NCBI GenBank assembly: GCA_014728125.1
Contig: WJMD01000094.1
Coordinates: forward strand, 1-41,576
DNA length: 41,576 nt
Direction: 5' to 3'
Source of the DNA: Candidatus Effluviviaceae Genus V sp.
Lineage (GTDB): Bacteria; Joyebacterota; Joyebacteria; Joyebacterales; Joyebacteraceae
Shown here: positions 1-41,576 of the stretch, one piece after another
Layout: each line of letters begins with the position of its first letter
Numbering within the stretch: position 1 is the stretch's first letter
The notes under the pieces: generated by a model
Told to the model about the DNA's origin: nothing
Databases searched by the model: none
Seen by the model: the letters and a program-made list of their open reading frames with translations, nothing else
Position numbers and translations under genes: made by a program

Positions 1-864
1 GCCGCTCCTCGCCATGACGATCGCTCTCTTGACGGAGCCGTCGGCGTCGGTGAGAAGGCGCACTGCCTCGTCCGTGTCCACGCCGGCGGTCTCGCGCAGA
101 ATCCGGATCGCCCGGTCCCTGAGCTTGTCGCACGTCGCCGTCAGGTCGACCATCAGGTTCTCGTACGTCTTCCCGAGGAGCACCATGGCCCCGGTCGTGA
201 TCGTGTTGAGCACGAGCTTCGTCGCCGTACCCGCCTTCATCCGGGTCGAGCCGGTGATGACTTCAGGGCCGACGACGGGAGCCACCGTGATGTCGGCCTC
301 GACGCCGCCGCGCGCAGGCGAACAGCACACGAAGACGGTCGCCGCTCCGGCACGCCGTCCCTCCCGGAGCGCACCGTGGACGTACGGCGTGACGCCGCTC
401 GTCGCGATCCCGACGATGACGTCATCGTCCCGGGGGTCGAGCTCGGACAGGTCCCGTGCGCCGTCGCCTTCGATGTCCTCGGCCCCCTCCTTCGCCCGCA
501 CGAGCGCTCCGTAGCCTCCGGCAATGATGCCCCGGACGGCCGCGGGATCGGTGCCGAACGTCGGGGGGCACTCGGCCGCGTCGAGCACGCCGAGCCTCCC
601 GCTCGTCCCCGCGCCGACGTAGATCAGACGGCCTCCGCGACGGAGCCGCTCGGCCACGAGTTCGACCACTCCGGCCAGCTCATGCCGCACCCGTCCGACC
701 GCCTCCGGGACCAGACGGTCCTCGCCGTTGATGAGATCCACGATCTCGAGCGCCGACATGCGGTCGATGTCCCGCGAACGGGGATTCCTCCGCTCGGTCT
801 CGAGGTCGCCCATGCCCGACATGTCACGCCGGGGCGGTTCGAACGCCTTCGCGTCGGGGCTCAT
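1..864 (-). CDS. murQ: N-acetylmuramic acid 6-phosphate etherase, C-terminus cut by window edge
   Basis: Cytoplasmic murein-recycling enzyme that cleaves the lactyl ether of MurNAc-6-phosphate to give GlcNAc-6-phosphate and D-lactate. The 288 visible residues hold the SIS-domain sugar-phosphate motif GAGTSGRLG (84-92), the AECPPTF segment whose Glu98 matches the catalytic Glu of the E. coli enzyme, and the family signature GPEVITGSTRMKAGTATK (199-216). The N-terminal pattern ETERRNPRSRDIDRMS is typical. E. coli MurQ has about 298 residues, so only a short C-terminal piece lies outside. The ATG at 862-864 overlaps the stop of the upstream membrane-protein gene (ATGA) and follows an AAGGAGG; the ATGs at codons 15 and 18 would also fit the family start. 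It is the visible last gene of a three-gene transcript. I see no kinase or PTS partner. Identification is very secure. Confidence 0.96.
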   Translation of the reverse strand, partial: MSPDAKAFEPPRRDMSGMGDLETERRNPRSRDIDRMSALEIVDLINGEDRLVPEAVGRVRHELAGVVELVAERLRRGGRLIYVGAGTSGRLGVLDAAECPPTFGTDPAAVRGIIAGGYGALVRAKEGAEDIEGDGARDLSELDPRDDDVIVGIATSGVTPYVHGALREGRRAGAATVFVCCSPARGGVEADITVAPVVGPEVITGSTRMKAGTATKLVLNTITTGAMVLLGKTYENLMVDLTATCDKLRDRAIRILRETAGVDTDEAVRLLTDADGSVKRAIVMARSG

Positions 865-1763
865 GCCGTGCCCGCCTCCTTCAGCTCGAGATAGGCCAGC
901 GTCCAGTATGCGTAGCTGAAGGTACCGTAGAACCCGTTCGCCAGAATCAGGATGATGAACCCGAGGGGGATTCCGACGGCGAGCGCCGCCACCAGGTTCT
1001 GTGTTCCCAGAATGAAGAGAGGCGCTCCGACGACCACCAGGATGAAGACGATGCCGACCGTGTAGACGATTCCCGCCAGGAGCCCTATCAGCCAGTAGGC
1101 GAGCGAGTCCCAGACGCGAGACCGGAGCAGCGTCCATCCGGCCGCGATAGCGTCGAAGAACGGCGTCCGGTCGATGACGACGGCCCGTTCAGCGTAGGTC
1201 ACTGTGAGCGCAAGCGCGAAGAGGAACGCGAGATAGGGAAAGAACAGAATGACCGCGATGACGACCGAGATCGCGATGCCGGGCGCACCCGCCACGATCG
1301 GCAGGATGACCGGAATCGCACAGATGGCCGACACAAGAAGAAAGGCGAGCAGTGAGAGCACAACGAGTCCGAACATCGCCAGCGCATTGCTCACACCGAG
1401 ATCCCAGGCCTTCCCGAACGTCGGCCTCTCGCCCCGTGTGATGCGGCCCACGCTTCCGATGAGCGCTCCACGCGATATCATGCTCATGATGAAGAGCGCC
1501 AGGACGAGGACGACGAGCGCCAGGATGATGAGCACCAGGAGCTCGACCCGCTGTGCGAAGAAGTCCTCCACCCACGGGGCGGCGTCCTCGCTCCAGTTCG
1601 TCCCGCCCCCACCGCCCCCGCCGGAGGCGGCAAAGAAGCCGAAGAACCAGAGGAGCCTGTGCCGCCCGGCGATCCGGAGCGCGCCCGTGACGGCGCCCCA
1701 GTAGTCGACGCTCCTGCGGTCTCGAACCGCAGGCTCGGCGGAACCGCTGCCGTTGTCGTCCAT
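861..1763 (-). CDS. Uncharacterised polytopic inner-membrane protein
   Basis: A 300-residue protein I cannot assign to a named family. A short acidic, Ser/Asp-rich N-terminus is followed by a first hydrophobic stretch, a loop with seven consecutive glycines, and then about six or seven long Leu/Val/Ile-rich membrane segments. Soluble loops carry charged patches such as RITRGERPTFGKAWDLG and AERAVVIDRTPFFDAIAAG, which resemble the paired cytoplasmic loops of DUF4013-like and glycerophosphodiesterase-type membrane domains; that resemblance is weak. The chosen ATG (1761-1763) follows GGAGGA by seven bases and starts one base after the exchanger gene's stop, so translation is probably coupled. 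The frame stays open upstream to 1826, but that stretch overlaps the exchanger gene and lacks membrane character. Its stop overlaps the murQ start. Function unknown; possibly an envelope transport or stress role. Confidence 0.8.
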   Translation of the reverse strand: MDDNGSGSAEPAVRDRRSVDYWGAVTGALRIAGRHRLLWFFGFFAASGGGGGGGTNWSEDAAPWVEDFFAQRVELLVLIILALVVLVLALFIMSMISRGALIGSVGRITRGERPTFGKAWDLGVSNALAMFGLVVLSLLAFLLVSAICAIPVILPIVAGAPGIAISVVIAVILFFPYLAFLFALALTVTYAERAVVIDRTPFFDAIAAGWTLLRSRVWDSLAYWLIGLLAGIVYTVGIVFILVVVGAPLFILGTQNLVAALAVGIPLGFIILILANGFYGTFSYAYWTLAYLELKEAGTA

Positions 1764-1764
1764 G

Positions 1765-2790
1765 TCACACTCCTCCCCTGAACACCAGATAGAGGCCCAC
1801 AAGGTAGACGGGCGCCATGGTCGCAAGGAGCGCCCTCGAGAGACTGCTGGGCGTGCCCCTGCGGGCCGTCCGCATCGCGGCCAGAACTGTTCCTGTCAGG
1901 ATCAGGGCTACCGCGACGTTCACCATGTTCGCGGATGAGAGGTTCGACCAGCCGCTGCGTCCCTCCGAGAACCAGAGAAGCGGGGCCCCCACCGCGAAGA
2001 TGAGGACGTTCAGGCTATTGCTGCCGAGAAGCGTCCCCAGTGCCATGTCGCCCGATCTCGCGCCCCGTACCGCTCCGATGGCCACCGTCACCTCCGGAAG
2101 CGAGGTCGCGATCGCCACGAAGAGCGTGCCTACGAACGAGTGCCCCAGCACGAAGAACCTGCCGCCGACCGAGAAGCGATACGTCGCGATCGCGTCAGCC
2201 GAGAACGAGACGACGACCCCGGCCCCGACGACGAGGACCGCGAGCCCGAGGAACAGCAGGATCTCGCCCTTTGTCGCGGGAACCGGCACGGATCCGTCCT
2301 CGTCGTCCTCGATGACTCCGCGTCCGCCGAGGAACGACTCGATGATAAAGACGGCGACGATCGGCAGACTGACGACGAGGATCGGAGCGACCCCGCTCCC
2401 GTCGGTCCAGCCGATCACGATGCCCAGTCCCGCGAACGCCGTGAATCCGGCCACGAGCGTGCATGTCCGCGTGAACCGGGACGTGTCGACGTGCGCCAGG
2501 AAGACGCCACGGGCCGCGACGAACTCGAGGAACACGACCATTGCGAGGTTGAAGTTGTTGCTGCCGAGGACGTTGCCGAGCGCAAGGTCGGGCGCACCCC
2601 TGAGGACCGCCGAGACCGTGACGGCGAACTCGGGAAGCGATGTGATGAGCGCGAGCACGAAGAGACCGATGGTCGTCGCGCCGATGCCCAGGCTGACAGC
2701 CACCGACTGTGCGAGGACCGGCAGTCGGCTCCCGCTCCAGAGGATGACGGCCGCCCCGGCGATGAAGAGCGCAATGTGTAGTTCCAGCAC
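1765..2790 (-). CDS. Sodium/calcium exchanger family (CaCA) antiporter
   Basis: A 341-residue inner-membrane cation/Ca2+ antiporter of the YrbG type. The two inverted alpha repeats are clear: TSLPE at 50-54 with GNVLGSNNF at 72-80, and TSLPE at 229-233 with GTLLGSNSLN at 252-261. The acidic residues in the TSLPE motifs are the known cation ligands of the family. Between the repeats lies an acidic cytoplasmic loop near residues 158-170 (VIEDDEDG). I count ten or so membrane segments, as expected. The start is GTG (2788-2790) preceded by GAGG at four bases; no better ATG exists. It is the first gene of a transcript with the membrane protein and murQ, driven by the promoter at 2828-2857. Whether the counter-ion is Na+, H+ or K+ cannot be read from sequence. 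Confidence 0.93.
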   Translation of the reverse strand: MLELHIALFIAGAAVILWSGSRLPVLAQSVAVSLGIGATTIGLFVLALITSLPEFAVTVSAVLRGAPDLALGNVLGSNNFNLAMVVFLEFVAARGVFLAHVDTSRFTRTCTLVAGFTAFAGLGIVIGWTDGSGVAPILVVSLPIVAVFIIESFLGGRGVIEDDEDGSVPVPATKGEILLFLGLAVLVVGAGVVVSFSADAIATYRFSVGGRFFVLGHSFVGTLFVAIATSLPEVTVAIGAVRGARSGDMALGTLLGSNSLNVLIFAVGAPLLWFSEGRSGWSNLSSANMVNVAVALILTGTVLAAMRTARRGTPSSLSRALLATMAPVYLVGLYLVFRGGV

Positions 2791-2827
2791 GATGCCTCGG
2801 ATCGCTGTGGCCGGGGGTGACCAGTGC

Positions 2828-2857
2828 AGTATAGGGAGCCCGGCGAGCGGGTGTCAA
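2828..2857 (-). promoter_or_regulatory. Near-consensus sigma-70 promoter for the exchanger-murQ transcript
   Basis: On the minus strand TTGACA (2852-2857) is followed after 18 bases by TATACT (2828-2833), giving a predicted start near 2821 and a 31-base leader to the GTG of the exchanger gene. The -35 box is perfect and the -10 box matches five of six. It lies between the hairpins that end the lamin-tail gene and the exchanger start, exactly where a new transcript is needed. Confidence 0.8.
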
Positions 2858-2878
2858 CGTCGTGGACACGAAACGCGA

Positions 2879-2912
2879 ACGGGCCCCGACCGGCGGTGCG
2901 GTCGGGACCCGT
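2879..2912 (-). terminator. Terminator-like hairpin after the small lamin-tail gene
   Basis: The arms ACGGGCCCCGACC and GGTCGGGACCCGT pair with one bulged base around an 8-base loop. On the minus strand the hairpin is followed by the moderately T-rich TTCGCGTTTCGTG. A second perfect palindrome, CCCGGCATGCCGGG (2937-2950), lies between it and the stop at 2985. Together they probably end transcription of the lamin-tail gene just ahead of the next promoter. Confidence 0.6.
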
Positions 2913-2984
2913 TGCGTGACAGGGCGAGCGCTTCGCCCGGCATGCCGGGCGGCGCACGCGAACCGGATGCGCCCGTGCGGGGCC

Positions 2985-3590
2985 TCAGCGGAAGAGCGCC
3001 TTGATCTCACCCCAGCCGCACGGTTCAACGGGCGAGGCCACGTTGACATCGCCGGGCGAGGGTTCGATTCCTGAGATCGGCGGGTCGGCCGGGTTGAGCC
3101 CGTCGAGGACCTCCCACCAGCCGACGCCGTCCGGAATGCGGCCGATCGAGCGGTCGTCGTCGACCTGCGACCCGTCGTAGGTCACGGCGTCGACGACCGT
3201 GCCGTCGGGACGGACGAGAGCGACCGTGTCGCCGCTGTTGTTGAGCGAGAGACCGTACCTCGGGTATCCGTTCTGATCCTCCCAGTCGTAGGCCTCGTTC
3301 CCGTACACGACCGCGTAGGCCCCGGCGGCGAGCGAACCGGAGAATTCGTAGCGCCAGCTCGAGTCGGACACGGCGTCCCTGAGCCTCCAGCCCGTGATGT
3401 CGATCGGGCCGGCACCGATGTTCAGGATCTCGATCCACTCATCCTCGACCGAATGGTACTCCTCGTTCCCGTCGGACGGCGACCAGTCGACCGCCGGGTC
3501 CGGCATGAACTCATTGATCACAACCTGGGCGCAGGCCGGCGCGGCGACAGCACCCGCGAGCACGAGCACAGCAATGCGCAGCATGAACAT
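2985..3590 (-). CDS. Small secreted lamin-tail-domain protein with WGxIKA C-terminal motif
   Basis: A 201-residue exported protein. The signal peptide (MFMLRIAVLVLAGAVAAPACA, about 1-21) is followed immediately by a lamin tail domain: VVINEFMPDP, then DEWIEILNIG, DITGWRLRD, GAYAVVYGN and LNNSGDTVALV, the usual order for this beta-sandwich. The domain fills almost the whole protein, so it is close to a bare lamin-tail module. The last 17 residues, SPVEPCGWGEIKALFR with the preceding Ala, closely match the C-terminus of the unrelated beta-helix protein at 37938-39266, which suggests a shared sorting or anchoring tag (inference). Start: ATG 3588-3590 with AGGAG nine bases upstream; the next ATG at codon 3 is possible. 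Its partner upstream (3829-6696) also begins with a lamin tail domain. The ligand is unknown. Confidence 0.85.
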   Translation of the reverse strand: MFMLRIAVLVLAGAVAAPACAQVVINEFMPDPAVDWSPSDGNEEYHSVEDEWIEILNIGAGPIDITGWRLRDAVSDSSWRYEFSGSLAAGAYAVVYGNEAYDWEDQNGYPRYGLSLNNSGDTVALVRPDGTVVDAVTYDGSQVDDDRSIGRIPDGVGWWEVLDGLNPADPPISGIEPSPGDVNVASPVEPCGWGEIKALFR

Positions 3591-3771
3591 GGTGAGCTTC
3601 TCCTGGGGAGGCGTTTCTGAGAGCCGACGGCGTCGGGGACGGCAAGGTGAGCGGGGGACGCGGCGGGGGATCTGTCCACGGCGGTGTCGGAACCGCACTG
3701 TACGCGCTGTCAGAAGCACGAAGCGTACCACCCGGGACCGGTCGTGGGACCGGGCGGCGGCCACAGGAAGA

Positions 3772-3801
3772 AGCCCCCCACGCCGGATGACGCGGGGGGC
3801 T
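3772..3801 (-). terminator. Intrinsic terminator after the 955-residue lamin-tail protein
   Basis: On the minus strand AGCCCCCC pairs with GGGGGGCT, with partial extension of the stem toward a small loop, and is followed by TCTTCCT. It lies 28 bases past the stop codon at 3829. The remaining non-coding stretch 3591-3771 carries no convincing promoter, only the AGGAG of the next gene. Confidence 0.72.
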
Positions 3802-3828
3802 CTGTTGCTTCTCTATCGACCGAGCGGG

Positions 3829-6696
3829 CTACTTCAGAAGCACCATCTTCCGGCTGACCATCTCGCCGCCGGCGGTCAGGCGATAGAAGTAGACGCCGCT
3901 CGCAACCTGCTCACCCGTGTCGCCACGGCCGTTCCAGACCGCGCGGTGGACGCCGCCCTCGAGGGTGCCGTCCACGAGCGTCGCGACCCTGCGGCCCGTG
4001 ACGTCGTAGATCGCGAGCTCAACGTCCGTCTCGCGCGGGACGCTGAACGCGATCTCTGTGATCGGGTTGAACGGGTTCGGAGCGTTCTGCGAGAGATCGA
4101 ACCTCGCGGCGGAGAGACCGTCGTCGATCCCGGCCGGATTGGCCGCGATGTCCGCGTTGTCCCTCGGCTGGATCTTGTAATCGCCGTAGCTGTACTGCAC
4201 AACGCCGATCACGTAGACGTTGTCACCGATCGTCGGGACGTAGTCGTAGCTCCCAAGATCGTCGACGCGGCAGGTGTCGGCGGGAGCGCCGTTCGTGATC
4301 GCCCACTCGCCGTAGCCGAGGTCGTCGTCCTCGACGGTGCAGTCCTCAGCGTACACGAGCACGCCCTCATACTGCTCGCCGGAGACAACGTTCTGGAGCA
4401 GACCCGTCGCGATCGAGGTGGGATCGGGGATCGTCGCGCGGGATGTCACCAGCTCGGCCGCCTCGGGGAAGTGGAGCGCGAACTCGGTCTCGCCGAAGTA
4501 CTCGTCCACCTGCCCGGACAGCAGCACCTCATCGCCACGCTCGAAGCTGAGCGAGCCGGTACGGTCGTAGACGAGGATGCCATTCCAGGCACCCGAGGCG
4601 TCCTGAACGTACCAGTTGTAGTCGCTGAACTCGCCAGGGGCGACCGTGACGACACCCTGGATGTTCGCGGCCAGCCCCTTGAGCGAGGACGTGTCCTCGC
4701 CGGCCGGCACGGTCTGGATGTCGGCGATGTCCAGGAGGCCGACGTAGAGGCTGTAGCTGCCGGCTGACGGCACGCGGCCGTCCATCTGGCCGTCGGAGAC
4801 CTCGACGTAGTAGTAGACGCGGTCGCCGCCGGAGAAGGGACCGATATCGGCCGTCCAGGTACCCTCGTAGCGCGTCACCTCGGACATCGGAACGCCCGTG
4901 AAGGGACCCGACGACGAGAGCGCGTAGTAGAGGGTGGCCGTCGTCACAGCGACGTCGTCCGCGGCGATGCACGTGACGGTGATGGTCTCGCCCGCCTCGG
5001 GCGCCACCGGCGTGTACCGCACGGTACCGACGGTGGGAGGACCGACGATGTCGTCGTCGCTCCTGGGCTCCAGCTTGTAGTCGCTGTAGCTGTACATCAG
5101 GATGCCCCTGAGCTCGGACAGCTCGTCGAGGACCTCGGGCTCGTAGTAGTAGAAGCCGTAGTCGCCGACCCACGCGTCCTCACCGGACGAGTCACGCACG
5201 CGCCACTCGCCGTACGTGTTCGGCTCGTACGTCACGGTCACGTCGTTGAACTGGCACAGCTGGCCCTCGTAGCGCTCGGCCTCGACCGAGAGCGAGTTGG
5301 CCTGCGCCGTGGTGATCTCGGTGAACCCGTACGTCGGGTTGTCGCTCGAGTGCACGACGAGCGCTTCCGCGAAGTGCAGGTAGATCTCGGTCTCGTTGTA
5401 GTACTCGGTCACCTGACCGCAGATGGTGACGTCGTCTCCCTCGAGAATGTCGCCGTCGTAGCCGGGCGCATAGCACTTGACACCCTTGAACGGACCGGTG
5501 CCTTCGTGGAGATAGAAGTTGCTGCTCCCGAAGGCGTCGTCGCCCGCGGTGACGATGCCGCGGATGTTGACGGCCTGGCCGACGAGCGGCGAGGTGTCGC
5601 CGCCGGCCCCGACGAACTGCACGTTGTAGACCGACGTGTAGCCCACCGAGTACTGGTACGGGTCGTTCTGACCCTCGGCCGGGTAGTTGATCCCCGCGCC
5701 GAAGTCGTCGACCGCACGGACGTAGTACTTGACCTGCGAACCGGCCATCTGCGCCGGGACGCTCCCCGTATAGACCGAGTCGGGCGAGCTGGCGAAGACG
5801 CGCGCCCATCCTGTGTCGTCGACGTTGTAGTACACCATGACCGAGTCGATGACGCCGTCGTCACTGATGGTCGCGCTGATCTCGGTCGGCGTGCCGCCGG
5901 TCGGCGGGATCGGCGAGTAGCGCACGTCACGGATCCACGGCGGCGTGTTCAGCACGTTGACCGCGCCCGGCGTCGGCGCCTGGAGCGTCCAGTCGTCGAT
6001 GCTCGCGTCCGAGTCGGTGCCGCTGGCGTCGCGGCCGATCGTGTTGCCGAGGAAGGGAATCTCGGGGAAGGCGTTGTCGTCGGCGCCGTCGTCGCCCGGG
6101 CAGGGGTCGGACGTGCAGATGTCCATGTCGGCGTACTCGACGAGGTCGACGAGTGTGAGGAGCGTCGCGGATGTGTAGAGGTAGACGACGTCCGCGTTCG
6201 AGTAACCGCCGCACTGGACGCCGTAGCCGTTCCCGCCGACGAGCGTGATCTCGTCCGTGTAGTACGTGGCGGGGTCGTCATCGAGCAGCGTCAGGTTGTC
6301 GACGAGAGCGCTGTCATCGTCGTACTGGAACGACGGATCGAACATCTCGAAGTCCGGATAAAAACCGAACTCCTCGAAGAAACCGTCGTCGCCGTCGGCC
6401 CCGTCCTTCGCCACGACGACGTAGCCGCCGGCCGGGATCGATGTGCCGGCGGGGAACTGCCAGCGGTCCTCGCCGCCGCAGGTCTCAGCGTACTCCGTAC
6501 CGGCCAGCACCCACCCGCTGATGTCGATCGCGGAGCCGGTCGGGTTGTGGAGCTCAATGAACTCGGCGCCGTCGTAGTTTCCCGAGGGATTGGGATAGAC
6601 CTCGTTCAGAACGACGTTGTTGCCTGAGGGATCCGCCATCGCGAGCCCCGCAAAGAGCACGAGACACGCAACGGCCACGAAAGACACGTTCCTCAT
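3829..6696 (-). CDS. Large secreted lamin-tail / OB-fold / Ig-like protein with T9SS-type C-terminal domain
   Basis: A 955-residue multidomain exported protein. After the signal peptide (to about residue 22) comes a lamin tail domain (about 25-240; VVLNEVYPNPSG, AEFIELHNPTG, DISGWVL). Then an Ig-like module (about 245-345) leads into a YhcR/ExeM-type OB-fold region (VGAGGDTSPLVGQAVNIRG, then DDVTICGQVTEYYNETEI), a second Ig-like module and a second OB region (PAGEDTSSLKGLAANIQG, then DEVLLSGQVDEYFGETEF). The end is a FlgD-like domain with NAPNPFNPITEI, YDVTGRRVATL, ASGVYFYRL and terminal KMVLLK, the pattern of T9SS type A sorting domains. OB folds of this kind accompany extracellular nucleases, but no nuclease domain is seen here. 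Start: ATG 6694-6696, nine bases after AAGGAGG; a GTG one codon earlier is possible. It has its own promoter. Binding to nucleic acid or glycan is a guess. Confidence 0.9.
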   Translation of the reverse strand: MRNVSFVAVACLVLFAGLAMADPSGNNVVLNEVYPNPSGNYDGAEFIELHNPTGSAIDISGWVLAGTEYAETCGGEDRWQFPAGTSIPAGGYVVVAKDGADGDDGFFEEFGFYPDFEMFDPSFQYDDDSALVDNLTLLDDDPATYYTDEITLVGGNGYGVQCGGYSNADVVYLYTSATLLTLVDLVEYADMDICTSDPCPGDDGADDNAFPEIPFLGNTIGRDASGTDSDASIDDWTLQAPTPGAVNVLNTPPWIRDVRYSPIPPTGGTPTEISATISDDGVIDSVMVYYNVDDTGWARVFASSPDSVYTGSVPAQMAGSQVKYYVRAVDDFGAGINYPAEGQNDPYQYSVGYTSVYNVQFVGAGGDTSPLVGQAVNIRGIVTAGDDAFGSSNFYLHEGTGPFKGVKCYAPGYDGDILEGDDVTICGQVTEYYNETEIYLHFAEALVVHSSDNPTYGFTEITTAQANSLSVEAERYEGQLCQFNDVTVTYEPNTYGEWRVRDSSGEDAWVGDYGFYYYEPEVLDELSELRGILMYSYSDYKLEPRSDDDIVGPPTVGTVRYTPVAPEAGETITVTCIAADDVAVTTATLYYALSSSGPFTGVPMSEVTRYEGTWTADIGPFSGGDRVYYYVEVSDGQMDGRVPSAGSYSLYVGLLDIADIQTVPAGEDTSSLKGLAANIQGVVTVAPGEFSDYNWYVQDASGAWNGILVYDRTGSLSFERGDEVLLSGQVDEYFGETEFALHFPEAAELVTSRATIPDPTSIATGLLQNVVSGEQYEGVLVYAEDCTVEDDDLGYGEWAITNGAPADTCRVDDLGSYDYVPTIGDNVYVIGVVQYSYGDYKIQPRDNADIAANPAGIDDGLSAARFDLSQNAPNPFNPITEIAFSVPRETDVELAIYDVTGRRVATLVDGTLEGGVHRAVWNGRGDTGEQVASGVYFYRLTAGGEMVSRKMVLLK

Positions 6697-6857
6697 CACT
6701 GTCTACCTCCTTGTGCATGCGCAGGGATCCCCGACGGGACCCGCAGTTCCAGAAGAGCCGCCCCGAAAAGCGGCTTCCCTGATCATCCAGATACCCATCC
6801 GCAGTGCGGGGATAGACCTCTCCATCGCCGCATGCGGCTCGCTTTCGGAGTCTCGCA

Positions 6858-6886
6858 AGTATAGCAGATTGTCCTTGAAATGTCCA
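6858..6886 (-). promoter_or_regulatory. Strong extended -10 promoter with a ~150-base leader
   Basis: On the minus strand TGGACA (6881-6886), a 17-base spacer and TATACT (6858-6863), with TGC directly before the -10 (extended -10). The predicted start is near 6850, leaving about 150 untranslated bases before the ATG at 6696. The leader contains a small hairpin (AGCCGC with GCGGCT around TTTTCGGG) and a GGGATCCC palindrome. The rest of the 6700-7060 gap holds only the terminator at 7002-7030; no gene is visible. Confidence 0.8.
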
Positions 6887-7001
6887 GAGGAACGGGCTCC
6901 CTGCCACCGGCATGAACCAGCGCTCAGCGCTGACCGCCGCGCCGCGGGCGCCGTGCGTAGGAGCGCCGCGGTGCACCGTACGTCGCCGACGAGACCGCAG
7001 A

Positions 7002-7030
7002 AGGCCCCCGGAGAGGAGCTCCGGGGGCCT
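7002..7030 (-). terminator. Perfect 12-bp stem terminator after the 5'-nucleotidase
   Basis: AGGCCCCCGGAG and CTCCGGGGGCCT pair perfectly around a 5-base loop, 30 bases after the stop at 7061. On the minus strand TTCTGC follows, a poor U-tract, but the stem is very stable. It separates the long upstream gene series from the promoter at 6858-6886. Confidence 0.8.
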
Positions 7031-7060
7031 CGCTGCCTGTTTCTGACTGCTGGTCGCTCT

Positions 7061-8815
7061 CTACTCGTAGGGTCCCGTCTCGACCTCATCCGGCGGCTTC
7101 AGAGGCTCCATTCCCTCCATGGCCTCGGCCAGCGCGGGGTCCTTCTCGGCGGTGTCGTCCCGCTGCCAGCGGCCGTCAAGCTCGACGTTGATCGGCGTGT
7201 GCCTCTCAATGTAGTGAATGACCGCGTCCTTGATGGTCGTCGAGGTGCGCATGGTCTGATCGTCGGGAATCCCCGGAAGCATGTAGAGCCCCGCGTTCCC
7301 GGCGGCCAGGAAGTCGCTCGTCGTGACACGGTAGATCTTGTCCGGCTCCCACTGCTCGCCGCCGACCTTGAAGTGCGTGATGCGGTCGTAGTCGGGCCGC
7401 GTCTTGTTGTAGACGATCTCGGCGCCCGACATGTAGACGCCGTGATGGTCGGCGCTGACGCGGTACTCGATGATCTGCTTCAGGAGCCTCCCGCTGATCT
7501 CGTAGACAATGAGGCTGTTGCCGAACGGGAGCACGCGGAAGACCTGCCGCGGAGTGATCGGCCCCGCCGGGATCTCGTCGCGGATGCCGCCCAGGTTCGT
7601 GAATGCGAAGTCGGCGTCGGTCTCCTCGCGCATGGCGTCGCAGACGAGGTTTCCCATCCGTGTCTCGCCCTCGCCGCCGCGCGTCAGGTTGACCTCGGTG
7701 TAGCCGACCACCCGGTCCATGCCCTCCTCGGCCTCCTCGACGAAGGCCGTCACCATGGCGTCCATCTCAGGATCCGGCCAGTGCTCATCCTCGAAGAGCG
7801 TGATCAGGCCGCCGCGGATCGAGGGCAGATCGTAGCCGGCGATCGACTCGGTCTCGGGATCGATGAGGATGTCGACGTGCCCGACGCCGGAGCCGCGCCC
7901 GTACGTCTGGAAGAGCAGCGTGTGGGTCGACGGTTCCTCCCACGGCTTGTCGAAGCCCTTGTGGATGTGGCCGCCGAAGAACACGTCGATGCCTGGGACG
8001 GCGTGCGCGATCTCCATCGCGTTCGCGCCCCACTTCCCCTCTTCGAGAGGCTCGCGGACCGTCTCGCCGCGCTCCTCCTCCTCCTGGATCATCTCCTCGT
8101 ATCCCTCTTCCGGATCATACGGCAGCCCCATATGTCCGGAGATGAAGACGATGTCGGCGCCCTTCTCGCGCGCCTCCTCGACATACCGCTCGGCCGTCGG
8201 GATGGCCGGCAGGAACTGCACGCCCTTGACGTGCTCGGGGAACGCCATCTGCGGCGTGTCGGTGGTGGTGAGACCGATGACCGCGACCTTGATCCCGTTG
8301 TAATCCTTCATGACGTAGGGTTCGATGAGGTCGATCTCCGTACCGTCCTCCCACCGCAGATTGGCCGAGAGCACGGGCATCTCCGACATCTCGACAAGAT
8401 GCCAGAGATTCTCGATTCCCTCGTCGAAGTCGTGGTTGCCGATTGTCCAGAGGTCGATCGGAACGTGATTGAAGTACTCGATGACCGACTCGCCGTTCCT
8501 GTAGTTCCCGACCGGTGTGCCCTGGAAGATATCGCCCTGGTCGATTATCAGAACGTATCCGCCCTCCTCGCGTGCCTGCTCCCGGACCCTGTCGATGTAG
8601 GCCTTCGCCGAGGCGGCACCGCCAAGCGGCGGCGGGAACTCCGGGTTCATGAAGGTCGCGCCGGTGGGGTCGATCCCGCCGTGGATGTCGTTCGTGAAGA
8701 TGACGGAGAGGCGCACCAGGCCGTCCTCGTCGGCCGCACCCGCCGGAGCGGCTGCGAGCAGGACAGCCGCGGCCACCGCGACCCACAGAGCCTGTCGTGT
8801 CATCCGGTTCCTCAT
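7061..8815 (-). CDS. Exported 5'-nucleotidase / 2',3'-cyclic phosphodiesterase (UshA family)
   Basis: A 584-residue periplasmic or surface metallophosphoesterase that removes phosphate from nucleotides so that the nucleoside can be imported. The signal peptide ends near residue 28. Metal-site motifs are complete: TNDIHGG (41-47), DQGDIFQG (92-99), GNHDFDEG (126-133), SGHMG (226-230) and GGHIHKG (281-287). The C-terminal nucleotide-binding domain follows (about 370-555; GNLVCDAMR, NLGGIRDEIPAGPIT, TSDFLAAGNAG). An unusually acidic, Glu-rich insert lies near 235-262. Start: ATG with GGAGGAG eight bases upstream. It is the last gene before a strong terminator and follows three outer-membrane barrels. 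The nucleoside ABC transporter further upstream is the logical partner. It could also act on UDP-sugars or cyclic nucleotides; the family call is secure. Confidence 0.95.
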   Translation of the reverse strand: MRNRMTRQALWVAVAAAVLLAAAPAGAADEDGLVRLSVIFTNDIHGGIDPTGATFMNPEFPPPLGGAASAKAYIDRVREQAREEGGYVLIIDQGDIFQGTPVGNYRNGESVIEYFNHVPIDLWTIGNHDFDEGIENLWHLVEMSEMPVLSANLRWEDGTEIDLIEPYVMKDYNGIKVAVIGLTTTDTPQMAFPEHVKGVQFLPAIPTAERYVEEAREKGADIVFISGHMGLPYDPEEGYEEMIQEEEERGETVREPLEEGKWGANAMEIAHAVPGIDVFFGGHIHKGFDKPWEEPSTHTLLFQTYGRGSGVGHVDILIDPETESIAGYDLPSIRGGLITLFEDEHWPDPEMDAMVTAFVEEAEEGMDRVVGYTEVNLTRGGEGETRMGNLVCDAMREETDADFAFTNLGGIRDEIPAGPITPRQVFRVLPFGNSLIVYEISGRLLKQIIEYRVSADHHGVYMSGAEIVYNKTRPDYDRITHFKVGGEQWEPDKIYRVTTSDFLAAGNAGLYMLPGIPDDQTMRTSTTIKDAVIHYIERHTPINVELDGRWQRDDTAEKDPALAEAMEGMEPLKPPDEVETGPYE

Positions 8816-8906
8816 CGCTTCAACTCCTCCCGTCCTCGTAGATCCCCTCGAAGGCGCCGGACGATCCCGCCGGAATCACGCGGCGGCCACATCGCCGGTC
8901 GCGTCG

Positions 8907-8961
8907 CCGAACGTCGGCGTTCGGACCCGGGCGCCGCGTCGGTCTCCGGGGCTGCCCCCGG
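8907..8961 (-). repeat. Two adjacent hairpins between barrel gene and 5'-nucleotidase
   Basis: CCGGGG-CTGC-CCCCGG (8946-8961) and CCGAACG-TCGG-CGTTCGG (8907-8924) form perfect stems in the 159-base gap after the barrel gene stop (8975). No U-tract follows either, so they may be partial terminators or mRNA-stabilising structures rather than a full stop. The rest of the gap holds only the GGAGGAG of the 5'-nucleotidase. Confidence 0.5.
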
Positions 8962-8974
8962 GCGCGTCAACCTC

Positions 8975-10240
8975 TCAGAAGGTGTGCACGACCGAGACGG
9001 TCGCCCTGCTGGTCGTCTCCCTGACCCGGGCCTCGACAGTGACGAACTCCTCGTTAACGAAGTCGTAGCGCACGTCCTCGATGTCATACTCGCGGACGCC
9101 GATCTGGCCGCCCATGTCGACCCTGACACCCAGAACATCGAGTCCGAGACCGGCCGAGAAACCCGTTCTGGTCACACCGTCATCAATATAGGCCGGCTGG
9201 TAGAGAAAGCCAAAGCGGGCGAACGAGTTATCGTAGAAGCCGTGCTCCACACCCAGACGGTAGGTGATCGTGTTCTCGAAGTCGGGATCCCCGTGAAGGT
9301 CGTCCTCGAACTCGGACCACTGCGCGAACTCGACATCAAGGCTGACGGCGGTCAGGATCTCGTTCCTGGGATGGTACTCGAGGCCGACGACGAACGTCCC
9401 GGGATACTCGTACTCGAATCCTCCCTCGGACGTGTCGCCGAAGGCGCTCCGGATCTCGTAGTCGCCGTCGAGCGTATAGCCGCTCCTGTAGACGCAGGCG
9501 ATATCAAGCCGGTGAAAGCGCTCGTAGAGGAAGCCGAGCGAGACCTGCGAGCCCGACATATCATCGAACTGGGACCAGGACTCGGCGTCGTCGATCTCCG
9601 AGTCCTCCGGATGGACCCATCGCTCGCGGACATCGAAACCGCCGCGAAGGAAGTCGATCCCCAGTCCCACATGCACGTCTTCGACGATCGTCTGGCCCAG
9701 CGTGACGGTCAGTGCATCGACCCCGCCGTCAGACTCGAGGAAGTAGTCCTCGATGATCCTGTCCTCGGGCTCGGCCTGGCTGTCCGGGTCGCGGTACTGC
9801 ACATGGTAGTCGTAGCTCATGTCGAGCCTCGGCCGATATGTCAGCCCCACGACGGGCATCCATCGGCCCGCGTTCGGCGACCGGTACGCGACGGCGCCGA
9901 TGTAGCGATCGTACAGCGCCGAGTTCAGCGCGTAGGTATTGTCGACGATGACGCCGTCGAAGCTGTCGTGCACCGGGACGTTCCTCGCCTCCTCTGCGTT
10001 GATCAGGAGGGACGAGAACCCGACCTGAAGTCCGTCGGTCTTGGCGATCAGCGCGGGGTTCATCGCCATGCCGCGCACACCGTCGGCCGACGCGAGACCC
10101 GCCTCACCCATCGCGAGCGACCTCCCGTCCGCGGGCGTGATCTCGTTGCCGTAGAGCCGCTCGGCGAGCGTGTAGCCCCAGGCGCTGCCGGCGGTCAGGA
10201 GGAGCGCGACGAGGGCCGTCACGGCCGTCGCTCGTCTCAT
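8975..10240 (-). CDS. FadL/UPF0164-like outer-membrane beta-barrel protein
   Basis: A 421-residue outer-membrane protein. The signal peptide (MRRATAVTALVALLLTAGSAWG) is followed by the typical start of FadL/PorV-like barrels: a segment with SLAMGEAGLASADGVRGMAMNPALIA, the 'Gly-Ala...Asn-Pro-Ala' hatch region. Alternating beta strands with aromatic girdle residues follow to a C-terminal Phe (VVHTF), a BAM recognition end. It is acidic and Asp-rich in predicted surface loops (DPDSQAEPEDRIIEDYF). Start chosen at the ATG 10238-10240 with GGAGG six bases upstream; an in-frame ATG at 10270 with AGGA is a weaker alternative. It lies 61 bases after the HHH barrel gene and is likely in the same transcript. 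The transported ligand cannot be read from sequence. Confidence 0.82.
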   Translation of the reverse strand: MRRATAVTALVALLLTAGSAWGYTLAERLYGNEITPADGRSLAMGEAGLASADGVRGMAMNPALIAKTDGLQVGFSSLLINAEEARNVPVHDSFDGVIVDNTYALNSALYDRYIGAVAYRSPNAGRWMPVVGLTYRPRLDMSYDYHVQYRDPDSQAEPEDRIIEDYFLESDGGVDALTVTLGQTIVEDVHVGLGIDFLRGGFDVRERWVHPEDSEIDDAESWSQFDDMSGSQVSLGFLYERFHRLDIACVYRSGYTLDGDYEIRSAFGDTSEGGFEYEYPGTFVVGLEYHPRNEILTAVSLDVEFAQWSEFEDDLHGDPDFENTITYRLGVEHGFYDNSFARFGFLYQPAYIDDGVTRTGFSAGLGLDVLGVRVDMGGQIGVREYDIEDVRYDFVNEEFVTVEARVRETTSRATVSVVHTF

Positions 10241-10301
10241 GGTCTGCCTCCGTTCGCTTACCAGTCGCATCGTGTCATCCTCTGTCAGATTCCGTCGGTG
10301 T

Positions 10302-12779
10302 CTACCACGAGTAGTCGAGCTGAACGCGGAACATCGAGCCGTCGTCCCGAACGTACCACGCATCCGGCTCAGGGTTGGCCGGCGGGTCGTTCTCGTTGTA
10401 CTCCCTGGCATCGACGTACGTGAGCGGGATGCCGGTGTTGTTCGTCCAGCGGACCCTGAGAGCCAGGTGGTCCGAAATGCGGTCGGAGATCGAGATCCAG
10501 TATCTGAACGCCTCGCCGTCCATCACCTCGAACTGACCGTCCTCGAAGTTCCAGAGGAAGCCGTCGTAGTAGACGGCGGACGCCGTCAGCTTCAGGTAGT
10601 CCGAGAAGTTGTGGGTGACCGTGCCGCCCAGCGCGTACGAGGGCGACCCCGCGTTGCCGTAGGGTGGATTCCCGCCGTCGGCCTCGAAGTTGTCGGTCAG
10701 CCGCGAACGCGGCGGCCACTTGATCCACGAGCGCGAGAACAGGAATTCGACCTCGTCGTAGGCCGAGAGGCGATACTCGATGCGGAACCGCGTCTCAACC
10801 TGGTCGTAGACCATCGGCGAGAGACTGTTGGAAACGAGCCGTCCCTGCCACTTGTGCCTCAGGTTCATGATGATGTTGTAGATCGGCTGGAACCGGAGCT
10901 TGAGCACGAGACGGGAGTAGTCGGACCCGTCGGCCTTGCGCTCCCACACGTCGTACTCGAAGGACGGTGTCAGCCTGTGCGAGAAGCGGTAGCGGGAGTT
11001 CAGGTAGAGGCCGCGCTCCGCCTGCGGCATGAACGAGTTCGCGTGAAGAAGGCTGTAGATCGGGTCGGCCACGTAGAAGGGATCCTCCAGGACCGTTCCC
11101 TTGAAACGGGCGTACTCCGAGAAGCCTCTGCAGTAGGGGTTCTCGAAGCCGAGGTCGTAATCCCGGTAGACGCCCAGCAGGTTGAGATTCGAGTACTGCG
11201 CGTAGCCGGTCACGACGAGCGCCTTCGGATCGTCGTCGAACTGCGAGAGCTTCCCGTCGGCATCGAGGCCGGCATACTCGCCCGCGATGACCATGTTCTC
11301 GTGGACCCACTGGAACTCGCTCCCGTAGACCCGACGGAACTTCCCGGGGCTCGTGTACGAGCTGAAGTACTCGCTGTCCATTGCGACCAGGTGGTCCTCG
11401 TCGCCGTCCGGTACCATCCAGCTGACGTCGTTCGTGCCCTCGGGGTCGTACGCGGCCTTGAAGTACTTGTTGTACCTGGCCTCGTAGCCCGAGAGGCCGA
11501 CCCACGTGCCCGGACCGAACACGTACTTGACGTTCCCGCCGAGCGTCTGCTCGTGCAGCACGTCTCGCATCGGCCTTAGGCCCCCCGCCTCAAGGTCCGA
11601 GTTCTCGATGCGGGGCGTCATCACGATATACTGATTGGCGCTTCCGTCCGGATTGAGAACTGCGTCCTTCCAGTCGTCGGAGTAGAAGAGGATGCTCCTG
11701 ACGGGACCCACCTCGAACTCCGCAGCGGCGCCGTTGAGCTGGAACTCCTGCGTCGGGGAGATGTCGCCGAGGATCCCCGTGTAGCGCGTGTTCCAGCCGT
11801 ACCCGGTGTTTCGCGGCCTGAAGTAGTCCGTGTTCTGCATGACGAGGCCCTGGCCGAACGCGACCGAGTAGTTGCCCAGGATGATGCTGTCAAAGTCCAC
11901 CGGGCCAAGGGACTGGTCCTGGAAGCTCACGTGAGCCTTTGTAGCATCGAAGTCGGTGTCGCTGCCGAAGCCGCTGTAGACCAGCGCCCCCGCCCGCATC
12001 GTCTTCCCGTAGCGCAGGCGCAGCTTGTGCTGGAAACTCGGCGGCGCGTTCTCGAGATCGAGACGGTCCCACCAGGAGTCGTACCCGTCGTACGACTCGT
12101 TCCGGTCCTCCCTCAGAATCTCGCTCTCGTCGAAGAGGCTCGGCTCGTACGAACGGAACTGGTAGCTGCCGCGGAACCCGGTCGTCTCCTCGGGCTCCTC
12201 GTAGCGAACGAAGTTCCTGGCGTTGTAGTAGCCCCAGTACGTGAGTCCGGGAACCCTGCGAAGCGCCGTCCGGTAGTCGATCTGGTTCCGTCTCGTGTAG
12301 CGATAGATCGCCGCCGCGTCGGGCGGCGAGACGTTCTGGAGGTTCGCGAGCTGGTAGTAGGACGCCGTGTTGACGTTGAACGGGTCCTTCGCCAGATCGA
12401 TCCAGTGGTCGACGAGCGCCTCGTTCGCCCCCTCCTCCGCCTCCCAGCCACGGATACGGTAGTAGATCTCGTTGACCCTCTGGAGCTCCTCGTCCTCGAT
12501 GGGAACCGGCTCGATGAGCACGAGCGGCTTGATGCGCTCGAACTCCTCGGCCGTCAGATCGTCGAGCGCCCTGACCTCGTAGACGCTCTCGAAGTACGCG
12601 CGGAACTCCCGGTAGTGCCAGATGGCTCGCGCCGCCTCCTCGGAGATCGGCAACTCCATGATCTCGTCGAGCGTCGCCCGGTTCAGATCGAGCTGCTCGG
12701 CGGCCGTCGCGTCAAGCGCGCCGGCGAGCCCGAACCCAATCAGCACGGCCAGGAGTCCCAGGGTGCCAACTCGTCTCAT
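10302..12779 (-). CDS. Helix-hairpin-helix (ComEA-like) outer-membrane beta-barrel protein
   Basis: An 825-residue protein with an unusual combination. After a signal peptide (to about residue 27) come two ComEA-like helix-hairpin-helix units: LDLNRATLDEIMELP near 29-43, and FNVNTASYYQLANLQNV with RRVPGLTYWGYYNARNFV further on. The remaining roughly 600 residues are alternating, aromatic-rich strands with long loops and end in Trp (QLDYSW), as in BAM-inserted barrels. HHH units bind DNA backbones in ComEA, so the N-terminal domain would sit in the periplasm attached to an outer-membrane pore. Proteins of this layout are known as hypothetical 'helix-hairpin-helix domain' proteins in Bacteroidetes-type genomes. 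Start: ATG 12777-12779 just after GGGAGGA. It lies between two smaller barrels. A role in DNA uptake or eDNA handling is inferred only. Confidence 0.85.
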   Translation of the reverse strand: MRRVGTLGLLAVLIGFGLAGALDATAAEQLDLNRATLDEIMELPISEEAARAIWHYREFRAYFESVYEVRALDDLTAEEFERIKPLVLIEPVPIEDEELQRVNEIYYRIRGWEAEEGANEALVDHWIDLAKDPFNVNTASYYQLANLQNVSPPDAAAIYRYTRRNQIDYRTALRRVPGLTYWGYYNARNFVRYEEPEETTGFRGSYQFRSYEPSLFDESEILREDRNESYDGYDSWWDRLDLENAPPSFQHKLRLRYGKTMRAGALVYSGFGSDTDFDATKAHVSFQDQSLGPVDFDSIILGNYSVAFGQGLVMQNTDYFRPRNTGYGWNTRYTGILGDISPTQEFQLNGAAAEFEVGPVRSILFYSDDWKDAVLNPDGSANQYIVMTPRIENSDLEAGGLRPMRDVLHEQTLGGNVKYVFGPGTWVGLSGYEARYNKYFKAAYDPEGTNDVSWMVPDGDEDHLVAMDSEYFSSYTSPGKFRRVYGSEFQWVHENMVIAGEYAGLDADGKLSQFDDDPKALVVTGYAQYSNLNLLGVYRDYDLGFENPYCRGFSEYARFKGTVLEDPFYVADPIYSLLHANSFMPQAERGLYLNSRYRFSHRLTPSFEYDVWERKADGSDYSRLVLKLRFQPIYNIIMNLRHKWQGRLVSNSLSPMVYDQVETRFRIEYRLSAYDEVEFLFSRSWIKWPPRSRLTDNFEADGGNPPYGNAGSPSYALGGTVTHNFSDYLKLTASAVYYDGFLWNFEDGQFEVMDGEAFRYWISISDRISDHLALRVRWTNNTGIPLTYVDAREYNENDPPANPEPDAWYVRDDGSMFRVQLDYSW

Positions 12780-12846
12780 CGTTCCTCCCACGCTTCCATC
12801 GCCGCGCCGCCTTTCCTCCGGGGCGCGACCCTGTCAGACCGCCGTG

Positions 12847-13725
12847 CTAGAAAGAGACTCCCGCCCCGAAGTGATGCGAGCCGGGGAGCTCCGCGTGCGA
12901 CGTGTAGCTGTAGTCGATCCGGACCATGCGCCAGTGGGTACCGAACCCGACGGAAAGCCGGTCCGGCTGATTCTGAAGTCCGCCGCGCAGCGTCAGATAC
13001 TCCGCGATCTCGAACTCGAGTCCGAAGCACGCCCGCAGGTCCTGCGTGTCCTGCTTCTGGAACTCGAGGCTCGTCGTGACGCCTCCGTAGGGATTGTAGG
13101 CGACGCCGGCGGTGAACCAGCGGGGCAGGTCCTCGGCGTCCGGCTCACCCATCTTCGGGTTGTTGAAGTTCTTGAGGAAGAACCCGAAGCTCGTCCGCGT
13201 CCGCAGCGTGCCCATCACGCCGATGTCGAGCCCGACGGTCGTGGCATCACCAAGGTCCTCGCCCGCGAGGTCCTCGGCGCCGAACGAAAGACCGTAGAGG
13301 TTCACGGCGTAGCCGAGCGACAGCGACGAGTGCACGTCCTTCATGACGGTGAACCCGTGAGCGACGGCCAGTGTCGTCTCGCGCTCGAGGTCGACCCCGC
13401 CGTACTCGACGGCCAGAACGCGTCCGCCGACGCCGATGGTGCCGTACTTCGTCGGAACCCGCGCCGCCACCGAGCCCAGGTCCAGGAAGTCGTACCCGTA
13501 GAGATCGACGTAGCTCCCGTAGACCCCCACACCCTCCTGCTCCGCGAGCCCGGCCGGGTTCGTGAACACGGCCGTCTCATCGTCGGAGACCGCGACGAAC
13601 GCTCCGCCCATGGCGCGCGCCCGGGGCGACAGATTGAGGTTGTCGAAGACGCCCGCCGCCGATGCGACCGCCGGCGTCAGAAGGAGCGCCGCGCAGAGAA
13701 CCGCTCCTGCTGTTACCTTCCTCAC
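12847..13725 (-). CDS. PorV/PorQ-like (UPF0164) outer-membrane barrel protein
   Basis: A 292-residue exported barrel. The signal peptide is followed by LNLSPRARAMGGAFVAVSDDETAVFTNPAGLAEQ split across residues of about 28-65, which matches the first strands of PorV/PorQ and UPF0164 proteins (Ala-Met-Gly-Gly-Ala...Asn-Pro-Ala-Gly). Regular beta strands follow to a C-terminal Phe (FGAGVSF). In Bacteroidetes PorV shuttles T9SS cargo to the attachment complex, and here the gene directly follows two secreted proteins with FlgD-like C-termini. That link is suggestive but no other T9SS gene is in the window. Start: GTG (13723-13725) with AAGGAGG five bases upstream; the open frame extends to 13806 but that part has no signal-peptide features. 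FadL-like lipid transport is the alternative. Confidence 0.83.
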   Translation of the reverse strand: MRKVTAGAVLCAALLLTPAVASAAGVFDNLNLSPRARAMGGAFVAVSDDETAVFTNPAGLAEQEGVGVYGSYVDLYGYDFLDLGSVAARVPTKYGTIGVGGRVLAVEYGGVDLERETTLAVAHGFTVMKDVHSSLSLGYAVNLYGLSFGAEDLAGEDLGDATTVGLDIGVMGTLRTRTSFGFFLKNFNNPKMGEPDAEDLPRWFTAGVAYNPYGGVTTSLEFQKQDTQDLRACFGLEFEIAEYLTLRGGLQNQPDRLSVGFGTHWRMVRIDYSYTSHAELPGSHHFGAGVSF

Positions 13726-13798
13726 GATGTCCTCCTTGTCCGGTCCGTTCCGCCGGATCCCTGTCATCGAGTGTCTCTCCGGATTACGCGTTCTCATA

Positions 13799-16700
13799 TC
13801 ACTCAAGCTCCCTGCCCACGACGATCGGTATGGCCGCGTCGCCGTCCGATCCGCCCGTGGTGCTCCGGGACTGAACGTGGCAGATATAGACGCCCACGGG
13901 GACCTTCAACCCCTCGTCGTCCCGCCCGTCCCAGCTGACGCGCTGCGGGCCGAGCGAGAGTCCGTCGTAGAGCGTCGCGACGCTGCGCCCCTGCAGGTCG
14001 AAGACCTGGATCGACACGTAGCTTGAGCGCGGAGCGTTGTAGGCGATCTGGATTGACTGATCAGCGTCGATGTTCAGGATCAGCCGGTCCTCGTTCTCCG
14101 TATCGACGACCAGCGACGCCTCGGCCGAAGACGAGTAGTGGGCGTCGCGGATGATCATGTCGCTCTGATACCTCGGCGCCAGCTCGTAGCCCGAGAAGTA
14201 GGGACGCGAGAGGTCGTACTGCAGGATGACCCCCTGGACCTCGACGCTGTCGCCGAGCGCGAACTCGGAGAAGTCGAGGTCGGAGAAGTTCTGGTAGACT
14301 TGGATGGAGCCGGAGCCGTCGTCGATGAAGTAGGCGAAGCCCTCGACGCTGATGACGACGCCCGAGGTCTTCACGAAGGCGCCCTCGTAGCGCTCGTCGT
14401 TGACGTCGCCCGACGGCAGATCGACGGGCTCGATGATGTCGAAGCCGCGGGCGAGCACCGTGATGACGGCGTCGTCGATCTCGGTCGTCGCGCCGGCGCC
14501 GCTCGAAGCGCTCACGTAGTCGGTCACGCTTCCCGAGGCCTTCACGAGATCACCGAAGATCGGCGGCTGCGCCACGAGACCGTTCGAATAGAGATTGATG
14601 CCCCAATCGTCCAGGCCCTGGATATACATGTTCGTGCGGTCGGGCTGGAAGACGCCCGGGGGGACGGTCGTGAACCCGACAACGGCGACCTCCTCGGTCA
14701 CCATCTGTGAGAAGCCGTCGTCGTTCCACGCCTGCGTCTCGGCGATCGGCGTCGTGTCGTCGAAGTAGCCGCTGAAGGTCACCGAGGTGTCCGGGAGGGC
14801 GTTCCCGGCGACGTCATCGATGCCGGTCACGAACATCGTGTACTGCTCGTCCGGGACCTGCCGGCTCGTCGAGATGAGAACGGTTCGCCCGTCCCTCGAA
14901 AGCCAGGCGCTGTTGAGGTCGAGCGTCCGGTCGACATCGTAGCTTCCGAGGTCCTCGGCGTCGCCCTCGTCGACGGGCTCATTGAACACGACCAGCAAGA
15001 ACTCGCTGCCAGCCCCCTGCACGCTCTCGACCTCCGGTGCGAGGTCGTCGGTCACGACGTTGACCTCGCCGGGTGTCGGCGTGGAGGAGAGCACGAGATC
15101 GGCGCTCGAGACGTCGGTGTCGGTCGAAAGTTCGTCCCTGCCGAGCGAGTAATGTGTGGGTGGCGGCCCCGGAACCCACGCGTCCGCTGTCCCGCCGAGG
15201 CCGGCGCCGGTGCACGCATCCGTGTCCAGGAAGACCGGGTCGCGGTACTCGACGGCGTCGACCAGGTAAGCCTTCGTGCGGTCGGAGTAGAGGTAGACCG
15301 CTTCGTAGGCCGGCGTGTTCGCGACGAGCGTCCCGTTCTCGTCGTATCCACCGACGAGCCGGATCTCTCTGCTTCCCTCCTCCGTCGAGCTCGCAACGAG
15401 GGTCAGGTTGTCGACCCCGGGCCAGTCGACGTCGCCGTACTCGGCGTCGTAGAGTTCGTAGTCGGGATTGAAGCCGAAGACGGGATTGAATCCCTGCGAC
15501 GACGTCCGCTTCGTGTCTTTCGCGATGACGAGATACTCGCCGGCACCGATCTCGGCACCCGCGGGGAACTCCCAGAGGTTCGCGCCGCACTCGCCGGAGT
15601 CGTCCACGTCCGTCAGGACCCAGCCCGTCAGGTCGACCGGCGAGCCGCCCGGGTTGTAGAGCTCGACGAACTCGGCCCGGTCCCGCGAGTCGGTCGATTT
15701 CGATACGGCGTAGATCTCGTTGATGAGAACGACCCCCTCGTCGGCCGATGCTCCGACGTCCACCACGGGCGACGTCGCCAGCTCCGCCAGCGAGTCCGAG
15801 CCCGTCGAGACGACGAACATCGACTGAACGGCCGAGGCCGGGGTACCGAGTCCTGAGATGGTCACTGTTCCCGCAACCTCGCTCTCGAGCGACGCACCCG
15901 TCACGCTGACGCGCGATGCGGACGTACTGTCGGCGAGGACGCTCGCCCCCGAGAAGCCGTCGCCGGAGAGCGAGACATCGGCGACGTCGCCGCTCCAGGT
16001 CCAGCCGTCGGGGATCGCGATGTCGACGCGCGAGAGCACCGACCCCTCTCCCTCGACGTCGACATCGATCGTCACGGTCTCACTCGTGTAGACCCTGTCC
16101 GGGTTCACTGACGCGGTGCCGCTGCCGGGCCCCAGCGAGAGGATCCACGAACGCATGGCCGGCAGCACGCCGTGTCCGGGCTGCCAGTTGGAGCGCGGGT
16201 CCGGTGTCACGATGCCGTACACGTCGAACGACTCGAGTGGAGCACGCGAGCCACAGACGTCGGTGTCGTTGTCGAGCCACAGCCAGCACAGCGTGTCGTC
16301 GTCGGCGACCTGTGTCGCTCCGTCGCCGTTCTGGGGACAGGAGGGCGGCCAGCTGTAAAGGAGCGAAACATCGCGCACGACGACGTAGCTCCCCTCCCAG
16401 TCCTCTCCGTTGACATAGATGTCCTCGCAGTCGAGCTCGATCGGTTCGGGCAGCGGGTTCCCCGAGTTGAGCACCTCGATGCTCGACCCCGGCACCAGCA
16501 TCGTACTGACGAAGACGGCCGTCCGCTTCGACGCCGTCTGAACGACGACCTGCCCGGTCACCAGGACGCTGTCGCCCGCGGCCACACTCGGTGACGTCAT
16601 GCCGTCCTGGATGACGTTCACACCGCCCGTCGTGTCCTGAATGTAGATGTCGTTCGTGCTGTCGAGAAGTCCTGTGCCGACCGTGACGACGCCGCGGACC

Positions 16701-16837
16701 GTGACAACCTCATCCCACAGAATCGGGAAGCCGTCCACGTCGTCGGCATTGACGTCGGAGATGGGTATCACGTCCGCGTGCAGCGTCGCCGCGAGGAGGA
16801 CGACCAGGACTCCGGCGAGAAATGCTCCTCTACTCAT
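13799..16837 (-). CDS. Large secreted OB-fold / lamin-tail / SbsA-Ig protein with FlgD-like C-terminus
   Basis: A 1012-residue exported protein. The signal peptide (to about 21) is followed by an OB-fold region (about 25-230; VTVRGVVTVGTG, GDSVLVTGQVVV), an Ig/cohesin-like stretch (about 240-365; GTASVNPDRVYTSETVTIDV), a lamin tail domain (about 370-550; VLINEIYAVSKS, AEFVELYNPGG, DLTGWVLTDVD), an SbsA-type Ig domain (about 560-665; FLLVVFNEPVDEGD), a second OB region (about 685-885) and a FlgD-like domain (QVFDLQGRSVATLYDG, VPVGVYICHVQS). It does not end in the usual KMVLLK but in IPIVVGRELE, similar to the neighbour's MPVVVGVKLDG. The second OB region plus C-terminus is clearly homologous to the whole mature neighbour at 16867-17958. 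Start: ATG 16835-16837 with AAGGAAG. The ligand is unknown; no catalytic domain is seen. Confidence 0.88.
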   Translation of the reverse strand: MSRGAFLAGVLVVLLAATLHADVIPISDVNADDVDGFPILWDEVVTVRGVVTVGTGLLDSTNDIYIQDTTGGVNVIQDGMTSPSVAAGDSVLVTGQVVVQTASKRTAVFVSTMLVPGSSIEVLNSGNPLPEPIELDCEDIYVNGEDWEGSYVVVRDVSLLYSWPPSCPQNGDGATQVADDDTLCWLWLDNDTDVCGSRAPLESFDVYGIVTPDPRSNWQPGHGVLPAMRSWILSLGPGSGTASVNPDRVYTSETVTIDVDVEGEGSVLSRVDIAIPDGWTWSGDVADVSLSGDGFSGASVLADSTSASRVSVTGASLESEVAGTVTISGLGTPASAVQSMFVVSTGSDSLAELATSPVVDVGASADEGVVLINEIYAVSKSTDSRDRAEFVELYNPGGSPVDLTGWVLTDVDDSGECGANLWEFPAGAEIGAGEYLVIAKDTKRTSSQGFNPVFGFNPDYELYDAEYGDVDWPGVDNLTLVASSTEEGSREIRLVGGYDENGTLVANTPAYEAVYLYSDRTKAYLVDAVEYRDPVFLDTDACTGAGLGGTADAWVPGPPPTHYSLGRDELSTDTDVSSADLVLSSTPTPGEVNVVTDDLAPEVESVQGAGSEFLLVVFNEPVDEGDAEDLGSYDVDRTLDLNSAWLSRDGRTVLISTSRQVPDEQYTMFVTGIDDVAGNALPDTSVTFSGYFDDTTPIAETQAWNDDGFSQMVTEEVAVVGFTTVPPGVFQPDRTNMYIQGLDDWGINLYSNGLVAQPPIFGDLVKASGSVTDYVSASSGAGATTEIDDAVITVLARGFDIIEPVDLPSGDVNDERYEGAFVKTSGVVISVEGFAYFIDDGSGSIQVYQNFSDLDFSEFALGDSVEVQGVILQYDLSRPYFSGYELAPRYQSDMIIRDAHYSSSAEASLVVDTENEDRLILNIDADQSIQIAYNAPRSSYVSIQVFDLQGRSVATLYDGLSLGPQRVSWDGRDDEGLKVPVGVYICHVQSRSTTGGSDGDAAIPIVVGRELE

Positions 16838-16866
16838 GGGTCTTCCTTTCGACGGTTCTCCTGGTG

Positions 16867-17958
16867 CTATCCGTCCAGCTTGACACCGACGACAACGGGC
16901 ATCGTCGCAACGCTGGTGTCGCCGTCCCTGTCGGTGGCTTCGAGTCTCACGATGTAGGTCCCGGCGGGAACGAGCCGCTTGAGTTCGTCGCGGCCGTCCC
17001 ACCCCTGGATGCCGGTCACGTAGAAGTCGTCCTTGTAGTACCCGGGGAGGTCCGAGTGACCGGTGTACTCCCCGTCCGTCAGCGTCCGCACACGACGGCC
17101 CTGGAGATCATAGACCTCGATGGTGACCGTGCTCTCCTCGGGCGCTGCGTATTCGATCGGCATGACGTAGCCGAGCTCGGGGACGAACGGCTTTGCCGGC
17201 GCCCTCAGCGTTGCGTTCGGCCAGTACTCGGGGTCTCCCGGCTCGGGCGCGTCGGCGTACCTGAGGTCGCGCTGGAACCGCGGCACGAGCTCCCAGCCGT
17301 CGAAGTACGGCTGGTCCCGGTCGTACTGCAGCGTGATCCCCGTCACGTCCAGCGTATCCCCGATGTCGAAGCCCGAGAAGTCGGTCGAGTCGTTGTTCGA
17401 CTGGTAGACCTGGATCTCGGCACCCGACCAAGGCTGCCAGATGTACATCTGCCAGTCGTAGTTGGTCTCCCTGACGACGCCGATGGTCCGGATGAGACGG
17501 CCCTCGTACTCCTCCTGCCCGGCCTCCTGCAGGTTGAAATAGCTCGGCTCCGGCTCGGGGTTTCCCGACGAAATGAGCGTGATGTCACTCGGGTTGTCGC
17601 AGAAGATCTGTGTCGTGGCGCCGGCTCCCGTCGACGTGCTCACGTACTCGTTGACCTCGCCGCTGATCTGGATGGTGTCCCCGAGCGCCAGGTCGAACGG
17701 TAGAGGGTCGAAACAGAAGACAGCCACTCCGCAGCCGTCGTTCTCGATGTACATCGACGTGTACATGGGCTGGATGTAGCCCGGAGGAAGCGTGACGGCG
17801 CCCCTCACCGTCACGTTCTGACCCTGCAGCGGCGAGAACCCGTTCTCGTCGTACTCCTGAACGTCGCAGATCGTGACGGCCCGGGCCGGGGCCGCGAGGG
17901 CCGCTCCCGTCAGCAGGACGGCCATCGCCGCCAGTGCGACCGTTGCGCTTCTCGTCAT
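16867..17958 (-). CDS. Secreted OB-fold protein with FlgD-like C-terminus, short paralogue of neighbour
   Basis: A 363-residue exported protein: signal peptide to about 27, a YhcR/ExeM-like OB-fold region (about 30-225; VTVRGAVTLPPGY, GDTIQISGEVNEYVSTSTG) and a FlgD-like Ig domain (about 262-363; YDLQGRRVRTL, VPAGTYIVRLEATD). It aligns with the C-terminal third of the next gene: GAGATTQI versus GAGATTEI, and ITLQYDRDQPYFDGWELVPR versus VILQYDLSRPYFSGYELAPR. One of the two therefore arose by segmental duplication. The C-terminus ATMPVVVGVKLDG lacks the basic KMVLLK tail. Start: ATG 17956-17958 after GGGAG. It sits between the sugar-binding lipoprotein of a CUT1 transporter and its larger paralogue; a surface role in binding polymer before uptake is a reasonable guess only. 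Confidence 0.86.
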   Translation of the reverse strand: MTRSATVALAAMAVLLTGAALAAPARAVTICDVQEYDENGFSPLQGQNVTVRGAVTLPPGYIQPMYTSMYIENDGCGVAVFCFDPLPFDLALGDTIQISGEVNEYVSTSTGAGATTQIFCDNPSDITLISSGNPEPEPSYFNLQEAGQEEYEGRLIRTIGVVRETNYDWQMYIWQPWSGAEIQVYQSNNDSTDFSGFDIGDTLDVTGITLQYDRDQPYFDGWELVPRFQRDLRYADAPEPGDPEYWPNATLRAPAKPFVPELGYVMPIEYAAPEESTVTIEVYDLQGRRVRTLTDGEYTGHSDLPGYYKDDFYVTGIQGWDGRDELKRLVPAGTYIVRLEATDRDGDTSVATMPVVVGVKLDG

Positions 17959-18019
17959 ATCACTCTCCCAGGTGTTTCCCCGCAGACGGCTCGTCTGCGA
18001 CGTGTACCGTACGGGCCTT

Positions 18020-19282
18020 CTAGAGCTCGGCGTTCACCGCGGCCGCGGCTTTGGCGAGCGCCTCCGCCGGCTCGGCCTGTTTTCTGAGCGCGCTCTCGAC
18101 GGCCATCTCCTCCAGGTACTTCCTCCCCGCGTACCACGCGGCCGTCCGCGGCTCGTAGCTCGCGAACTCGAGCTGCCGCAGCACGGCGTCGAGTCCGTCG
18201 ACCTCGGCGAACCTCGCGACCATCGCGTCGTCCTCGACGGCGCTCATCCTGACCGGCACGTAACCGGTCCGGGCCGCCCACCGCGCGGTGACCTCCGGAC
18301 TCGTGAACCACTTGATGAACTCCCAGGCAGCCTGCTTCTCCGCCTCGGACGCGTCGGCGAAGACAACGACGTTCGTACCGGCGATGAAGCAGCCCTTCTC
18401 CTCCTTCTCTGGAAGCGGCGCGACCGCCATGTCGAACGTGTACTTCCCCTCCATGAAGGAGAGCGAGACGGTCGACCCCTCGATCATCGCGACCTTCCCG
18501 GCCTGGAAGTCGTTCTGGTATTCGTAGCCGGACGTTACCTTCCCCCACTTCGTCAGCAGCTCGACCATGAACGAGAGCGCCTCGACGCCCTCGGGGCCGT
18601 CGAAGGCGGCCTCCGTGCCGTCCTCGTTGAGGATGCGCCCGCCGTTCTGGATCAGCAGGTTCTCGAACATCCACGCGCTGATCTGACCCGCCGTGCCCCA
18701 CTGGTCGATCTCCCCGTCGCCGTCGGTGTCCTTCGTCAGGCGCTTCGCGAAGCCCAGGTAGTCGTCCCAGTTTCTCGGGGCGCACTCGAGCCCCTCCTCG
18801 GCGAAGAGGTCGCGGTTCCAGTAGATGGCGCGCACGCTCTTGTTGAACGGAAATGAGTAGACGACGCCGTCCCACGTGTTGTTTTCGAGCATGCCCGGAA
18901 CGAAGTCGGCCCGCTCGGCCTCCGTCAGCCCGTTCGGGCCTTCGATGTAGCCGTTCAGCGGCTCAGCGCTTCCGTTCTCGATGAGCTCGCCGGTCCAGGC
19001 CTCGTACGCCTGCGCAAGCACGGGCGGCTGATTGGCGGCGACCGATGCCATGATCTTCTGCGACAGCGCCTGGTAGCGGCCCATGCTGACCGACTCGATC
19101 TCGATATCGTCGCGCGACGCATTGAACTCGGCGATGAGTTCGTCGAGCACGTCTCCCAGAGGGCCTCCCATCGCGTGCCAGAACTCGACGGTGACGACGC
19201 CCGACTCGGTCTCCCCCTCACCGCCGCACCCGGTGAACGCGAGGAGCGCGGCGAGCGCGGCGACGATCATGATCCGCTTCAT
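18020..19282 (-). CDS. Extracellular solute-binding lipoprotein, CUT1 sugar ABC transporter
   Basis: A 420-residue family 1 (MalE/UgpB-type) binding protein. The lipoprotein signal ends in LAFTGC (Cys19). Family marks follow: VTVEFWHAMGGP near the N-terminus, the hinge-region strand patterns, GVVYSFPFNKSVRAIYWNRDLF, TWDEY-like NWDDYLGFAKRLT, FQAGKVAMIEGS, and a C-terminal helix rich in Ala and Glu. It captures a sugar, oligosaccharide or glycerol-phosphate-like ligand outside the inner membrane and delivers it to the two permeases encoded just upstream. Start: ATG 19280-19282 with GGAGGAAGA in front. Spacing to the permease gene is 28 bases. No ATPase gene is adjacent. The ligand cannot be identified from sequence. 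Confidence 0.94.
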   Translation of the reverse strand: MKRIMIVAALAALLAFTGCGGEGETESGVVTVEFWHAMGGPLGDVLDELIAEFNASRDDIEIESVSMGRYQALSQKIMASVAANQPPVLAQAYEAWTGELIENGSAEPLNGYIEGPNGLTEAERADFVPGMLENNTWDGVVYSFPFNKSVRAIYWNRDLFAEEGLECAPRNWDDYLGFAKRLTKDTDGDGEIDQWGTAGQISAWMFENLLIQNGGRILNEDGTEAAFDGPEGVEALSFMVELLTKWGKVTSGYEYQNDFQAGKVAMIEGSTVSLSFMEGKYTFDMAVAPLPEKEEKGCFIAGTNVVVFADASEAEKQAAWEFIKWFTSPEVTARWAARTGYVPVRMSAVEDDAMVARFAEVDGLDAVLRQLEFASYEPRTAAWYAGRKYLEEMAVESALRKQAEPAEALAKAAAAVNAEL

Positions 19283-19310
19283 TCTTCCTCCCTCGATGAA
19301 AGCCCGGACG

Positions 19311-20324
19311 TCAACTCTTGAGTCCCGACGTCGCGAGGCTCTGGATGATCTGCTTCTGCGCGAAGAAGTAGGCGATGATGAGCGGAGCGACGCTGAAGGT
19401 CGCCGCTGCCATCATGAGCTCGTGGTTCGTGCCCTGCTCCTGCGAGAACCGCGCGAGTCCTACCTGAAGCGGCCGCACCTCGGGCGAGTTCGTCATGACG
19501 AGTGGCCAGAGGAACGAGTTCCAGGTCCCCACGATCGTGAAGATGACCACCGCCACGAGCACGGCCTTCGACAGCGGAAGCACGATCCTCCACAGGAAAC
19601 CCAGCCGGCTGCAGCCGTCGATGATCGCCGCGTCGTAGAGGTCGTTCGGGATCGTCCGGAAGTGCTGCCTCAGAAGAAAGATGGAGAAGATGTGGGCGAT
19701 CCATGGAATGATGAGCGCCTGGTACGTGTCGACCATCCCGAGCTTCACGAGGATGATGTACGACGGCACGATGTAGACGGGCTGCGGCACCATCATCATC
19801 GACAGGAACAGGACGAACAGGTTCTCCCTTCCCCAGAACTTCATGCGCGCGAACGCGTACGCCGCCAGCGAGGAGGTCACGAGCACGCCGGCCACGACGA
19901 AGAGCGTCACGAAGATCGTGTTGAAGTAGTAGCGCCCGAACGGCGCCTGGCGCCATGCCTCCAGGTAGTTCCCGAAGCGGAGTCGGACGCGGTCGACGAC
20001 TTGTTCGGCGTCGACCGTTCTCTCCCCCGCTCCGTCGACCGATGTCACGACGACGGTGCCCCCGGCTTCGTTCTCGGAGACGACGTAGACCTCCTCCCAC
20101 GAGCCGTCGGCCTCCTGCACGAAGTGACCGGTCGGGATCCACGTGGGAGGGAACGAGAGGATCTCGATCGGCGACTTGAGGGACGTCGAGATCATCCACA
20201 GGAACGGCACGATCATCAGGATCACGCCGAACCACAGTGCGGCGTAGATACCCGCCCGTCCCGCAGCGCGACTCGCGCGGTACGACGAATCGTCGTGCGA
20301 TGCCAGTGTCGCCTCGGCACTCAT
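19311..20324 (-). CDS. CUT1 ABC transporter permease (MalG/UgpE type) with periplasmic insert
   Basis: A 337-residue inner-membrane permease. The EAA loop that contacts the ATPase is present as YDAAIIDGCSRLGFLWRIVLPLSK. Six membrane segments fit the family. Unusual: between the first segment (MISTSLKSPIEILSFPPTW) and the second, where MalG proteins have about 25 residues before NYLEAW, there is an added stretch of about 50 residues (GHFVQEADGSWEEVYVV, then GERTVDAEQVVDRVRL) predicted as beta-rich and periplasmic. MalG relatives are usually about 275-300 residues. Start: ATG 20322-20324; the ribosome site is weak (GGAG twelve bases upstream), and no better start exists. It follows the other permease by 52 bases. 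Confidence 0.92.
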   Translation of the reverse strand: MSAEATLASHDDSSYRASRAAGRAGIYAALWFGVILMIVPFLWMISTSLKSPIEILSFPPTWIPTGHFVQEADGSWEEVYVVSENEAGGTVVVTSVDGAGERTVDAEQVVDRVRLRFGNYLEAWRQAPFGRYYFNTIFVTLFVVAGVLVTSSLAAYAFARMKFWGRENLFVLFLSMMMVPQPVYIVPSYIILVKLGMVDTYQALIIPWIAHIFSIFLLRQHFRTIPNDLYDAAIIDGCSRLGFLWRIVLPLSKAVLVAVVIFTIVGTWNSFLWPLVMTNSPEVRPLQVGLARFSQEQGTNHELMMAAATFSVAPLIIAYFFAQKQIIQSLATSGLKS

Positions 20325-20376
20325 TCGAGTCTCGTGCTCCCGTCCGAATCGGCCGCTCGAGTGACCTTTGCCGGCG

Positions 20377-21351
20377 CTAGTAGTACACGCGCCGCTCGAC
20401 GACGCGCCGCTGTATCAGGGTCAGCGTCAGGATGATGGCGAAGAGGATCAGCGCGACGGCGCTCGCGTACCCCATGTTGCCGCCGGCGTCGAACCCCTTC
20501 TCGAAGAGATAGTAGACGATGACCTTCGTGGTGCCCATCGGGCCGCCGACCGGCGGGCCCGTCATCAGGTAGATCTGCGTGAACACCTGGAACGAGACGA
20601 TCGTCGTCGACAGCAGCACGTAGAACGTCGTCGGTGAGAGGAGCGGCCACGTGATGCGCCAGAAGACCTGACGGCCGTTCGCCCCGTCGATCCGCGCCGC
20701 CTCGTAGTACTGCTCCGGGATGTTCTGAAGCCCGGCGAGGAAAATGACGATGTTGTATCCTATGCCCCTCCACACCGCCACGACGATGACCGCGATGAGC
20801 GCGAGGCTCGGGCCCGCCAGCCAGTCGGGCCACCATCCCCATCCCGCCGTCTCCGCCAGCATCTGGAAGACGCCGCGCGGCTCCTCGAGCCAGAGAAGCG
20901 GCGAGCCTCCGAGCGACTGGATGGCGTAGTTCAGAAGCCCCAGCCGCGGGTGGAAGATCCACTTCCACACCATTGAGACGGCGACGAGCGACGTCACGAC
21001 GGGAAGGAAGTAGACCGTACGGTAGAATCCCAGCCCCCGGATCTTCTTGTTCAGGAGCACCGCTGCGAAGAGCGAGAGGAAGAGCGAGATCGGCACGACG
21101 CCGAGAACGTAGTAGCCGGTCGTGCCGAGTGAGCTCCAGAACGTCGGGTCCTGAAGAAGGCGCGCGTACTGGGCGAGCCCCACGAAGCCCCGGATGCGTC
21201 CCATCTTGACGTCGAAGAAGCTCAGGAGAAACGCCGAGGCGATCGGCACCATGCGGAAGATGACGATGACGATCCCGGCCGGGACGATGTAGAGCATCGC
21301 CGTCACCGGGTCCATCGCCTTCTTGCGCTTGAGTTTCTCGAGCCAGCTCAC
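20377..21351 (-). CDS. CUT1 ABC transporter permease (MalF/UgpA type)
   Basis: A 324-residue inner-membrane permease, first of the sugar transporter genes in transcription order. The EAA loop reads YYEAARIDGANGRQVFWRITWPLLSP. The N-terminus WLEKLKRKKAMDPVTAML leads into the first membrane segment (YIVPAGIVIVIFRMVPIASAFLLSF), and the short domain lacks the large MalF periplasmic loop, as in UgpA and LacF. Start chosen at GTG (21349-21351), nine bases after GGAGAG; the open frame runs to 21414 without membrane or coding signs, and the ATG at codon 13 is also possible. With 19311-20324 and 18020-19282 it makes a complete import system except for the ATPase, which must be supplied from elsewhere, as in systems sharing an MsmK-type ATPase. 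Confidence 0.92.
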   Translation of the reverse strand: MSWLEKLKRKKAMDPVTAMLYIVPAGIVIVIFRMVPIASAFLLSFFDVKMGRIRGFVGLAQYARLLQDPTFWSSLGTTGYYVLGVVPISLFLSLFAAVLLNKKIRGLGFYRTVYFLPVVTSLVAVSMVWKWIFHPRLGLLNYAIQSLGGSPLLWLEEPRGVFQMLAETAGWGWWPDWLAGPSLALIAVIVVAVWRGIGYNIVIFLAGLQNIPEQYYEAARIDGANGRQVFWRITWPLLSPTTFYVLLSTTIVSFQVFTQIYLMTGPPVGGPMGTTKVIVYYLFEKGFDAGGNMGYASAVALILFAIILTLTLIQRRVVERRVYY

Positions 21352-21367
21352 GCCGCCCGTCTCTCCC

Positions 21368-21390
21368 TCCCCGGGGAACCGGCCCGGGGA
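21368..21390 (-). repeat. GC-rich hairpin between MBL lipoprotein and permease genes
   Basis: TCCCCGGG and CCCGGGGA pair perfectly around GAACCGG, 35 bases after the stop at 21425 and just before the GGAGAG of the permease. It may act as a partial terminator or an mRNA processing block that sets expression of the transporter apart from the lipoprotein. No U-tract follows. Confidence 0.45.
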
Positions 21391-21424
21391 CGCCCGAAGC
21401 CGCCCGGGCGCCACGGTTCAGCGT

Positions 21425-22717
21425 CTAGTGCGGATCGGGGTCCAGAGTGACCTCGATCGACTCGCCGTCGGTCTCGAGGACCAGATTGCCGTAGACCGGC
21501 TCCGCGTTGCGCGAGGTGTTGGGGAAGATGCGGTCCGTAATGAAGTAGTCCGCGTCGACCGCGCGGAGACCCTGGAGCACCTCTTCCTTCGCCAGCGCGG
21601 CCTCGACCATCGCGTTCGAGATGAACGCGACTCTCGGCCGGACGTTGTCGAGCCAGAGTTCGGAGGAGGAATCGTCGCTTCCGTGATGGCCCACCTGAAG
21701 GAAATCGGCGTTGAGCACGTCGCGACCGAAAGCGGTCACGATGTCGTACTCGGTGAAGTGCTCCGCGTCCCCCGTCGTGATGATCTCGACGTCGCCGTAG
21801 CGGATCATCAGAACGACGGAGTCGTTGTTGGTGTTCATCCCCTCCTCACCGGAGTCGTCGACCGCCATCATGGCCCCGCCCAGACCGGCGGCGAGGACCG
21901 TGACCTCGAAGCCGGGCGAATCGTCCCAGTCGAGCGCGTCGACGGTCTCGGACGAGTCACCCTGTCTGATGTAGGTGATCGGGATGTCATAGCGAGCGGC
22001 CTTCGCGCGGAGCCGCTCGGGGATGTCGCGGTAGAGGTCGGTCGTGTCCGGGCAGCAGAAGTGGTTGAAGACGAACCGGTTCAGGACGCCGTCGTTCTCG
22101 TCCCCCGGCTCGTAGGTCCCGAAGCCGCCGTAGTGGTCTATGTGATAGTGGGTCACAACCGCCGCGTCGAAGACGTCGAGTCCGTTCTCGTCGAGAAACG
22201 CCAGAACGTCGTCCAGCTTCTCGTAGTAGCCGGCGTCGATGAGAACGTTCGATCCGTCGGGGGTGGTCAGCGCCATCGAGAGTCCCCAGCCGACGTCGAT
22301 CATGCCCAGTCGCAACGACTCGCCGTAGAACGCGTCGCCTGTCAGCGTGTCAGGCAGACCGGCCGTGTTCTCGTAGGAGGTGTTGCCGGCGCGGTCGACG
22401 CTTCTCACCCGTACGACGTACTCCTCCCCCTCCTCCATCCCCAGCACCCGGACGCGGTGGAACGTCGAGTGGTACTTCGTCGACGCGTAGACGTAGTGCA
22501 CGTAGTCGCCGCCGACCGGCGCGTACTCGAGGACCGACAGCGCCTCCTCGTTCGTGGACCACGTGGCCTCCCCGCCCGAGTAGACGAAGTTCGTCACCTG
22601 AGGGCCCTCAGTATCGGAGGCCGGATCGAACGGGTTCGTCTCGCGCTCGCTGCACCCGACGACACTCAGCGCCACGAGGGTCAAGACGGCCAGGGGTCGA
22701 ATGATCATCCGTCCCAT
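21425..22717 (-). CDS. Lipoprotein with fibronectin-like and ComEC-like metallo-beta-lactamase domains
   Basis: A 430-residue lipoprotein with lipobox LSVVGC. A fibronectin type III-like segment (about 30-125; VTNFVYSGGEATWSTNEEA, VRVRSVDRAGNTSYEN) precedes a metallo-beta-lactamase-fold domain with LGMIDVGWGLSMAL, the metal motif THYHIDHYGG, NNDSVVLMIRYGDVEIITTGDAE and QVGHHGSDDSSS. The order DVGxG, HxHxDH, NxxSxVL..GD.xxLxTGD, HHGS is that of the MBL domain in ComEC/Rec2 and its stand-alone relatives, which are linked to DNA degradation. Start chosen at ATG 22715-22717 (AGGAG ten bases upstream); an ATG three codons in is possible, and the open frame upstream to 22798 crosses the promoter. 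It leads a transcript starting at the promoter 22786-22814. Phosphodiester hydrolysis at the cell surface is inferred. Confidence 0.88.
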   Translation of the reverse strand: MGRMIIRPLAVLTLVALSVVGCSERETNPFDPASDTEGPQVTNFVYSGGEATWSTNEEALSVLEYAPVGGDYVHYVYASTKYHSTFHRVRVLGMEEGEEYVVRVRSVDRAGNTSYENTAGLPDTLTGDAFYGESLRLGMIDVGWGLSMALTTPDGSNVLIDAGYYEKLDDVLAFLDENGLDVFDAAVVTHYHIDHYGGFGTYEPGDENDGVLNRFVFNHFCCPDTTDLYRDIPERLRAKAARYDIPITYIRQGDSSETVDALDWDDSPGFEVTVLAAGLGGAMMAVDDSGEEGMNTNNDSVVLMIRYGDVEIITTGDAEHFTEYDIVTAFGRDVLNADFLQVGHHGSDDSSSELWLDNVRPRVAFISNAMVEAALAKEEVLQGLRAVDADYFITDRIFPNTSRNAEPVYGNLVLETDGESIEVTLDPDPH

Positions 22718-22785
22718 AATCAGCCTGCTCCTGTTCGTATGTGTGTCAGCATTCCGCGCCGGCGCGGCGACCGACGCGTTCAGCG

Positions 22786-22814
22786 ATGGTAGGGCCAAAC
22801 AGGTGGGAAGTCAA
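22786..22814 (-). promoter_or_regulatory. Sigma-70-type promoter for the MBL-CUT1 gene series
   Basis: On the minus strand TTGACT (22809-22814), a 17-base spacer and TACCAT (22786-22791). The predicted start is near 22779, about 62 bases before the ATG at 22717. The leader carries the perfect palindrome CCGCGCCGGCGCGG (22754-22767). The 172-base gap between the MBL gene and the permease stop at 22890 contains no gene and no clear terminator. Confidence 0.68.
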
Positions 22815-22889
22815 GGAATGGGGAACGGAGGTTGCGCAGGACACGGGTGAACGGCCTCGATGCCGCAGACGCGGCGAACTCGACGGGAA

Positions 22890-23792
22890 CTAGTACGGTT
22901 TCCCGACGGCCGCGGGCGGTCTCGCCCGCCCGATGACGCTCACGAGAGCGAGCATCGTGAGCACATACGGGATCATCTGCACGAACTGGCTGGGGACGCC
23001 CCGCCCCTGGAGGCCCATCTGCACGGCCTCCGCGTATCCGAACAGGAGGCACGCAGCGAGCGCCCCTCCCGGCGTCCACTTCCCGAAGATCATCGCGGCG
23101 AGCGCGATGAACCCGCGTCCGGCCGACATGTTCTTCACGAACTGGTGTGTGTTGAGCGCGAGGAACGCGCCGCCCAGACCTGCCAGGACACCGGACAGAA
23201 GCACCCCGGCGTAACGCATCCGCCGGACACGAATCCCGAGGGTATCGGCGGCCTCCGGATGCTCTCCCGTCGCCCGGAGCCTCAGGCCGAACGGGGTGCG
23301 GAAGAGCACGACGTGCGCAGCGAGCACTCCGAGCAGCGCGAGGTAGACGAGCGGCGGGTAGTGACCGATGACCGGGTTGACCGCGCGCGCGACCGCTCCC
23401 CACGACTCGGGCAGCGCCCAGTGACTCATCGCGGCGACGGCCGGCGAGTTGGCGGAGCTCCCCCACACCAGCCACGTCCCGAACTGCGTCGCGCCCATCG
23501 CGAAGAGGTTGATGGCGACGCCGCTGACGATCTGGTCGGCGCGGAACGTGACCGAGACGACGGCATGCACAAGCGAGACCAGGACCCCTGCGGTCATGCC
23601 GGCTACGACGCCCGCCCACGGATCGCCCGTGAGGTCGGTCGCCAGGATGCTGGCGAACGCTCCGGAGAGCAGGATGCCCTCCAGTCCGATGTTCACGACG
23701 CCCGACCGCTCGGAGAACATGCCTCCCAGCGCCGCCAGAATGAGCGGCGTCGCCATGCGGAGCGCCGAATCGAGAACGGCAAGGTCGAACAT
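22890..23792 (-). CDS. Nucleoside (BMP-type) ABC transporter permease, NupQ/YufQ-like
   Basis: A 300-residue inner-membrane permease of the branched-chain amino acid/ribose superfamily. Diagnostic of the BMP/nucleoside branch are TPLILAALGGMFSERSGVVNIGLEG near residues 15-39, DQIVSGVAINLFAMG, and FRTPFGLRLRATGEHPEAADTLGI. It is the shorter, second permease (NupQ/BmpC role) that pairs with the product at 25483-26592. Start: ATG 23790-23792 with a weak ribosome site (GGGAG twelve bases upstream). It follows murJ by 35 bases, so both are likely on one mRNA with the transporter genes. Substrate: purine or pyrimidine nucleosides are known for this family; uptake of nucleosides made by the exported 5'-nucleotidase is an inference. 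Confidence 0.93.
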   Translation of the reverse strand: MFDLAVLDSALRMATPLILAALGGMFSERSGVVNIGLEGILLSGAFASILATDLTGDPWAGVVAGMTAGVLVSLVHAVVSVTFRADQIVSGVAINLFAMGATQFGTWLVWGSSANSPAVAAMSHWALPESWGAVARAVNPVIGHYPPLVYLALLGVLAAHVVLFRTPFGLRLRATGEHPEAADTLGIRVRRMRYAGVLLSGVLAGLGGAFLALNTHQFVKNMSAGRGFIALAAMIFGKWTPGGALAACLLFGYAEAVQMGLQGRGVPSQFVQMIPYVLTMLALVSVIGRARPPAAVGKPY

Positions 23793-23827
23793 CGTCGTCT
23801 CTCACTCCCCGGTTCGTGGTCGCATCA

Positions 23828-25486
23828 TCAGTCGAGATCGAGCGGCGGACCGTCATCACCGCCCGGCGCCCGCGGCCCGCGGCGGCGGCCCATGCGGCGG
23901 AGCGCCCTGAAGCGGATCTCCCCGAAGCCGTCGCGGATGGTCCTGACAGTGTCCCGAAGCTCCCGTCGGGCGAGGAGCCAAGCGGCACCCAGATAGACGA
24001 GCGCGCCGACGAGCGCTACGGCGACGAGCGCGAGCGCTCTCGGCCAGCCCTCGACGCCGAGCGCCAACCGGTCGGCGTACGGGAGGATCAGGTAGAGGAC
24101 GCCCCCCATGATCGCGGTCGCCGCCGCGGCGCCGGCGAACCCCCTGAGCATCCTGCCGTACCGTCCACGCCTGATGGCCCTCGGCACGAAGATGAGGAGC
24201 AGGATGATCTTGAGAATGTGCGACAGCGACGTGGCCAGCGCCACGCCGGCGTGATCGAGCGTTCCGATGAGCAGGTAGACCAGCAGCACCTTGAATCCGA
24301 GCCTGACGAACCCGGTGATCACCGGCGTCTTCGTGTCCCTGAGCGCCACGAAGCCGGACGTCAGGATGCTCGTCAGGCCCAGTGCCCAGACGGTCGGGGT
24401 GTAGAAGAGGAGCGCCCGCACCGTGAACGCGACCGACCGCTCGTCGAACTCGCCCCTCTGGAAGATCAGCCTCACGACCGGTTCGGCGAGAAGAGCCATC
24501 GCCACCGACACGGGCAGAAGCACGAAGAACCCGATCGACATCGACGTCGTCAGCTTATCGCCCAGCTCGTCGAGCCTGCCCTTCGCCGCCAGCCTCGCAT
24601 AAAGCGGGAAGAGCACCGTCGAGAACCCGAGGATGAGGACCTCCTTCGGGATCTCGATCAGCCGGAGGGCGTACGCCAGGCCGGAGATGCTGCCCTCCGC
24701 CAGCAGCGAGGCGAAGAGACGGTCCACGACGTCGTCGAGCTTGGCCCCCGCCATGCCGATGAAGAGCGGCAGCGCCAGCCTCAGAATGCCCAGGAGCATC
24801 GGATGTCGGAAGTCGATGCGGAAGACCATCCGCTTGATGTTCCGGATGAGCATGGGTGACAGGATGAGGAAGCGGACGACGCTCGCCGCCAGGACGCCCC
24901 AGGCGAGCCCCCTGATGCCGTAGCGCGTCGCCAGGAAGACGGCCGCCGCGATCAGGATGACGTTGTGGACCGGCGCCGAGAGGGCCGGGACCGAGAAGAT
25001 CCCGTACACGTGATAGAGCGACGAGAGAATGCCCGACGCGGCCGCGACGGCGATGGTCGCCGCCATGATGCGTGTCAGCGACGCCGCGAGCTCGTGGGTC
25101 GGCCCGTCGAAGCCGGGAGCTATCGCGCGGACGATCCACGGCGCCGCGACGAAGACGACGAGAGCCGCGACGGCCACGATGGCCACGAAGTCCGTCAGGA
25201 GAACCCCGACGGAGCGCCAGGCGCGGTCCTCGCCGTCGCGCTCCGCCGTCTCAGAGAAGATCGGAATGAACCCCGACCGGATGGGCGTACGAAGCCAGCT
25301 GTTGACGATCGTCGGGACGGTGAAGGCGACGAGGAACGCGTCCATCACGGCGGTGGTCCCGAACTGCGCCGCCACCACGATGTCCTTCACGAGCCCGAGG
25401 GCCTTACCCACAAGAGCAAGGCCGATGACCCAGGCCGCCGACACGAACAGACGGCCGGCATCCGATCTGGTGCGGTTCGCACTCAC
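23828..25486 (-). CDS. murJ: Lipid II flippase MurJ (MviN)
   Basis: A 552-residue MOP-superfamily membrane protein that moves lipid II across the inner membrane for peptidoglycan synthesis. Family marks: the N-terminal GKALGLVKDIVVAAQFGTTAVMDAFLVAF, with PTIVNSWLRTPIRSGFIPIF; GMAGAKLDDVVDRLFASLL; and LGFSTVLFPLYARLAAKGR followed by VAMALLAEPVVRLIFQRGEFD. About 14 membrane segments are seen, and a basic C-terminal tail (RALRRMGRRRGPRAPGG) is longer than usual (most MurJ are about 510). Start: GTG 25484-25486 overlaps the stop of the permease gene by four bases (GTGA) and follows GGAGG. Its place between two permease genes of one nucleoside transporter is odd; see findings. The call is secure. 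Confidence 0.95.
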   Translation of the reverse strand: MSANRTRSDAGRLFVSAAWVIGLALVGKALGLVKDIVVAAQFGTTAVMDAFLVAFTVPTIVNSWLRTPIRSGFIPIFSETAERDGEDRAWRSVGVLLTDFVAIVAVAALVVFVAAPWIVRAIAPGFDGPTHELAASLTRIMAATIAVAAASGILSSLYHVYGIFSVPALSAPVHNVILIAAAVFLATRYGIRGLAWGVLAASVVRFLILSPMLIRNIKRMVFRIDFRHPMLLGILRLALPLFIGMAGAKLDDVVDRLFASLLAEGSISGLAYALRLIEIPKEVLILGFSTVLFPLYARLAAKGRLDELGDKLTTSMSIGFFVLLPVSVAMALLAEPVVRLIFQRGEFDERSVAFTVRALLFYTPTVWALGLTSILTSGFVALRDTKTPVITGFVRLGFKVLLVYLLIGTLDHAGVALATSLSHILKIILLLIFVPRAIRRGRYGRMLRGFAGAAAATAIMGGVLYLILPYADRLALGVEGWPRALALVAVALVGALVYLGAAWLLARRELRDTVRTIRDGFGEIRFRALRRMGRRRGPRAPGGDDGPPLDLD

Positions 25487-26592
25487 GACGCCTCCGCTCT
25501 CTCCGGGACGTCGTCCTCCGGACCTCCCGCCGCTCTGCGACGCCTCCGGAGGACCTCGTTCACCACGACGACGAGGACGATGGTGACCGCCTGGATGACC
25601 AGTATGAGCTCACGGGGGACATCGGTGAACACGTCGACCTCGAGCGCGCCGGTGTTGAGCACACCGAAGAGGAGCGCCGCCGGCAGCACGCCGAGCGGCG
25701 AGTTCCTTCCGAGAAGAGCGACCGCGATGCCGAGGAAGCCGATGCCGCCCGAGAAGTTGTCGAGGAAGCGGTAGCGGAACCCCATGACCTCGTTCGTCGC
25801 GACGAGCCCCGCGAAGGCCCCGCTCAGGGCCATGGCCGCGACCGTCACCCTCCGTACGCTGATTCCGGCATACTCGGCAGCCTTCGGGTTCTCACCGACG
25901 GCGCGGATCTCGTAGCCGAGCCGCGTGCGGTACAGAATGAACCACGCGGCGGCGACCGCGGCCAGCGCGACGATCAGCGAGGCGTTCAGCGGGTTCGCGT
26001 CCGGCACCGGGATCCCGATCGCCTGAAGCGCGGGCGCCAGCCTGGGAAGACGCGCCGCCACTGCGATCCGCGGCGTCTGGGGCGTCATCTGGCCGGCCTC
26101 GCGAAAGACGTTGACGACGAGGTAGCTCGTGAGCCCGATCGCGATGAAGTTCATCATGATCGTGTTGATGACCTCATGGACCCCGAGGCGCGCCTTGAGA
26201 TACCCCGGCACGGCCGCCCAGAGCGCGCCGCCCCCGGCCGCCGCCACAAGGGCCGCCGGGACCGCGAGGACGGCCGGCACGCCGTCCAGGGCGAGTCCGG
26301 CAACGGCGCAGAGGAGCGATCCGATGTAGAGCTGCCCCTCGCCGCCGATGTTGAAGAGCCCGGCGCGGAAGGCGAACGCCACAGCGAGACCGGCGAAGAT
26401 GAGAGGACAGGCGTTGAAGAGGACGAGGGCCAGACCGTCCACGCTCCCGAAGGCCCCGCGCAGGAGAATGGCGAACACGGTGAGCGGGTTCTCGCCGATG
26501 GCCAGCACGACGAGGCCGCCCACGAGCATCGCCGCCGCCACGGCCAGGAGTGGCGACAGAACATCCACGATGCCCGCGCGCGCGTTTCTCAT
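25483..26592 (-). CDS. Nucleoside (BMP-type) ABC transporter permease, NupP/YufP-like
   Basis: A 369-residue inner-membrane permease, the longer of the pair in BMP-family nucleoside transporters. Marks: NPLTVFAILLRGAFGS, FNACPLIFAGLAVAFAFRAG with LFNIGGEGQLYIG, GVHEVINTIMMNFIA, and TRLGYEIRAVGENPKAAEYAG. A C-terminal Arg-rich end (EVLRRRRRAAGG) is cytoplasmic. The ATG at 26590-26592 overlaps the ATPase stop by four bases (ATGA), and its own stop overlaps the murJ start, so these three genes are translationally coupled. With the ATPase, binding protein and the second permease at 22890-23792 it forms a complete importer. Substrate range not readable. Confidence 0.94.
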   Translation of the reverse strand: MRNARAGIVDVLSPLLAVAAAMLVGGLVVLAIGENPLTVFAILLRGAFGSVDGLALVLFNACPLIFAGLAVAFAFRAGLFNIGGEGQLYIGSLLCAVAGLALDGVPAVLAVPAALVAAAGGGALWAAVPGYLKARLGVHEVINTIMMNFIAIGLTSYLVVNVFREAGQMTPQTPRIAVAARLPRLAPALQAIGIPVPDANPLNASLIVALAAVAAAWFILYRTRLGYEIRAVGENPKAAEYAGISVRRVTVAAMALSGAFAGLVATNEVMGFRYRFLDNFSGGIGFLGIAVALLGRNSPLGVLPAALLFGVLNTGALEVDVFTDVPRELILVIQAVTIVLVVVVNEVLRRRRRAAGGPEDDVPERAEAS

Positions 26593-28115
26593 GACGCTCC
26601 CCCCGCAGCACCGGTCATGAGGAGGCCGATCGACTCCTCGGTCGCGTCGGAGGCATCGACGACCGCCGCGAGCCGTCCCTTGTACATGACCGCGATGCGG
26701 TCGGCGAGCGTCAGGATCTCGGACAGCTCCGAGGAGACCAGGACGACGGCTGCGCCGTCGTCGCGCAGTCTGAGGATCTCACCGTGGACGAACTCGATGG
26801 CTCCGATGTCGACGCCGCGGGTGGGCTGCGATGCGACCAGGAGGCGCGGGGCGCCGTCGAGTTCACGTGCCACGATGAGCTTCTGCTGGTTCCCGCCTGA
26901 GAGTCCGGAGGCGAGGGCTTCCGGGTCCGGCGGCCTGAGGTCGTTCTCCTCGATGAGCCGCTCAGCCTCGCTGCGGAAGGACGTCGGATCGAGCAGGCCG
27001 CGCGACGAGTAGGGCTCCCGGTGATGCCGTCCCAGCGCCAGGTTCTCCGAGACGCTGAACGCACCGACCAGCCCGCGCTCCAGACGGTCCTCGGGAACGT
27101 GTGAGACGCCGAGGTCCCTGATGCCCCGCGGTCCGAGCCCCGCCACGTCGGTGCCGTCCAGTTCGACCCGGCCCGAGGACGGTCGTCTGAGGCCGGTCAG
27201 CGCCTCGACGAGCTCCGTCTGGCCGTTTCCCTGCACGCCGGCCACGCCGAGTATCTCCCCGGCACGGACCTCGAATGATACGTCCTCGACCAGGGTCTCG
27301 CCCCGCAGTCCCCTCACCGACAGCCCGTCGACGGTCAGGCGGACGGGACCAGGTGTCGGCGGTTTCTTCGTCACCCTGAGCAGCACGTCCCGCCCGACCA
27401 TCATCCTCGCGAGCGAGCCCTCGTCCGTCGCCCCAGCCTCGACGAGACCCGTGACCCGGCCGTCACGCATCACGGTGATCCGGTCGGCGAGCGCAAGCAC
27501 CTCGTCCAGCTTGTGGGTGATGAAGAGGATGGTCCTTCCGTCCTCGCGGAGCGCGCGGAGAATCGCGAAGAGCTCGTCGACCTCGGACGGCGTCAGAACC
27601 CCCGTCGGCTCGTCGAGGATCAGCGTTCTCGCCCCGCGGTAGAGCACCTTGGCGATCTCGACGCGCTGCTCGAGACCGACTGAGAGATCGCCTACGAGCG
27701 CCTCCGGGTCGAGTGCGAACCCGTACTCCTGCGAGAGCCGCTCGACGCGCCGGGCCGCGGCCCCCGAGTCGAGAAGGACGCCGAAGCGGGTGGGCTCCTC
27801 GTTGAGGACGACGTTCTCGGCGACTGTCAGTGTGTCGACGAGCATGAAGTGCTGGTGGACCATGCCCAGGCCGAGCCGGATCGCGGCGGAGGGACTGTGG
27901 CGGCGGACGGGCCGCCCGTGAACGGCGATCTCGCCGGCGTCGGGAGGGACGAGACCGTAGAGGATCTTCATCAGGGTCGACTTGCCCGCGCCGTTCTCGC
28001 CGACGATGGCGTGGATCTCGCCCTCCTCGACAAGGAGGTCGACGTCGCTGTTCGCGAGAACGCCCGGGTAGGACTTCGTGATCCCGCGCATCTCGACGGC
28101 CGGACGTGGGGCCAT
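26589..28115 (-). CDS. Nucleoside ABC transporter tandem ATPase (NupO/YufO, RbsA-like)
   Basis: A 508-residue protein with two ABC domains, which energises the two BMP-type permeases. Domain 1: Walker A GENGAGKST (about 38-46), Q-loop HQHFMLVD, signature LSVGLEQR, Walker B TLILDEPT. Domain 2: degenerate Walker A GVQGNGQTE, signature LSGGNQQK, and Walker B variant LLVASQPTRGVD where the usual Asp-Glu is Ala-Ser-Gln. One canonical and one degenerate ATP site is the norm for RbsA/NupO proteins. Start: ATG 28113-28115 with GGAGG. It is separated by 58 bases from the binding protein gene and overlaps the permease gene. Ribose or galactose ATPases are the closest alternatives, but the neighbours settle it. 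Confidence 0.95.
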   Translation of the reverse strand: MAPRPAVEMRGITKSYPGVLANSDVDLLVEEGEIHAIVGENGAGKSTLMKILYGLVPPDAGEIAVHGRPVRRHSPSAAIRLGLGMVHQHFMLVDTLTVAENVVLNEEPTRFGVLLDSGAAARRVERLSQEYGFALDPEALVGDLSVGLEQRVEIAKVLYRGARTLILDEPTGVLTPSEVDELFAILRALREDGRTILFITHKLDEVLALADRITVMRDGRVTGLVEAGATDEGSLARMMVGRDVLLRVTKKPPTPGPVRLTVDGLSVRGLRGETLVEDVSFEVRAGEILGVAGVQGNGQTELVEALTGLRRPSSGRVELDGTDVAGLGPRGIRDLGVSHVPEDRLERGLVGAFSVSENLALGRHHREPYSSRGLLDPTSFRSEAERLIEENDLRPPDPEALASGLSGGNQQKLIVARELDGAPRLLVASQPTRGVDIGAIEFVHGEILRLRDDGAAVVLVSSELSEILTLADRIAVMYKGRLAAVVDASDATEESIGLLMTGAAGGAS

Positions 28116-28173
28116 GGATCCTCCGTCGGCGCCTCAGGCTTCCTCGCTGGAGCGAAGCGGGGCGGACCTTCGC

Positions 28174-29187
28174 CTACTCTCTGGGAACGTCGATCTCGCC
28201 GGCGATGATCGCGGCCCGCGCCTCTTCGACGGCGGTGATCATCTCTTTCGTCAGAAGAGCCTCGTTGTACTGGTCGACCGCGTAGCCGATGCCGTTGTCC
28301 TCCAGACCGAACTCTCGGACACCGCCCTCGAAGTTCCTCTCGACGACCGATTTGACGATCATGTAGACCGCGTTGTCAACGCGCTTGACCATGCTGGTCA
28401 GCACGTGACCGGGCGCCATGTAGTTCTGGTTCGAGTCGACGCCGATGGCGTACCGGCCCGTCTCCCGGGCCGCCTCGATGACACCGTTCCCGGTGCTGCC
28501 GGAGGCGTGGTAGATGACATCGACCCCTCTACCGTACTGAAGGAGGGCCAGCTCCTTGCCCTTCGCCGGGTCGGCGAAGGCCTGGGGCGTTGAGCCCGCG
28601 TACGCGACGGTCGTGGACACACGCGGGTTGGCATACTCGGCTCCCGCGACGAAGCCGGCCTCGAACCTGTGAATGAGCGGGATGTCCATCCCGCCGATGA
28701 AGCCGATGCGGTCTGTCTTCGTGAACTCCCCCGCGAGCACGCCGACGAGGAACGAGCCCTCCTCTTCCCGGAACGTGAGTCCCGCGAGGTTCGGAGGCAG
28801 CGTCTCGTCCGGCCGGACGTCGTAGTCCACACATGCGAACTTCGTCTCAGGATAGTCGGCGGCGACCGACCGGATGGAGTCGCTGAAAAGGAAACCGACG
28901 CCGATGATGAGATCGTATCCGGACTGCGCGAGCTTCCGGAGACCCGTCTCGCGGTCGGCATCCTGTCCGGGCTCGAACTCGGTGAACGTGACACCGAGTT
29001 CGTCGGCCGCCAGGAGGAGTCCCCTGTACGCCGAGTCGTTGAACGACTTGTCGCCCTTTCCACCGACGTCGAACACCATGCCGACCCTGACACCGTCGTG
29101 GTCGGCGCCGTCGGGCGCTTCGCCGCACCCGGTCACGCCAGCGACCAGCGCCGCGGCCACGAGGAGGAGCACGAGCTTCCTGTCCAT
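28174..29187 (-). CDS. BMP-family nucleoside-binding lipoprotein (PnrA/NupN-like)
   Basis: A 337-residue lipoprotein with lipobox VAGVTGC (Cys near 22). Typical PnrA/Med elements: RVGMVFDVGGKGDKSFNDSA, where the 'GGxxDKSFN' loop binds the ribose; DLIIGVGFLFSDSI; VDYDVRPDETLPPNLAGLTFREEEG; and GFIGGMDIPLIHRFEAGF. It also has VDVIYHASGSTGNGVIEAA and IGVDSNQNYMAPGHVLTSMVKRVDNAVY. These match purine-nucleoside receptors such as T. pallidum PnrA. Start: ATG 29185-29187 preceded by GGGGGTG; a GTG five codons upstream is less likely. It is first in the transporter set and follows the MFS gene by 38 bases. Adenosine, guanosine or inosine are likely ligands by family knowledge. Confidence 0.94.
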   Translation of the reverse strand: MDRKLVLLLVAAALVAGVTGCGEAPDGADHDGVRVGMVFDVGGKGDKSFNDSAYRGLLLAADELGVTFTEFEPGQDADRETGLRKLAQSGYDLIIGVGFLFSDSIRSVAADYPETKFACVDYDVRPDETLPPNLAGLTFREEEGSFLVGVLAGEFTKTDRIGFIGGMDIPLIHRFEAGFVAGAEYANPRVSTTVAYAGSTPQAFADPAKGKELALLQYGRGVDVIYHASGSTGNGVIEAARETGRYAIGVDSNQNYMAPGHVLTSMVKRVDNAVYMIVKSVVERNFEGGVREFGLEDNGIGYAVDQYNEALLTKEMITAVEEARAAIIAGEIDVPRE

Positions 29188-29225
29188 TGTCACCCCCGTC
29201 ACTTGACGTTGTGTCGAGACCCGGT

Positions 29226-30440
29226 TCAGCCGCTCGAGGCGGCCGGAACGTCGTCATCCTCTTCCTGCTCGATGCAGGCGAGCGCGCCGGACGCCGCGGC
29301 CCTCCGCATCAGGAAGGTGTAGGCCACAAGACCGCCGACGACAACGAGAGAACCACCCTTGAAGACGAAGTCAAGGCCGAAGATGCCCTCGGCGAAGCCG
29401 CCGGCCAGGGGCCCCAGAATGAGCCCGATGCTCATGCCGCTGTTGAAGAGCGCCATGACGGTCCCCATGCCGTTGAACCTCCGCCCGCACTGCGTCGCCG
29501 TCGCCATCGCCGAAGGGAACCCGAGGGCGCTGGCCATGCCGGTGGCCATCTGCAGGAAGAACAGATGGGTCACGGTCCTGCAGTACGGTATGGCGAAGAT
29601 CACGGCCGCGCTCGCCGCCATGCCGATGCCCATCAGAACGTGCTTCGGGGCGCGGTCGGCGAGCTTCCCGAAGGGGATCTGCATGAAGCCGGCGAGCATG
29701 ATGTTCGTGGCGAGCAGGACGCCGATCATCGTGAGCGAGGCGCCGCGTTCCTCAGCGACGAACGGCAGGAACGGGATGACGACACCCCGCCCCAGGGCGA
29801 TCGCGATGCGATAGATGAGCAGCGCCCCGACGATGCTGTGCGACAGGACCGACCGGACGGGCGCCCGCCGCTTCCACCGTTCGCGGTGCAGGCCCAGCTC
29901 CGGCAGCAGGAAGATCACCAGAATGAGCGCCACGGCCGAGAACGACCCCATGGCGTAGAAGACCGCCCCCATGCCGAAGCGGTCCGCGAGGCCGCCTCCC
30001 AGAAGGGGCCCGAGCCCGAACGCCGTGAAGAGCGAGACCATGAAGGTCCCCATGAACGAGCCCTCGCGACCCCTGGGCGCAATGTCCCCGATGTAGGCCT
30101 GGGCGACGGGGATGACCATCCCGGCCGACGCTCCATGAAGGACACGAACCAGAATGAGATGCCAGGCGCTGTCGGCGTTCAGGTACCCAAGCGAGAAGAT
30201 CGAGTAGGCCGCCAGGCCGATCGCGAGGAAGAGCTTCCTGCCGAAGCGGTCGGAGAGTCGACCGATGAACGGAACGAGGAGGAGCCGCGCCGTGGAGAAC
30301 CCGGCGAAGATCATGCCCAGCGAGAGCCCTGCCGCGCCGAGGTCGCGGGCGTAGAGCGGCAGAAGCGGGCCGATGAACCCCACGCCGATCGTCGACGCGA
30401 ACATGGCTATGAAGAGAATCGTGTAGACGCGCCGGTGCAC
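29226..30440 (-). CDS. MFS transporter of unknown substrate
   Basis: A 404-residue major facilitator with twelve predicted membrane segments. The loop 2-3 motif GRLSDRFGRKLFLA is canonical, and the equivalent in the second half reads GKLADRAPKHVLMG. Segment 4 has the motif VRVLHGASAGMVIPVAQAY and ALDE-like loop QAYIGDIAPRGREG. The protein resembles drug/metabolite efflux families more than sugar carriers, but substrate cannot be deduced. Start: GTG 30438-30440 with GGAGG four bases upstream; the open frame reaches 30590 but overlaps adenine deaminase and is low-complexity. It lies between adenine deaminase and the nucleoside-binding lipoprotein, so export or import of a purine base such as hypoxanthine is a possible role (inference). 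Confidence 0.9.
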   Translation of the reverse strand: MHRRVYTILFIAMFASTIGVGFIGPLLPLYARDLGAAGLSLGMIFAGFSTARLLLVPFIGRLSDRFGRKLFLAIGLAAYSIFSLGYLNADSAWHLILVRVLHGASAGMVIPVAQAYIGDIAPRGREGSFMGTFMVSLFTAFGLGPLLGGGLADRFGMGAVFYAMGSFSAVALILVIFLLPELGLHRERWKRRAPVRSVLSHSIVGALLIYRIAIALGRGVVIPFLPFVAEERGASLTMIGVLLATNIMLAGFMQIPFGKLADRAPKHVLMGIGMAASAAVIFAIPYCRTVTHLFFLQMATGMASALGFPSAMATATQCGRRFNGMGTVMALFNSGMSIGLILGPLAGGFAEGIFGLDFVFKGGSLVVVGGLVAYTFLMRRAAASGALACIEQEEDDDVPAASSG

Positions 30441-30474
30441 GACACCTCCGGGCCAGCTTCGGCGTGCCTGCGCT

Positions 30475-32187
30475 CTAGACGAAGAGGTCGACGAACTCGA
30501 AGGCGTTGACATCGACGAGCCCGAGGTCGGTGACCTTGAGCTCGGGGATGACGGGGAGCGCAAGGAACGACATCGCCATAAACGGGTCATCGAGCGTCGA
30601 ACCCAGGTCGCGGGCAGCGTCGTGAACCCGCTCGAGTCCGTCCACGACGTCCTCGAGCCCCGACTCGCTCATGAGGCCGGCGATCGGGAGCGGAAGCCCC
30701 TCGACAAGCTCTCCGTTCCGGACGACAGCCAGTCCGCCCTTCATCTTCGAGATCTCGACGACTGCGGCCATCATCTCCTCACTCGAGGTGCCGACGACCA
30801 CGATATTATGGGAGTCGTGCGCCACCGAGCTGGCGATCGCTCCGTGCTTCAGACCGAACCCGCGGACCACGGCCTTCCCCACGGTGTCGCTGGCGTGATG
30901 GCGTTCGACGACCGCGACCGGAAGGAGGTCCCGCTCGAGGTCCGGCACAAGTTCGCCGTTCGAGACCTTCGCGTCCTCTACGCGCGCCCGGGTGATGATC
31001 TGGTCGGGGACGAGGTCGATGACGCGGATGCGGCTGCCCGTCGCCTCGATGCGGAAGTCCTCCGGCGACACCCACTTGATGTTGATCGAGCTCCTGAGGC
31101 TCGGGAGCGGTATCTCAGGCTTCGGGACGACCATCTCGCCGTCCTCGGCAACGACCTTCCCGCCCTTGAGGACCTTCCTCACGATGAACTTCTCGAGGTC
31201 GTCGGCGACGACGAGATCGGCCGTGTAACCGGGCGCGATCGCGCCGAGGTCGTTCAGGCGGTAGTACTGTGCCGTGTTGATCGTCGCCATCCTGATGGCG
31301 GAGACGGGGTCGAGCCCCTCGCTGACGGCCAGACGGACCATGTGGTCGATGTGCCCCTTCTCGAGGAGGTCTTTCGGGTGGCGGTCATCGGTGGCGAAGA
31401 AGCAGCGCGACAGGTTCTCGCACGTGACGGCCGGCAGGAGGTCCTTGAGGTTCTTCGTCACTGAGCCTTCACGGAGCATGATGTGCATGCCGAGGCGGAG
31501 CTTCTCGAGAACCTCGTCCGTCGAGGTGCTCTCGTGGTCGGACGTGACGCCCGTGGCGAGATAGGCGTTCAGGTCCTTCCCCGACAGACCGGGTGCGTGC
31601 CCGTCGATCCGCTTCCGGTCCTGGGTCATGGTGATCTTATCGAGAAGCCCCTCGTCCTCTCGGAGCACGCCCGGGAAGTTCATCACCTCTCCGAGACCAA
31701 GGACCCACTTCTCGGCCAGGAGCGGGTAGAGATCGAAGCCCTTGAGGTCCGCGCCCCCGGTCTCGAAGTGAGTGGCTGGAACGCAGGACGGGAGCATGAC
31801 GAAGACGTTGACGGGTCCGAACTTGCTGGAGTTCAGCATGTAGTGGATGCCCTCGAGACCATGGACGTTCGCGATCTCGTGCGGATCGGCCACGACCGAT
31901 GTCGTGCCGCGGGGTGCGACGGAGCGCGCGAACTCCTGGACGGTCACCATCGTGCTCTCGATGTGCATGTGGCCGTCGATGAGACCGGGAAGAAGATAGG
32001 CGCCCTTGAGATCGAGCTCCCGACGTCCCTTGTAGTCTCCGACGCCTGCGATGCGGGTCCCGCTGATAGCGACGTCGCCCTCGTGGATCTCGGACGAGAA
32101 GACATTGACGATCCGACCGTTCTTGAGAACAAGGTCGGCCGGCATGGTCCCCCGCGCCACGCGGATCATCCTGACGATGTCTTTCAT
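30475..32187 (-). CDS. ade: Adenine deaminase
   Basis: A 570-residue cytoplasmic amidohydrolase converting adenine to hypoxanthine and ammonia; length is normal for the family. Metal-site motifs are intact: GHMHIESTM (72-80, His73 and His75), ADPHEIANVHG (100-110), GLGEVMNF with Glu167, DGHAPGLSG (195-203, His197), SDHES (217-221, His218) and TDDRHP (266-271, Asp267). The Ade-specific C-terminal domain follows (about 420-570; VVGTSSEEMMAAVVEISKMKGGLAVV). Start: ATG 32185-32187 with GAGGAG; the open frame to 32295 has no such signal. It lies downstream of carbamate kinase and a MocA-like protein and upstream of nucleoside transport genes, so it fits purine base salvage or degradation. Confidence 0.96.
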   Translation of the reverse strand: MKDIVRMIRVARGTMPADLVLKNGRIVNVFSSEIHEGDVAISGTRIAGVGDYKGRRELDLKGAYLLPGLIDGHMHIESTMVTVQEFARSVAPRGTTSVVADPHEIANVHGLEGIHYMLNSSKFGPVNVFVMLPSCVPATHFETGGADLKGFDLYPLLAEKWVLGLGEVMNFPGVLREDEGLLDKITMTQDRKRIDGHAPGLSGKDLNAYLATGVTSDHESTSTDEVLEKLRLGMHIMLREGSVTKNLKDLLPAVTCENLSRCFFATDDRHPKDLLEKGHIDHMVRLAVSEGLDPVSAIRMATINTAQYYRLNDLGAIAPGYTADLVVADDLEKFIVRKVLKGGKVVAEDGEMVVPKPEIPLPSLRSSINIKWVSPEDFRIEATGSRIRVIDLVPDQIITRARVEDAKVSNGELVPDLERDLLPVAVVERHHASDTVGKAVVRGFGLKHGAIASSVAHDSHNIVVVGTSSEEMMAAVVEISKMKGGLAVVRNGELVEGLPLPIAGLMSESGLEDVVDGLERVHDAARDLGSTLDDPFMAMSFLALPVIPELKVTDLGLVDVNAFEFVDLFV

Positions 32188-32291
32188 GCGCTCCTCGCAG
32201 CCCTTCGTTCGTCGGTTCTCCGTCTGATGTCCGATCCGGAGTGCGCCTCGTCCGCGTCCCGCACCTGCATGCGGCGGCGGCAGCCCGCCGG

Positions 32292-33233
32292 TCACGCCGT
32301 CATGTGCGTCCCGGTCTCGCCGTCGAGCGCCCGCCCGATGGATTCGGGCGAGGTGATGATGACCTCCTCGCCTCCGCCGTCGATGAAGTGGATTCCGGCC
32401 AGGATCTTCGGCCCCATGCTCCCCGGAGGGAAGTGACCCTCGTCGCAGTAGACGCGGGCGTCGGACACCGATAGACGCGGGAGCCGGGCCTCGTTCTCCT
32501 CACCGAAGTGCAGGGAGACCTGCTCCACGGCCGTCGAGATGAGCAGGAGCTGCGCGCCGATCGAGTTCCCGATGAGTCTGGACGCGTGGTCCTTGTCGAT
32601 GACGGCCTCGATGCCCTGGAGCTCCCCGTGCCGGTTCTCGACCACGGGCACTCCGCCGCCGCCGACCGCTATCACGATCGACCCGGCCTCGAGCAAGCGC
32701 TTGATGGAACGCGCCTCCACAACACGTTTCGGCATCGGTGACGGCACGACGCGCCGCCACCCGCGATTGGCGTCCTCGACGACGTCCCAGCCCGCTTCGT
32801 CCCGCTTCCGCTCGGCTTCCTCGCGGGTGTAGAACGGGCCGATCGGCTTCGTCGGCTCATCGAACGCGGGGTCGTCCGGGTCGACGACGACCTGCGTGAC
32901 GACCGTCACGACCTCCCGGTCGATGCTCCGCGCGCCGAGCTCTGCGCTCAGCACCTGCTGGAGCATGTATCCCATGCTGCCCTGCGTATCCGCGACACAA
33001 GAGTCGAGGGGAATCGGGGGAACCACGTGCGCCGCCATCTCAGCGCGGAGGAGGATACCGCCGACCTGAGGGCCGTTCCCGTGGGTCACCACGATGTCGT
33101 AGCCCCGTGCGATCATGTCGGCGATGTGGGCCGCTGTCTCGCGCGCGTTGGCGAACTGCTCGGACACGGTCCCCCGCTGTCCCGGCTTCGTGATGGAGTT
33201 CCCGCCGACGGCGACAACTGCGAGTTTGCTCAT
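32292..33233 (-). CDS. arcC: Carbamate kinase
   Basis: A 313-residue cytoplasmic amino-acid-kinase-fold enzyme that makes ATP and carbamate from carbamoyl phosphate and ADP (reversible). Motifs: VAVGGNSI near 8-13, THGNGPQVG (50-58), SMGYMLQQ, TQVVVDPDDPAF, the insert KPIGPFYTREEAE, IAVGGGGVPVVE, VIDKDHAS with the catalytic Lys, and C-terminal FPPGSMGPKI. Length is typical. Start: ATG 33231-33233 with GGGAG. No arginine deiminase or ornithine carbamoyltransferase is nearby. Instead it sits with adenine deaminase and a MocA-like protein, like the E. coli yqeA carbamate kinase inside the yge/yqe purine-degradation region, so carbamoyl phosphate may come from purine ring breakdown (inference). 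Confidence 0.95.
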   Translation of the reverse strand: MSKLAVVAVGGNSITKPGQRGTVSEQFANARETAAHIADMIARGYDIVVTHGNGPQVGGILLRAEMAAHVVPPIPLDSCVADTQGSMGYMLQQVLSAELGARSIDREVVTVVTQVVVDPDDPAFDEPTKPIGPFYTREEAERKRDEAGWDVVEDANRGWRRVVPSPMPKRVVEARSIKRLLEAGSIVIAVGGGGVPVVENRHGELQGIEAVIDKDHASRLIGNSIGAQLLLISTAVEQVSLHFGEENEARLPRLSVSDARVYCDEGHFPPGSMGPKILAGIHFIDGGGEEVIITSPESIGRALDGETGTHMTA

Positions 33234-33301
33234 CCCTGCTCCCGTGAGATCCCCGCGGCGTCCACCTCGCCGTCCCGGACCGCCGGTCCCTGAAAGCGAG
33301 C

Positions 33302-33327
33302 GGCGTGGCCGCAGCAGCAGCCACGCC
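33302..33327 (-). repeat. Perfect 8-bp hairpin between mocA-like gene and carbamate kinase
   Basis: GGCGTGGC and GCCACGCC pair around a 10-base GCA-repeat loop, 22 bases after the stop of the MocA-like gene. No U-tract follows, so it could be an attenuating or mRNA-processing hairpin within the transcript. Confidence 0.45.
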
Positions 33328-33349
33328 CGACGCGGAACGCCCGGAGAAC

Positions 33350-33943
33350 CTAGAGCCCTGCCTTCACAGCCTGATAGTCGTCCATCGTGTCGACGTCGAT
33401 CAGGAAGCCTTCGTCGTCCCGCTCGACCTCCACGACCGCCTCGCCCTCTTTCTCGACGATGTCGCGGGCGCCGGAGTCGCCGCTCAGGCTCTCCAGCTCC
33501 TCGCGGTAGGACCCGTCGAACAGCTGCGGGTGTCCTCGCCGGCCGTCGAGCACGGGGACCGCGATGCGCGCCCCCTGCGAGTGAGCGTCGACCAGAGCGT
33601 CGACATCGTCCGTCGTGAAGAAGGGCGTGTCGCCGGGCACGATGAGTATGGGAGAAGCCTCCCACGAGCAGGCGCTGACGCCCTGTCCGATGGACGATCC
33701 GACACCCTCTGTGTAGCGGGCGTTGCCGACCAGCTCGAGTCGCTCGTCGAGCACTCCGGCCAACGAGGTGCCCACCTCGTCCGCCTCCGCACCCAGGACG
33801 ACGACCACCTCGTCGATCTTTTTCGAATCCAGAAGGCGGCCGACGATCTGTCTGATCATCGGCACTCCGTCGATCGGGAGGACCTCCTTCTTCATCCCAA
33901 GGCGTTTCGACTCACCGGCTGCGAGTACGACTGCTGATGCCAT
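33350..33943 (-). CDS. MocA/MobA-like nucleotidyltransferase
   Basis: A 197-residue cytoplasmic protein of the NTP-transferase (MobA-like) family. Motifs: VVLAAGESKRLGMKKEVLPI at the N-terminus (nucleotide loop), VVVLGAEADEV, NARYTEGVGSSIGQGV, VPGDTPFFT with the metal-binding Asp, RRGHPQLF, GDSGARD and a C-terminal DVDTMDDY. This order is that of MocA (CTP:molybdopterin cytidylyltransferase) and of YgfJ in the E. coli purine-degradation region. It would mature a molybdenum hydroxylase such as xanthine dehydrogenase, but no such enzyme is encoded in the window. Start: ATG 33941-33943 with GAGGGG. It lies between the aminotransferase and carbamate kinase genes. A sugar-phosphate nucleotidyltransferase role is less likely. 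Confidence 0.88.
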   Translation of the reverse strand: MASAVVLAAGESKRLGMKKEVLPIDGVPMIRQIVGRLLDSKKIDEVVVVLGAEADEVGTSLAGVLDERLELVGNARYTEGVGSSIGQGVSACSWEASPILIVPGDTPFFTTDDVDALVDAHSQGARIAVPVLDGRRGHPQLFDGSYREELESLSGDSGARDIVEKEGEAVVEVERDDEGFLIDVDTMDDYQAVKAGL

Positions 33944-33966
33944 GAAACCCCTCTTCAGTATTCCGA

Positions 33967-34006
33967 GCGGTCTTCGGACCGCGGCGCCCGCCGACACACG
34001 GGCGCC
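33967..34006 (-). terminator. Tandem hairpins (one with UUCG loop) after aminotransferase
   Basis: GGCGCCCG with CGGGCGCC (33983-34006) and, directly adjacent, GCGGTC-TTCG-GACCGC (33967-33982), a very stable tetraloop hairpin (UUCG when read as plus-strand RNA, CGAA on the transcribed minus strand). They lie 16 bases after the aminotransferase stop. Without a strong U-tract they may be a partial terminator or transcript-end stabiliser that separates the aminotransferase/transketolase group from the purine block. Confidence 0.5.
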
Positions 34007-34022
34007 GCCGACCGCACGCCCG

Positions 34023-35183
34023 CTAGCCGCGGGACATCACGTCCTTGATCGACTCGAGCGCCTTCTCGATGTTCTCGAGCGAGTTGGCGTAGCTGAACCT
34101 CAGATAGCCCTCGCCGAACTTGCCGAAACAGGTCCCGGAGAGGCAGGCGACGCCGGCCTCGTTCAGCATCCTGTCCGCCAGCTCCTGCGACTTCATTCCC
34201 GTCTCGGTGATGTTCGGGAAGACGTAGAACGCGCCCCTGGGCCTCAGGCACGAGAAGCCGTCGACCTCGTTCAGCCCGTCGACGATCGCGTCGCGGCGCT
34301 TCTTGAAGATGCCGACCATCTTCTCGACCTCGTCCTGGGGGCCCTTCAGGGCCTCGATACCGGCGATCTGCACGAACGACGTCGCATGCGAGTAGACGTT
34401 CGTGTTGAGCTTCGTGAACTTCTCGGCGATCGCCTTCGGCATCGCGGCGTACCCCAGGCGCCATCCGGTCATCGCGTAGGTCTTCGAATGCGCATCCATC
34501 AGGATCGTGCGCTCCTTCATGCCCGGCAGGGCGGCGATCGTCTGGTGCTCGCCCTCGTAGACGATCTTGCTGTAGACCTCGTCGGACAGCACGACCACGT
34601 CGTTCTCGATCGCCAGCTCGGCGATACGCTCGAGGTCACCCTTCGTCAGCACGCCGCCGGTCGGGTTCTGCGGCGAGTTGATAATGAGCATCTTCGTGTT
34701 CGGGTTGATCTTCTCCTCGAGCTCCGCGATGTCGAAACGGAAGTCCTTGTCCTCGCGGAGCTGGAGCGGAACATCCTTGCCGCCCGCGAACCGGATCGCC
34801 GACTCGTAGATCGGATAGCCCGGGTTCGGGTAGATGACCTCGTCGCCGTGGTCGACCAGCGCGAGGATGGGGAGGAAGATGATCGGCTTGCCGCCCGGCG
34901 TCAGGACGATCTCGTCGGGCGTGTACTGAATGCCCCGGTCCTCAGCGAAGAACTCGCAGACGGCCTCGCGCGCGACCATGAGGCCGGCCGACGGTCCGTA
35001 GTGCGTCATCCCGTCCCAGATGGCCTTCTCGGCCGCCTTCCGGATGTTGTCGGGCGTATCGAAGTCCGGCTCGCCGATCTCGAGATGGACGATCTCGCGC
35101 CCTTTCGCCTCGAGGGCACGGGCCTTGGCCAGCACCTCGAACGCGGTCTCAGTACCCAACCTGTTCATGCGCTCCGCGAACAT
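34023..35183 (-). CDS. Class I/II pyridoxal-phosphate aminotransferase
   Basis: A 386-residue cytoplasmic aminotransferase of the aspartate-aminotransferase Igamma type. Cofactor and substrate residues: HLEIGEPDFDTP (33-44), NSPQNPTGG with Asn173, SDEVYSKIVYEG with Asp201 and Tyr204, the Schiff-base Lys234 in AHSKTYAMTGWRLGY, and the C-terminal substrate-carboxylate Arg region (YLRFSYANSLENIEKAL). Amino donor cannot be fixed: aspartate, alanine or aromatic transamination are all possible in this subfamily. Start: ATG 35181-35183 with AAGGAGG. It follows the transketolase-like C-subunit gene by 64 bases; a shared pathway, for example one passing a keto-sugar or keto-acid, is speculative. Confidence 0.93.
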   Translation of the reverse strand: MFAERMNRLGTETAFEVLAKARALEAKGREIVHLEIGEPDFDTPDNIRKAAEKAIWDGMTHYGPSAGLMVAREAVCEFFAEDRGIQYTPDEIVLTPGGKPIIFLPILALVDHGDEVIYPNPGYPIYESAIRFAGGKDVPLQLREDKDFRFDIAELEEKINPNTKMLIINSPQNPTGGVLTKGDLERIAELAIENDVVVLSDEVYSKIVYEGEHQTIAALPGMKERTILMDAHSKTYAMTGWRLGYAAMPKAIAEKFTKLNTNVYSHATSFVQIAGIEALKGPQDEVEKMVGIFKKRRDAIVDGLNEVDGFSCLRPRGAFYVFPNITETGMKSQELADRMLNEAGVACLSGTCFGKFGEGYLRFSYANSLENIEKALESIKDVMSRG

Positions 35184-35247
35184 GTCAGTCCTCCTTGTGT
35201 CGCTCTCACGGCCCCTCGCGGAGCCTCGTCAACGCACCACGGCGGGC

Positions 35248-36255
35248 TCAGACGCCGCCGTCCGTATCACCCGACTCCGTACGCTTCTTCAGGACGTCCC
35301 TGACGGCCTGCGCGATGTCCCGCGCCTTGAGACCGAAATGAGCGAGCAGCTGTTCGTGCTCGCCCGAGACGCCGAACCTGTCTCCTACTCCGATGATCCT
35401 GATGGGGGTCGGTCGCTCCGTGTGTGTCAGGGCCTCCGCAACGGCGCCGCCGAGGCCGCCGATGATGGAGCCCTCCTCGACCGTCACGATGGCCGACGTC
35501 TCCGCCGCCGCCCGCCCGACGATGGCCCTGTCGAGCGGCTTGATCGTGTGGCAGTTGATGACGCGCACCGAGATTCCCGTGTCCTCGAGCGTCCTTGCCG
35601 CCTTCATCGCCTCGTAGACCATGACGCCGCAGGCGATCACGGTCACGTCCTGACCCTGGCGATACACGCTGCCCTGTCCGACGATGAACGGCGTGAGGTC
35701 GGTCGTCACGACGGGCACGCGCGTGGCCGCCATGCGCATGTAGACTGGACCGGGGATCCGGGCGGCCGCCACGGTAGCCCGCGCCGCCTGCACCGAATCG
35801 GCGGGCACGACGACCGTCATCCCGGGGAGCGTTCGCATGACGGCGACGTCCTCGAGCGACTGCCGGGAACCTCCCGCGGCCCCGGCCGACAGGCCGGCGT
35901 CGGCGCCGCAGATATTGACGTTGAGCGACCCGTAGCAGATCGTCGAGCGGATGATGTCCCACGCCTTGCCGGCCGCGAGCATTCCGTGCGTCGTGACGAA
36001 CACACACTTGCCGGCCAGCGCGAGCCCGGCCGCCGTACCGATCATGTCCTGTTCACAGAGTCCGATGTCCATGAACCGATCGGGGAACCGCTTCCGGAAC
36101 TCGGCCGTCCCGCTGGAGCCGGCCAGGTCCGCGTCCATCACGATGATGTCGTCACCGCGCTCGGCGAGCTCGATCAGCCCGCGCTCGTAGCCGCTGTTCG
36201 TGGCCTCGGTCTCGATCACGCTGTGCGCGATGTCGACGAGTCCCGTCTCCACCAT
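35248..36255 (-). CDS. Transketolase-like C-terminal subunit with altered active-site residues
   Basis: A 335-residue pyrimidine-binding plus C-terminal half of a split thiamine-diphosphate transketolase. The cofactor-activating Glu is present (GLCEQDM, Glu68). Other family parts: DADLAGSSGTAEFRKRFPDRF, GTAAGLALAGK, LPGMTVVVPADSVQAA and TVEEGSIIGGLGGAVAE. Two regions differ from ordinary members: the aromatic stretch STFAVFATGRAW reads TTHGMLAAGKAW (Phe to His90), and the GEDGATHQ loop reads GAAGGSRQ, with Arg131 in place of the substrate-binding His. Start: ATG 36253-36255, GGAGG nearby. It lies 70 bases after the N-subunit gene. The enzyme may use a different substrate from sugar phosphates (inference). 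Pyruvate dehydrogenase E1-beta or DXS are less similar. Confidence 0.9.
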   Translation of the reverse strand: MVETGLVDIAHSVIETEATNSGYERGLIELAERGDDIIVMDADLAGSSGTAEFRKRFPDRFMDIGLCEQDMIGTAAGLALAGKCVFVTTHGMLAAGKAWDIIRSTICYGSLNVNICGADAGLSAGAAGGSRQSLEDVAVMRTLPGMTVVVPADSVQAARATVAAARIPGPVYMRMAATRVPVVTTDLTPFIVGQGSVYRQGQDVTVIACGVMVYEAMKAARTLEDTGISVRVINCHTIKPLDRAIVGRAAAETSAIVTVEEGSIIGGLGGAVAEALTHTERPTPIRIIGVGDRFGVSGEHEQLLAHFGLKARDIAQAVRDVLKKRTESGDTDGGV

Positions 36256-36325
36256 TCAGGAATCCTCCGACGCCGCCGGCCGGCGGCGTTCGTGCGTCTC
36301 ATCCGGACGGCGTCCGGTCGGCTCG

Positions 36326-37141
36326 TCAGGCCAGGGCCTTCATCGCCTCTTCGTACATCTCCTCGGTGAGAGGACGATCGTGCCACTCCGCCCGTCCCTC
36401 CATGAACGGCACGCCCTTTCCCTTGACGGTCCGGGCAAGGACGACCGTCGGCCGGCCCTTGACCGACGCCGCCTCGGAGAGGGCGCCCGACAGCCGCTCG
36501 GCATCGTGACCGTCGAGGTCGATGACGTGCCAGTTGAAGGTCCGCCACTTGTCCGACAGCGGAGCGAGGGCGACGATGTTCTCCGTGTTTCCGTCACCCA
36601 TCATCTTGTTGCGATCGATGATGACGCAGACGTTGTCGAGTTTGTGGTGCGCGGCCGTCATCGCGGCCTCCCACACCTGTCCCTCGTGCGCCTCGCCGTC
36701 ACCCATGAGGCAGTAGACGCGATGTTCCTTCCTGTCGCGCTTCGCGGCGATGGCGCACCCGTTCGCGATCGAGAGTCCCTGTCCGGGCGAGCCCACCGAG
36801 GCGTCGATGCCCGGCGTCGTCTGCATGTCAGGGAATCCCTGCAGGATTGACTTCAGCTTGCGGAACGTCATCAGCTCCTTGACGTCGAAGAACCCTCGAC
36901 GCGCCAGGACGGAGTAGAGCGCCGGCGCGGCGTGCGCCTTGGACAGGATGAAGCGATCGCGATCGTCCCAAGCTGGGTCCTCCGGCTTGACACGCATGGC
37001 GTCCCAGTAGAGCACGACGAGCGCGTCCACGGCAGACAGCGACCCTCCGACGTGCCCGGAGCCCGCCTCGAGGATCATCGTGAGGACGTCGCGCCTGACG
37101 ACCTTCGCTATCTCCGCCAGTTCGATCGGCGTCGGAGACAT
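36326..37141 (-). CDS. Transketolase-like N-terminal (thiamine diphosphate-binding) subunit
   Basis: A 271-residue partner that binds the diphosphate part of the cofactor. Motifs: GSGHVGGSLS (27-36, His30), RDRFILSKAHAAPALY (61-76, His70; the usual SKGH is SKAH), GDGEAHEGQVWEA (148-159) with Mg-binding Asp148 and Asn178 in DRNKM, and KGKGVPFME with EWHDRPL. The segment normally reading QGHPD reads QGFPD (101-105), so the His that contacts the donor substrate in transketolase is Phe103; GSLGQG is also GSPGQG. Start: ATG 37139-37141, preceded by GGAG overlapping the stop of the DUF296 gene three bases upstream, so the two are coupled. Together with 35248-36255 it makes a complete enzyme with a divergent substrate pocket. 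Confidence 0.9.
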   Translation of the reverse strand: MSPTPIELAEIAKVVRRDVLTMILEAGSGHVGGSLSAVDALVVLYWDAMRVKPEDPAWDDRDRFILSKAHAAPALYSVLARRGFFDVKELMTFRKLKSILQGFPDMQTTPGIDASVGSPGQGLSIANGCAIAAKRDRKEHRVYCLMGDGEAHEGQVWEAAMTAAHHKLDNVCVIIDRNKMMGDGNTENIVALAPLSDKWRTFNWHVIDLDGHDAERLSGALSEAASVKGRPTVVLARTVKGKGVPFMEGRAEWHDRPLTEEMYEEAMKALA

Positions 37142-37144
37142 CGA

Positions 37145-37573
37145 TCACTCCCCGCCCAGCGAGAGCGCCATGAGCCCGGTCGCACCGTCGAGCCTGCGCT
37201 TCGCCTTCGCGTCCGTCTTGAGGATGACGATCTCGTTGGTGACGTTGACCTTGCCCTTCGAGAGGTGTCCGGCGACGGCCTCCTTTGTGTGCCGGGCCAG
37301 CACGGCATGGACGTGGAAGTGCCAGTCGCCGTCCTGCTTGATGATGTTGCCCGTCATCGACACGAGTTCCATGGGCTCGGGGAAGAGCACCGCGGAGTAC
37401 TCCCCGTTCTTGACGAAGAAGTTGAGCTCCGCCTGCTTGAGCATGCCGATACCGGAGAGCACGACACCGGTCCGGACGTCGCATGCTTCGGCTACGGCCT
37501 TGAGCTGTTCGTAGAGATCCTCATCCTGATGAAGCCGCACGAGGATCAGATCGCCGGACTGCGTGTACTCCAT
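37145..37573 (-). CDS. DUF296 / PPC-domain protein
   Basis: A 142-residue single-domain protein of the plants-and-prokaryotes-conserved (PPC, DUF296) family. Marks in order: TGVVLSGIGMLKQAELNFF (about 36-54), EPMELVSMTGNIIKQDGDWHFHVHAVLA (about 66-93) with the His-x-His pair, and AGHLSKGKVNVTNEIVIL. In plants the domain accompanies AT-hooks; bacterial single-domain members form trimers with conserved His residues that may bind metal or a small ligand. Function is not established. It is the first gene of the long minus-strand series. ATG 37571-37573 follows GGGG at four bases. Coupling to the transketolase-like pair hints at a role with that enzyme, for instance as ligand sensor or detoxifying partner (speculation). 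Confidence 0.88.
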   Translation of the reverse strand: MEYTQSGDLILVRLHQDEDLYEQLKAVAEACDVRTGVVLSGIGMLKQAELNFFVKNGEYSAVLFPEPMELVSMTGNIIKQDGDWHFHVHAVLARHTKEAVAGHLSKGKVNVTNEIVILKTDAKAKRRLDGATGLMALSLGGE

Positions 37574-37709
37574 CGTTCCCCACCCCCCGTTCCGAGCCGC
37601 GCATCGACCGTCGACGCCGTGAGACGTGCGACAGCCGGTAGCGACGCAAAGACGCGTCCGCCGGAGCCGCTGTGGTTCGGGACCCAGGGACGGCTCCGGA
37701 GCGAAATAG

Positions 37710-37725
37710 CGCCTAGCAGTAGGCG
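37710..37725. promoter_or_regulatory. Inverted repeat, possible operator near the start of the minus-strand transcript
   Basis: CGCCTA-GCAG-TAGGCG is a perfect 6-base inverted repeat located about 8-23 bases downstream of the predicted minus-strand start. The half-site GCCTA/TAGGC recurs a third time in the -10 region (37741-37745). This arrangement is typical of a repressor site overlapping a promoter, but no regulator gene is in the window. Confidence 0.45.
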
Positions 37726-37739
37726 TTTCAGAACTGATA

Positions 37740-37768
37740 AGCCTACGCTACGGAACGCGGCATGTCAA
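37740..37768 (-). promoter_or_regulatory. Promoter for the DUF296-transketolase-purine gene series
   Basis: On the minus strand a perfect TTGACA (37763-37768), a 17-base spacer and TAGGCT (37740-37745), a weak -10 box, suggesting an activator or a regulated promoter. The predicted start is near 37733, giving a leader of about 160 bases before the ATG at 37573. Confidence 0.55.
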
Positions 37769-37896
37769 CGTGATTCGCCCTGGCGGGCCCGTGATGGGGC
37801 GCACGCTTGCGAGACTTCGAGCAAACGTTAGGATGAGTAACTGAGTCAGATTCGATGAGGGGGGGGGAGTAGCTGGGAGCTTCCGGCGACGTGTGC

Positions 37897-37902
37897 TATA
37901 CT
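37897..37902 (+). promoter_or_regulatory. Extended -10 promoter of the beta-helix gene
   Basis: TGC-TATACT on the plus strand, identical over nine bases to the extended -10 at 6858-6866 (minus). The -35 region (TGGGAG, 17 bases upstream) is poor, as tolerated with an extended -10. The start would fall near 37909, only about 29 bases before the ATG. Confidence 0.6.
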
Positions 37903-37909
37903 CCAGATG

Positions 37910-37929
37910 CCTCCCCCTGTGAGAGGAGG
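37910..37929 (+). promoter_or_regulatory. Possible ribosome-site-masking hairpin
   Basis: CCTCC (37910-37914) can pair with the ribosome-binding GGAGG (37925-37929), ten bases apart, at the very 5' end of the predicted mRNA. This could limit translation of the beta-helix gene or may be fortuitous; the stem is only five pairs. Confidence 0.35.
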
Positions 37930-37937
37930 GACATGCC

Positions 37938-39266
37938 ATGAAGTGCTGCCACAGAGCGGTGATCATCCTCGCCCTGATTCCCGCCGTCGCCGCAGCCACG
38001 ACGCACACGGTCGACGACTCCGGCACCCAGACCTACGTGACGATCGGAGAGGCCTTCGCGGCCGCCTCTTCGGGCGACACCATTCTCGTCTCCCCCGGCA
38101 CCTACACGGGCCCCGGCAACCGCCGGATCGACTTCGTGGGCAGGGACCTCGTGCTCAAGTCGACATCGGGCGCGGGCGTCACGGTGATCGACTGCGAGGG
38201 ACAAGGGCCGGCACTCGTTCTCGAGCGAGGCGAGTCGGACCACTGCGCCGTCGAGGGCTTCACGTTCCAGAACGGCAGCGGCTATGAGTTCGGCGATACG
38301 GGGCTCGGCCTCGAAGGCGGCGCGATCTACCTGTGGGGCGCCGACCCGCTCATCATCGACTGTGAGTTCGTGTCGAACGAGGCCGATTACGGCGGCGCCA
38401 TCTTCTCGGGACCGTACTCGTCCCCGAAGATCTACTACTGCAACTTCGCCGACAACCATGCGAACGACTACGGCGGCGCCGTGTACACATATCAGGCCTC
38501 TCCTGAGTTCCGCACCTGCGAGTTCACCGACAACACGGCCAACCTCAACGGCGGGGCAATCTCGTCGAAGACCGAATCGGCTATCGTCGTGTCGAGCTGC
38601 GACTTCACCGGGAACGTGGCCAGTGAGGGCGGCGCCGTCTTCGCGGGCTCGACGCCTCCCGAAGAGGAGATACGCTTTCCCACGACGGCCTCCATCGTCA
38701 AGAACTCCCACTTCTATGAAAACGAGGCCAACCTGGGGGGCGCGCTCTTCATCAGCGGCTTCTCCGCCACGGTCGTCAACTTCTGCACAATCGCCGAGAA
38801 CACGGCCGACCGGGGAGGAGGACTGTACGCCGTCACGAAATCCGAGCGGACGCCGGTCATCGAGAACTGCACGTTCGCGCTGAACTCCGCCCGGTACGGC
38901 GCCGGCATCTACTCGAAGGCCGACGTGACCTACGAGTTCATGTCCGTCAAGAACACCCTGCTCGCGTTCAACACCGGCGGAGGCGGCGCCATCCACCGCG
39001 AGGACTACTCGGCGCTCGAGACCACGCGCTGCGTGGCGTACGGCAACGAGGGCGGAGACGACCTCTGGGGCGAGGACGTCCTGGTCGACGACCCGCTCTT
39101 CTGCGACATGGGATCCAGGAACTTCCGACTCTGCTCGAACTCGGTCTGCATCAAGTCGAACAACCCGTGGGACTTCCTCATCGGGTCGGGCTACGAGGGG
39201 TGCGACGCGTGCACCTCGCCGGTTCAGGATGTGTCGTGGGGATCGATCAAGGCGATCTACCGGTGA
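37938..39266 (+). CDS. Secreted right-handed beta-helix protein with Pmp-like repeats and WGxIKA tag
   Basis: A 442-residue exported protein, the only plus-strand gene. The signal peptide ends near residue 20. The start of the helix, YVTIGEAFAAASSGDTILVSPGTYTG spread over 33-58, is the usual N-cap of parallel beta-helices. Seven or eight coils follow with paired motifs GGAI/GGAV/GGAL and FxxN (FVSN, FADN, FTDN, FTGN, FYEN, FALN), as in chlamydial polymorphic membrane proteins. Most coils carry one Cys at the same place (DCEF, YCNF, TCEF, SCDF, FCTI, NCTF), which would stack as a ladder. There is no autotransporter barrel or membrane anchor; the end is SPVQDVSWGSIKAIYR, nearly the same as in the lamin-tail protein at 2985-3590. 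Start: ATG with GGAGG eight bases upstream. Ligand or adhesion role unknown. Confidence 0.88.
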   Translation: MKCCHRAVIILALIPAVAAATTHTVDDSGTQTYVTIGEAFAAASSGDTILVSPGTYTGPGNRRIDFVGRDLVLKSTSGAGVTVIDCEGQGPALVLERGESDHCAVEGFTFQNGSGYEFGDTGLGLEGGAIYLWGADPLIIDCEFVSNEADYGGAIFSGPYSSPKIYYCNFADNHANDYGGAVYTYQASPEFRTCEFTDNTANLNGGAISSKTESAIVVSSCDFTGNVASEGGAVFAGSTPPEEEIRFPTTASIVKNSHFYENEANLGGALFISGFSATVVNFCTIAENTADRGGGLYAVTKSERTPVIENCTFALNSARYGAGIYSKADVTYEFMSVKNTLLAFNTGGGGAIHREDYSALETTRCVAYGNEGGDDLWGEDVLVDDPLFCDMGSRNFRLCSNSVCIKSNNPWDFLIGSGYEGCDACTSPVQDVSWGSIKAIYR

Positions 39267-39310
39267 CACGTCGGGGCGCGGGCGGCCTCTGTCAGGTAAG
39301 CCGAAGTACG

Positions 39311-39337
39311 ACGGCGCGGGACATGAACCCGCGCCGT
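39311..39337. terminator. Bidirectional terminator between convergent genes
   Basis: ACGGCGCGGG and CCCGCGCCGT form a perfect 10-base stem with loop ACATGAA, followed on the plus strand by TTCCCGTTTC. It lies 45 bases after the beta-helix stop and 35 bases after the stop of the minus-strand amidohydrolase gene, so it can serve both. Confidence 0.75.
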
Positions 39338-39371
39338 TCCCGTTTCAGACCGCCGCTTGGACGCCCGACCG

Positions 39372-40784
39372 CTACCGCACGCCGGGCCGCTGACAGACGG
39401 TCTTCCTCGGGACGAACGCCCCATGGGAAGGGGCCCCCACCAGCCGTCGGTTCTCGACCACCCAGACGCCGCGGACCATCGTCGCCACGGGCCATCCGGT
39501 CAGCGCCCCGGCGTCGTACACGGCGTAGTCCGAGTGACCGCCGACGACGTCAGGGGTCGCGTCGAGCGTCAGCTCCGGGTCGAGAATGACGAGGTCGGCG
39601 TCCGCCCCCTCACGGATGGCGCCCTTCCTCGGGTAGAGTCCGAAGATCTCCGAGGGCTGTGTCGCGATCAGGTCGACGAGCTCGTTCTCGGTCATCCGTC
39701 CCTCGCGGACACCGGCAGTCCACAGCACAGGGAGCAGCGTGCCGATCGACGGCACGCCCGGCGGAATCCGCCGAAAGTCGTCGGAGCCCTCGTCCTTCTC
39801 GTCCGCGGTGAAGGAGCAGTGGTCGCTCGCGACGACCTGAACGAACCCGTCCTCGATCCCCTGCCAGAGCGCCTCCCTGTGCGCACTGCCGCGGAGCGGC
39901 GGAAGCGTCGCGAAGCGATGTCCGTCTGACCGCTGAAGCAGGTCCTCGTCGAGCACCAGGTAGTGCGATGCCGTCTGACAGTAGACGTCGACGCCGAGGT
40001 CGATCGCCTCTTCGGCCGCAGTCAGCGCCTCCCCGGTCGATACGTTGGCGATGCACACGGGGGCGTCGGCCTGGAAGGCGGCGCGAAGCGTACGCGCCAC
40101 GGCCTCACCCTCAGCGTAGCTGGGGCGCGACGCGGCCAGCGCGCGGGCCCCCAGCCGACCCTTCTCCGCAAGGCGGCCGGTTCTGCGCCTGGTCAACCAG
40201 CCGGTCTCGCTCCGCACAGAGACGAGGGCCCCCTCGCGCGAGGATTCCAGCAGGAGACCGTAAAGCTCATCGTCCCCGAGGGCCGTCGGGTCATCGATGC
40301 CGCCCGTGTTCGCAACGAGGCTGGGTGCCCCGAGCTCAACCAGGTCCGCGATCTCGCCGTCAGAGCGCTCTTCGATCCGGGTGAACCCCGCGTGGAACGC
40401 GAAGTCGACGTGCGAGACGCCCGTCGCCTCGAGCACGGCCGCATCGACCGCGTCGGGGAGCGACTGTCCCTTGACCGGATAGGCGTGCGCCATGAAGGTC
40501 GTGACCCCACCCAGCGCCGCCTCCCCCGCCGTGTCCCCGAAGCCCGACGACTCGTGCCCCGAGTGCTCGACCCCCACGTGCGTTCTGACGTCGACGGCTC
40601 CCGGCAGGACGAGCATGCCGCGGGCGTCGAAGCGTTCTGCGTCCCTCGGGACCTCGATGTGCCGACCGACGGCCTTGATCGTCCCGTCCTCGATGAGGAC
40701 GGACGCGTTGAAGGAGTCGATCGGGCCGACGACCCGGCCGCCCTCAATGACGATGCTCCTCGCAGTCGTTCTCTCCCGGCTCAT
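39372..40784 (-). CDS. Dihydropyrimidinase/hydantoinase homologue, metal ligands mostly lost
   Basis: A 470-residue cytoplasmic cyclic-amidohydrolase homologue. The fold is well conserved: IVIEGGRVVGPIDSFNASVL, GGVTTFMAHA, SRPSYAEGEAVAR, QTASHYLVLDEDLL, LPPLRGSAHREALW, VVASDHCSFT, IATQPSEIFGLYPRKGAI and GADADLVILDP. The active site is not. HxH is RTH (Arg67, His69); the carboxylated-Lys region GxxSLKVFMAY reads GAPSLVANTGG (Val157); HAEN reads RSET (Arg191); VHVS reads ANVS (Asn247); only His69 and Asp321 remain of six ligands. It is therefore probably a non-catalytic relative, like CRMPs or pseudo-dihydroorotases, or has a new site. Closest by motif is the YgeZ/HyuA branch. ATG 40782-40784 overlaps the hydrolase stop (ATGA) and follows GAGGG. 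Confidence 0.9.
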   Translation of the reverse strand: MSRERTTARSIVIEGGRVVGPIDSFNASVLIEDGTIKAVGRHIEVPRDAERFDARGMLVLPGAVDVRTHVGVEHSGHESSGFGDTAGEAALGGVTTFMAHAYPVKGQSLPDAVDAAVLEATGVSHVDFAFHAGFTRIEERSDGEIADLVELGAPSLVANTGGIDDPTALGDDELYGLLLESSREGALVSVRSETGWLTRRRTGRLAEKGRLGARALAASRPSYAEGEAVARTLRAAFQADAPVCIANVSTGEALTAAEEAIDLGVDVYCQTASHYLVLDEDLLQRSDGHRFATLPPLRGSAHREALWQGIEDGFVQVVASDHCSFTADEKDEGSDDFRRIPPGVPSIGTLLPVLWTAGVREGRMTENELVDLIATQPSEIFGLYPRKGAIREGADADLVILDPELTLDATPDVVGGHSDYAVYDAGALTGWPVATMVRGVWVVENRRLVGAPSHGAFVPRKTVCQRPGVR

Positions 40785-41576
40785 CGGGATGCCCTCTGTC
40801 CGGCCGCGTCGACGAAGCCGACGATCGCCCGGACCAGCTCAACCTCGTGTCCCCAGTAGACGTGGTTCGCACCGGATATCACGACGCACGATGCCTCGCC
40901 TCCGAGGTGCGACGCCACGAGCTCGGCTGCCCGTGCCGGGTCGATCGTCACCGCTTCCTCGACGTCCCCCATGGTCACGAGCGCCGGAACGCTCAGCTTC
41001 TCGATGCGGTCGTAGTCGCCCTCGTCGCCCTGGCGCACAGCGAAGACATCGGTCACGGACGGGTCGCCGTAGAGACTCACCAGCGATGCGGCGGAGACGG
41101 GATGGTCCCGACCAGCGGTGATGAGCTCGTCACCCCTTCCGGCCTCGACGAACTCCCGGGCCTCGCTCACGACGGCCTCGAACCGGCCTTCTGTCCGCTG
41201 ATCGAGCAGCCCGAACATGTCCGGCGGGGATATCAGGACGATGCCGCGTACGCCGTCCTCTCCTCGCTCGCTCAGGTAGTGCACGACACGCAGCGTTCCC
41301 AGGCTGTGTCCTGAGAACCAGACCGACTCAAAGCCCCGGTCTCTGACATGGCCGACGTACGCATCGATGTCATCGAGCGTTCGCTCGAAGAGATCGTACG
41401 CGGCCCCGCCCGGGACCGTGGTCGTCCCCGACCCAGAGCCGCTCAGGTTGTCGGCCACGTAGTCGTGACCGCGGTTGTTGACGGCGAGCATCGCCACGCC
41501 GGCCGACGCGAGCGCGTCGCCCATCTCGCTGACGAACCGGTTCTCGTAGAACGTGCCCGCGTAGCCGTGGACGTGA
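40781..41576 (-). CDS. Alpha/beta-hydrolase, N-terminus cut by window edge
   Basis: At least 264 residues of an alpha/beta-hydrolase-fold enzyme; the frame is open to the window end with HVHGYAGTFYENRFVSEMG, where the His-Gly pair marks the oxyanion region, so the true start lies outside. The nucleophile elbow is GHSLG (Ser in WFSGHSLGTLRVVHY), a likely acid is in VTMGDVEEAV, and the catalytic His in SGANHVYWGHE. A cap domain with Glu-rich helices (GLLDQRTEGRFEAVVSEAREF) sits between. This resembles esterase/lipase members of the DUF1749-like group; the substrate is unknown. It overlaps the amidohydrolase homologue by four bases and is translated from the same mRNA, so the two may act together. 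Confidence 0.85.
   Translation of the reverse strand, partial: HVHGYAGTFYENRFVSEMGDALASAGVAMLAVNNRGHDYVADNLSGSGSGTTTVPGGAAYDLFERTLDDIDAYVGHVRDRGFESVWFSGHSLGTLRVVHYLSERGEDGVRGIVLISPPDMFGLLDQRTEGRFEAVVSEAREFVEAGRGDELITAGRDHPVSAASLVSLYGDPSVTDVFAVRQGDEGDYDRIEKLSVPALVTMGDVEEAVTIDPARAAELVASHLGGEASCVVISGANHVYWGHEVELVRAIVGFVDAAGQRASR

Follow-up and report, generated by a model that had tools for sequence, protein, structure and literature searches.

A short C-terminal tag as a candidate sorting signal on exported proteins of Candidatus Effluviviacota and other FCB-group bacteria

Can a few residues at the very end of otherwise unrelated secreted proteins act as a sorting signal? The question was raised by a 41,576-nucleotide stretch of a Candidatus Effluviviaceae genome (contig WJMD01000094.1, hereafter the window), in which two secreted proteins finish alike. 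One, a right-handed beta-helix protein of 442 aa (37938..39266, + strand), begins with the signal peptide MKCCHRAVIILALIPAVAAA and ends in the tag SPVQDVSWGSIKAIYR (39216..39263, + strand, stop codon 39264-39266). The other, a lamin-tail-domain protein of 201 aa counted from the ATG at 3590 (2985..3590, - strand), begins with the signal peptide MFMLRIAVLVLAGAVAAPACA and ends in the tag SPVEPCGWGEIKALFR (2988..3035, - strand, stop codon 2985-2987). Both signal peptides were called Sec-type by a simple hydropathy rule. Translation of the two ends confirmed the common tag reported in the first-pass annotation, and its gap-free alignment was real, covering 16 residues instead of the 17 claimed; the common end reads SPV-x4-WGxIKA[LI][FY]R-stop. 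That the two folds are unrelated was borne out by Pfam, which assigned the bodies to PF13229 (beta-helix, E 7e-15) and PF00932 (lamin-tail, E 2e-21), respectively. The same annotation knew of no named family for the tag and described both proteins as lacking a membrane anchor, LPXTG, PEP-CTERM and a FlgD-like domain of the type IX secretion system (T9SS). No NCBIfam or Pfam model covered either end, neither a preceding transmembrane segment nor a match to a model for a T9SS C-terminal domain (CTD) was found, and sequence and fold searches of the PDB gave no match to the tag, the fold matches being mostly to ordinary fibronectin-III (Fn3)/Ig-like domains.

We evaluated the recurrence of the tag in the genome of the window, using 22 other stretches together with the window itself, and by pattern search. 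At the DNA level, W-G-x-I-K-x-x-[FY]-R-stop occurred at 24 places in 2.52 Mb and the reversed pattern at none, a recurrence far beyond chance. A laxer rule applied to the window and the 22 other stretches added WGAVKALYR, WSAIKSLYR, WGALKTRFR and similar ends, indicating that the true number of tags in this genome is higher than 24. When these stretches were pooled with 80 loci from a scan of public genomes, the motif lay at the exact C-terminus in 124 of 129 cases, within three residues of the end in 5 of 129, and was never internal. Signal-peptide-like starts were found on all 12 tag ORFs versus 64 of 191 others (p 4e-6, non-overlapping ORFs, with ORF calling being crude), and lipobox-like sequences were rare among tag proteins (3/98).

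The core of the tag is W-G-x-I-K-[AS]-[LM]-[FY]-R at a free C-terminus, and the residues before it are usually [ST]-P-V-E-x-x-[ST]. At positions that the search pattern left free, Pro at -15, Val at -14 and Glu at -13 are also common; the pattern used in the public scan accounts in part for the preferences for Ser/Thr at -10 and Ala/Ser at -4. All six Arg codons are in use for the last residue, which indicates that selection acts on the protein level. A 15-residue stretch with a mean hydropathy of at least 1.6 was present within the last 45 residues of only 3 out of 112 tag tails, and this argues against anchors of the LPXTG or PEP-CTERM kind.

The tag was not restricted to the genome of the window. 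Every one of the 20 genomes from its phylum, Ca. Effluviviacota, had it, at 12-58 copies each (reversed control, 0), as did 40 of 44 genomes from an Eisenbacteria-type phylum, at 1-14 copies each. Among Bacteroidota, the pattern was found in 68 of 297 genomes, as a single match in all but one; two of these 68 sequences, in G115 and G262, look like chance occurrences. In Zixibacteria, the bearer that we observed was another small secreted protein, not of the Fn3 type (L050:6841-7278 and L111:1518-1931), and the tag was single in the loci seen. The first-pass annotation had proposed a motif scan of this kind, and the enrichment that it asked about was borne out. Genomes of many related phyla have numerous copies of the tag, strictly C-terminal and carried by proteins with signal peptides and unrelated folds.

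The bodies that carry the tag (23 bearers from the genome of the window and 49 from other genomes) comprised beta-helix, lamin-tail and FG-GAP domains, NHL and other propellers, InhA-like MAM proteins, starch-binding domains and choice-of-anchor J domains. Some of these domains are also familiar from proteins with PEP-CTERM, rhombosortase or myxosortase tails. In Bacteroidota, the bearer was an orthologous protein of ~130 aa in all 20 neighbourhoods read, made of a signal peptide, an Fn3-like domain and the tag, and ending in [KR][RK]TWG[SM]IK[AE]MFR or close variants. Its body was 17-60% identical to the first sequence and its tail was nearly invariant. One Bacteroidota genome set (L171-L178) carried the variant end WGMIKEMFR on the orthologous protein, and L190 carried WGMIKELFR. 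We recognized no protease, sortase or shuttle among the conserved neighbours of this single-copy gene; Maf and other housekeeping genes were all that recurred, and they did so in some of the neighbourhoods.

Structure prediction with AF2 gave the Fn3 protein an Fn3-like fold followed by a helix at residues 119-130, which covers the tag (31 sequences, pLDDT 88). For a MAM protein, the tail was predicted as a short, low-confidence helix that follows a linker and lies outside the body (22 sequences, pLDDT 70). A possibility was that the tag forms an amphipathic helix. The helical moment was ordinary, being reached by 20.6% of shuffled tags, and thus we make no such claim.

The window itself suggested what the tag might stand in for. 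Beside the tagged lamin-tail gene lies another one (3829..6699, - strand), which encodes a secreted protein of 956 aa without the tag but with a classical T9SS type A CTD (TIGR04183, 37.4 bits for a cut-off of 23). The lamin-tail regions of the two neighbours (2985..3590 and 3829..6699) align with an E value of 7e-8. A second lamin-tail protein (13799..17002, - strand) ends in a FlgD-Ig/T9SS-like C-terminal domain (PF13860, 27.2 bits versus a cut-off of 27.0). The gene after it encodes an outer-membrane protein of the PorV/PorQ family, a relative of T9SS shuttles (12847..13806, - strand; NF033709, 80 bits, below the cut-off of 90), and this arrangement (12847-17002, - strand) recalls the substrate-shuttle pairs of type B T9SS. 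Elsewhere in the window (35248-37141, - strand), transketolase is split over two adjoining ORFs, one for the C-terminal and one for the N-terminal half.

Two other bodies showed the same alternation. In the MAM-type family, whose relatives are about 40-85% identical, a search of 20 genomes yielded 36 proteins with the tag, 4 longer proteins with a T9SS CTD and 26 with neither, and the family tree requires at least four changes of tail state. For the Bacteroidota Fn3 protein, a profile of the body without the tag matched Fn3 domains that stand directly before T9SS CTDs (E 3e-17 and 1e-14), and there were further, weaker matches of this sort. In the genome of the window, none of the 83 matches to TIGR04183 fell on the 23 tag proteins scanned. 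By these sequence comparisons, the tag occupies the slot of the T9SS CTD, with lamin-tail, MAM-type and Fn3 bodies showing the swap. A MAM-type subfamily without the tag (L225, L226, L227, L235 and L239) had another recurrent end, SPY[RAGS][KR][FL]-stop, which is possibly a further tail class or just a reflection of orthology.

Next to this exchange, the tag was found in the company of T9SS genes. SprA was detected in 58 of the 59 tag-bearing genomes of many phyla, with 54 matches exceeding the cut-off, and 14 control genomes had none. Among Bacteroidota, 229 of 297 genomes had SprA; all 68 pattern-positive genomes were among these, and the pattern occurred in 0 of the 68 SprA-negative ones. 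The comparison of pattern-positive with pattern-negative Bacteroidota (SprA in 68/68 versus 161/229) gave a Fisher p of 2e-9, with kinship ignored. The tag is therefore nested within T9SS genomes. Yet most SprA-positive Bacteroidota (161/229) are without the tag, so that co-occurrence does not show that T9SS reads it. Nor is the SprA test informative in the Eisenbacteria-type phylum, since nearly all genomes there have SprA.

Other parts of the apparatus were present too. In the genome of the window, PorU is directly followed by PorV (G000:C149:8423-12604), and about 15 PorV-family matches were counted in 2.5 Mb, which together with the 83 type A CTDs makes it a very T9SS-rich genome. A term search of the paper describing the Effluviviacota phylum returned no mention of T9SS or sorting. 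PorU and PorV were found in four tag genomes with a weak or missing SprA match, PorU being partial (88 bits) in G028. In two genomes of the Eisenbacteria type, G368 and G028, the tags were not accompanied by a convincing SprA; fragmentary assemblies are perhaps the reason. We also considered a PorV-family paralogue restricted to tag genomes, and a tree of 78 proteins, drawn from eight T9SS genomes with the tag and six without it, contained no such clade. The first-pass annotation had suggested looking for a co-occurring protease or transpeptidase family. The machine found to co-occur is T9SS, with SprA, PorU and PorV; it lacks specificity for the tag, and we recognized no protease or transpeptidase dedicated to the latter.

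To our knowledge, every T9SS signal described so far is a folded domain of larger size. The closest parallel to the tag is the type A CTD (TIGR04183/PF18962), which is likewise C-terminal, sits on unrelated Sec-exported bodies, occurs in dozens per genome, shares the same slot and bodies and has a basic residue near the C-terminus. As expected of a type A CTD, the tag occurs in genomes with SprA, PorU and PorV, G028 and G368 being exceptions without a clear SprA. The difference is one of size and fold. The type A CTD is a folded beta domain of 40-80 aa with conserved motifs, either a beta-sandwich or a sheet of at least three strands, whereas the tag spans 9-16 aa and is predicted by AF2 to be a short C-terminal helix (of low confidence in the MAM protein). 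Short type A CTDs have 40-51 aa and three strands (PMC11969387). As these are the shortest described T9SS signals that we found, a helix of nine residues would be a marked departure. The models for type A and type B CTDs (TIGR04131/CHU_C for the latter) were absent from the 18 NCBIfam and 14 Pfam families matched by the 23 tag proteins of the window's genome.

There is precedent for T9SS reading several signal families, as type A is handled via PorV and type B via dedicated PorP/SprF-like shuttles (PMC12618676). Type B and type C CTDs, however, show their conserved motifs along roughly the last 100 residues (PMC10202324), unlike the tag. Similarities with PEP-CTERM, GlyGly-CTERM and LPXTG are also evident: all are short C-terminal homologies on otherwise unrelated exported proteins, and their bearers overlap with tag bodies (NHL, M36/M6-like and choice-of-anchor J). 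In those systems, a motif is followed by a transmembrane helix and a basic tail, whereas in the tag the motif is the very end, with at most three residues beyond. The BAM signal, for its part, is a last barrel strand that ends in an aromatic residue; tag bodies are beta-helices, LTD, Fn3 domains and propellers rather than barrels, and their end is an aromatic residue plus Arg. Short C-terminal sorting signals are already known, and the tag differs from all those compared in that it lacks both a membrane helix and a folded domain. We found no paper on this motif or on such a tag among the open-licence literature.

What, then, is the tag for? The reading that we favour, to which we give about an even chance, is that it serves Sec-exported proteins of the FCB group as a short C-terminal signal for sorting or export, replacing the folded T9SS CTD. 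Several steps of a T9SS-linked signal can be read from the sequences, namely the Sec signal, the modular C-terminal tag, the exchange with CTDs and the near-confinement to genomes with SprA, PorU and PorV. An N-terminal Sec-type signal would take the protein across the inner membrane, after which the tail, exposed and probably helical, may be read in the periplasm by T9SS, through the SprA translocon and a PorV-type carrier or through another adaptor, and the apparatus would move the tagged protein to the cell surface or the medium. Alternatively, the same slot might give tag proteins a fate unlike that of CTD proteins, for instance attachment to the surface or retention. The CTD of known T9SS cargo binds inside the pore of SprA and to loops of PorV, and a Lys close to its C-terminus, conserved almost without exception, forms a bond with PorV (PMC10994853); by analogy, the invariant Lys and the terminal Arg of the tag could be the counterpart of this Lys. 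The single copy in Bacteroidota bearers and the 26 MAM-type relatives with neither tail count against a reading by T9SS. Moreover, since both the tag and T9SS go far back in the FCB group, their co-occurrence may reflect shared descent.

The last point opens the way to the most serious competitor, in which the tag is a sorting or processing signal read by another FCB envelope machine (a periplasmic or outer-membrane receptor, a protease or a transpeptidase) independently of T9SS, the link with T9SS being one of ancestry. Such a machine would account for the absence of the tag from most T9SS genomes, for the PorV-family tree having yielded no tag-specific T9SS part and for the two Eisenbacteria-type tag genomes without a clear SprA. 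It would also fit the fact that tag genomes have dozens of normal T9SS CTDs as well (83 in the genome of the window), whose abundance implies that the tag adds something that CTDs do not. We nevertheless consider it unlikely, if worth keeping in mind, because the tag stands in for CTDs on bodies of the same families and occurs in none of the 68 SprA-negative Bacteroidota genomes.

Much less probable to us is a docking peptide, whereby proteins exit by some route and their C-terminal helix plugs, dockerin-like, into a scaffold on the surface or into an outer-membrane protein. A peptide that binds a groove could well have invariant W, G, I, K and R after a variable linker, and a helix is what AF2 predicted; the repertoire of 1 to 58 copies per genome is also compatible. 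But we found no scaffold candidate, docking would not need a strictly free C-terminus, and a helical moment matched by one shuffled tag in five does not help. The least probable account, to which we attach very little weight, does away with sorting altogether: the end would serve stability, folding or protection against C-terminal proteolysis, or be the relic of an ancestral domain. Nothing in the sequences by themselves contradicts it. It sits poorly, however, with bearers that are overwhelmingly exported and have unrelated bodies, and with a tail that has been gained, lost and exchanged with T9SS CTDs. Returning to a sorting signal, the proposal made in the first-pass annotation is partly supported, by the enrichment on exported proteins and by the CTD slot; at the level of sequence pattern, a probable sorting role is well supported.

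In the boldest reading, whose chance we put slightly below even, a linear C-terminal peptide of nine residues, and not a folded domain, would represent a new class of secretion signal for T9SS or for a new sister pathway. In the Effluviviacota and in the Eisenbacteria-type and Krumholzibacteria-type phyla it would route dozens of proteins; in many Bacteroidota its cargo would be a single conserved Fn3 protein. In any case, hundreds of unannotated proteins of largely uncultured FCB phyla become recognizable by their last nine residues, which gives a handle on the secretomes of these organisms. The question is directly testable, since Hymenobacter and Adhaeribacter are cultured and have the tag in single copy. 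Should T9SS turn out to read it, the rule that T9SS cargo carries a folded CTD would need widening, and an export tag of nine residues would be useful in biotechnology.

Follow-up and report, generated by a model that had tools for sequence, protein, structure and literature searches.

The window, that is, the whole stretch of 41,576 nucleotides analysed here from the genome of Candidatus Effluviviaceae Genus V sp., carries on its minus strand (39372..40784) a homologue of hydantoinases and dihydropyrimidinases in which four of the six metal ligands and the catalytic Tyr have been replaced. In our preferred reading, to which we give a probability of roughly 0.6, this former hydantoinase/dihydropyrimidinase is a pseudoenzyme left behind once its pathway was lost, under a constraint that is relaxed but not absent. 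The window belongs to contig C94 of a single metagenome-assembled genome (2.52 Mb in 190 contigs, with a completeness of 97.6% according to the tool), and the sample of the phylum comprised 20 species of one family, with the genus of the window represented by this genome alone.

The open reading frame starts with ATG and encodes 470 amino acids, open throughout, with zero stops or frameshifts; the absence of a frameshift had already been pointed out in an earlier note on this DNA. The protein matches hydantoinases and dihydropyrimidinases across its full length, and its best solved relative is 4tqt. The AlphaFold2 model is a confident barrel (pLDDT 93, pTM 0.93), although models of this kind hardly register point losses, and the top Foldseek match is the dihydropyrimidinase 3sfw, with a TM score of 0.93. 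Its TIGR02033 score is 349.6 bits, below the equivalog cut-off of 393.25, whereas the three phylum orthologues tested against the same profile scored 433-448 bits.

The ligand columns were read from an alignment of the window protein with 15 phylum orthologues, HyuA of E. coli and distant hydantoinases. Arg67 (codon AGA, 40584..40586, minus strand, as for all the residues that follow) stands for the first His of the HxH motif, Val157 (GTT, 40314..40316) for the carboxylated Lys, Arg191 (CGG, 40212..40214) for the His of HxEN and Asn247 (AAC, 40044..40046) for the His of VHVS, so that the six columns read H67R, H69, K157V, H191R, H247N and D321. Only His69 (40578..40580) and Asp321 (39822..39824), the latter a ligand and general base, are still present, and Gly162 (GGC, 40299..40301) occupies the place of the catalytic Tyr. 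All these replacements had been called correctly in the earlier note, and the alignment with the 15 orthologues, HyuA and the distant hydantoinases placed no substitute His or Lys at any of these columns. The protein thus combines the barrel fold of about 460 amino acids seen in active D-hydantoinases and dihydropyrimidinases with two of their six ligands, no catalytic Tyr and a profile score under the family threshold, and would qualify, on sequence and model, as a pseudo-amidohydrolase: a homologous fold with no working metal site. Standard two-metal hydrolysis by this protein seems very unlikely.

A different chemistry might still be served by such a pocket. The Tyr that is invariant in the full-length phylum orthologues is replaced by His100 (40485..40487), where barrel strand 2 of the model ends, a possible remodelled pocket residue. 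One could then picture an active enzyme with a pocket formed by R67, H69, H100, R191, N247 and D321, which would use one-metal or metal-free chemistry or bind an anionic ligand; H69 and D321 were kept though free to change, and the change of Y100 to His and of two His to Arg falls within one pocket. We regard this as improbable, since the loss of substrate-loop residues and the alteration of the ETCP motif (E270Q, C272A, P273S) resemble decay, not redesign, and the use of a single metal is conjecture.

The loss can be placed within the phylum. A hydantoinase orthologue occurs in 15 of the 19 other species, at 48-57% identity to the window protein; 13 of the 15 cover the whole protein and the other two only part of it (that of G011 begins just before HxH, and that of G017 is split across two contigs, leaving the H247 column uncovered). 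As all the ligand positions that are visible are intact in 15/15 orthologues, the loss is confined to the lineage of the window, and the ligand-losing variant is found in one genome only among the 16 phylum genomes with the gene. Among these sequences, ligand loss is specific to one genus-level lineage. No functional hydantoinase paralogue was found elsewhere in the window genome, which has a dihydroorotase only.

What the ancestral protein did is suggested by the genes that surround it in the relatives. Where their contigs span the region, the gene order runs from an alpha/beta hydrolase through the hydantoinase and, on the opposite strand, a gene for a secreted beta-helix protein to ssnA, a threonine-synthase-like PLP gene, an xdhC-like gene, a PCC gene, two transketolase halves and an aminotransferase; the SsnA and PreA assignments are above their cut-offs. 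The arrangement varies: genus g5 has the hydrolase-hydantoinase pair on a different contig from the ssnA block, G002 has four consecutive genes on one strand (a PreT-like gene, preA, hydrolase and hydantoinase), and in G001 preA adjoins the hydrolase. SsnA and PreA are present in most relatives. Across the phylum we thus observed a variant SsnA cluster (e.g., L048:3522-6711, L052:11609-14858 and L053:10799-13422) made of ssnA, the threonine-synthase-like PLP gene, the xdhC-like gene, the hydantoinase and the alpha/beta hydrolase, with the PreT-like gene and preA in some genomes. In reductive urate degradation, SsnA, the marker of the pathway, and HyuA catalyse successive steps, the PLP enzyme YgeX is the last to act, and a dihydroorotate-dehydrogenase-type protein, UacX, can stand in for YgfK (PMC12507026). 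Our own search for the YgfK family matched glutamate-synthase-type proteins in every genome and control. The ring opened by the ancestral hydantoinase was, we infer, that of a reduced purine or pyrimidine, a HyuA-type and a pyrimidine-type role both fitting the neighbourhood.

In the window genome the other genes of this pathway are missing. Between the gene for a PCC-domain protein (37145..37573, minus strand), on one flank, and that for the secreted beta-helix protein (37938..39266, plus strand), a syntenic marker beside the hydantoinase, a 364-bp gap (37574..37937) takes the place of the relatives' ssnA, PLP gene and xdhC-like gene, and no remnant of the block was found in it. In the whole genome there is no orthologue of SsnA (best match of 57 residues, E 2e-4), of the PLP gene (best 29%), of PreA (best 32%, a dihydroorotate-dehydrogenase-type protein) or of xdhC, whose sole match is a distant 48% paralogue, and we saw no PreT-like gene adjoining a preA. 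The genome therefore encodes neither SsnA nor a PreA/UacX-like reductase, one of which a reductive urate or pyrimidine cluster would be expected to carry. An assembly break as the cause was considered and rejected, because the gap left by ssnA, the PLP gene and xdhC is internal to the contig and holds no remnant. The tree of neighbouring genes places the window genome with G007 (71% support), a genome in which the pathway genes are present, and this argues for pathway loss over primitive absence, an interpretation that is favoured but not proven. In G009 the match to the xdhC-like gene (G009:C53:247-699, L098) contains an in-frame TGA, and the genome is also without ssnA, hydantoinase and hydrolase, perhaps another partial loss of the cluster. 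The window itself encodes a BMP-type substrate-binding protein (28174-29202), an adenine deaminase (30475-32295) and a carbamate kinase (32292-33665), and the genes of 28174-33665 suggest a residual nucleobase metabolism. The secreted protein at 37938-39266 and secreted proteins of relatives (e.g., L044_04) have a short motif at their ends, for example VSWGSIKAIYR or ATWGTIKALYR, that may be a sorting tag.

An artefact or a foreign gene, whether through assembly error, binning contamination or replacement by a distant xenologue, could be suspected from a long branch in a single metagenome-assembled genome. We find this highly improbable: the flanking gene order matches the relatives on both sides, contig C48 (L091, G000:C48) continues the hydrolase gene through an exact 141-bp overlap with window positions 41436-41576, the C-terminal CQRPG-R tail is, within the alignment, common to the phylum orthologues only, and the many independent codon changes have left the frame open.

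The earlier note had described the rest of the protein as well conserved, which does not hold as stated. The mean identity of the window hydantoinase to its orthologues is 50%, against about 71% among the orthologues themselves, and its terminal branch measures 0.99 where the next longest is 0.30. For the hydrolase the identities are 48% and 60% and the branches 0.94 and 0.40; other neighbours are closer to normal, and for the aminotransferase the terminal branch of the window genome is 0.19, compared with 0.23 for G005. When distances are scaled to four neighbouring genes, the hydantoinase gives 3.65 with the window genome versus 1.84 without it, with separate ranges, and the hydrolase 3.73 versus 2.32, with ranges that overlap slightly. 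The window hydantoinase is the fastest-evolving copy, at about twice the expected rate. Among 177 sites that are invariant in the 12 full-length orthologues used for this count, 48 (27%) are changed in the window protein, whereas leave-one-out comparisons gave 0-7%. These changes are enriched within three residues of the ligand and substrate positions (17/35 vs 31/142, p = 0.002, the best of five window widths tried, the others giving 0.006-0.036).

Constraint nevertheless has not vanished. The protein keeps 129 of the 177 invariant sites, 24 of the 28 invariant glycines and 90% of the hydrophobic columns, and has zero internal indels with respect to the orthologues. In simulations, neutral drift to an equal divergence preserved about 70-73% of the hydrophobic columns and led to an expectation of 9-10 stops, and some 100 neutral changes already brought the probability of zero stops to 0.015-0.05. 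A fully neutral pseudogene is rejected on these grounds, given no stops where 9-10 were expected if all differences were neutral, and the reading frame shows none of the stops, frameshifts or internal deletions of a pseudogene. The frame and the hydrophobic core have thus been preserved by selection for most of the divergence, and the best reading of the sequences is that constraint on the hydantoinase is relaxed but not absent.

The gene downstream of which the hydantoinase begins offers one possible reason for this persistence. An alpha/beta hydrolase, of which the window holds the 3' 264 codons (40781..41575, minus strand), has its 5' part on contig C48, and joining the contigs supplied its N-terminus. 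Its stop overlaps the start of the hydantoinase as ATGA, so the translational coupling claimed previously is real in architecture. Neither a relative of solved structure nor an NCBIfam match was found for this protein; its conserved S123, D219 and H270, likely a catalytic triad, are all kept, and it may represent an unrecognised step of the variant SsnA cluster. The dead hydantoinase may be kept as a non-catalytic partner that assembles with, stabilises or regulates this hydrolase, an explanation we hold to be possible, though doubtful. The two genes overlap, they are adjacent in 13 of the 14 other genomes with a visible upstream side, the hydrolase is missing from all four phylum genomes that have no hydantoinase, and both genes have survived the loss of the pathway, the one with its fold, frame and core and the other with its three conserved residues. 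There is also a bacterial precedent: the pseudo-dihydroorotase of class A2 ATCase has no activity of its own, yet ATCase activity depends on it (PMC7053772). However, the association is inherited from the ancestor and is found just as much with intact, active-looking hydantoinases, and therefore is no evidence that the dead form took on a new joint function; moreover, G008 has the hydantoinase without the hydrolase, and the hydrolase is itself accelerated. The working partnership that the earlier note had put forward thus rests on an association that is real and phylum-wide, without being tied to the variant: a survey of whether the variant always neighbours the hydrolase found the variant in one genome only and the hydrolase beside intact hydantoinases too.

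The note had also invoked selection for something other than standard hydrolysis. Selection has kept frame and core, yet the disappearance of ssnA, the PLP enzyme, the xdhC orthologue and preA from the genome accounts more simply for the lost active site than a new positive role would. In our preferred scenario, the ancestor would have performed a HyuA-type ring-opening step in reductive purine or pyrimidine breakdown; the other pathway genes would then have been lost in the window lineage, ending the supply of substrate, and selection on the metal site would have lapsed without it, allowing the replacement of four ligands and the catalytic Tyr. A binuclear metal centre of the usual kind could then no longer form, and the barrel, encoded in one unit with the hydrolase, would still be folded and under weakened selection. 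We infer the inactivity, the pathway substrate and the order of events with pathway loss first, the sequences fitting either order and the sampled relatives being too distant for dN/dS. Two observations weigh against a pure leftover. The frame free of stops and internal indels, together with the retention of 90% of the hydrophobic columns, indicates that the gene has not been free-running for long, and some role may persist; and the hydrolase, with its likely triad, is retained beside the dead hydantoinase. That the hydantoinase became, after the deletion of the pathway, a non-catalytic subunit or scaffold of the coupled hydrolase, in an independent bacterial parallel to the CRMPs, is nonetheless rather unlikely.

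Several known systems help to place the protein. With D-hydantoinases and dihydropyrimidinases (TIGR02033; PDB 3sfw, 1k1d and 4tqt) it shares length, barrel and beta-sandwich, at 32-34% identity, and departs from them at the active site. The phylum orthologues have the ligand set of HyuA of the E. coli reductive urate cluster, which opens the products of SsnA, and sit near SsnA, unlike the window protein, without its ligands and with ssnA, the PLP gene and preA gone from the genome. A parallel in kind is offered by the CRMP/DPYSL proteins: CRMP-4, of dihydropyrimidinase fold, has two of six ligands left and a Leu in place of the Lys (PMC4051505), an aliphatic replacement as in the window protein. 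These are, however, an old gene family of animal signalling, whereas the window protein belongs to one bacterial lineage, with a recent loss, an independent origin and no long C-terminal tail. Like the pseudo-dihydroorotase, which works with another enzyme (PMC7053772), it is a bacterial dead cyclic amidohydrolase; unlike that known obligate subunit, it has a partner role that is putative, with the alpha/beta hydrolase as candidate. We found no paper on hydantoinase pseudoenzymes. An independent ligand-less hydantoinase homologue was also observed in a two-species phylum (L024, G056:C28:27345-28661, and L106, G061:C50:6191-7507), where the six columns read F, S, K, H, P and G. The two copies are under purifying selection (dN/dS 0.12 between the two species), and therefore ligand-less hydantoinases can be maintained; the G056 copy passes TIGR02033 with 409.9 bits against the cut-off of 393.25, and a dihydropyrimidinase label based on this profile would mislead for this homologue.

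The protein would be a bacterial, lineage-specific addition to the pseudo-amidohydrolases already known. With the visible ligands intact in 15 orthologues, one lineage without them and the pathway genes missing at the locus, it offers a well-polarised case of an enzyme dying in place. Annotation by fold only would credit this genome with a hydantoinase that it probably lacks, and the protein provides a testable bacterial case for asking if it is a partner that keeps dead amidohydrolases in a genome.
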